Source: Acidobacteriota bacterium
GTDB lineage: Bacteria > Acidobacteriota > Terriglobia > Terriglobales > Acidobacteriaceae
Assembly (NCBI GenBank): GCA_003225075.1
Contig: QIAP01000060.1
Coordinates: 1-44,845, forward strand
Reading direction: 5' to 3'
DNA length: 44,845 bases
Under the pieces are notes generated by a model. The model had not been told where the DNA came from, did not search any database, and was given only the letters and a program-made list of their open reading frames with translations. Positions 1 through 44,845 of this stretch are shown piece by piece. Numbering within the stretch: the first letter of the stretch is position 1; each line of letters begins with the position of its first letter. Made by a program: the position numbers and the translations under genes.

Positions 1-76
1 GGGATCAGTTCCTCCAACGTGACCGGAAACAGCGTTCCTTGCGTCCGTCCTTCTCCCTGCATAAAGCCCATGAAAA

Positions 77-100
77 ATGCCCTCGCTCCCGCGAGGGCAT
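77..100 (+). terminator. Hairpin terminator of a gene left of the window
   Basis: A perfect 10-bp inverted repeat, ATGCCCTCGC / GCGAGGGCAT with a TCCC loop, is followed by a pyrimidine- and T-rich tract (CTTCGCATTTATTTT). This fits a Rho-independent terminator read on the plus strand, probably ending a gene that lies outside the window. The 76 bases before it hold no ORF I can support. Confidence 0.65.
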
Positions 101-730
101 CTTCGCATTTATTTTCCGCCGGGCCCAGTGTTTCGTAACAGTCTGTTAGGCGGGGCTTTTGTTGCTATGGTCGTCGCGTGCACACGAGTAACTTCAAAAG
201 TCTGATTGCACGAGAAGAAAATCGCCCCGGGTCACTCTACGGCACAGGCGTGCGACATTACGCCACACTAGTAACTGCAGCCGTCGTCACTCAGAGTGTT
301 CTTGTTTTGTTAGTTTTGCGTTACGGAGCGCCGAGGATTTTGGCGGAATCATACGACGCCCTAAAGCAACCTCGGTCCGTTATCGGCCGCAGTTGCCCGC
401 TTAACGATTTGTAGTTGTAGCAGTCCAAATCGGGCGCCCTTTCGTCAAGAAGATGGTTGAATATGCCACAGATTCTTTTGTCACGCAACGGATAATATTC
501 CGTGAGCGCGGTGAGCACTGACGTCTCTACCCACCTATGGTCAGCACCACCCGAAACCGCGCCTTCCCGCTAATCATTGGGCTTCGACGGCCTTTTCCAG
601 CGGGCAGCGTTCGATCATTGCGCGGACGCCAGTGAATGCGCTGAACTTCCTGGTATCTTGGGAGTCTTTGGCGGTACCGCGGCCCATCACTGGATCGAGT
701 GGTGTCCGCAGAAATATCCAACATGAATTT
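101..730. other. Gene-poor stretch, no supported gene
   Basis: About 630 bases without a convincing coding region. A GTG-started 78-codon frame at 178-414 (+) has one hydrophobic run around residues 29-48, but no ribosome binding site and no family resemblance. Frames on the minus strand downstream of the tRNA end near 574 and 527, and they run straight through the tRNA. The stretch just 3' of tRNA-Ala could hold remnants of an old integration, but no integrase or direct repeat of the tRNA 3' end is visible. Confidence 0.4.
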
Positions 731-806
731 TGGTGGACCTGGTCGGGATCGAACCGACGACCTCTTCCATGCCATGGAAGCGCGCTCCCAGCTGCGCCAC
801 AGGCCC
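731..806 (-). tRNA. tRNA-Ala (GGC anticodon)
   Basis: Read on the minus strand, the 76 bases fold as a full cloverleaf. The acceptor stem is GGGCCTG paired with CAGGTCC, followed by discriminator A and an encoded CCA. The D arm has GCGC stems. The anticodon stem CTTCC/GGAAG encloses the loop ATGGCAT, giving anticodon GGC (alanine). The variable loop is 5 bases, and the T arm GTCGG/CCGAC carries the loop TTCGATC. The GGC anticodon reads GCC and GCU codons. The gene stands alone and transcribes away from the secreted-protein gene at 978. Confidence 0.95.
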
Positions 807-867
807 ACACTTTAGTGAAGGGACAAACAGTCTCAGTAGTCTTTCGGGTGTGACGGCGATTAAACCA

Positions 868-896
868 ATTCTCCCCCACCTGTTAGCGATAGTCAA
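868..896 (-). promoter_or_regulatory. Likely sigma-70 promoter of tRNA-Ala
   Basis: On the minus strand TTGACT (896-891) is followed after exactly 17 bases by GAGAAT (873-868). These match the -35 consensus at 5 of 6 and the -10 at 4 of 6 positions. Transcription would begin near 861, about 55 bases before the mature tRNA 5' end at 806, leaving a leader for RNase P to remove. Confidence 0.4.
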
Positions 897-913
897 TCTG
901 GACGCGACGTATT

Positions 914-941
914 TTGAGAAACCGTAGAAAATTAGTATCCT
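914..941 (+). promoter_or_regulatory. Likely promoter of the secreted protein at 978
   Basis: TTGAGA (914-919) and TATCCT (936-941) are separated by 16 bases. This places the start of transcription near 948, about 30 bases before the preferred ATG. The element lies back to back with the putative tRNA-Ala promoter, so 807-962 looks like a divergent promoter region. Confidence 0.4.
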
Positions 942-977
942 GAATCTGCTATAGCTTGGAAGATGAATTGGAGCCTC

Positions 978-1658
978 ATGAAACACGCAGCCCTGCTGGT
1001 TGTGTTGTTGCCCACAATGATCGCAACCGCCCAGGTTCAATCAGCTAGCCAGGGTGGGGCGCCGCCGGTTTCTTATACCTCCGTCAGTCAATTGAACATG
1101 CTGCTCTCAGAAGTGGAGCAGGCGGCACAGAGTACTGCGGCAGATCTCAGCAGAGTGCGCGTGGACAAGTGGAAGACCGATTCTTCCAACAAGCGTCAAA
1201 TGCAGGCCGATGTGGAGTCGGTGCGGCGCAATTTACAGTCCGCACTGCCGGAAATTACTAACCAATTGCGTTCTTCTCCCGAAGATCTTGCGGCGACCTT
1301 CAAGCTGTATCGAAATCTGGATGCGCTGTACGACGTGTTCAGATCGGTGGTTGAGTCGGCGGGCGCATTTGGTTCGAAGGATGAATTTCAGTCGCTGTCA
1401 AACGATCTTAGTTCGTTCGAGCGTTCTCGACGTTCGCTGGCTGACCGTCTGGATAATCTGAGTGCTTCCAAAGAAGCGGAACTGAATCGTTTACGTATGC
1501 AGGTGAAGAACCTGGCTACTGCGACTCAGCCACCAAAGAAAGTCATTGTTGACGACACCGAACCTGTCAAGAAGCCAACTAAGAAGAAAACAGCTCCCAA
1601 GACTGCAAAGCCAGCCACCGGCGTACAACCGTCTCAGCAACCGACGCAACCGCAGTGA
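978..1658 (+). CDS. Exported protein of unknown function
   Basis: The product is about 226 residues. It starts with a typical Sec signal peptide (MKHAALLVVLLPTMIATAQ, cleavage likely near AQ-VQSA), so it should be periplasmic or secreted. The middle (about residues 40-180) is charged, rich in Leu, Ser, Glu and Arg, and probably alpha-helical or coiled coil. The C-terminal 40 residues are a Lys/Pro/Thr-rich low-complexity tail ending in Gln/Pro, which could be a flexible cell-wall or nucleic-acid binding tail. I prefer the ATG at 978 because TTGGAG sits four bases upstream. The in-frame ATG at 963 lacks a usable ribosome binding site and would add five residues. I do not recognise a family. 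It stands alone, with its own promoter. Confidence 0.7.
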   Translation: MKHAALLVVLLPTMIATAQVQSASQGGAPPVSYTSVSQLNMLLSEVEQAAQSTAADLSRVRVDKWKTDSSNKRQMQADVESVRRNLQSALPEITNQLRSSPEDLAATFKLYRNLDALYDVFRSVVESAGAFGSKDEFQSLSNDLSSFERSRRSLADRLDNLSASKEAELNRLRMQVKNLATATQPPKKVIVDDTEPVKKPTKKKTAPKTAKPATGVQPSQQPTQPQ

Positions 1659-1910
1659 AATAACCTTTCTTTTTCCTCGCGCGAGCTTTCCCCCCGAGCT
1701 TCCCATGGACCGGCATTATCCTTCGCTTTTTCAAACAACACTTTCGCCCCTATTCGTTTCTTATTGCAAATAAAGGTCTTAGGGGTGATTCTTGTTTGGG
1801 AACTCAGGACCTTGATTCGGAGTCTATGTATCCAGGACGGTTGTGTGGGTCCTGACGGAAAAGATGCGCGGCGAATTACTTTTGGTGCAGAGTGGCGAGC
1901 CGAAAAAACC

Positions 1911-1923
1911 TATAATAGGGGTG
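1911..1923 (+). promoter_or_regulatory. TATAAT box abutting the ribosome binding site of the sigma gene
   Basis: A perfect TATAAT (1911-1916) is followed immediately by AGGGGTG (1917-1923), a fair Shine-Dalgarno sequence five bases before the ATG at 1929. If the TATAAT is used as a -10 element, the transcript would start around 1923 and lose the ribosome binding site, making the message nearly leaderless. No good -35 lies 16-18 bases upstream, so an alternative sigma factor (possibly autoregulation) or an upstream promoter is also possible. Confidence 0.35.
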
Positions 1924-1928
1924 TCGCC

Positions 1929-2666
1929 ATGAGAGTCATGGCGGGAGCAACTACCTTGGGTGATCTCGCAAGCGCGATTGGAGTTCGGGATCAGGAATCC
2001 GCAATCGTGGCGGAACTGAAGGCCGGGTCGGAAGATGCTTATGCCTGGTTGATTGGCGAGTTCCATCAGCCGATTTACAACCTGGTATATAGGATCGTTG
2101 CTGACCCTTCCGATGCGGCCGATACTACGCAAGAGGTGTTCCTGAAAGTGTTTCGGGGAATGAAGCATTTCCACGGGGAGTCCAGCCTTAAGACTTGGAT
2201 TTACAGAATCGCGCTGCACGAAGCGTCCAATCGCAGGCGTTGGTGGTTTCGCCATAAAGCGCATGAGATATCGATGGAACCGGCTGAAGCAGATGAAGGC
2301 GCGATGGGCCCGGGAGACAGGCTGACGGACGAAAGAGATTCGCCATTCGACACCTTTGCCCACGAAGAAGTTCGCAGTCGTGTGGAACAGGAACTACGCA
2401 AGGTACCGGAACCATACCGCAGCACGCTAATTTTGCGGGATCTGGAAGAAATGTCATACGAAGAAGTTGCTGAGATCACGCAAGTCTCGCTGGGGACGGT
2501 CAAATCGCGGCTAACGCGCGGGCGGGAGGCGCTCAAGCAACGACTGACGCCCTACATTCGCGAGGTAGGCCAGGAGTTGGGCCTGGGCAGCGGGCAAGAG
2601 CGCCGTTCGGAAAGTAGAAATGCTCAAGGTCCCACGGTCGGCAGGAGAATTGAGGTGAGGCCATGA
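1929..2666 (+). CDS. ECF-type RNA polymerase sigma factor
   Basis: A 245-residue sigma-70 family factor of the extracytoplasmic-function group. Region 2 is seen around DAADTTQEVFLKVFRGM and the following SLKTWIYRIALHEASNRRRW (core binding and -10 recognition). Region 4 is seen around LRKVPEPYRSTLILRDLE and the helix-turn-helix stretch MSYEEVAEITQVSLGTVKSR (-35 recognition). There is no region 1 or 3, as expected. The reading frame is open back to 1764, but the ATG at 1929 fits the family N-terminus and has AGGGG upstream. The stop overlaps the start of the anti-sigma gene (ATGA), so the two are translationally coupled. It probably directs an envelope-stress response and its own operon. The exact ECF group cannot be assigned by eye. 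Confidence 0.93.
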   Translation: MRVMAGATTLGDLASAIGVRDQESAIVAELKAGSEDAYAWLIGEFHQPIYNLVYRIVADPSDAADTTQEVFLKVFRGMKHFHGESSLKTWIYRIALHEASNRRRWWFRHKAHEISMEPAEADEGAMGPGDRLTDERDSPFDTFAHEEVRSRVEQELRKVPEPYRSTLILRDLEEMSYEEVAEITQVSLGTVKSRLTRGREALKQRLTPYIREVGQELGLGSGQERRSESRNAQGPTVGRRIEVRP

Positions 2667-3334
2667 AGTGCGGTGAGGCCAGGTCGCTGTTCTCGCCGTA
2701 TCTTGACGGCGCGGTCACAGGCACTCAAATGCATGCGCTAAGTGTGCATCTTCAGGATTGTTCCAGATGCGAACGGGAGTACCTGCTACTGCGCAAGAGC
2801 CAGCAATTGCTGGTGGGGCTGGGGCGCAGGAAGGCGCCGCCTGATTTGGCGCTGAAACTGCGGGTCGTCGTTTCCCAAGAGATTGCCGGGATCAAACGTC
2901 CGCGTTTTCAAGGAGTACTGGTGCGACTGGAAAATGCGATTGACGCGTTCATGGTTCCGGTTACAGCGGGACTGGTGAGCGCAGTGGTTATCTTCGGTAT
3001 CCTAATGGGCTTCTTCGCGTTACCGGAAACGTTACAGGGGAACAATGACGACGTGCCGCTTATGCTCTACACCGCACCAGAACTTCAGCAATCCGCCTTT
3101 GGCACGACGTTAAATTCTATCAATGCGGATTCTCTTCTGATTGAAGCGTCGGTAGATGCCAATGGTCGAATTGAAGATTACCGAATCATTTCCGATCCCA
3201 ACGACTCCAAGGATCTGTTGCCGCAAGTGAAGAACATGCTCATCTTCACTACCTTTCGTCCGGCAACGACAATGGGGAGGCCAACATCGGGGCGGGCGGT
3301 ATTGTCTTTTTCCAAGATCAGCGTGCGGGGATAG
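2663..3334 (+). CDS. Membrane anti-sigma factor with zinc finger and TonB-like tail
   Basis: A 223-residue membrane protein predicted to hold the preceding sigma factor inactive. The N-terminus has the ZAS zinc-finger signature H-x3-C-x2-C (His29, Cys33, Cys36), with another Cys at 3. One membrane segment lies near residues 97-119. The periplasmic part ends in a stretch of about 70 residues (VDANGRIEDYRIISDP through LPQVKNMLIFTTFRPA to VLSFSKI) that resembles the C-terminal domain of TonB-family proteins: a beta strand, 'G.v....vi.s', a helix, and '..f.PA...G.pv'. That would be an unusual sensor domain for an anti-sigma factor. It overlaps the sigma gene by 4 bases. The zinc-finger part is secure; the TonB-like part is my reading. 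Confidence 0.88.
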   Translation: MKCGEARSLFSPYLDGAVTGTQMHALSVHLQDCSRCEREYLLLRKSQQLLVGLGRRKAPPDLALKLRVVVSQEIAGIKRPRFQGVLVRLENAIDAFMVPVTAGLVSAVVIFGILMGFFALPETLQGNNDDVPLMLYTAPELQQSAFGTTLNSINADSLLIEASVDANGRIEDYRIISDPNDSKDLLPQVKNMLIFTTFRPATTMGRPTSGRAVLSFSKISVRG

Positions 3335-3460
3335 GACTCTTCTCGCTTGAGCGTCTGTTCCCATCGCTGACAGGTAATAGGTTGCCCCGTTGACCCTCCC
3401 GCGCTGAGACCTTTACACTGTTTGTAGTCTCCGTGTCCCGCCACCCTGCAGGAGGTTTTC

Positions 3461-5008
3461 CTGGGTTCTAAGTATCGATGCTGGCTTTTTGCGGCTGTTT
3501 TCGGGCTGTCGGTACGCGTGTGTCTGGCTCAGAACACGCCCAAGGTGACCCTCGAGACCAGCGAAACTCTTTTTTCCGTTCTGACGGCCATAAACGCGTG
3601 CGGCTACGACCAGGAACTGGGCGTATCCGATCCATTGCGGGCTCAGATCCGCTCGGAAGTGGCGAAAAGCATTCAGGCTTCGGCAGAATCGCAAGAAGCT
3701 AGCCAGACAATGTGTGAGTTTTACAAGGAGCACCAGCAGCCCGACGCTTCCCGGGAGCTGGCACAATATGTTTCGCTGGCGCTGTCCTTGACCGGTCCGC
3801 CGTTCACGCCAAGAAGCCGGGATTCAGAGACTCCGAAACCCAAGCCAGGCGAAACTGTGCAGATGAAGGAAACACAACTTCCTCCGGACGCTACTTATGT
3901 AACCGGGTTTATTCCACTGCTGCAGAAGTTCTATGACACGGCTGGACTAAAGGTCATTTGGCAGCATCATCGTGAAGCTTATTCGGCGCTGACAAACCGC
4001 TATCACGAACCACTTTCCAAGATGCTGTTCGGTACGGAAATGTATTTGAAGCTGCCTTCGGCAGGATATCTGGGGCGGCAGTTCACGGTTTACCTGGATC
4101 CAATGGGCGCTCCCGGTCAAACCAACGCGAGAAATTATGGCAGCGATTATTATGTCGTGATTTCTCCGGGTCCGTCGCTCAAGATGCAGCAGATTCGCCA
4201 TACATACCTGCATTACCTGCTGGATCCGTTTGCGCTGAAGAATGGCTCGGCGATAAAGCGTTTGGAGCCGCTGCTGGATTCGGTGAAGACTGCTCCGATG
4301 GACGAGAATTTCAAAAATGACATCTTACTTATGGTTACCGAATGTCTGGTACGAGCCATCGAAGCGCGCAACATGGGTTCGTCAAAGACTCCGGAAACAG
4401 AACGCGCTAAAGCAGTAGAAGAATCCGTGCAAGAAGGGTTCGTTCTGACCCGCTATTTTTATGATGCGTTGATTCAGTTCGAAAAGGGGCCTGAGGGTCT
4501 GCGCAATGTCTATCCAGATCTCCTGGGGAAGGTCGATGTGGGAAGGGAAGCGAAACGGGCTTCGCAAATACAATTTGCCAGCGAAGCACCTCCTGAATTG
4601 CTGCATTTATCGCGGCCAAATACTGAGCGCTTATTGCTGAATGCCGAGAAGCGGCTTTCCGCTGGGGATCCGCAAGGCGCGCAGAAGCTGGCGCAGCAGG
4701 CGCTGGATGAAAACCGTGAAGACCCGGGTCGCGCATTGTTCATTCTGGCGCAGGTGGCTACTATGAATCGCGACATGCAGGGAGCGCGAAACTATTTCGA
4801 ACGCGCCCTCGAAGTGGCGCAAGAGCCAAAGGTGGTCGCCTGGTCTCACATCTATCTGGGAAGGATTTTCGATTTACAGGAGAACCGCGAAGCCGCTTTG
4901 AATCACTACCGGGCTGCAAAAACCGCAGGCGGTTCGCTTCCCGAAGCCAAAGCGGCTGCTGAACGCGGCCTGGAACAGCCCTATGAGCCGCCGGCTTCTC
5001 CGCAGTGA
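3461..5008 (+). CDS. Exported TPR-repeat protein with probable CTG start
   Basis: The frame from the first usual start codon (GTG, 3518) begins in the middle of a signal peptide. Extending upstream in the same frame gives GSKYRCWLFAAVFGLSVRVC LAQ: basic n-region, hydrophobic core and AQ cleavage site. AGGAGG at 3450-3455 lies five bases before a CTG at 3461, so I place the start there (515 residues). The middle domain (about residues 130-330) has a beta-rich part followed by IRHTYLHYLLDP, a position where related proteins could carry a metallopeptidase-like helix, but no intact HExxH is present. The C-terminal 140 residues are TPR repeats (AEKRLSAGDPQGAQKLAQQA, ALFILAQVATMNRDMQGARN, AWSHIYLGRIFDLQENREAA). 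It probably acts in the periplasm as a scaffold. It follows the anti-sigma gene by 126 bases and may belong to that regulon. Confidence 0.85.
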   Translation: MGSKYRCWLFAAVFGLSVRVCLAQNTPKVTLETSETLFSVLTAINACGYDQELGVSDPLRAQIRSEVAKSIQASAESQEASQTMCEFYKEHQQPDASRELAQYVSLALSLTGPPFTPRSRDSETPKPKPGETVQMKETQLPPDATYVTGFIPLLQKFYDTAGLKVIWQHHREAYSALTNRYHEPLSKMLFGTEMYLKLPSAGYLGRQFTVYLDPMGAPGQTNARNYGSDYYVVISPGPSLKMQQIRHTYLHYLLDPFALKNGSAIKRLEPLLDSVKTAPMDENFKNDILLMVTECLVRAIEARNMGSSKTPETERAKAVEESVQEGFVLTRYFYDALIQFEKGPEGLRNVYPDLLGKVDVGREAKRASQIQFASEAPPELLHLSRPNTERLLLNAEKRLSAGDPQGAQKLAQQALDENREDPGRALFILAQVATMNRDMQGARNYFERALEVAQEPKVVAWSHIYLGRIFDLQENREAALNHYRAAKTAGGSLPEAKAAAERGLEQPYEPPASPQ

Positions 5009-5065
5009 ACGAGCGTTGGCGGGAAATTTAGAATTCGATTTGAGAAATCGCATTAAGGAGATCGT

Positions 5066-6004
5066 ATGAAGCGAGCAGCAGTCCTAGGAGTAATGCTGGC
5101 CATAACGACGTGGGGCGTTGCCCAGACTTATAACCAAAACCAGTCCGCCCCTAAGAACCCGCCGACGCAGCCCGGCAACAATCAACCGGGGACTGCCCAG
5201 CAGGGGATACCGCAGCAGCCCGGTACTGCACAGCCGGCACCCGAGGGCAAACGCCCCCCGCAGGCGAAGACGCAGCCTGAGTTCGATGCCTACAAGGCCG
5301 CGGCGGCGAATACCGACCCAGCTGCAATGGAAGCTGCAGCTAATGACTTTGCTACCAAGTTTCCTGACAGTGAGCTTCGGGTCATCCTCTTCAAGACCGC
5401 GATGCGGGCTTATCAGAGTGCCAATAATGGCGACAAAACCGTGGAATTAGGACGCAAAGTGCTCGCTAGTGATGCCGACGACCCGGAAGCCCTAGTAATT
5501 GTGGCCAGCGTACTTGCCGAGCGCACGCGTGATACGGACCTGGATAAAGATCAGCGTCTGGACGAGGCCATGAAAATGGCTCAACACGCTATCCAAACCG
5601 TAAATACGGATGTCGCGGTTCCGGCAGGAACGCCGCCAGAGAAGTTGGAGGCCTACAAGGGCCTGCTACTTTCGAATGCCTATTCTATTATCGGAACCCT
5701 GGAGTTTAAGAAGGATAACTTTAAAGCCGCCGAGGCCGACTTGCACAAGTCCATCGATGCATTTCCTGCTCAGCCTGATCCAGTGGTGGTATTGCGACTG
5801 GCACTGGCTTTGGATAAGCAGGATAAATATCCCGAGGCCCTGACCTATGCGACCAAGGCGTCGGCGTTAACGCAGGAAAATACGCCGGCAGGTAGCTTGG
5901 CTCGCCGGGAGTGTGAGCGCGTCGCGCAGCTCTCCAAACAGCCCAAACCAGCGGCTTGCGGAAGTGGTGCGACTCCAGCTCAGAACCAAGTGCCACCGAA
6001 ATAA
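5066..6004 (+). CDS. Exported TPR-repeat protein with Pro/Gln-rich linker
   Basis: A 312-residue exported protein. A signal peptide (MKRAAVLGVMLAITTWGVAQ) is followed by about 50 residues of low-complexity Pro/Gln/Asn/Gly, then helical TPR-type repeats from about residue 70 to 295 (for example ILFKTAMRAYQSANNGDKTV, NAYSIIGTLEFKKDNFKAAE and LRLALALDKQDKYPEALTYA). AAGGAG lies 8 bases before the ATG. It probably serves as a periplasmic protein-protein interaction scaffold. It is the second TPR protein in a row, 57 bases after the first, so the two are likely cotranscribed. Specific partners cannot be named. Confidence 0.85.
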   Translation: MKRAAVLGVMLAITTWGVAQTYNQNQSAPKNPPTQPGNNQPGTAQQGIPQQPGTAQPAPEGKRPPQAKTQPEFDAYKAAAANTDPAAMEAAANDFATKFPDSELRVILFKTAMRAYQSANNGDKTVELGRKVLASDADDPEALVIVASVLAERTRDTDLDKDQRLDEAMKMAQHAIQTVNTDVAVPAGTPPEKLEAYKGLLLSNAYSIIGTLEFKKDNFKAAEADLHKSIDAFPAQPDPVVVLRLALALDKQDKYPEALTYATKASALTQENTPAGSLARRECERVAQLSKQPKPAACGSGATPAQNQVPPK

Positions 6005-6048
6005 CGATTCTGCCGGTACAGAACCGAGGAGCTGGCATTCAATTCAGT

Positions 6049-6855
6049 ATGAAAGCAGGAGAAATCGCGGCGCTGGAGTCTGTTCTGGGATATCACTTCA
6101 AGCGTCCAGAACTAATTGAACTGGCTCTCACACACACTTCCGATGCGCGGGAGCGAGAGGCTGTGCGTGCATCGGAAATCCTCATCCGGGTGGGGGACAA
6201 CGAGCAACTGGAGTTTCTTGGGGACGCGGTTCTCGGCCTGGTTACCAGTGAGGAGTTGTTTCAACGGTTGCCCGATTTTCGCGAGGGACAGCTCTCCAAA
6301 TTGCGTGCCCATTTGGTTAGCGAGAGGCACCTGATCAGAGTTGCGCAGCAATTGGATTTGGGACATTACCTGCGCTTAGGTCGAGGCGAGGAAAAAAGCG
6401 GTGGCCGCAGCAAAACGGCCCTGCTGGTCGATGCTCTGGAAGCGGTGCTGGCGGCAATCTACCTGGATGGCGGGCTGGATGCCGCGCGCCAGTTCATTCT
6501 GCGTTCCATTGTTGGACCGGAATTGGAGCGCATGGATCTCGCCGCCAGCGGCCTGCCGGTAACCGATTTCAAGTCAGCTCTGCAGGAAACGCTGCAGGCA
6601 ATGGGGCAGCCCCAGCCTTTCTACGTGCTAGTCAAAGAAGCCGGCCCCGAGCACAGCAAGACGTTCACGGTAGAAGCGCGATTACAGGCCGCCGGTGGGC
6701 AAAGCAAACCAGAGTTCGTGGGGCGCGCCGAGGGATCTACAAAAAAACGAGCAGAACAGGATGCAGCCCGCCAGGTGCTCGAGTACCTTTCATCTTTGCC
6801 CCGGATCGTGGTGAGCAAGCATGCACGGAAAGGCCGCAGCAGTGCCAGCCAGTGA
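6049..6855 (+). CDS. rnc: Ribonuclease III
   Basis: A 268-residue double-stranded-RNA endonuclease that processes rRNA precursors and structured mRNAs in the cytoplasm. The catalytic domain carries the signature NEQLEFLGDAVLG with the metal-binding Glu and Asp, and the second acidic pair lies around LLVDALEAVLAAIYLDGG. The C-terminal double-stranded-RNA-binding domain runs from DFKSALQETLQAMGQPQPFY to GSTKKRAEQDAARQVLEYL. The frame is open further upstream (5956), overlapping the TPR gene, but the family N-terminus fits the ATG at 6049. AGGAG sits 17 bases upstream, so an ATT at 6037 with 5-base spacing is a remote alternative. Its 3' end overlaps lepB by 35 bases. Confidence 0.95.
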   Translation: MKAGEIAALESVLGYHFKRPELIELALTHTSDAREREAVRASEILIRVGDNEQLEFLGDAVLGLVTSEELFQRLPDFREGQLSKLRAHLVSERHLIRVAQQLDLGHYLRLGRGEEKSGGRSKTALLVDALEAVLAAIYLDGGLDAARQFILRSIVGPELERMDLAASGLPVTDFKSALQETLQAMGQPQPFYVLVKEAGPEHSKTFTVEARLQAAGGQSKPEFVGRAEGSTKKRAEQDAARQVLEYLSSLPRIVVSKHARKGRSSASQ

Positions 6856-7612
6856 AGCCGTGATCGTTGCCCGGCCTACGTCCGCCAGCGTGGACTGGCC
6901 GGCTTCGCTGCAATCGCTGCTGGCCACGGTGGTGATCGCAACGTTCGTCATTACTTTCGTGGTCCAAGCTTTCCAGATTCCGTCCGAATCTATGGAGAAC
7001 ACGCTGTTGATCGGGGATTACCTGCTGGTTGACAAATTTTGTTACGGCGAAGCCGGCATTTGGGGCGCACTCATGCCGTATCGCAAGATTCAGCGGGGCG
7101 ACGTTGTGGTGTTCCACTATCCCGTTCGTCCCTCGCAGCATTTCGTGAAGCGCGTGGTAGGCATCCCCGGTGACAGGGTGCGGATGCTTAACCGGCAGGT
7201 GTGGGTGAATGGGAATCCCTTGAAAGAACCATACGTCCGATATAGTTCGCCGGTGCGCGACCTTTTCCGGGATGATTTTCCGCGCCTGGATATTCCGGCC
7301 CCTGGATTGGAGGCGGGCTGGTGGCTGCAGATGCGAAAACTAGTAGAGGACGGCACGTTGATCGTGCCCGAGGGACACTATTTTGTTCTCGGCGACAATC
7401 GCGATGAAAGTCTGGACAGTCGTTACTGGGGCTTTGTGCCGCGCGAAAATATCATCGGCAGGCCGCTGCTGATCTACTGGTCGGTGCGAGGCTTCGACAA
7501 CGACATCACAGTGCCTGCTTCGCCGAGTGATAAACTCTACCACTTCGCATATGCGGTAACTCACTTGTTCCAGATTACTCGATGGGACCGCACGTTTCGA
7601 TTGGTTAATTAG
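6821..7612 (+). CDS. lepB: Type I signal peptidase (first copy)
   Basis: A 263-residue membrane serine protease that removes signal peptides from exported proteins. An N-terminal membrane segment (about residues 33-51) leads into QIPSESMENTLLIGD, with the catalytic Ser57. The general base is Lys110 in VKRVVGIPGDRV. The conserved box GDNRDESLDSRYWGFVP follows. Between the Lys box and that box there is a lineage-type insertion (about residues 135-165, VRDLFRDDFPRLDIPAPG...). The start overlaps the end of rnc, so the two are translationally coupled. A second paralogue follows 23 bases later. The product acts on the outer face of the inner membrane. Confidence 0.95.
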   Translation: MHGKAAAVPASEAVIVARPTSASVDWPASLQSLLATVVIATFVITFVVQAFQIPSESMENTLLIGDYLLVDKFCYGEAGIWGALMPYRKIQRGDVVVFHYPVRPSQHFVKRVVGIPGDRVRMLNRQVWVNGNPLKEPYVRYSSPVRDLFRDDFPRLDIPAPGLEAGWWLQMRKLVEDGTLIVPEGHYFVLGDNRDESLDSRYWGFVPRENIIGRPLLIYWSVRGFDNDITVPASPSDKLYHFAYAVTHLFQITRWDRTFRLVN

Positions 7613-7635
7613 GAGCGCGTCTGTTAACGCGACGA

Positions 7636-8406
7636 ATGCAAGTGGCCAAAAAAGAGAACAAGCAGGAAGTAAGGCAACGCGAAACGACAGTCGAGTTCTT
7701 AGCCTCGCTGGCAGCGGTTCTGGTTACAGGTTTATTCATTATCACGTTCGTAGTGCAGGCCTTCGAAATCCCGTCCAGTTCAATGGAAAACACGCTGCTG
7801 ATCGGCGATCACGTTTTCGTCAACCGGGTGCAATTTGCGCCCAGGACGCATTGGATCGGGCCTCTTCTCCCTTATCGTGAAATACGCCACGGGGACATTA
7901 TGGTGTTCCTCTCGCCCGCGGAACCGGGACTGTACGTCGTGAAACGGGTCATGGGCGTTCCTGGTGATCGCATCCACCTTCGGGACGGCGTCGTATATCG
8001 CAACGGCGAAAAGCTGAATGAACCTTATGTGATACATAAAGCCGATAGCTACAACCCTTATCGGGATAATTTCCCCGCAGTGTCCCCATCCGACTTTTAC
8101 GGCGTAAACCCGGAATGGCAACTCATCATGAAGTCGCACATCCAAGGAGACGACATCGTGGTCCCTGCGGGCGCGTACTTTGCCATGGGCGATAACCGGG
8201 ATGTAAGCCTGGACAGCCGTTACTGGGGTTTTGTTCCGCGAGAGAATGTGATTGGACGGCCCCTGTTTATTTATTGGTCGTTTGAGACCCCTGCTGATCA
8301 GTACCAACAGACGCAAATAAGCCAGCGTCTGAGCTTCCTGGCCCACGTAGTAATCCACTTCTTCGATGAGACTCGTTGGCGGCGGACTTTAAAGGCAGTG
8401 CAATGA
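7636..8406 (+). CDS. lepB: Type I signal peptidase (second copy)
   Basis: A 256-residue paralogue of the preceding gene. A membrane segment (about residues 22-43) is followed by EIPSSSMENTLLIGD with catalytic Ser49. The Lys base is Lys103 in VVKRVMGVPGDRI, and the box GDNRDVSLDSRYWGFVP is present, so it should be active. It has an insertion similar to the first copy (YNPYRDNFPAVSPSDFYG...). The N-terminus before the membrane segment is more charged (KKENKQEVRQRE) than in copy one. Its stop overlaps the ATG of the AsmA fragment (ATGA). Tandem copies suggest duplication followed by division of substrates. Confidence 0.94.
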   Translation: MQVAKKENKQEVRQRETTVEFLASLAAVLVTGLFIITFVVQAFEIPSSSMENTLLIGDHVFVNRVQFAPRTHWIGPLLPYREIRHGDIMVFLSPAEPGLYVVKRVMGVPGDRIHLRDGVVYRNGEKLNEPYVIHKADSYNPYRDNFPAVSPSDFYGVNPEWQLIMKSHIQGDDIVVPAGAYFAMGDNRDVSLDSRYWGFVPRENVIGRPLFIYWSFETPADQYQQTQISQRLSFLAHVVIHFFDETRWRRTLKAVQ

Positions 8407-8504
8407 GACTGGTGCATCCCAAGCGTCGCGTCTGGGTTGGCATGGGACTGTTGCTGCTGCTGGCGTTATTCCTGGTTCGCCCCGGTGGGGCGCAAATTTT
8501 GTAG
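8403..8504 (+). pseudogene. Detached N-terminal fragment of the AsmA-like gene
   Basis: The ATG overlaps the lepB2 stop (ATGA) and opens a 33-residue frame: a basic n-region MRLVHPKRRVWVG, a membrane helix GMGLLLLLALFLVRP, then GGAQIL and a TAG stop. This is what the N-terminus of an AsmA-family protein looks like. The continuation (FVVHDDPSF, then LRGRLEVSRLSLTDPSFNLV) appears directly afterwards in another frame (from about 8495). About 35 residues that AsmA relatives have between the anchor and 'ENFVVHDDP' are missing, so an internal deletion plus frameshift separates the anchor from the body. It could be a real mutation or an assembly error. Confidence 0.6.
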
Positions 8505-8641
8505 TTCACGATGACCCCTCGTTCAGCGCTGAACCTGAGCTTCGATCGCAGGAAGTAACGGCAACTCTGCGATTCAGTTCTCTGCTGCGCGGCCGTCTCG
8601 AAGTCTCGCGCCTCAGCCTGACTGACCCCAGCTTCAACCTG

Positions 8642-10840
8642 GTGCGCAACAACCAGGGACATTGGAACATCGAGAATTTAGTGGAACGGACGGCGAAGAC
8701 GGCGGTGGCACCCACCAGTAAGACCCTGGTCGAGCCACGTCCGGGCTTTCCTTACATTGAAGCAAGCGCGGCTCGTATCAATTTTAAGTTCGGACAGGAG
8801 AAGAAGGCTTACGCATTGATGGATGCAGATTTGGCCCTTTGGCAGGACTCCGAGAATTCCTGGGGAGTACGGCTCAAAGCGCGACCTACGCGTACCGATT
8901 TCAACCTGACCGACACCGGTCTGCTCACCCTCACTGGCACCTGGCAGAGGGCGGCAAGTCTCCGCGATACGCCGCTTCAGTTCAGCTTCAAGTGGGACCA
9001 GCCCCAATTGGGACAGATGACAAAGCTACTGTCGGGAAAGGACAAAGGTTGGCGGGGCGGGGTGAGTGCATCTGCCGTGTTCGAGGGCAGGCCGTCAGAT
9101 TTGGATATCCGGACCGACATTTCGCTCCGCGACTTCCGCCGTTACGACATCATAGGCGGTCAGGAGCTTCCACTAGCAGCACGCTGCGAGGCACACTATA
9201 GGTCCGCAGACCGTACTTTCCGGCGCATCCTCTGTGACATTCCCGTCGGAGACGGTGCGATCTTGCTGCGGGGCCAGGTGGCTGGATTGTTCGCGCCCCA
9301 TGACTACGATTTGGTTTTGTCGATCGAACAAGTACCTATTCAGGCTGTCATGACACTTGTCCGCCATGCGAAAAAGGATTTGCCGGAGGATCTTCTGGCG
9401 AGCGGCAACTTGGACGCGAAGTTCACCATGCACGCCTCCGGGGAAGTGAAGCGTAGCGTGGGGGTATCAGGCCGCGGCGAGACCAGCAATTTCCGTCTTC
9501 AGTCGACCAGCACCAACACGCAATTAGATCTGGGAAACGTATCTTTTTCCATTCCAGAGCAGGAGACTGCCGAGGCCAATCGCAAGAAGACTGCGCAGGA
9601 TCGAAGTCGTAAGTTCGAACGGGTCCCCGACGAAGTCCAGGTGCAACTGGGTCCCAGCACGGTGATGCTCGGGCGCATGCTCCCGGCCACGGCACGAGGC
9701 TGGATTTCGACATCCGGCTACAGCTTGTCTCTGCAAGGTGATGCTCAAGTGAAACGCGTGCTGCAGTTAGCCCGGACCCTGGGCTTGCCGGCTTCTCAGG
9801 CTGCGGCTGACGGGTTGGTGAAACTCGATTTGCGAATTGCCGGCGGGTGGTCGGGCTTCGCCTCGCCAGAAATTACCGGGACGGCGCAGTTAAATACAAT
9901 TCGTGCGGAATTACGCGGTCTGAATGCACCTCTCCAAATATCCGCGGGCGATGTGGTGCTGGAGAAAGACACAGTGCGAGTCCAGAACCTTAAGGCTACG
10001 CTTGGAAACAGCGAATGGACCGGATCGCTACACCTGCCGCGTCATTGCGTTTCGCCTCAAAGCTGTCCTATTCAGTTTGATCTGCACGCCGATCAGATCG
10101 TTGCCGACGATTGGAACGAATTGTTGAGTCTCCATCCGCGGAAGCGTCCCTGGTACCGCTTGCTGTCCATTGCGGTGCAGCCTGGCGCTTCAGTCCTGAG
10201 CGCCTTGGACGCCAGTGGAACCCTCACCGCCAATCGCCTCGTGCTACAAAATCTGGTTGGCGAGCGCCTGTCCGCGAACGTGGAACTTAAAGAGGGACAG
10301 TTGAAGGCCTCTAATCTTCGGGCCGAGTTGCTGGGCGGGAAGCATAATGGCGAGTGGCAGGCCGACTTCACGGCGAAACCCCCGGTTTATTCCGGTAGCG
10401 GCATGCTGGAACGTGTCTCACTGGCGCAAGTTGCAATCTTGATGCACGATGGGTGGATCACGGGCACGGCAACCGCTTCTTATCGCGTGAGCGTCAGCGG
10501 TTATTCGAGCACCGATCTTTTGACGTCGGCTAGCGGGACTATCAACTTTGAAATGTTGGAAGGAACATTGCCCCACGTTTTGTTTACCAATGGCAGTGCG
10601 CCGCTTCAGGTGTCGCGATTTAAAGGGCGCATTGAGCTGCGGAATGGTCAGTTGGATATCCAGGAAGGCAAACTGGAGGCTCCCAGCGGCATCTATCAAG
10701 TAAGTGGCATCGCGTCTCCCCAGTTGAATATCAGGCTGCTTCATGATCCTGTACATGGATTCAACATTACAGGCACCATCGCCGAACCGCGGGTGTCAGT
10801 AATTACGCGTCCGGAGACCGAAGCCGCGCTCAAACCATGA
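8642..10840 (+). CDS. AsmA-family envelope protein, N-terminus lost
   Basis: The long frame encodes 732 residues from the first GTG, but coding sequence in the same frame runs back to about 8495 (FVVHDDPSFSAEPEL..., LLRGRLEVSRLSLTDPSFNLV). So the annotated start is only the first usable codon, not the original one. The body is beta-strand rich with the repetitive AsmA/YhdP-like pattern, and ends with an AsmA C-terminal region (SASGTINFEMLEGTLPHVLF, ...RFKGRIELRNGQLDIQEGKL, FNITGTIAEPRVSV). Relatives are inner-membrane anchored, span the periplasm and are linked to phospholipid transport and outer-membrane assembly. Here the anchor is in the separate fragment at 8403-8504, so function is doubtful unless the lesion is artefactual. 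The stop overlaps the next ATG (ATGA). Confidence 0.82.
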   Translation: MRNNQGHWNIENLVERTAKTAVAPTSKTLVEPRPGFPYIEASAARINFKFGQEKKAYALMDADLALWQDSENSWGVRLKARPTRTDFNLTDTGLLTLTGTWQRAASLRDTPLQFSFKWDQPQLGQMTKLLSGKDKGWRGGVSASAVFEGRPSDLDIRTDISLRDFRRYDIIGGQELPLAARCEAHYRSADRTFRRILCDIPVGDGAILLRGQVAGLFAPHDYDLVLSIEQVPIQAVMTLVRHAKKDLPEDLLASGNLDAKFTMHASGEVKRSVGVSGRGETSNFRLQSTSTNTQLDLGNVSFSIPEQETAEANRKKTAQDRSRKFERVPDEVQVQLGPSTVMLGRMLPATARGWISTSGYSLSLQGDAQVKRVLQLARTLGLPASQAAADGLVKLDLRIAGGWSGFASPEITGTAQLNTIRAELRGLNAPLQISAGDVVLEKDTVRVQNLKATLGNSEWTGSLHLPRHCVSPQSCPIQFDLHADQIVADDWNELLSLHPRKRPWYRLLSIAVQPGASVLSALDASGTLTANRLVLQNLVGERLSANVELKEGQLKASNLRAELLGGKHNGEWQADFTAKPPVYSGSGMLERVSLAQVAILMHDGWITGTATASYRVSVSGYSSTDLLTSASGTINFEMLEGTLPHVLFTNGSAPLQVSRFKGRIELRNGQLDIQEGKLEAPSGIYQVSGIASPQLNIRLLHDPVHGFNITGTIAEPRVSVITRPETEAALKP

Positions 10841-11445
10841 GATTATTTTTTGTTTTACTGTTGGGTGCGGGGTTGCTTTGTTTCGGGAACCTTGCCGCCG
10901 GCGCAAGACCGTACAGCTCGCAAACCGGGTCAACGGCTCCCAGCCAGGCTCTTCAGAGTATTGAACGTAAGCTGATTCACATTCAGCAGAATGGCGCGTT
11001 GTCCAAACCTGATTCAACTCCAACTCAAATTACAGAAGCCGAGGCGAATGCTTATCTGGCTTCGGGACGATTGCGTTTCCCCGCGGGGGTTCAGTCTGTC
11101 AGGCTTCAGGGCGAGCCCGGTGTGATCACGGCAAGCTGTCGCGTGGATTTTGACGAGTTCAAGGCGGGACAACACAGTTCGAATCCTCTGCTGGCCATTT
11201 TTAGCGGCGTACATGATGTTCTAGTAGTCACCCATGCCCACGGCGCCGGTCACCAGGGATTTGTACATGTGGACTCAGTTTCTCTCGACGGCATGGAAAT
11301 TCCCCACTTCGCACTCGAACTGTTTGTAGAGAAGTACGTTCAGCCCCGATATCCGGGGATTGGGATCGATTCGCAGTTCGCCTTGCCCAACAAGATTGAC
11401 ACCGCCGTCGTGGGGCAACATGAGGTAACCATCACCCAAAAGTAG
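10837..11445 (+). CDS. Exported protein of unknown function
   Basis: A 202-residue protein with a clear signal peptide (MRLFFVLLLGAGLLCFGNLAAGA). The mature part has an amphipathic segment (QALQSIERKLIHIQQNG), then alternating strands such as LRFPAGVQSVRLQGEPGVIT and VHVDSVSLDGMEIPHFALEL, a pattern like lipid-binding or AsmA-like beta proteins. I do not recognise a named family. The start overlaps the AsmA-like stop by 4 bases (ATGA), so the two are coupled and probably act together in the cell envelope. It ends 15 bases before the stop of the convergent amidohydrolase gene. Confidence 0.8.
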   Translation: MRLFFVLLLGAGLLCFGNLAAGARPYSSQTGSTAPSQALQSIERKLIHIQQNGALSKPDSTPTQITEAEANAYLASGRLRFPAGVQSVRLQGEPGVITASCRVDFDEFKAGQHSSNPLLAIFSGVHDVLVVTHAHGAGHQGFVHVDSVSLDGMEIPHFALELFVEKYVQPRYPGIGIDSQFALPNKIDTAVVGQHEVTITQK

Positions 11446-11460
11446 TGCATCGCACGGCGT

Positions 11461-13179
11461 TCAGGGTGTGTATCCCGATCCTCGCAATACTTTTCCCGGC
11501 AGTGCGCCCGTCATCTTACCTTGCTCAATTACCGGCACGCCATTTACCAGTACAAATTCCATTCCTTGGGACAACTGGTTGGGATTTTCGAAATCGGCCA
11601 TATCGCGCACGCTGGCGGGATCGAAGATGACGACATCGGCCCACATACCTGCCTTCAGTACGCCGCGGTCGGCCAGACGCATGCGTTGTGCAGGGAGCGC
11701 CGAGAACTTGCGGATGGCGTCTTCCAGCGTGAGCTTCTTCTCCTCCCGCACATACTTTCGGAGAATGCGGGGGAAGGTACCGTAGGCGCGTGGATGCGGA
11801 TGTTCCTGGCCAAGAATTCCTTCGGGAGACGCGCCGGAGGAGTCATTGTCGATCGCAACCCAAGGCTGCTGCAACGCGAGTACAACATCCGGCTCGGACA
11901 TTCCGAATACGGCGACGTTGGTAAAAGCATTGTCCTCGATCAGCAGATCGAACAGCGCATCCATCGGATCCTTATTCCAGATTTTGGCGACTTCCGTAAG
12001 TCTCTTGCCCTGCATCGGCATTAGTTTGGGATTCTGCACCACGCCGATCATCACCGCTTCTGGGCCGGGAATTTCCTGCCACTCGTTGTCCCATTCCTTT
12101 GAAGGTGTGAGCATGTCTTTCCGGATGCGGGCACGGGTCGCGGGGTCCTTCAAGCGATCGATCAGTTTGGCGTCACCGCCATCGTGCGCCCAGGGCGGAA
12201 TGAAGGCTGACATGCTGTTGAACCATGCGGTATAGGCGTACGTATCCGCCGTAATGTCCATGCCGTGACTGCGCGCGCTATTGATCTTGGCGACGACATC
12301 GGGCATATGTCCCCAGTTGTTCTTGCCGGCGACTTTTATGTGCCAGATCTCGACCGGAATATGAGCTTCCCGCCCGATACGCAGAGTTTCATCAATGGCC
12401 GTGAGCACGGCATCGCCTTCGTTGCGCATGTGGGTCGCATAAATGCCGCCGAACTTCGATGCTTCACCGGCGAGTGCGATCAACTCTTCGGTCTTGGCGT
12501 AAGGCGCTGGTGCGTATTCAAGCGAAGTAGAGACGCCCACTGCGCCATCCTTCATTGCATCACGCACCAGAGCTTTCATCTGCTCCAGTTGCTGCGCCGT
12601 TGGTTGCAGGTCCGCATCTCCAAGCACCATGCGACGGACCTGCGTCGCCCCGATGTAAGTTGCGAGATTGATTCCCATGCCCTGTTTTTCGAGACGCACG
12701 AAATACTGGCGCAAGGTTCGCCAGTCGGGGGTGATCTTCAAGTGCTCGTAACTGGATCGATCAGCCTGGATCATGGCATCGTTCAGGGGAGCTGCTGATC
12801 CGCCCTCACCGGTAATCTCGGTGGTGATTCCCTGAAAGACTTTCGACGGTAATCGGGGATCAACCAAAATCGTCAGCTCGGACTGGCCAAGCATGTCAAT
12901 GAACCCGGGCGCCACTACCATCCCGCGCGCATCAATAGTACGTTTGCGAGGAGCAGCCGCCAGATTTCCAATGGCAACAATTTTCCCGTCCCAGATGCCG
13001 AGATCGCCGGAATACCATGGCGAGCCAGTGCCGTCGATGATGTGGCCGTTAGTGATGACGATATCGAATCCCTGGGAGGATTCTGAGGTTGCCGGCAAAA
13101 GCGAGTAGGAACAAACAAGGAGACCGAAAATCACAAGTAAGCTCAATTTCATGAGGGCCTTTCTTTTCGCCGCTTTCAC
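11461..13179 (-). CDS. Exported D-aminoacylase-like amidohydrolase
   Basis: A 572-residue member of the amidohydrolase superfamily close to N-acyl-D-amino-acid deacylases, which release D-amino acids from N-acyl derivatives. An N-terminal signal or anchor (about residues 10-30, KLSLLVIFGLLVCSYSLL) places it outside the cytoplasm. The barrel starts with DIVITNGHIIDGTGSPWYSG and VVAPGFIDMLGQSE, where classical enzymes have the metal-binding HxH after GFID; here it is missing. The usual Cys ligand region reads TEITGEGGSAAP, without Cys. The later ligands are kept: His in YATHMRNE, His in VEIWHIKVAG, and Asp in AIDNDSSG. The C-terminal cap is typical (GVLKAGMWADVVIFDP). It is the last gene of a three-gene minus-strand operon. 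The substrate is unknown. Confidence 0.85.
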   Translation of the reverse strand: MKAAKRKALMKLSLLVIFGLLVCSYSLLPATSESSQGFDIVITNGHIIDGTGSPWYSGDLGIWDGKIVAIGNLAAAPRKRTIDARGMVVAPGFIDMLGQSELTILVDPRLPSKVFQGITTEITGEGGSAAPLNDAMIQADRSSYEHLKITPDWRTLRQYFVRLEKQGMGINLATYIGATQVRRMVLGDADLQPTAQQLEQMKALVRDAMKDGAVGVSTSLEYAPAPYAKTEELIALAGEASKFGGIYATHMRNEGDAVLTAIDETLRIGREAHIPVEIWHIKVAGKNNWGHMPDVVAKINSARSHGMDITADTYAYTAWFNSMSAFIPPWAHDGGDAKLIDRLKDPATRARIRKDMLTPSKEWDNEWQEIPGPEAVMIGVVQNPKLMPMQGKRLTEVAKIWNKDPMDALFDLLIEDNAFTNVAVFGMSEPDVVLALQQPWVAIDNDSSGASPEGILGQEHPHPRAYGTFPRILRKYVREEKKLTLEDAIRKFSALPAQRMRLADRGVLKAGMWADVVIFDPASVRDMADFENPNQLSQGMEFVLVNGVPVIEQGKMTGALPGKVLRGSGYTP

Positions 13180-13192
13180 AGAGATTCCAATA

Positions 13193-14533
13193 TCAAGCTC
13201 GCACCCCGGCGATTAGCGCTCTTTGCCGCCAGCTGAGCGCGAAACCGGTAACGCACCATATCCCCAGGGCCAGCCACTCGTAGCCATTGAAGTGGCCGGG
13301 GACATAAGGCACGACCTTCATCACAATCATCATCAATCCCACAGTGGCTCCGATCGCTGCGACGTATCGCTCGCGCGCAATCGGGCCCATTCGGTAATAT
13401 GCTGCGCAAGCCGCCAGCCATCCAATCGCAGATGCCACCGAACCTACTTCCGAGATAGGCACCAGGATGGCGTCACCCACAAACATGCATGCGGCGGTGG
13501 CGAGGCCAATGCACACCACCGCGACTGAAGGCGTTTGATTGACCGGATGCACCTGGGCTACACGGCTGTCCAGCAGCCCGCGCCGCCCCATGGCAAAGAG
13601 CAACCGGCTGGAAGCCACAAGATTTCCATTAAATACTTTGAAAAGTGAGAACAGGGCAGACACCAGGATAATACTGACGATCCAGCGTGCGCCGATTGCT
13701 CGTTCGAAAGCCAGGGCAGTCATGAACGGCTTGCCGATAAGGTCTTTCCATGGGGCTACAAAGCTGACAGCAGCGATCACAATTGTGTAAAACAAAATGC
13801 CGACGATGATTGCCATCCAAATTGTTTTAAAGAACCCGCGCGCGCGAAATTCCGGATTCGCCTCTTCAGCCGCCTTTGCAACCGACTCATACCCTGTCAT
13901 GTAGTAGGGCACAATCTGCATCACCAGCAGCACTGAGACGAACGGAGTGTGAGTAAACAGTGGGGGGAAATTTCGCGCCGCGCCTTTGGTGGCGCCACAT
14001 GCCACGAAAACGACGAACAATGCTAAGGTTCCGAATGTGGTCCAGTTTTGAAAGGTTGCGCTCAGCCGGATCCCGCGGTAGTTCAGCAAGGTCAGCAAAG
14101 CGGTCAGTGCCAAGCCGATAACGATGTGCGGAAGGTATACGGGCTTTCCAGCGATGCGGTAGAGCTCATGGGAATCGAGTGATGGGAAGATATAACCCGC
14201 AATCTTCCCCACGGCGACAGCCTCCCACGGACAAACGATGAAGTAGGCCAACATCATCATCCATCCCGTAGCGAAGCTCACGGACTGTGGGAAGACTTTG
14301 GCGGTGTAAGCAACTTCACCGGCTGCGTCCGGCATGGCCATGACCAACTGTCCGTAGACGTAGCCGATGGGCAACAGCAACGCGCCACCGATGGCGAATC
14401 CGAGTATGCCGCCGACTGACCCTCCGCGCCCCAGCCAGTCATCCATGACGACCAGCCAGCCGACACCGACCATGGTGCCCCAGCCGAGCGTGAAGTAGTC
14501 GATGACGCGAAGTTTTCGAGCAAGTGTGGGCAT
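13193..14533 (-). CDS. APC-superfamily amino acid permease
   Basis: A 446-residue polytopic membrane protein with about 12 hydrophobic segments. The first helix region, FTLGWGTMVGVGWLVVMDDW, carries the unwound glycine motif of amino-acid/polyamine/organocation transporters. Further typical parts are AGEVAYTAKVFPQSVSFATG, YYMTGYESVAKAAEEANPEF (helix 6 region) and NGNLVASSRLLFAMGRRGLL (helix 8 region). It should import an amino acid or related amine with protons or sodium. It lies 15 bases downstream of the agmatinase-family gene and 13 bases upstream of the D-aminoacylase-like gene. The operon thus pairs extracellular release, uptake and ureohydrolysis. The substrate cannot be read from sequence. 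Confidence 0.9.
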   Translation of the reverse strand: MPTLARKLRVIDYFTLGWGTMVGVGWLVVMDDWLGRGGSVGGILGFAIGGALLLPIGYVYGQLVMAMPDAAGEVAYTAKVFPQSVSFATGWMMMLAYFIVCPWEAVAVGKIAGYIFPSLDSHELYRIAGKPVYLPHIVIGLALTALLTLLNYRGIRLSATFQNWTTFGTLALFVVFVACGATKGAARNFPPLFTHTPFVSVLLVMQIVPYYMTGYESVAKAAEEANPEFRARGFFKTIWMAIIVGILFYTIVIAAVSFVAPWKDLIGKPFMTALAFERAIGARWIVSIILVSALFSLFKVFNGNLVASSRLLFAMGRRGLLDSRVAQVHPVNQTPSVAVVCIGLATAACMFVGDAILVPISEVGSVASAIGWLAACAAYYRMGPIARERYVAAIGATVGLMMIVMKVVPYVPGHFNGYEWLALGIWCVTGFALSWRQRALIAGVRA

Positions 14534-14548
14534 GTGCGTCAGAGATGC

Positions 14549-15523
14549 TCAGAACAGACAAATCAGTTCATACAGCAAATTCGCGGCGAGAAGTGACGTA
14601 ATCTCACCGTTGTCATACGGTGGCGAAACTTCTACCAGATCACATGCCACCAAGTTGAGCCCTTTTAAGCTGCGCACCAGCTCAAGAATCTGCGCGCTGG
14701 AGAGACCACCTATTTGCGGCGTGCCCGTCCCCGGAGCGAAGGCCGGATCTACGACATCGATATCCAGCGTCACGTAGATGGGACGCTTGCCGAACTTTTT
14801 AAGATGCCGCTTCACCAATTCGACTCCGCGGCAATGAAACTCCTCCGAAGTCACAATTTGAATGTGGTGCTCCCGCGCAAAATCGAAGTCACCTTCTGAA
14901 TAGACTTGTCCGCGAAGGCCGACTTGCAGGGCGTAGCCATCGGCGATCAGACCTTCTTCAACGGCGTACTTCACAGGGGTACCGTGGGAGTGCGGGCTGC
15001 CGAAGTAGCCTCCCCAAGTGTCACCGTGGGCATCCAGCTGTACAAACCCCACTGGACCAAACTGTTTGTGGATAGCCCGCAGAATCGGCAACAGAATGGA
15101 ATGGTCTCCGCCAACGCAAACTGGATGCGCCCCGGCGTGGAGGATATCCCCAAGCTGCTCGGTGATGCGGCGGTAGGTGTCTTCAATCGAAAGCGGGTTG
15201 ATCGAGAGGTCGCCACAATCAGCGATCCGCCACTTTTCAAATGGATTGACCTTCAGCACCGGATTCCAGGGACGAATCATGGCTGACTGTACGCGAATGT
15301 TGCGCGGCCCGAAACGCGGTCCCGGGCGATATGTCGTGCCGCCATCAAACGGTACACCAATCAAGGCGATGTCGAGCTCTTCCGCTCGCGTAATGTGAGG
15401 CAGACGCATGAACGTGGGCACACCGGAGAATCGCGGGTAGACCAAAGCGTCCACCGGCTGGGGGTGTGGACTCCGAAGTTTCTTCGGCTTCATAAGGCTT
15501 GGTTTCATAAGTCTGGGTTTCAC
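14549..15523 (-). CDS. Agmatinase/arginase-family ureohydrolase
   Basis: A 324-residue binuclear-manganese ureohydrolase. It should split a guanidino compound (agmatine, guanidinobutyrate or similar) into urea and an amine. The metal motifs are intact: CVGGDHS, QLDAHGDTW and LDIDVVDPAFAPGTGTP. The substrate-entry region SPHSHGTPVKYAVEEG is also typical, and the length fits the agmatinase branch. The N-terminus is odd: GTG at 15523 and ATGs at 15508 and 15493 begin three near-repeats (MKPRL, MKPSL, MKPKK), so the true start is unclear. A TATAAT box sits 11 bases before the GTG. It is the first gene of the operon with the permease and the D-aminoacylase-like enzyme. Confidence 0.88.
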   Translation of the reverse strand: MKPRLMKPSLMKPKKLRSPHPQPVDALVYPRFSGVPTFMRLPHITRAEELDIALIGVPFDGGTTYRPGPRFGPRNIRVQSAMIRPWNPVLKVNPFEKWRIADCGDLSINPLSIEDTYRRITEQLGDILHAGAHPVCVGGDHSILLPILRAIHKQFGPVGFVQLDAHGDTWGGYFGSPHSHGTPVKYAVEEGLIADGYALQVGLRGQVYSEGDFDFAREHHIQIVTSEEFHCRGVELVKRHLKKFGKRPIYVTLDIDVVDPAFAPGTGTPQIGGLSSAQILELVRSLKGLNLVACDLVEVSPPYDNGEITSLLAANLLYELICLF

Positions 15524-15534
15524 AAAGCGGCGCG

Positions 15535-15540
15535 ATTATA
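15535..15540 (-). promoter_or_regulatory. TATAAT box upstream of the ureohydrolase operon
   Basis: On the minus strand a perfect TATAAT (15540-15535) lies 11 bases before the GTG at 15523. Transcription would start at about 15528, giving a leaderless message for the GTG start, or a 20-35 base leader for the in-frame ATGs at 15508 or 15493. No recognisable -35 is found at the usual distance. Confidence 0.35.
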
Positions 15541-15636
15541 AAGCATCGCAGTCACATATTCCGTTTCATCGGCGGAGACCGCACCAGCGGCCGGGTGTGC
15601 TATGTTTTAGCTTCTCCAGAATTCTGCGAGGCAACG

Positions 15637-16449
15637 ATGCCCCGATACGAATATCGCCCACTCAAACCAACTCCGCCTGCGGAACAGGTCTTTATTGAAT
15701 GGATCGACCAACTCGACCGGGAGTTTATAAACCGCGAGCCCAACCACCGCAGCGATGTGGTGCGCGCTGCCCTGCACCAACTTTATCTGGGCCGTCCGTA
15801 CCGCACACCAGAGTCAGGCGGGCCGCTGGCGCAGCAAGCACTGGTGCACTCGTTTGACCCACGCAACGCCACGCTTGAGCCTGAGTATTACGGAGATGTG
15901 GATTCCGCGAAATATGCCGAGCGCAAACCGCTGATCTGGTTCTGGATGATGTATGACCGTTCGCCGGTGGGCTTGAATCATTGGCTCGGGTATCGAGTGC
16001 GCGCCATGCTGGCGCGCCATGTTTTTAAACACTGCGGGAAGAATGTAAAAATCTTTCACGGGGTGGAGGTTTCGTTCGGATACAACCTGACCGTCGAGGA
16101 CAATTGCACTATCCACAAATACGTTCTGCTCGATGATCGCGGTGAGATCATCATCCACGAGGGTAGTTCGGTCTCCGACTACGCAAACGTCTACTCGCAT
16201 GCGCACGATCTCAACGACGGCATGATCGTCGACGATCAGCGCACTGAGATTGGCCCCAAGGCACGTATCACGTATCACGCTACAGTATTAAGCGGAGTGA
16301 CGGTGGCAGAACATGGGATGGTAGGGGCGATGGGCGTCGCTTCTAAAAATGTGGAGCCTTTTCATATTGTTGCCGGTATCCCGGCCAAGCCGGTGAAGAT
16401 AAAGCCGATCGCGCCGGAAGAGTTGCGGCGGAAGTTCGAGCAAAAGTAA
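15637..16449 (+). CDS. Hexapeptide-repeat acyltransferase
   Basis: A 270-residue protein whose C-terminal half is a left-handed beta-helix acyltransferase of the maltose/galactoside/NodL acetyltransferase type. It has hexapeptide turns from KIFHGVEVSFGYNLTVEDNC through VLLDDRGEIIIHEGSSVSDY, the catalytic His region YSHAHDLND, and the closing VLSGVTVAEHGMVGAMGVAS and VAGIPAKPVKIKP. The N-terminal 120 residues are an extra domain, possibly a substrate-recognition cap. It should acetylate a sugar or sugar-like acceptor using acetyl-CoA. The acceptor is unknown. I prefer the ATG at 15637 (GCGAGG upstream) over the open frame back to 15595. It stands alone on the plus strand, divergent from the ureohydrolase operon. 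Confidence 0.88.
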   Translation: MPRYEYRPLKPTPPAEQVFIEWIDQLDREFINREPNHRSDVVRAALHQLYLGRPYRTPESGGPLAQQALVHSFDPRNATLEPEYYGDVDSAKYAERKPLIWFWMMYDRSPVGLNHWLGYRVRAMLARHVFKHCGKNVKIFHGVEVSFGYNLTVEDNCTIHKYVLLDDRGEIIIHEGSSVSDYANVYSHAHDLNDGMIVDDQRTEIGPKARITYHATVLSGVTVAEHGMVGAMGVASKNVEPFHIVAGIPAKPVKIKPIAPEELRRKFEQK

Positions 16450-16847
16450 ATGCGGAACATTGCGACGGCATTAGCTGGCACATTTTCCCATTATGGTCGA
16501 ACCTCATAGAATTTGTCATTAATGTTATAACTGTAATGTTAGACTGCCTGTACGCTCCATTGATCAAATATCAGTCCTTGGACTTGCTCAGAACACATGC
16601 CGCCCATCCCCACACACTCGAAAGTGCCGCTGGTTGGAGTGGTTCTCTCAGCGTTGGTCCTGGTCGCTCTTGGCGCGAGCACTCTGTTCACCGTCATCAG
16701 TTACGTCACCAGATAAATCATTTTTTCGTTTGACTTCCTACAAATGCGGCATGCTGAAACACGTAGCTGCGTCTTCAGGTTCCTATAAGGGTTGTGAACT
16801 GCGAGGTTACATGGTTTCGCGTCTGCTAGAATCGAGGCCAACCTCGG
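16450..16847. other. Intergenic stretch with a small ORF and a start-site hairpin
   Basis: The 398 bases between the acyltransferase and the M50 protease hold one plausible small gene (16597-16716, listed separately). A local AT-rich part around 16500-16545 includes TTGTCA and TTATAAC. A strong hairpin, CGAGG (16833-16837) / CCTCG (16842-16846), directly precedes the ATG of the protease gene at 16848 and may affect its translation, because no ribosome binding site is visible there. Other open frames in this stretch are shadows. Confidence 0.4.
16597..16716 (+). CDS. Candidate 39-residue single-span membrane peptide
   Basis: An ATG-started frame encodes MPPIPTHSKVPLVGVVLSAL followed by VLVALGASTLFTVISYVTR and a TAA stop. 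A short polar N-terminus is followed by one uninterrupted hydrophobic helix of about 22-25 residues and a final Arg, the layout of a small membrane protein. There is no strong Shine-Dalgarno sequence. The coding call rests only on the clean hydrophobic pattern and the otherwise empty surroundings. The function is unknown. Confidence 0.4.
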   Translation: MPPIPTHSKVPLVGVVLSALVLVALGASTLFTVISYVTR

Positions 16848-17549
16848 ATGACCCTGCAGCATGTTGACATTCTATTTCAGTTGATCGTGTTCTTGTTTGC
16901 GATCAGCTTTCACGAATCGGCGCACGCCTGGACGGCGAACCGTTGCGGCGACCCTACCGCCCGCATGCTGGGCCGAATCACGCTTAATCCAATCAAGCAT
17001 ATTGACCCGGTGGGAACCGTTTTGCTGCCCTTGATCGCATCCGTGGCACGAATTCCGATGCTGGGCTGGGCCAAGCCAACTCCGGTGAACCCGCAGAATT
17101 TCAAAAACCCAGTGCGGGATGACATCCTTACTTCCGTGGCGGGGCCTATTAGCAATTTTCTGGTGGCCGGTGGCGCGCTCTGCGTGCTCGCGCTTATTTC
17201 ATTTGCGTCGCCTCTGGGGCACCAGATTGTCCACGCCATCCCGTTCGTATATCCGAATCGTCTTGAACTATTGGCCGCGCAAACAGGTTCCGCCCTTATG
17301 CCACTGAGCTTGTTGGCGTATGAATTGATGGTCATCAATATAGTTCTCGGAGTCTTTAATCTGATCCCGATTCCACCGCTGGATGGAAGCCACGTAATAC
17401 GACATTTTCTGCCGGATCCAATACTGCGGGTCTACGACACAGTTGGTATTTTTGGCTTGATGGCGCTGGTCTATCTTGGAGGGGGGTTACTAGCGCGTTT
17501 GATCTATCCTGTAAAAGATCTATTTGACTCTTTCTTGATCCGATTCTGA
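16848..17549 (+). CDS. Site-2-type metalloprotease, M50 family
   Basis: A 233-residue membrane zinc protease of the small M50 (YwhC/SpoIVFB-like) group. The zinc motif HESAH (His22, Glu23, His26) lies in the first helix, FAISFHESAHAW. The third-ligand motif is seen as NLIPIPPLDGSHV near residue 180. About five hydrophobic segments are present, including VAGPISNFLVAGGALCVLAL. It should cut a membrane-embedded substrate; candidates include the anti-sigma factor in this window, but nothing in the sequence proves that. Its stop overlaps the trpS start (TGATG). A hairpin precedes the ATG. Confidence 0.9.
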   Translation: MTLQHVDILFQLIVFLFAISFHESAHAWTANRCGDPTARMLGRITLNPIKHIDPVGTVLLPLIASVARIPMLGWAKPTPVNPQNFKNPVRDDILTSVAGPISNFLVAGGALCVLALISFASPLGHQIVHAIPFVYPNRLELLAAQTGSALMPLSLLAYELMVINIVLGVFNLIPIPPLDGSHVIRHFLPDPILRVYDTVGIFGLMALVYLGGGLLARLIYPVKDLFDSFLIRF

Positions 17550-18643
17550 TGACTTCACGTTCCAATCACCGCAAACGGGTGCTAAGCGGCATGCGTTCTA
17601 CCGGTAAGCTGCACCTGGGCAATTTTGTCGGCGCGCTCGACAACTGGGTGCGCATGCAGGATCAGTACGAGTGCTTCTTCTTTGTCGCAGATTGGCACGC
17701 TCTCACCACCGACTACGCTGATACCTCGCGCATAAAGGAGAATTCGCTGGAGGTACTCCTCGACTGGCTGGCTGCCGGACTCGATCCGGAGCGTTGTACC
17801 ATGTTCATTCAGTCACACGTTCCCGCACACGCCGAATTGCACCTATTGTTCTCGATGATCACACCGTTAGGTTGGCTGGAGCGTGTACCTAGCTACAAGG
17901 AGCAAAGAGAAAACATTGCGGAGAAGGATCTGGGAACTTACGGATTTCTCGGTTACCCAGTTCTGCAAGCGGCGGACATTCTGATCTACAAAGGCGACTT
18001 CGTTCCGGTCGGCGAAGACCAAGTGCCGCATGTGGAGTTGACACGGGAAATCGCCCGCCGTTTTAACATGTTTTATCCCCGCCGGAACCGCGGTCACGAA
18101 GCTTTTGGCATCAACCCTGAGGAGGCCAACCGTCTTTACTGTGTTTTTCCTGAGCCACAGCCGCTGCTGACACCTGCCGCAAAGCTGCCGGGCACCGATG
18201 GCCGCAAGATGTCGAAATCCTATGGAAACACGATTCTACTGACCGATCCGGAGCCAGTGGTTCGGCAGAAACTCAAGACCATGGTCACCGACCCAGCACG
18301 GGTGCGCCGCACCGATCCAGGTAATCCGGATGTGTGCCCGGTGGGCGATCTGCACAAGATTTTTAGCGACCGCTCAACTATCGCCAAGGTTGATGAGGGT
18401 TGCCGCTCGGCTGGAATCGGCTGTATCGAGTGCAAAAGCTGGGCGGCAGACGCCTTAGTGAACATCCTCACGCCTATGCAGGAACGCCGGAGAAAATACG
18501 AGGAGAATCCGCGGCTGGCATGGGATATTCTTGAAGCAGGTTCATCCCGGGCACGGAAAGTGGCCGGCAACACCATGGATGAAGTGCGTGAGGCCATGGG
18601 CATCTCATTGCAGTACGAGCGCCCCGACGCGCTCGCTAAATAA
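17549..18643 (+). CDS. trpS: Tryptophanyl-tRNA synthetase
   Basis: A 364-residue class I aminoacyl-tRNA synthetase that charges tRNA-Trp in the cytoplasm. The HIGH-like motif is STGKLHLGN near residue 16. The KMSKS loop is GRKMSKSYGN, near residue 222. The tryptophan pocket and Rossmann fold elements (CFFFVADWHALTT, YPVLQAADILIYKGDFVPVG) are present. The length is slightly above the family norm, partly through an insertion around residues 174-195 (RNRGHEAFGINPEEANRLYC). The start overlaps the M50 gene stop by one base. scpA follows 23 bases later, so it is probably cotranscribed with the scp genes. Confidence 0.96.
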   Translation: MTSRSNHRKRVLSGMRSTGKLHLGNFVGALDNWVRMQDQYECFFFVADWHALTTDYADTSRIKENSLEVLLDWLAAGLDPERCTMFIQSHVPAHAELHLLFSMITPLGWLERVPSYKEQRENIAEKDLGTYGFLGYPVLQAADILIYKGDFVPVGEDQVPHVELTREIARRFNMFYPRRNRGHEAFGINPEEANRLYCVFPEPQPLLTPAAKLPGTDGRKMSKSYGNTILLTDPEPVVRQKLKTMVTDPARVRRTDPGNPDVCPVGDLHKIFSDRSTIAKVDEGCRSAGIGCIECKSWAADALVNILTPMQERRRKYEENPRLAWDILEAGSSRARKVAGNTMDEVREAMGISLQYERPDALAK

Positions 18644-18666
18644 ACCGTTCGAACGCACTAGGAAAA

Positions 18667-19545
18667 ATGCCTGAACCTTTGAAGATTGTTTCGAGAAGGC
18701 CCGATCCCGCCGCGAGACCGGTTTCTTCACCCGTAAATCCGCCGGGCATCGAAAAAGCCGGGCATGACCAGGGTGAGTCACCGTTCGCGGTCAGCGTCGG
18801 CGCGGTGTATGAAGGTCCACTCGATCTGCTGCTCGATCTGATCCGCAAACAGGATATCGATATTTACGATATCCCCATCGCCGAGATCACCGCGCAGTAC
18901 CTGGCCTATGTGGAAAAGTTGCAGGAGCTGGATGTGAACGTGGCTGCGGATTTTATCTACATGGCCGCCGTGCTCATCCATATCAAATCGAAGATGCTTC
19001 TGCCACGCGATCCGTTTGCGTCAGCGGAGAGCGAAGAGGATCCGCGGAACGAACTAGTGAACCGCCTGCTGGAACATGAGAAATTCAAATCCGCCGCTCA
19101 AATGCTCTTTCAGAAGCAACAGATTGAGAACGCGGTTTGGTCTAACCCGGCCATCAAGGAGTTCATGGATGCGGAGGGCACCGACCCTGAGATGGCAGCC
19201 GATGTAATTGATCTGGTCAAGACATTCCAACAGATCCTGGATCGAGCGCGGTCGCGTCCGATTCTCCAGATAGATGAGGAAGGAGTGACGGTCGGCCAGA
19301 TGATCGACTATTTGCGGCGGCGGCTTATGTTGGAAGACCGTCCGGTTCGGCTGAAGCAATTGCTGCGCAATGTTAACTCGCGGCAGACACTGGTGTGCAT
19401 GTTCCTCGCGCTACTCGAAATGGTTAGGCTGCAAGCGATTCAACTGCGGCAGGATCGCTTGTTCGGCGAAGTCCTCCTACGCAAGCACACCGGATTCGAG
19501 GCTATTATGGCAGAGCAGGCCGCGGTGCGGGACGATTGGCGGTAG
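18667..19545 (+). CDS. scpA: Segregation and condensation protein A
   Basis: A 292-residue kleisin that, with ScpB, bridges the SMC dimer to make the bacterial condensin for chromosome segregation. The family N-terminus is seen around FAVSVGAVYEGPLDLLLDLI and RKQDIDIYDIPIAEITAQYL, then DFIYMAAVLIHIKSKMLLPR. The winged-helix C-terminus is seen around LVCMFLALLEMVRLQAIQLR. About 38 residues before the conserved start (residues 1-38, Pro/Arg-rich) are extra. scpB follows 70 bases downstream, the usual pairing. The smc gene is not in the window. Confidence 0.94.
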   Translation: MPEPLKIVSRRPDPAARPVSSPVNPPGIEKAGHDQGESPFAVSVGAVYEGPLDLLLDLIRKQDIDIYDIPIAEITAQYLAYVEKLQELDVNVAADFIYMAAVLIHIKSKMLLPRDPFASAESEEDPRNELVNRLLEHEKFKSAAQMLFQKQQIENAVWSNPAIKEFMDAEGTDPEMAADVIDLVKTFQQILDRARSRPILQIDEEGVTVGQMIDYLRRRLMLEDRPVRLKQLLRNVNSRQTLVCMFLALLEMVRLQAIQLRQDRLFGEVLLRKHTGFEAIMAEQAAVRDDWR

Positions 19546-19615
19546 CGCGACAGAAAGTGGTCAGGTTACGGCCGGACGCGTAGAGCGGCGCAATAATTGA
19601 AATGACAATCCTCAC

Positions 19616-20353
19616 ATGAGTCTTAAAGCCAAACTTGAAGCCATCATCTATGCAGCGGAAACGCCGATTACTTTGGATCACATGGTCCAGTTGGTGAACG
19701 ATTCTGTTGCGAACGAGACTGCCCCCGCCGATGATGCTGGGATCAAGCTCCAGGTTCGTGATGCTATCGAAGGGTTGATAGCCGACTACAGCTCTCCCGA
19801 TCACGGGGTTGAGATCCGCCAGATCGCCGGCGGATACCGCATGTCTACGAAGCCTGAGCACCATGACGTGGTGCGGGCATTTGCCAAGAGCTTGAAACCG
19901 CCAATCCGACTTTCACTTCCGGCGCTTGAAACTCTGGCGGTAATCGCTTACAAGCAGCCGGTCACGGTCCCTGAAATCAGCGAAATTCGCGGGGTCGATT
20001 CCAGTGGCGTGATTGCCACCCTGCTGGATCGCAAGCTGATTACGACCGCCGGACGAAAAGCAGTCATTGGGCGCCCCATCCTCTACAAAACCAGTAAGGA
20101 ATTCTTGCTTCGTTTCGGTTTGAAGGACGTTGGCGAACTACCCAGCATGGAAGAATTTGAGAACCTAGTGGCGCAATCCTTTGAAGCAGACCTGCCTGCC
20201 GCCCTTGAGGGCCCTTCTGATGCAACCGGTGTACCGGACAACGGGGCCGTGGAACCGCAACACGGCGAACGAGAAGACGATGCCAGCCGGGGCGACCGTG
20301 AGAATGAATCTGTGCACCAGGCTGAAACGTCCACCAGCCGCTCGCAGGAGTAG
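19616..20353 (+). CDS. scpB: Segregation and condensation protein B
   Basis: A 245-residue ScpB with two winged-helix domains. The first spans about residues 1-85 (LKAKLEAIIYAAETPITLDH, EIRQIAGGYRMSTKPEH). The second spans about 95-175 (LSLPALETLAVIAYKQPVTV, EISEIRGVDSSGVIATLLDR, VIGRPILYKTSKEFLLRFGL). The last 50 residues are acidic, low-complexity and probably disordered. It dimerises and binds ScpA in the SMC condensin. rluB begins 6 bases after its stop, an arrangement common in many bacteria. Confidence 0.94.
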   Translation: MSLKAKLEAIIYAAETPITLDHMVQLVNDSVANETAPADDAGIKLQVRDAIEGLIADYSSPDHGVEIRQIAGGYRMSTKPEHHDVVRAFAKSLKPPIRLSLPALETLAVIAYKQPVTVPEISEIRGVDSSGVIATLLDRKLITTAGRKAVIGRPILYKTSKEFLLRFGLKDVGELPSMEEFENLVAQSFEADLPAALEGPSDATGVPDNGAVEPQHGEREDDASRGDRENESVHQAETSTSRSQE

Positions 20354-20359
20354 CCGCTA

Positions 20360-21133
20360 ATGCCTGCGGAACGCCTCCAAAAAATAATTGCCGCTGCCGG
20401 AGTCGCTTCTCGTCGCAAGGCTGAAGAACTCATCACCGCGGGTCGTGTGGTAGTTAACGGAAACGTGGTGACCGAGCTCGGTTCAAAAGCCGACCCGGAG
20501 CATGATCACATCCGAGTGGATGGCAAGCTTCTACATGGTTCCCAGCGCCCTGTCTATCTTTTATTGAACAAGCCCAAGGGTTTCGTGACGACGATGAGCG
20601 ACCCCGAGCGACGGCCCACGGTCATGGATTTGGTACGCGGTGTGGGCAGCAGAGTGTACCCGGTCGGCCGCCTGGATTACGCTAGCGAAGGCTTGCTATT
20701 ACTTACCAATGACGGAGACCTGGCTCATCGGCTAATGAAGGCAGCATCGCACGTCGCCAAGACCTACGTCGTCAAAGTGAGCGGCAAACCGGCGGAGGAG
20801 AAACTTGTGCGCCTGCGGGCGGGACTTTCGATCGGTACGGATCAGCAGAAACGAGTCAAGACCTCGCCCGCGAGAATCCGTCTGGTGCGCGACGCGCCGA
20901 ATCCGTGGTATGAAATTACATTGATTGAGGGCCGCAACCGACAAATCCGGCGCATGTTCGAAGAGATTGGGCATCACGTAGAGAAGATCAGGCGTGTGCG
21001 TTATGGTCCCTTGGAACTGGACGTCGAACCTGGAAAATTTCGTCTGCTCACGCTGCAAGAAATCGCCAAACTAAAATCCCTGTCGCAGACGGGTTCCCCC
21101 CTAGTACGAAGCCATCGCAGCCTGTCATCATAG
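20360..21133 (+). CDS. rluB: Large-subunit rRNA pseudouridine synthase, RsuA/RluB family
   Basis: A 257-residue enzyme. An N-terminal S4 RNA-binding domain (AERLQKIIAAAGVASRRKAE through VVVNGNVV) is followed by the catalytic pseudouridine synthase domain, with the catalytic Asp in GRLDYASEGLLLLTNDGDLA. The motif NRQIRRMFEEIGHHVEKIRR is also typical. Members of this branch modify 23S rRNA near the peptidyl transferase centre (RluB) or 16S rRNA (RsuA). RluB is the likelier identity here given the scpAB neighbourhood. It is part of the trpS-scpA-scpB-rluB-hisC run. Confidence 0.92.
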   Translation: MPAERLQKIIAAAGVASRRKAEELITAGRVVVNGNVVTELGSKADPEHDHIRVDGKLLHGSQRPVYLLLNKPKGFVTTMSDPERRPTVMDLVRGVGSRVYPVGRLDYASEGLLLLTNDGDLAHRLMKAASHVAKTYVVKVSGKPAEEKLVRLRAGLSIGTDQQKRVKTSPARIRLVRDAPNPWYEITLIEGRNRQIRRMFEEIGHHVEKIRRVRYGPLELDVEPGKFRLLTLQEIAKLKSLSQTGSPLVRSHRSLSS

Positions 21134-21142
21134 GCATCGAAC

Positions 21143-22270
21143 ATGAGCCGATTCTACGATCTGGTTACGGAACATGTGCGAACTTTGGGAAGAGGCACCC
21201 CCGGCAAACCTAAGCGCTACGCGGAACGGGATGGCGCTCTGAACTGCATCAGAATGGCCTCCAATGAAAACCCCTTTGGCCCATCTCCGCTGGCCATCGA
21301 AGCTATGCAGGCCGTGGCGGAGGAATCTAACTTTTACCCCGACAATAACGTTGCTGAGTTACGCCGGAAAATTGCGGAGCGTCACCTGCTGGCGATTGAG
21401 AGCGTCCTGGTCACGGCGGGTTCTACGTCACTTCTTGGCATCATTGCGCGCACTTTACTTTCGCCAGGTCGCAATGCAGTCAGCAGCGAACGTTCCTTCA
21501 TCGTATATTCCATCGCCACTAAGGCCGCCGGGGGGCGTTTAATCGAGGTGCCGATGCGCCACGATGGCTTCGATCTTGACGCCATTGCCGACGCGATCGA
21601 TCAGAACACGCGAATTATTTTCGTGGCCAATCCAAATAATCCAACGGGCACAATTGTGGGTCCGGACGCTCTCGACCGTTTCCTGACTCGTATCCCAGAT
21701 CATGTCATCGTTGTATTGGACGAGGCTTATTACGACTTTGCACAATACTTTGCTGTGGCTCGCGGCGTGGAATATTCGCGCGCACTCGAATATGTCCGCC
21801 AAGGCCGCAATGTAGTGGTCTTGCGTACCTTCTCGAAAGCACATGGCTTGGCGGGAGTGCGGGTAGGGTACGGGTTGGGTCCAGCCGAACTGATGGGATA
21901 TTTCAGGCGTATGCGGACCACGTTCTCGGTGTCGGTAATGGCGCAGGCAGCAGCGTCGGCCGCCCTTGAAGACGCAGGCCACATTCAACAAGCATTGGAA
22001 AACAATGCGGAGCAGTCGGCGCTGCTGAGCAATGCCATTTTCTCGATGGGATATCACGTATCTACAACCTGGGGAAATTTTCTTTATTGCGAGCTCGGCG
22101 GGGACGCAGGTGCGATCGCCTCGGCCCTACAGGTGGAAGGAGTAATTATCAGGCCGCTGGGGGCGTGGGGCGCACCGACAGCGATTCGTGTCACAGTCGG
22201 GACGCCGGACCAAAATCAGATTTTTCTGAAGGCTTTCAAGAAAGTGATGGACGGCACGCCGGTCAGGTAA
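21143..22270 (+). CDS. hisC: Histidinol-phosphate aminotransferase
   Basis: A 375-residue fold-type I PLP enzyme. It converts imidazole-acetol phosphate and glutamate to histidinol phosphate in histidine synthesis, and may also serve aromatic amino acids. The substrate motif near the N-terminus is ASNENPFGPSPLAIEAM. The PLP-binding region includes FVANPNNPTGTIV and VVLDEAYYDF. The Schiff-base Lys lies in RTFSKAHGLAGVRVGYGLG. It stands 9 bases after rluB. No other his genes are nearby. It faces the ROK kinase gene tail to tail. A weak AATCC/GGATT hairpin followed by GTTTTGG lies just past the stop. Confidence 0.92.
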   Translation: MSRFYDLVTEHVRTLGRGTPGKPKRYAERDGALNCIRMASNENPFGPSPLAIEAMQAVAEESNFYPDNNVAELRRKIAERHLLAIESVLVTAGSTSLLGIIARTLLSPGRNAVSSERSFIVYSIATKAAGGRLIEVPMRHDGFDLDAIADAIDQNTRIIFVANPNNPTGTIVGPDALDRFLTRIPDHVIVVLDEAYYDFAQYFAVARGVEYSRALEYVRQGRNVVVLRTFSKAHGLAGVRVGYGLGPAELMGYFRRMRTTFSVSVMAQAAASAALEDAGHIQQALENNAEQSALLSNAIFSMGYHVSTTWGNFLYCELGGDAGAIASALQVEGVIIRPLGAWGAPTAIRVTVGTPDQNQIFLKAFKKVMDGTPVR

Positions 22271-22344
22271 TCCACTTTATCGGATTGTTTTGGTCAATCT
22301 TTCATGGCGTGAGGCTAAATTTTATCTATATCCCGGGTTGGATA

Positions 22345-23367
22345 TTATCTAGCAACCATGGGCAATCGCGCCGCGCCATATAATCCCGCATCGCTCCCTA
22401 ACAAAGCCCGAGTAATGATTGTCTTTCTTCCCGCGCCCGGATCGACTTTTGCCGACGCGCCGGTTGCGTCACTCAGCGGATCAGAGGGCGCGGTGGCCGC
22501 GTACACCATTGATCGCTGCCGCAGTTCTTCAAAGATGCTGGGGGAGAATGCATCCCACGCGCTCGAAACGCCGCCTCCTATCACGTAAATGGGCAGGTTC
22601 AGCGAGTTCACCAGAGCAGCGAGAACGATTCCCAGAGACCGTCCGACGTGGCGGAAAATTCGGCGTGCGGATTCGTCCCCTTGAATGGCAAGGTTGTACA
22701 CGGCCTTAGCGCTGAATTCAGGATTATTACTCGCCGCAGCCGCCAACTCGACAGCCTCGCCATTGGCAATTGCTTCGTGCGCCATTCGTACGACAGCGGT
22801 CGCAGAGGCGTATTGCTCCAGGCAACCGCGGTTGCCACATCCGCAGAGCTGACCTTCGGGCTCTACCGTAATATGTCCGAATTCGCCGGCCATTCCAACC
22901 ATGCCGTGCCAAATGCGCCCGTCGAGCACGATTCCCCCACCAACGCCGGTACCCAGAGTCAACATGGCTACGTCATCAAAGTTGCGTGCCGCTCCCAACC
23001 ACTTCTCGCCAAAGGCTGCGACATTCGCATCGTTATCCAGGATGACCCGCGTGCCCAATCGTTTTTCAATCTCCGACCGCACCGGAGAATCAGCCCATCC
23101 AGGCAAATTCGGAGATTCGCGAATCATTCCGGTCCGCATGTCAATGATCCCCGGCACACCAATGCCGATGCCCTCTAATGTGGCCAAGTCCTTATACTTT
23201 GCAGTCAAGTGCTGGACGGCATCGCACATATCATTGATGACGTGGTCGCGGCCAAGCGTCACTCGTGTGCCCAAGCTGATCTTTTCCAACAAGGAACCCT
23301 GTTCCTCAACCGCCGCGATGCGAAGGTTGGTCCCCCCGAGATCAACACCGATTGAAAAGTTAGGCAT
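22345..23367 (-). CDS. ROK-family sugar kinase, glucokinase-like
   Basis: A 340-residue ROK-family kinase likely to phosphorylate glucose or another hexose with ATP. The N-terminal phosphate loop is IGVDLGGTNLRIAAVE. The sugar-binding and catalytic base region is VILDNDANVAAFGEKWLGAA. The ATP site is LTLGTGVGGGIVLDG. The ROK zinc motif is GEFGHITVEPEGQLCGCGNR GCLEQY, giving CGCGxxGC. No helix-turn-helix precedes the kinase domain, so it is an enzyme rather than a ROK repressor. The first 10 residues lead directly into the P-loop, which supports the chosen ATG. It lies downstream of mutM on the same strand with a 90-base gap. Confidence 0.92.
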   Translation of the reverse strand: MPNFSIGVDLGGTNLRIAAVEEQGSLLEKISLGTRVTLGRDHVINDMCDAVQHLTAKYKDLATLEGIGIGVPGIIDMRTGMIRESPNLPGWADSPVRSEIEKRLGTRVILDNDANVAAFGEKWLGAARNFDDVAMLTLGTGVGGGIVLDGRIWHGMVGMAGEFGHITVEPEGQLCGCGNRGCLEQYASATAVVRMAHEAIANGEAVELAAAASNNPEFSAKAVYNLAIQGDESARRIFRHVGRSLGIVLAALVNSLNLPIYVIGGGVSSAWDAFSPSIFEELRQRSMVYAATAPSDPLSDATGASAKVDPGAGRKTIITRALLGSDAGLYGAARLPMVAR

Positions 23368-23457
23368 GTTCGCGAATCAGAGTATCATTCGGGATTTTCG
23401 ATTACCAATCTGCTGCGTCCGATTCAAGCGGAGCGAGGGCAAATGGCCAGTGACACT

Positions 23458-24339
23458 TCATTTCTGGCATTTAGGGCAGTAGTGGCTGCTTCGCCCAGCG
23501 ATGACTACGCGCTTGACCGGAGTCCGGCATACGAGGCAGGGTTCGCCTTCACGGCCATACACCCGATGTTGCAGCTGAAAAAAGCCCTCGGCACCGTCCG
23601 CATCCACATAGTCGGAGATAGACGAGCCACCCAGTGAAATCGCCTGGTTCAGCACTTGCTGGACAGATCGATATAAACGACGCAATTGGTCACGCGAGAG
23701 TGACGCCACTCGCCGTCGCGGCCGAATGCCAGCGCGAAACAGCGACTCATCCGCGTAAATGTTACCGACCCCGCTCAGGAGCCTCTGGTTCAGCAAAGCA
23801 CTTTTGATTGGAGTCTTGCGTCCGCGGAAAAGATCGAGGAAACGCTCGACTACAACTTCCAACGGCTCAGAACCCGCTGCGGCGAACTCGCGGCCCGCTG
23901 ATACGCTCAAACGTCCAAACCGGCGTGGATCGACGAAACGCAATTCCCTGCCCGACGCCAGTTTCACAATAGCATGAGTATGCTTGGCGATCTCCGCCGC
24001 GGCGGAACAGACGACGAACTGCCCCGTCATCCCGAGGTGCACGATCCACTGAGACTCTGTCTGTGTGGAACGACCCTGATCGACAAATGCGCTATGTCTC
24101 TTGCGGGACGATCGAGAGGGCCTTGAGCGCCGTCGATCTGTTGCCAGATCAACAACAATATGCTTCCCTACTCGTCGTACACCCGCGATCCGCTTGCCCT
24201 CCAGAGTGTCCACGATAGCCGCCGCTGGAGACTTCAGAGGTTCTGGCTTTGAGCCCAGCCAGACAGACTCAATAAGGTCGCCCGTGACTCGACTTGCCAG
24301 CCCTCGCGCAATGGTTTCGACTTCCGGAAGCTCAGGCAT
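23458..24339 (-). CDS. mutM: Formamidopyrimidine-DNA glycosylase
   Basis: A 293-residue base-excision repair enzyme that removes 8-oxoguanine and nicks the abasic site. The N-terminus MPELPEVETIARGL supplies the catalytic Pro2 and Glu3. A Lys in RRVGKHIVVDL and the helix-two-turn-helix LLSGVGNIYADESLFRAGIR are present. The C-terminal zinc finger is CLVCRT...YCPKCQK. Compared with the usual 270 or so residues, it carries an insertion at about residues 68-96 that is rich in Arg and Ser, between two strands of the N-terminal domain. The family start and the catalytic residue fix the ATG. It is divergent from purA. Confidence 0.95.
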   Translation of the reverse strand: MPELPEVETIARGLASRVTGDLIESVWLGSKPEPLKSPAAAIVDTLEGKRIAGVRRVGKHIVVDLATDRRRSRPSRSSRKRHSAFVDQGRSTQTESQWIVHLGMTGQFVVCSAAAEIAKHTHAIVKLASGRELRFVDPRRFGRLSVSAGREFAAAGSEPLEVVVERFLDLFRGRKTPIKSALLNQRLLSGVGNIYADESLFRAGIRPRRRVASLSRDQLRRLYRSVQQVLNQAISLGGSSISDYVDADGAEGFFQLQHRVYGREGEPCLVCRTPVKRVVIAGRSSHYCPKCQK

Positions 24340-24478
24340 TAAAACAGTCTACCGTTGCTGGCAGTTAGTCGTCAGGTGGCCGAATGGCGCGACAGCCGCT
24401 CCGTCCTCCTTTCTCGCTTTTGCGTCAACGGGTAATTGCGGATACGGTGTGATTGGATTCTCCAGGAGGAAGTTCCAA

Positions 24479-24570
24479 TTGCCCATCCCGAGCACGGCAA
24501 TGTATCATGTTCAGTACACACCTGCTCGCCCTACATTCCAAGAATTCAGCGCTAGCACTTCCCACGTGGG
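24479..24570 (+). promoter_or_regulatory. Possible purA promoter and CCCACGTGGG palindrome
   Basis: The region between mutM and purA (24340-24627) has no gene. TTGCCC (24479-24484) and TATCAT (24503-24508), 18 bases apart, could drive purA with a leader of about 110 bases. Inside that leader lies a perfect 10-base palindrome, CCCACGTGGG (24561-24570), which could be an operator half of an unknown regulator or a small hairpin. Both calls are tentative. Confidence 0.3.
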
Positions 24571-34095: not shown

Positions 34096-34835
34096 ACCTG
34101 CGCGCCCGCCTTACGTCTCTGCCGCACTATCTCATAGAGCATGACTCCCGCTGCCACCGATACGTTTAACGACGCCACTTTGCCCAACATTGGAATTGAA
34201 ACCAGGAAGTCGCACTTTCTCCGCACCAGATCGTGTATGCCTTTGCCTTCGGCGCCCAGGACGACGGCACAATCCATGTTGTAGTCGAGAGTGTCATAGG
34301 TCTGTGAGCCGCGCTCATCCAGTCCCACGATCCAGAGGTTCTTCGCCTTCAATTCCTCGACGGTACGCGCAATGTTCGTTACTCTCGCGATCGGCAGGTG
34401 TTCGCTGGCTCCCGCAGAAGATTTGGCGACGATCGACGTGACTCCTGCAGCGCGGCGCTCAGGAATGACGACTCCATCCGCTCCTGCGGCATCGGCAGTC
34501 CGAAGAACCGCTCCAAGATTGTGCGGATCTTCTACTCCGTCGAGCACCACGATCAGTGAATGTTGCCCCCGCTTTGCCTCAATGACATCTTCAAGGTCGT
34601 TGTATTGTTTCGCAGACGTGACCGCCACCACGCCCTGGTGCGCTCCGTTTCCCGCCATGCGATCTAATTCCGGCCGTGGCAGAAAACGCACCGCAATACC
34701 AACCTTGCGGCATTCATCCACAACTCGCTGCAGCCGCAAGTCATGCCGCTCCTTGGCCACGCCGACCCATTGGAATGCTCGCCCGCGTGCTTTCAAAGCT
34801 TCAGCGACAGCGTTAATGCCGTAGATAAAATTCAT
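34092..34835 (-). CDS. rlmB: 23S rRNA 2'-O-ribose methyltransferase, RlmB type
   Basis: A 247-residue SPOUT-class methyltransferase that likely methylates the 2'-hydroxyl of G2251 in 23S rRNA using S-adenosylmethionine. The N-terminal substrate-binding domain begins NFIYGINAVAEALKARGRAF. The SPOUT motifs are DPHNLGAVLRTADAAGADGV, VLGAEGKGIHDLVRRKCDF and IPMLGKVASLNVSVAAGVML, which form the trefoil knot. It is the first gene of the minus-strand operon and is translationally coupled to the peptidase gene by overlap. The link between rRNA modification and an exported peptidase is unexpected. Confidence 0.94.
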   Translation of the reverse strand: MNFIYGINAVAEALKARGRAFQWVGVAKERHDLRLQRVVDECRKVGIAVRFLPRPELDRMAGNGAHQGVVAVTSAKQYNDLEDVIEAKRGQHSLIVVLDGVEDPHNLGAVLRTADAAGADGVVIPERRAAGVTSIVAKSSAGASEHLPIARVTNIARTVEELKAKNLWIVGLDERGSQTYDTLDYNMDCAVVLGAEGKGIHDLVRRKCDFLVSIPMLGKVASLNVSVAAGVMLYEIVRQRRKAGAQV

Positions 34836-34968
34836 TGCTGATCAGTTTACTGCCTGACGCCTCCGCAATGCGAAGCCAGCAGGCGTCCTGAAACAGGCAG
34901 TTGTCATCATGAGCCAATGATCGATGTTCTCTCATCAAATGCTAGACTGAAGAGTTTCGGAGGCGACT

Positions 34969-36150
34969 TTGCAGGACGTCTACATCCTCTCTGCGGTGCG
35001 CACACCCATCGGCAAGTTCGGAGGCTCGCTGGGCTCCATGACTGCCGCTGATATGGGTGTGGTCGCTGCCAAAGCCGCGATGGAGCGTGCCGGAGTGCAA
35101 CCGCCCCAGATCGAAGAAACCATTTTTGGCAACGCTCGCCAAGCTGGCGGCGGCCCGAATCCCGCGCGCCAGATTTCCGTCCGCAGTGGCATTCCCCGGG
35201 AAGTTCCCGCATACACCGTGAACAAGGCGTGCGCCTCAGGGATGAAGTCAATCGCCCTGGCTTACCAGGAAATTGCGACTGGCAATCTGGATTGCGTGCT
35301 GGCCGGCGGCGCGGAGTCTATGTCTCGGCTGCCCTACTACCTCGACGGGGCGCGGTGGGGTTATCGCCTCGGCAATCAGGAACTAGTGGACGGCATGTAC
35401 CGTGATGGGTTTTTCTGCCCGCTGGCCAAAATGGTGATGGGGGAAACCGCCGAGGTGTTGGCGGAGCAATACAAGATCACTCGCGATGAACAGGACCAGT
35501 TCGCTTTGTGCTCTCAGACCCGCACTGCTCGTGCTCTCGCGAGCGGTCGCTTCGAAGCGGAACTCGTTCCCGTAATGCTTGAAAGCAAGAAGGGCACGCA
35601 CATTTTTGGTCGTGATGAACATCCATTCGACGGCGCTAGTGTGGAGAAACTGGCCAAGCTTCCGCCGGTATTTTCCGAGACCGGGACTATCACGGCGGGT
35701 AATTCTTCAGGCATTACGGACGGTGCCGCAGCCGTGATCGTCGCCAGCGCAGAGTTTGTGAAGAACAATAATCTCAAACCGCTGGCCCACATTTTAGCCG
35801 TTACTTCGGCCGGTGTAGATCCGCTCGTGATGGGTATTGGTCCGGTTCCTGCCCTGCGAAAAATGGAGAAAAGACACAATCTCAAACTCACGGACTTCGA
35901 TCTCATCGAACTCAACGAGGCGTTCGCGGCACAAGTCCTCGCCTGCGATAGAGAACTCCACATGGATCGCGACAAGCTTAACGTAAACGGGGGGGCAATC
36001 GCACTGGGACATCCGATTGGCTGCACCGGTACCCGCATTACGGTTACACTGCTTCACGAAATGCTGAAGCGCAAGTCGAAGCGGGGGGTGGCAACCCTTT
36101 GCGTGAGCGGCGGGATGGGGATGGCTTTGGCGCTGGAGAATGTAACGTAA
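34969..36150 (+). CDS. Acetyl-CoA C-acetyltransferase (thiolase)
   Basis: A 393-residue thiolase that condenses or cleaves acetoacetyl-CoA. The start is TTG at 34969, five bases after GGAGG, and gives the family N-terminus QDVYILSAVRTPIGKFGGS. The acyl-accepting Cys is Cys88 in VNKACASGMKS. The general bases are His in GGAIALGHPIGCTGTR and Cys in LCVSGGMGMAL. Among thiolases the length and motif set fit the biosynthetic AtoB/PhaA type. No other beta-oxidation or PHB genes are adjacent. Its 3' end is followed by an imperfect hairpin (36162-36180, TGGTAGC/GCTGCCA). Confidence 0.93.
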   Translation: MQDVYILSAVRTPIGKFGGSLGSMTAADMGVVAAKAAMERAGVQPPQIEETIFGNARQAGGGPNPARQISVRSGIPREVPAYTVNKACASGMKSIALAYQEIATGNLDCVLAGGAESMSRLPYYLDGARWGYRLGNQELVDGMYRDGFFCPLAKMVMGETAEVLAEQYKITRDEQDQFALCSQTRTARALASGRFEAELVPVMLESKKGTHIFGRDEHPFDGASVEKLAKLPPVFSETGTITAGNSSGITDGAAAVIVASAEFVKNNNLKPLAHILAVTSAGVDPLVMGIGPVPALRKMEKRHNLKLTDFDLIELNEAFAAQVLACDRELHMDRDKLNVNGGAIALGHPIGCTGTRITVTLLHEMLKRKSKRGVATLCVSGGMGMALALENVT

Positions 36151-36224
36151 ATTGCCGACATTGGTAGCCCAGGGCTGCCAGCCGCTATACTTTGGTAGTC
36201 TCACGCATTGTTGGCGGAGCTCTG

Positions 36225-37004
36225 ATGCCTTTATCTGCCGTAATTGTGGACGACGAACAGTTGGCCCGTGACGAGCTTGCATATCTACTGAAGGATGTCG
36301 GCGACATCAACGTCGTCGCCCAGGGAAAGAATGGCGTCGAAGCGGTTAACCTCATTCGCGAGCATAACCCCGATCTGGTATTTCTTGACGTCCAGATGCC
36401 GGGCCTCGACGGATTCGGGGTCATCAAGAAGTTGCTCGACAGGAAAGTACCGCTTCCGAAAATCGTATTCGCCACCGCTTTCGATCAATACGCGGTAAAG
36501 GCATTCGAAGTGAATGCGGTTGATTATCTCTTAAAACCTTTCGATAAGAAGCGAGTGCTGCAATCAGTGCAAAAGGCTCGGGCTAAGCTGGAATCGAGCG
36601 CCACGTCCAGCGACAAGTTGGAAACGCTGGTACGCATGCTGGAATCCCAGAAGCCGCAGACCTCGAAAATCCTCATCAAGGCTACCGGAAGGCTTTTTCT
36701 GGTGGACCAGAAGGATATCTGTTATGCCTCCATCGAAGATGGCGTGATCAGCGTGGCCACTAGTGGTCCAGCCGGTATGGAAGGCCAGTCCAACTGCCGC
36801 ACCCTTGAAGAGTTATTGGACAGTCTTGATCCGAACTTGTTCTGGCGTGCTCATCGCTCCTACTTGGTCAACATCAATCGCATCAAGGAAGTGGTCCCGT
36901 GGTTCAAGAGCTCGTATCAGTTGCGTATGGATGATAAGAAGCAGACGGAGATCCCGGTTAGCCGCGCCCAAACTCGGCGGTTACGTGAATTGTTCGGGCT
37001 CTGA
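36225..37004 (+). CDS. LytTR-family response regulator
   Basis: A 259-residue two-component regulator. The receiver domain (about residues 1-120) carries the acidic pair in AVIVDDEQLARDE, the phospho-acceptor Asp55 in LVFLDVQMPG, and Lys in YLLKPFDKKR. After a linker, the LytTR DNA-binding domain (about residues 145-259) is marked by FWRAHRSYLVNINRIKEVVP and the closing SSYQLRMDDKKQTEIPVSRA. It should bind DNA as a transcription regulator. I place the start at the ATG at 36225, with GGAG six bases upstream; the frame extends to 36192. A likely -10, TATACT (36186-36191), lies just before. The histidine kinase at 37466-38607 lies convergently downstream, but its HisKA_3 type is normally paired with NarL-like regulators. 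Confidence 0.93.
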   Translation: MPLSAVIVDDEQLARDELAYLLKDVGDINVVAQGKNGVEAVNLIREHNPDLVFLDVQMPGLDGFGVIKKLLDRKVPLPKIVFATAFDQYAVKAFEVNAVDYLLKPFDKKRVLQSVQKARAKLESSATSSDKLETLVRMLESQKPQTSKILIKATGRLFLVDQKDICYASIEDGVISVATSGPAGMEGQSNCRTLEELLDSLDPNLFWRAHRSYLVNINRIKEVVPWFKSSYQLRMDDKKQTEIPVSRAQTRRLRELFGL

Positions 37005-37088
37005 ATCGCAACTAGCCCCCTGGCGATGCTTCAAGCACATCGCGACTCGCCTTTTCGAACCTTCACAACGTTTTCTAACGCGACATCC

Positions 37089-37445
37089 TCATCGCCTGGG
37101 GCCGCTTTCTCCGAGGGCCGTCAATTCTTGTAAAGCATCGGTTAGAAGACGACGCTCGTCCTTCGCTACATTGGGATCGGGCGGCAATTCTTGTACTCGC
37201 CTTAAAATAGCTTTCTGCGGCTCGTCAATCCGTTGCCGGCGCTCACCGGGATCGACCTCCCCAAGAGCGGCCTGGTACAGTGCTGCCCACCAATTGTTAC
37301 TGGTCGCGGCTGAGGATCGTGGTTCCTGAAGCTGACCGTCATGCTCGGGCTGGGAATTTTGACCTTCGGGATCCGCCCTTGCGGTACTCCTGGTCGTGGG
37401 ATTTAGCTTTCCAGTCAGACAATCGAATGAATTGGCCCGTTGCAA
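37089..37445 (-). CDS. Small acidobacterial-type protein after the kinase
   Basis: Up to 118 residues, from a TTG at 37445, 20 bases after the kinase stop. The convincing part is the C-terminal 70 residues, from NNWWAALYQAALGEVDPGER through DEPQKAILRRVQELPPDPNV to DERRLLTDALQELTALGE. This helical pattern recurs in small uncharacterised acidobacterial proteins as I remember them. The first 45 residues look less like protein, so the real start may differ, or there may be a second frameshift here. The ORF is on the same strand as the kinase and probably cotranscribed. No function can be given. Confidence 0.55.
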   Translation of the reverse strand: MQRANSFDCLTGKLNPTTRSTARADPEGQNSQPEHDGQLQEPRSSAATSNNWWAALYQAALGEVDPGERRQRIDEPQKAILRRVQELPPDPNVAKDERRLLTDALQELTALGESGPRR

Positions 37446-37465
37446 ATATCATTTGTTTCCATAGT

Positions 37466-37960
37466 TCATAACTTCCCATTGCGACTTGGCCTGACCAACT
37501 TCTGATACAGAGGTATTCGGGCACTAACCACAGTGCCGCTACTATCAGATTGAATCTCGAACACCCCACGCAATTCGTGAATACGTTCTCGCATGCTCGA
37601 TACTCCGACGCCTCCACCAATGTTAGTCTGGAGCCGTTGTAACTCTTCAGCAGGTATACCTTGGCCGTGGTCCTGAACCACCAGCGATACCCGATCGCTC
37701 TTCCGCTCCAGGTAAACGTCCACTACTGAGGTGTGAGCATGACGGTAAGCGTTGCTCAAGGCCTCCTGCAAGATACGAAACAGCGCAATTTCAACACGCA
37801 CCCGCATCCGTTCCTGCTCTGGGGTGCAATTCACGTTCACCTGAATACCGCTGCGCTGACTGAAACCCTTCACATACCACCGAGCTGCTGACGCAAATCC
37901 TTTCTCGTCCAGCAAGGGGGGTGCAGCAGATGGGAGATCGTCCGTGTTTTCGAGATGCAT
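37466..37960 (-). CDS. Sensor histidine kinase, C-terminal ATPase part (frameshifted)
   Basis: Frame holding the ATPase half of a histidine kinase that begins in the overlapping frame at 38607. Coding sequence proper starts after the six-base run at 37921-37916, at PPLLDEKGFASAARWYVKGF. It then shows the N box RILQEALSNAYRHAHTSVVD, the G1 region LVVQDHGQGIPAEELQR, and the G2 region GGVGVSSMRERIHELRGVFE. The ATG at 37960 lies inside the other frame, so it is probably not a natural start. Adding one base in the run joins both halves into one kinase of about 380 residues. No separate function is expected for this part. Confidence 0.7.
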   Translation of the reverse strand: MHLENTDDLPSAAPPLLDEKGFASAARWYVKGFSQRSGIQVNVNCTPEQERMRVRVEIALFRILQEALSNAYRHAHTSVVDVYLERKSDRVSLVVQDHGQGIPAEELQRLQTNIGGGVGVSSMRERIHELRGVFEIQSDSSGTVVSARIPLYQKLVRPSRNGKL

Positions 37961-38607
37961 TGTTCCAGCAGGTCAACTGATTGTGCTAAGAGCGACTCCC
38001 GGTCAGCTGGCTTACAGCGGGGCCGGCTAAGAAGTCCCAAATTCATTTTTAGGGCGGCATGATTTTGGTTGACGGAATCGTGCAGCTCGCGTGCAACCCG
38101 GCGTTGTTCTGTGTCTCTTATACGAAGTAGCCTACTAGTCAGACTAGGAGCTGATTGTCCCAGCCTTTTCCGATTAGTGACTTCTACAACAACGACTCCA
38201 AGTTGCCTCACCGTACCGGTGGCATCCCTCAGGGGAACGCAGTTGTCAATCCAGTGACCAACTTCGGTTCGGGACGGCAGCTTCGCAGTAATTTCGAACT
38301 GCAACCTTTGTCCGGTAGTCAACACGTGCTCAAAAGCAGGTTCCACTCTTTCGGCGATGGCATCTCCGAAGACTTGGCGGACTGTCTTGCCCAGATGGGC
38401 ATCGGCCGGGATACCATTGATTTCGACGAGAGCCTGGTTGACGGCTTGATAGCGTAGCTGGTTGTCGAAGATGGCAAACCCCACGGTCGGAGTACTGGAA
38501 AAGGCGGCCAACAGCTGTTCAGGCTCGCTGAAAACCTCGGATGCGGCGAACTGTCCCCAATCGCATGCGAGTTGAGCCGCCTTATTCGTCATACTGATGC
38601 TCCTCAA
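37870..38607 (-). CDS. Sensor histidine kinase, PAS and phospho-acceptor part (frameshifted)
   Basis: Residues 1-245 in this frame. A PAS domain (about residues 30-145, from EQLLAAFSSTPTVGFAIFDN to VRQLGVVVVEVTNRKRL) is followed by the HisKA_3 dimerisation segment RRVARELHDSVNQNHAALKM with the phospho-acceptor His176. The true coding sequence leaves this frame near 37916-37921 after ISHLLHPP; the remaining CWTRKDLRQQLGGM is out of frame. No membrane segments are present, so the sensor is cytoplasmic and the PAS domain would sense an internal signal. Intact, it would autophosphorylate and pass phosphate to a regulator, usually NarL-like. Here it is broken, by mutation or by sequencing error. 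Confidence 0.75.
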   Translation of the reverse strand: MRSISMTNKAAQLACDWGQFAASEVFSEPEQLLAAFSSTPTVGFAIFDNQLRYQAVNQALVEINGIPADAHLGKTVRQVFGDAIAERVEPAFEHVLTTGQRLQFEITAKLPSRTEVGHWIDNCVPLRDATGTVRQLGVVVVEVTNRKRLGQSAPSLTSRLLRIRDTEQRRVARELHDSVNQNHAALKMNLGLLSRPRCKPADRESLLAQSVDLLEQCISKTRTISHLLHPPCWTRKDLRQQLGGM

Positions 38608-39178
38608 AACTAGGCGTCATCTGATTTAATCGATGAATAAAGAAAAGGCGTAATGCAAAGCTATTCCTTTGTCCCTTTCGACATCGTCGAGGAAGGAGCT
38701 GGCGATTTCGAATGCGACCAGGGTTACACAGGGTTCCACAGATTCGCGAAACAGGCGTTTGCGACCAACGTGAACCGCTATGAAGTCTACTATCTCAGCC
38801 GGACTCTCATAAGGGCTAGAATCTACTACGAGATCCAAGTGGCTCTTCGAAGCCGAGCGCATTCGCAACAAACTTTCCGAATATGAAGACGTGGGGGGAT
38901 GGCGCGCTTTCGTTCATGGATTGTTGCACGATCATAATTCTTTACAGTCTTTTTGCAAGGCTTTTGTCAGCGGAATTCCGAAAAACGTTAATTCTGCCGA
39001 TATTTCGGCAATAATTCACGACATTGTTCCAGCTTTGGCACTCGTCGTCACCCTGAGGGGCCGGTTTCGCAATTTCATTCGGGGTACGTCTAGCTAGAGA
39101 ACTGTTAACGCCGCAACCCAATTTCGACGAGTTCTTCGGTGTCGAAAGTCGCTTTAGCGAGCGCGTACAATGTGAGTC
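38608..39178. other. Possible degraded coding stretch
   Basis: About 570 bases with no intact gene. A plus-strand frame at 38653-38886 (77 codons, AAAAGG upstream) reads protein-like up to about NRYEVYYLSRTLIRARIYYE. The neighbouring frame from about 38813 to 38945 then reads WLFEAERIRNKLSEYEDVGG WRAFVHGLLHDH, also protein-like. A single shift near 38835 would join them, so this may be a frameshifted remnant. A minus-strand frame (38626-38871) covers the same bases and is less convincing. I do not recognise a family. Confidence 0.3.
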
Positions 39179-39421
39179 ATGGCCCGCGGGTGGGAAAGCA
39201 AGTCCGTCGAAGCACAAATGGAAGCTGCGGCCGAGATCACGCTGCCTCGCAAAACACCTCTGAGCCCCGAAGCAGTGGCGACACTGCATCGTAAAGACGG
39301 TCTGCTTCTTTCGCGCAAGCACGTGCTGCAACAACTTCAAGCCAGCCATAATCCCAGGCATCGCCAGATGCTGGAACAGGCTTTGGCGGATATCGACCAT
39401 CAACTGGAGAAATTAGTTTGA
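39179..39421 (+). CDS. Small conserved charged helical protein
   Basis: An 80-residue protein starting MARGWESKSVEAQMEAAAEI, then SLRPL-like SPEAVATLHRKDGLLLSRKH and the helical RHRQMLEQALADIDHQLEKL. It is mostly helical and charged, with no signal or membrane segment, so it is likely cytoplasmic. The opening ARGWESKSVE is, as I recall it, a recurring motif in acidobacterial small proteins of unknown function, so I take it as a real gene. It lies upstream of purS with a 170-base gap that contains the purS promoter. Confidence 0.7.
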   Translation: MARGWESKSVEAQMEAAAEITLPRKTPLSPEAVATLHRKDGLLLSRKHVLQQLQASHNPRHRQMLEQALADIDHQLEKLV

Positions 39422-39555
39422 CGACGGGAGATAACGGATTCGGACCGGTGCCGCCTGAACAAAGCTCTTTCTCCTGGCCTCTCTTTAGATTTTCAAATTC
39501 GCTGAAGCCGCGGGTGAACTACCCAAAGTGCAACTACTTCAGAGACGCTGACTCT

Positions 39556-39585
39556 CTGAAAGAGTGTTTCCACCTGACGTATAAT
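39556..39585 (+). promoter_or_regulatory. Likely purS promoter giving an almost leaderless message
   Basis: CTGAAA (39556-39561) and a perfect TATAAT (39580-39585) are 18 bases apart. The purS ATG is at 39595, only 9 bases after the TATAAT. Transcription would begin at or a few bases before the start codon, and no Shine-Dalgarno sequence is present. This suggests a leaderless mRNA. Confidence 0.5.
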
Positions 39586-39594
39586 AAAGTCCCC

Positions 39595-39840
39595 ATGAAA
39601 GCCTATGTGTACGTTTCGCTCAAGAAGAGCGTTTTGGATCCCCAAGGTAAGACCATCCAAGGCGCCCTGAAAAAGATGGGCTACAAGGGTCTGGAGGACG
39701 TTCGCCAGGGCAAATATTTTGAGATCGCTTTGGATGGCGACTTGACTCGGACGGAAGCCCAGGCGGAAGTCGAACGCATGGCCCGAGAGGTCCTCACCAA
39801 CCCAGTTATTGAAGAGTTTCGTTTCTCCCTCGAAGATTAA
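39595..39840 (+). CDS. purS: Phosphoribosylformylglycinamidine synthase, PurS subunit
   Basis: An 81-residue protein matching PurS, the small subunit that joins PurL and PurQ to form the FGAM synthase complex of purine synthesis. Recognisable parts are KAYVYVSLKKSVLDPQGKTI, GALKKMGYKGLEDVRQGKYF and MAREVLTNPVIEEFRFSLED. The open frame runs back to 39418, but only from 39595 does it match the family. No purQ or purL is adjacent, whereas purS is usually next to them. The product is cytoplasmic. A stem TTACCC/GGGTAA (39864-39881) follows the stop. Confidence 0.9.
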   Translation: MKAYVYVSLKKSVLDPQGKTIQGALKKMGYKGLEDVRQGKYFEIALDGDLTRTEAQAEVERMAREVLTNPVIEEFRFSLED

Positions 39841-39863
39841 CTCTCCGGTTGCTGGTGAGTGAT

Positions 39864-39903
39864 TTACCCTTGCTCGGGTAAGACGCATCCTTCATTAGCA
39901 AGG
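39864..39903 (+). promoter_or_regulatory. Two mutually exclusive hairpins before glmS
   Basis: TTACCC (39864-39869) pairs with GGGTAA (39876-39881). CCTTGCT (39868-39874) can instead pair with AGCAAGG (39897-39903). The first stem's 5' arm and loop overlap the second stem's 5' arm, so the two folds exclude each other. It could be a purS terminator or an attenuator-like switch for glmS. GAGGAG at 39931-39936 is the glmS ribosome binding site. No ribozyme core of the glmS type is seen. Confidence 0.3.
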
Positions 39904-39944
39904 AAGCTTTCGCTAGACCCAGCCGAAAATGAGGAGTCGTCGCT

Positions 39945-41819
39945 ATGTGCGGAATCGTGGGATACGTTGGTAAAAAGCGCGTTGTTCCGGTGATCATTGA
40001 TGGCTTGAAGCGGCTCGAGTACCGTGGTTATGACTCGGCCGGCATTGCAGTTGCGGGGAATGGCGCCGGCTTGCAAATCCGCCGCGCCGAAGGCAAGCTG
40101 CGCAACCTGGAAGAAGTTATCCGGCTGAAGCCTCTCGATGGAACCTATGGCATTGGACATACCCGCTGGGCTACCCACGGACGGCCTACCGAGGAGAACG
40201 CGCACCCTCACCGTGACTGCACCGGGCAAGTCGTCGTCGTACATAACGGTATCATCGAGAACTACCTGTTTCTGAAGAAAAAACTGATCGAAGAAGGCCA
40301 TAAGTTCACGACCGAGACGGATACCGAGGTTATCGCCCACCTCGTTGAAAAGTATTTCCTCAAGACCGGCAACGGACACCGGCCGGCCCTCGAAGAAGCC
40401 GTGCGCAAGGCGGTGCGGGAACTCACGGGCGTTTTCGCCCTGGCGGTAATTGCCGTCGAGGAGCCAAACAAGATCGTGGCTGCGCGCAACGGTCCGCCCG
40501 CAGTAATCGGTCTCGGGAAAGACGAGTACTTTGTTGCTTCCGACGTGCCGGCCATTCTCTACCACACGCGTGATCTGTTCTTCCTTGCCGACGGTGATCT
40601 GGCCGTAATTACGCCGGAAGGTGTCCAACTCAGCGACTTCAACGGCCAACCGATCGTGCGCCAAGTGCAGCACGTGACCTGGGACCCGATCATGGCCGAA
40701 AAGGGCGGCTTCAAGCACTTCATGCTCAAGGAAATCTACGAGCAGCCGCGCGCCGTCAGGGACACCACGCTCGGACGGGTCTCACAAGACACCGGCCACG
40801 TATTCCTCGACGAAATGGAAATCACTGAAGCCGAATTCTGCGCGGTGAAGAAGATCAACATTGCGGCCTGCGGTACGAGTTGGCACGCCGGGCAGGCAGG
40901 TAAGTTCATGATCGAGAGCCTGGCTCGTGTTCCGGTTGAAGTGGATTACGCCAGCGAATGGCGGTATCGTGACCCGATTCTCGGCCAAGATACGATCACG
41001 TTGCTCATCTCGCAGTCGGGCGAAACCGCAGACACCATCGCCGCGCAGCGTGAAGCCAAAGCCAAAGGCTCCAAGACGCTCGCCATCTGCAACGTCGTCG
41101 GTTCGATGATCACTCGTGAGTCAGCGGGAACCATCTATACCCATGCCGGACCAGAGATTGGTGTGGCCTCAACCAAGGCCTTCACCGCACAACTCACTGC
41201 CCTTTACCTGTTCGCGCTGTACCTGGCGCAACTGCGCGGCGCCATGACTCCCGAGCAGGGGAAGGCCGCGGTGCAGGAACTGACTCGTATTCCTGGCAAG
41301 CTCGAGCATTTGCTCACGCACGAAGAAGAATGTGAAGACCTCGCAAAGGAATACATACGTGCGCAGGATTTTCTATTTCTCGGACGTGGCATTCACTATC
41401 CCATCGCACTGGAAGGGGCGCTGAAGTTGAAAGAGGTCTCTTACATTCACGCCGAGGGCTATCCGGCGGGCGAAATGAAGCATGGCCCGAACGCCCTCAT
41501 TGACGAGAACCTTCCGGTCGTCATTATAGCTACACGCGACCCCAACGATTCAGGGTCAGTCGTCCGCTATGAAAAGACGCTGTCCAACTTAAAGGAAGTG
41601 AAGGCCCGTTCCGGTATCGTGATCGCGCTGGCGACCGAAGGCGATGAGGAAATCAAAGAGGCTGCCGATCACGTGATCTTTATTCCACCCGCACCCGAGG
41701 AATTACTGCCAATTCTGGAAGTCGTCCCACTGCAGCTTTTGGCGTACCACATCGCGGTGCGTCGAGGTTGTGATGTCGATCAACCCAGAAATCTGGCGAA
41801 GTCAGTCACAGTAGAGTAG
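39945..41819 (+). CDS. glmS: Glutamine-fructose-6-phosphate aminotransferase
   Basis: A 624-residue enzyme making glucosamine-6-phosphate from fructose-6-phosphate and glutamine, the first step to UDP-GlcNAc for peptidoglycan and lipopolysaccharide. The N-terminal glutaminase has the nucleophile Cys after Met removal ([14 protein letters not shown]). It also has [14 protein letters not shown] and [13 protein letters not shown]. Two SIS sugar-isomerase domains follow: [18 protein letters not shown] with [16 protein letters not shown], and [20 protein letters not shown] with [18 protein letters not shown]. The C-terminus is [33 protein letters not shown] lies 8 bases before the ATG. It follows purS by about 100 bases. 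Confidence 0.97.
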
Positions 41820-41993
41820 CTCTCAACTTGCCCAGCTTTTAGTTCTTCATCCGTCGCCCTCATCAGATCGGTCTGCAATCTGGCTCCGCCCCGCAAAAGC
41901 GTATCGGCTGCAACCCACAGAGTTTGAAGGAGTTGCCGACCGCTGATCGTATCTAAATCACTGCAACCGCGAGGCTTGCAGACTCATCTAAAC

Positions 41994-42023
41994 CTTGACA
42001 ACGATGTACTCAAGTTCTATCAT
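41994..42023 (+). promoter_or_regulatory. dnaK promoter overlapping an HspR-type HAIR operator
   Basis: TTGACA (41995-42000) and TATCAT (42018-42023) are separated by exactly 17 bases, an excellent sigma-70 promoter. CTTGACA (41994-42000), a 7-base spacer and ACTCAAG (42008-42014) match 12 of 14 positions of the HspR-associated inverted repeat HAIR, CTTGAGT-N7-ACTCAAG, known from actinobacteria. The operator covers the -35 and the spacer, so a bound HspR would block RNA polymerase. Transcription would start near 42030, giving a leader of about 65 bases to the ATG at 42096. The rest of the gap since glmS (41820-41993) shows nothing else I can support. Confidence 0.6.
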
Positions 42024-42095
42024 ACCGCCGTTGATAGCGGATTCAGTACTCCAAGCTACTATTTATAAAGCACTTAAAGGATCAGGAGGCAGCTT

Positions 42096-44042
42096 ATGAG
42101 CAAAACGATCGGAATTGATCTCGGGACCACCAATTCCTGCGTCGCGGTGATGGAGGGTGGCGAGCCCAAGGTCATTGCCAATGAAGAAGGCGGTCGCACT
42201 ACGCCATCGGTGGTTGGCTTTACCAAGACCGGAGAGCGTCTAGTCGGCCAGGTGGCCAAGCGGCAAGCCATCACTAACCCGGAGAACACAATTTATTCCA
42301 TCAAGCGGTTCATGGGACGCCGCTACGACGAAGTTAGCGAAGAAATGAAGATGGTGCCGTACAAGGTGGAGCGAGACGGCGATAACGTCGCCATAGTTGC
42401 GCAGGGCAAGAAGTACACTCCGCCTGAGATCTCGGCGATGATTCTGCAAAAGCTGAAGAAAGCAGCAGAAGACTACCTCGGGGAGAAAGTTACCGACGCC
42501 GTTATCACGGTTCCTGCTTACTTCAACGATGCGCAACGCCAGGCCACTAAGGATGCTGGCAAAATCGCGGGATTAGACGTGAAGCGCATCATCAATGAAC
42601 CTACGGCGGCAGCACTGGCCTACGGCCTGGATAAAGGTAAGGACGAAACCATTGCCGTCTATGACTTCGGCGGCGGGACCTTCGATATTTCGATCCTCGA
42701 GGTGGGCGAAGGTGTGATCGAAGTAAAGGCTACCAATGGTGACACCCACCTCGGCGGCGACAATATTGACCAGCGCATTGTCGACTGGCTGATTGACGAG
42801 TTCAAAAAAGACGAAGGTCTCGACCTTCGTGGCAAAGGCAATGAGATGGCCCTGCAGCGTCTACGCGACGCGGCGGAGCGCGCCAAGATCGAACTCTCCA
42901 CCACCATGGAGCATGAGATCAACCTGCCGTTTATAACGGCTGATGCCAGCGGTCCGAAGCACTTGGTCAAGAGACTGACCCGGGCCAAGTTGGAATCCAT
43001 GGTCGAGGACATCATTCAGCGTTCGGTCGGCCCCTGCAAACAGTGCATGAAAGACGCGGGCGTGGACGCCACCAAGATTAACGAAGTTGTGCTGGTCGGC
43101 GGCCAGACCCGCATGCCGCGGATTCAAGCATTGGTAAAGGAGCTGTTCGGCAAGGAGCCGCACAAGGGAGTGAATCCGGATGAGGTCGTCGCTATCGGCG
43201 CGGCTATACAGGGTGGCGTGCTCAAGGGCGAGGTCAAAGACCTGCTCTTGCTCGACGTGACCCCGCTGACCCTGGCGATCGAGACCCTGGGCGGGGTGGC
43301 TACCCCAATGATTCCGCGCAACACGACCATTCCGACTCGCAAAACGGAGACGTTCTCGACCGCGGCTGACAATCAGACCTCGGTTGAAGTCCATGTACTG
43401 CAGGGCGAGCGTCCTCTGGCACGCGACAATCGCACGCTGGGCAAGTTCCACCTGACGGGAATTCCCATGGCGCCGCGTGGTATGCCGCAAATCGAGGTGA
43501 CATTTGACATCGACGCCAACGGCATTCTCAACGTGACCGCCAAAGATACGGCCACCCAGAAGGACCAGAAGATCACGATCACGTCGTCTTCGGGTCTGAG
43601 CAAAGAGGAAGTCGAGCGCATGGCGAAGGAAGCCGACGCGCATTCGGCGGAAGATAAGGCCAAGCGGGAAGAGATCGACTCGCGTAACCAGCTCGACTCC
43701 ATGGTTTATCAGTTGGAGAAGATGCTGCGCGAATCGGGCGATAAGATCTCCGGTTCCGAGCGTGGTGACGTCGAAAACGCCATCGCCGATGCCAAGAAGG
43801 CGCTCGAAGGCACCGACAAGGCTGCCATGGATCAGGCGCGGGAACGTCTGACCCAGGCCTCGCACAAACTGGCGGAGCAGATGTATAAGGCTACGCAGGC
43901 GCAGGGCGCCCCGGGCGCGGAACCAGGCGCTGGCCCGCGAGCGGGAGCAGGAGTAGGTCCGGCGCCAAACGCCAATGGACAGCCAAAGAAAGACGAGGGT
44001 GTAATCGACGCCGAATACGTAGACGTCGAAGATAAGAAGTAA
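42096..44042 (+). CDS. dnaK: Molecular chaperone DnaK (Hsp70)
   Basis: A 648-residue Hsp70 with ATPase-driven substrate binding, acting with DnaJ and GrpE in protein folding. The N-terminus [20 protein letters not shown] and the phosphate motif [37 protein letters not shown] and [15 protein letters not shown] define the nucleotide domain. The [19 protein letters not shown] linker leads to the substrate domain and lid. The C-terminus is a Gly/Ala/Pro-rich linker followed by [14 protein letters not shown], the usual tail. AGGAGG lies 6 bases before the ATG. Its promoter overlaps a HAIR operator. Two small genes separate it from dnaJ. A grpE gene is not in the window. Confidence 0.98.
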
Positions 44043-44054
44043 GGATTCGTGTTA

Positions 44055-44074
44055 TGCGGGCGCCCTCGCCCGCA
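44055..44074 (+). repeat. Perfect 8-bp hairpin after dnaK
   Basis: TGCGGGCG (44055-44062), loop CCCT, CGCCCGCA (44067-44074), a very stable stem 13 bases after the dnaK stop. No T tract follows, so it is more likely an mRNA 3'-end stabiliser or part of a larger termination structure with the next element than a terminator on its own. Confidence 0.55.
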
Positions 44075-44088
44075 AGAAGGACTGACTG

Positions 44089-44158
44089 GCCACGGATCAG
44101 ACGGATGAACGCGGGAAGGGAATCCGCGGCTCCGCCCAAATCCGTGGCTACATTTTTT
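44089..44158 (+). terminator. Probable dnaK terminator, repeat-like
   Basis: GCCACGGAT (44089-44097) pairs with ATCCGTGGC (44140-44148), enclosing a 42-base loop. The loop contains an inner hairpin, CGCGG (44110-44114) / CCGCG (44124-44128), and a further ACGGAT/ATCCGC pair. Six Ts follow from 44153. It fits a Rho-independent terminator with a branched stem. The CCACGGAT/ATCCGTGG wording resembles intergenic repeats seen in other bacterial genomes, so it may also be a dispersed repeat. Confidence 0.5.
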
Positions 44159-44192
44159 ATTCTTATTAGATTTAGAACAAGGGAGATTTAAA

Positions 44193-44360
44193 TTGCAATT
44201 CGAAGTAAACGGTCAATCTTATTTTTTAACTTTTGTAGAGGATGAAAGATGCTGGTGTGTCTTTGCGCCCACGGCATCGGGGATGCGCCGCATCCCGGTC
44301 TACGTGGACGCGGCGACGCACGAGCGATTCAGCCTGCCCGGGGAAGTGGCAAAGCATTAA
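44193..44360 (+). CDS. Small 55-residue protein with a TTG start
   Basis: A TTG at 44193 lies seven bases after GGGAG and begins MQFEVNGQSYFLTFVEDERC, then WCVFAPTASGMRRIPVYVDA and ATHERFSLPGEVAKH. The alternating strands and the run from FVEDERCWCVFAPTASG to IPVYVDA read as a small compact beta-rich protein. As I recall them, similar short proteins occur in Acidobacteriota next to heat-shock or other genes, always unnamed. There is no signal peptide and no membrane span. The 5' part is more AT-rich than its surroundings. It lies between dnaK and dnaJ on the same strand, after the dnaK terminator-like hairpin. Confidence 0.7.
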   Translation: MQFEVNGQSYFLTFVEDERCWCVFAPTASGMRRIPVYVDAATHERFSLPGEVAKH

Positions 44361-44387
44361 GCGAATCGTGTGTTTTGGGGAGACACA

Positions 44388-44579
44388 ATGAAGCGCATAA
44401 ATCATCCGCGAGCAACCGGTGGCCAGGCGTTGGCGGAGTACGGGTACAAATGGGCCACGATCAGCGCCAGGCTCAGCGTCAAGCACATAGCTGTCCAGGC
44501 ACTGACCGCGATGTACGGTAAACGGGCTGCCCGGGCTGCGATTCGCGAAGCCAGGCGTGTGTCGAGAAGGACGCGGTAA
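44388..44579 (+). CDS. Small basic protein of unknown function
   Basis: A 63-residue strongly basic protein, MKRINHPRATGGQALAEYGY KWATISARLSVKHIAVQALT, then AMYGKRAARAAIREARRVSR RTR. GGGGAG lies five bases before the ATG, which supports translation; a frame extension to 44370 is less likely. The C-terminal Arg/Ala-rich helix could bind nucleic acid or ribosomes, but this is a guess from composition. It ends 42 bases before the dnaJ start and lies on the same strand, so it may be cotranscribed with dnaJ. Confidence 0.5.
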   Translation: MKRINHPRATGGQALAEYGYKWATISARLSVKHIAVQALTAMYGKRAARAAIREARRVSRRTR

Positions 44580-44621
44580 ACTCGGGGAGACAAATTGTCT
44601 GAAGTTGCGCTCTCGTAAGCC

Positions 44622-44845
44622 ATGGCCACTCAAACCAAAGACTACTACGGCCTGCTCGGAGTAAAAAAGTCTGCCTCAGCAGACGAGATCCGCAAGGCTT
44701 TCCGTAAACTTGCGCGTAAGTACCATCCTGACGTAAATCCCGGGGACAAGACTGCAGAAGAGAAATTCAAGGCCATCTCCGAGGCCAACGATGTTCTCAG
44801 CGATCCCAAGAAGCGCAAGATTTACGATCAGCTAGGCTTTTACTC
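44622..44845 (+). CDS. dnaJ: Chaperone DnaJ, N-terminal part (cut by the window end)
   Basis: The first 74 codons of DnaJ, the Hsp40 partner that stimulates DnaK's ATPase. The J domain is complete enough to identify: [40 protein letters not shown] with the essential HPD, then [28 protein letters not shown]. The rest lies beyond the right edge. It might be the longer DnaJ or a CbpA-type shorter form; the truncated end does not tell. Confidence 0.95.

Follow-up and report, generated by a model that had tools for sequence, protein, structure and literature searches.

A HAIR-like site overlaps the predicted dnaK promoter

The stretch of DNA analysed here, referred to as the window, spans 44,845 bases and constitutes the entire contig C143 of a 4.79 Mb soil-type Acidobacteriota MAG comprising 259 contigs (genome G000). 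Close to its right edge, the forward strand carries dnaK (42096–44042; 648 aa), which matched NF001413 with 1016.7 bits against a cut-off of 648, followed by the 5' part of dnaJ (44622–44845), which is cut by the contig end. Two small open frames located between dnaK and dnaJ (44193–44360 and 44388–44579) yielded no Pfam match at E 0.01, and the second of them is also open in an overlapping contig, C53.

Upstream of dnaK and on the same strand we identified the putative HspR operator CTTGACA-N7-ACTCAAG (41994–42014), a HAIR-like site ending 81 bases before the dnaK ATG (42096) and present, in the form delineated below, before every dnaK examined. Reading the sequence directly, the left arm CTTGACA occupies 41994–42000, the seven-base gap (ACGATGT) 42001–42007 and the right arm ACTCAAG 42008–42014. 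Compared with the HAIR sequence CTTGAGT-N7-ACTCAAG, 12 of the 14 arm bases match, with 7/7 for the right and 5/7 for the left arm, in agreement with the two departures already pointed out in a preliminary description of this DNA. The -35 hexamer TTGACA (41995–42000) also lies within the operator's left arm and is followed, after a spacer of 17 bases (42001–42017), by a predicted -10 hexamer TATCAT (42018–42023). These positions are consistent with the overlap between the repeat and a TTGACA-N17-TATCAT promoter (41995–42023) that the same description had proposed. Directly upstream of the -35 box lies a CATCTAAA block (41985–41992, forward strand) that is partly conserved in relatives, with an A at position -5 in 48 of 64 distinct dnaK sites; this block may represent an UP-type element or provide an additional repressor contact.

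Taken alone, the motif is at chance level in the window: at ≤3 mismatches, HAIR matched once against 1.30 matches expected, and one or more matches occurred in 71 of 100 shuffles. Likewise, the loose form CTTGA-N11-TCAAG was found at nine places in the whole genome compared with eight in the reversed control, seven of the nine being inside long open frames. The pattern TTGASW-N7-ACTCA, which covers neither the hsp20 site (GCTCA) nor the lon site (TTGAGC), gave four matches in the same genome and five in the control, and TTGACA-N7-RCTCA gave four against four in the reversed control, namely at dnaK, upstream of hsp20 and two within open frames. As the genome counts are at the level of the controls, pattern counts alone do not show that the site is real, and we judged it to be real from its position and its conservation.

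Conservation of the site before dnaK

We read 76 dnaK upstream regions (within 400 bases), corresponding to 64 distinct 30-mers. All of them stem from related genomes and do not represent independent events, and the set includes repeats (G009 and G017 each twice, as well as L120, which equals contig C194 of G001 in length), whereas the second dnaK of G012 and the cut dnaK of G003 were left out. TTGACA-N7-[AG]CTCA was present in 76/76 regions; the pattern being the search term, its constancy means that zero regions failed. The preliminary description had named the absence of the repeat from related dnaK promoters as an observation that would speak against an operator, and all 76 regions carry the pattern.

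Among the first 30 dnaK loci, our own genome included, 26 exhibited the exact TTGACA-N7-ACTCA and two the GCTCA form, while in the last two the pattern was situated nearer the start codon, outside the initial scan window. Eight further genomes showed the same pattern before dnaK. Furthermore, we analysed 80 named HspR loci comprising 980,092 bases, all titled Acidobacteriota and many of them Terriglobia/Acidobacteriales MAGs, with L188 belonging to Acidicapsa dinghuensis. A dnaK start is contained in 36 of these loci, with the pattern ≤250 bases away in 36/36, and a search of both strands of the full 980,092 bases returned 36 matches to TTGACA-N7-RCTCA, exclusively before the 36 dnaK starts. 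TTGACA-N7-RCTCA marks dnaK promoters in Terriglobia.

These data bear on one rival explanation, a chance resemblance in which an unrelated ACTCAAG happens to lie next to a good -35 box. The match count in the window, which equals chance, and the looser or similar genome patterns, which stay at control level, are in line with such a coincidence, but the conservation over 76/76 dnaK regions (64 distinct 30-mers) refutes it, leaving it with next to no probability.

At the level of single positions, both left-arm departures from HAIR were present in 64/64 distinct dnaK sites, and TTGACA was likewise found at 64/64. Across the same sites the -10 box had A as its second base in 54/64 and T as its last base in 57/64, CTCA being more constant than this box, and spacer positions 10–11, between the arms, showed only 0.22 and 0.27 bits. 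The outer C at -1 and the outer G at +19 were each observed in 42/64 and both together in 32/64 sites, a co-occurrence that may be taken as a weak sign of symmetry. The number of exact sites per dnaK promoter was one in 74/76 regions and two in 2/76. L055 and L259, from two sister-family genomes, have tandem TTGACA-N7-RCTCA copies before dnaK, 26 bases apart.

The hspR gene and its linkage to dnaK–dnaJ

Searching our genome with the HspR model NF047375 revealed one gene above the cut-off, located on contig C53, with 107 bits against 105; rescoring of the protein gave 106.5 bits, which is a small margin. A genome devoid of hspR, the other outcome regarded beforehand as adverse to the operator, is thus not what this match indicates. 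The next matches of this HspR were the HspR fused-dimer model with 98.5 bits and Zn-responsive regulators with at most 55.1 bits. A weak sequence match (E 2e-4) was also obtained between this HspR and the chain labelled DafA in PDB 9dvi.

Bases 1–568 of C53 (L012:1–568) align without gaps to window positions 44278–44845 at 94.4% identity, which makes C53 the very probable continuation of the window beyond dnaJ, apparently from a slightly different strain. An overlap at this identity also points to a mixture of strains in the MAG. Beyond the window, C53 carries the whole dnaJ (L012:345–1568), an amino-acid permease (L012:1909–3165), hspR (L012:3256–3657; 133 aa, NF047375) and a histone-deacetylase-domain gene (L012:3743–4741). 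An hspR gene near dnaJ, possibly just beyond the right edge, had been anticipated in the preliminary description and is located there on the overlapping contig, with the permease intervening. In G001, which belongs to the same genus, dnaK, dnaJ and hspR are on one contig in that order, and no permease-sized open frame is present between dnaJ and hspR.

Among 41 genomes, our own included, 39 contain an hspR match (E 1e-15), of which 19 score below the NF047375 cut-off, G001 among them (103.2 bits). In 28/41 genomes hspR follows dnaK on the same strand at a distance of ≤8 kb. The other 13 comprise our own genome, where the genes are on two overlapping contigs, seven genomes with the genes on separate contigs, G017, where they are 1.87 Mb apart, G009 and G020 without an hspR match, and G037 and G038 without a dnaK match. 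Consistent linkage was observed for the named loci, as a dnaK start was found upstream of hspR on the same strand in 31 of the 41 having 8 kb upstream; in the remaining ten, dnaK is inverted in L189, only the gene body is present in L154, four have dnaJ alone and four have neither. For hspR itself, no HAIR with fewer than four mismatches was detected within 300 bases upstream in the 27 of 30 loci where the start was readable.

Related sites at hsp20–clpB and lon

Following the suggestion of the preliminary description to search for HAIR before clpB and other heat-shock genes, we found a like site at hsp20–clpB and a full HAIR at lon. In our genome, a TTGACA-N7-RCTCA match of the GCTCA form is located 108 bases upstream of hsp20 (L208; PF00011), which is followed by clpB on contig C190. 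There is no convincing HAIR immediately before clpB, because hsp20 precedes it. To survey clpB, we used 31 genomes, from which 30 loci were fetched and 26 had a readable clpB start. Upstream of clpB, nine of these 26 exhibited the strict site and five a one-base variant; the script detected no site in 11/26, three of which have cut upstream DNA, while L102 and L105 show a CGCA variant. The hsp20–clpB site of G007 lies beyond the clpB locus examined.

The stricter form of the pattern yielded 25 matches in 12 genomes compared with eight in the reversed control. Eight of the matches were before dnaK, nine before hsp20, one before hrcA and seven elsewhere, and clpB stands behind hsp20 at those nine where surveyed, G021 and G023 being outside the clpB survey.

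At lon we identified the full-consensus HAIR CTTGAGC-GAATCAC-ACTCAAG on the reverse strand (C183:7029–7049; L019), which fits TTGAGY-N7-ACTCAA. Among the nine CTTGA-N11-TCAAG places of our genome it is the only one that fits this Streptomyces form, and about 0.07 exact TTGAGY-N7-ACTCAA sites are expected per such genome at equal base frequencies. Between this site and the first lon ATG there are 7 bases, a position at which it would overlap the ribosome-binding stretch. The lon open frame comprises at least 497 residues and matched TIGR00763 with 567 bits over 481/795 positions; since the locus is truncated, the score stays short of the 608 bits required for a whole protein. The best -35/-10 pair near the lon HAIR (8/12) is located upstream, and no good pair overlaps the site. 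The exact lon-type form was absent from the other 265 loci fetched, none of which includes another lon. In our genome, HAIR-type sites are found before several heat-shock genes (dnaK, hsp20–clpB and lon), yet not before hspR.

CIRCE and the HrcA branch

A perfect CIRCE (TTAGCACTC-N9-GAGTGCTAA) was found before groES in our genome. Overall, two CIRCE-like places were detected, both on contigs other than that of dnaK, and none with ≤3 mismatches was present at dnaK, where the preliminary description had seen none either, or at the genome's own hrcA. The stretch around this hrcA (L253) showed no TTGASW-N7-RCTCA site, and none of the four TTGACA-N7-RCTCA matches of this genome is located before groES. 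Elsewhere in the genome there is an hrcA–grpE–dnaJ cluster, in which dnaJ was recognized by a profile match, whereas we take the other two genes to be hrcA and grpE from reading their proteins. On contig C74 of G023 (L257), TTGACA-N7-ACTCA is located 119 bases before a gene that, from a reading of its protein, is presumably hrcA, which suggests that in G023 HrcA is itself under HspR control.

This distribution allows us to weigh the possibility that HrcA, using a degenerate CIRCE, controls dnaK and that HspR acts on other genes only. Both the hrcA–grpE–dnaJ cluster of our genome and the site before hrcA in G023 could be seen as pointing in this direction. Nonetheless, with no CIRCE at ≤3 mismatches at dnaK while a perfect one precedes groES, we regard HrcA control of dnaK as highly improbable.

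Genomes without an hspR match

The two genomes without an hspR match differ in their completeness. G020 is 76% complete, whereas G009 is rated 100% complete and revealed no hspR even with the family profile, but only a distant MerR protein of 290 residues. In G009 (L254, contig C7) other genes are located behind dnaK, yet its dnaK promoter contains TTGACA-N7-ACTCA. The stricter pattern is absent from this entire genome, and clpB has no site upstream. G009 counts against the HspR reading, as the dnaK site is kept without the repressor gene. Also unfavourable to it are the narrow margin of the HspR score together with the 19 genomes below the cut-off, the dnaK left arm that never reads TTGAGY, the genome counts of four against four, and a strict hsp20–clpB site in only 9/26 loci.

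The same genome is in favour of a rival explanation, according to which RCTCA is contacted by RNA polymerase or by a regulator other than HspR within a strong housekeeping promoter, the linkage to hspR being coincidental. Besides G009, which keeps RCTCA without hspR, the invariably fixed distance between RCTCA and the -35 box would be accounted for in this way. Against it, we found 41 TTGACA-N16..18-TANNNT sites in the 980 kb of named loci, 32 with RCTCA and nine without; as these nine lack it, RCTCA is no general promoter feature, and in these loci the pattern is restricted to dnaK. In addition, dnaK, hsp20 and, in one case, hrcA account for 18 of the 25 stricter matches, and the remaining seven are near the eight of the control. 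RCTCA also corresponds to the known right arm of HAIR, and lon is preceded by a full HAIR that lies away from any good -35 box. On balance, a polymerase or other-regulator contact appears unlikely, with a small share of the probability, and we favour HspR as the protein recognizing RCTCA.

A predicted HspR circuit

Based on the presence of hspR and its linkage, the conservation of the dnaK site, the sites at hsp20–clpB and lon, and the CIRCE at groES, we read the dnaK site as an operator at which HspR, by occluding the -35 box, very likely represses dnaK. An HspR dimer with its MerR-type DNA-binding domain would occupy TTGACA-N7-ACTCAAG at ordinary temperature, where it would cover the -35 box together with the spacer and exclude RNA polymerase from the dnaK promoter. 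We infer this exclusion from the HspR-only promoters of Campylobacter, at which the core promoter is covered, as far as the accessible text of the source goes (PMC7464140). Upon heat or protein damage the repression would be lifted, so that dnaK, dnaJ and hspR could be made. Since hspR follows dnaK–dnaJ and we detected no operator in front of it, the circuit is expected to be self-limiting. Control of hspR would likely proceed by read-through from dnaK, a presumed cotranscription that in our genome would have to pass the intervening permease. DnaK may act as the partner that sets HspR activity, the role it has in Streptomyces. The same repressor should act on hsp20–clpB and lon, leaving groES to HrcA and CIRCE, and at lon HspR would block behind the transcription start or near the ribosome site.

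Furthermore, the dnaK operator of Terriglobia might be a composite, in which one half-site is the -35 hexamer TTGACA and only RCTCA is specific for HspR, whereas the symmetric HAIR would survive only where no -35 box is needed, for example at lon. We consider this proposal evenly balanced between right and wrong; the occurrence of a symmetric HAIR at lon but not at dnaK is as it predicts. If true, repressor and RNA polymerase would read the same six bases, and operator strength and promoter strength could not evolve apart.

Comparison with known systems and significance

HspR heat-shock circuits are best known from actinobacteria. The system is a known one, and the additions made here are its occurrence in Acidobacteriota and the constant asymmetric dnaK operator. 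For Streptomyces coelicolor, the available text of PMC2687793 gives TTGAGYN7ACTCAA as the HspR consensus and the dnaK operon, clpB and lon as targets, with a division in Streptomyces between HspR for dnaK, clpB and lon and HrcA for groE. The situation described here is alike in the linkage of hspR to dnaK–dnaJ, in the identical right arm ACTCAAG and seven-base gap, and in the sites at dnaK, the clpB operon and lon with groE left to HrcA. With CTTGAGC and ACTCAAG, our lon site has the same arms as the dnaK probe of S. coelicolor given in the same text (PMC2687793). In contrast to S. coelicolor, the left arm at dnaK is TTGACA, never TTGAGY, at every site read, and hsp20 stands before clpB. Likewise, three HAIR copies are reported for Streptomyces dnaK in the accessible part of PMC6102357, compared with the one or, in two regions, two exact sites found here. 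As judged from these sequences, the lineage keeps the right arm of HAIR, while at dnaK a perfect -35 hexamer takes the place of the left one.

Helicobacter pylori and Campylobacter jejuni are similar in having a MerR-type repressor beside HrcA, and at the HspR-only targets of C. jejuni the repressor covers the core promoter (PMC7464140, PMC6102357). In these species the HspR sites at groE and hrcA are located far upstream, with HrcA on the core promoter, whereas groES of our genome has a CIRCE and no TTGACA-N7-RCTCA match. The HspR regulon of Deinococcus radiodurans, comprising hsp20, dnaK, dnaJ, lonB and clpB in the available text of PMC2687793, is close to the one proposed here, although D. 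radiodurans belongs to a different phylum and the likeness rests on regulon membership, not on operator sequences. We found no account of HspR in Acidobacteria in the literature searched, which, given its poor coverage of subscription journals, is weak evidence of absence; in the accessible part of a Granulicella omics paper, dnaK figures among the lowered transcripts and the term HspR is absent.

Taken together, our analysis would extend an HspR circuit with the Streptomyces target set of dnaK, clpB and lon to Acidobacteriota, with the short pattern TTGACA-N7-RCTCA as a marker of Terriglobia dnaK promoters. G009 offers a natural test of the role of the site in the absence of the repressor, and the dnaK promoter itself represents a natural case of a predicted repressor site fused with a -35 box.
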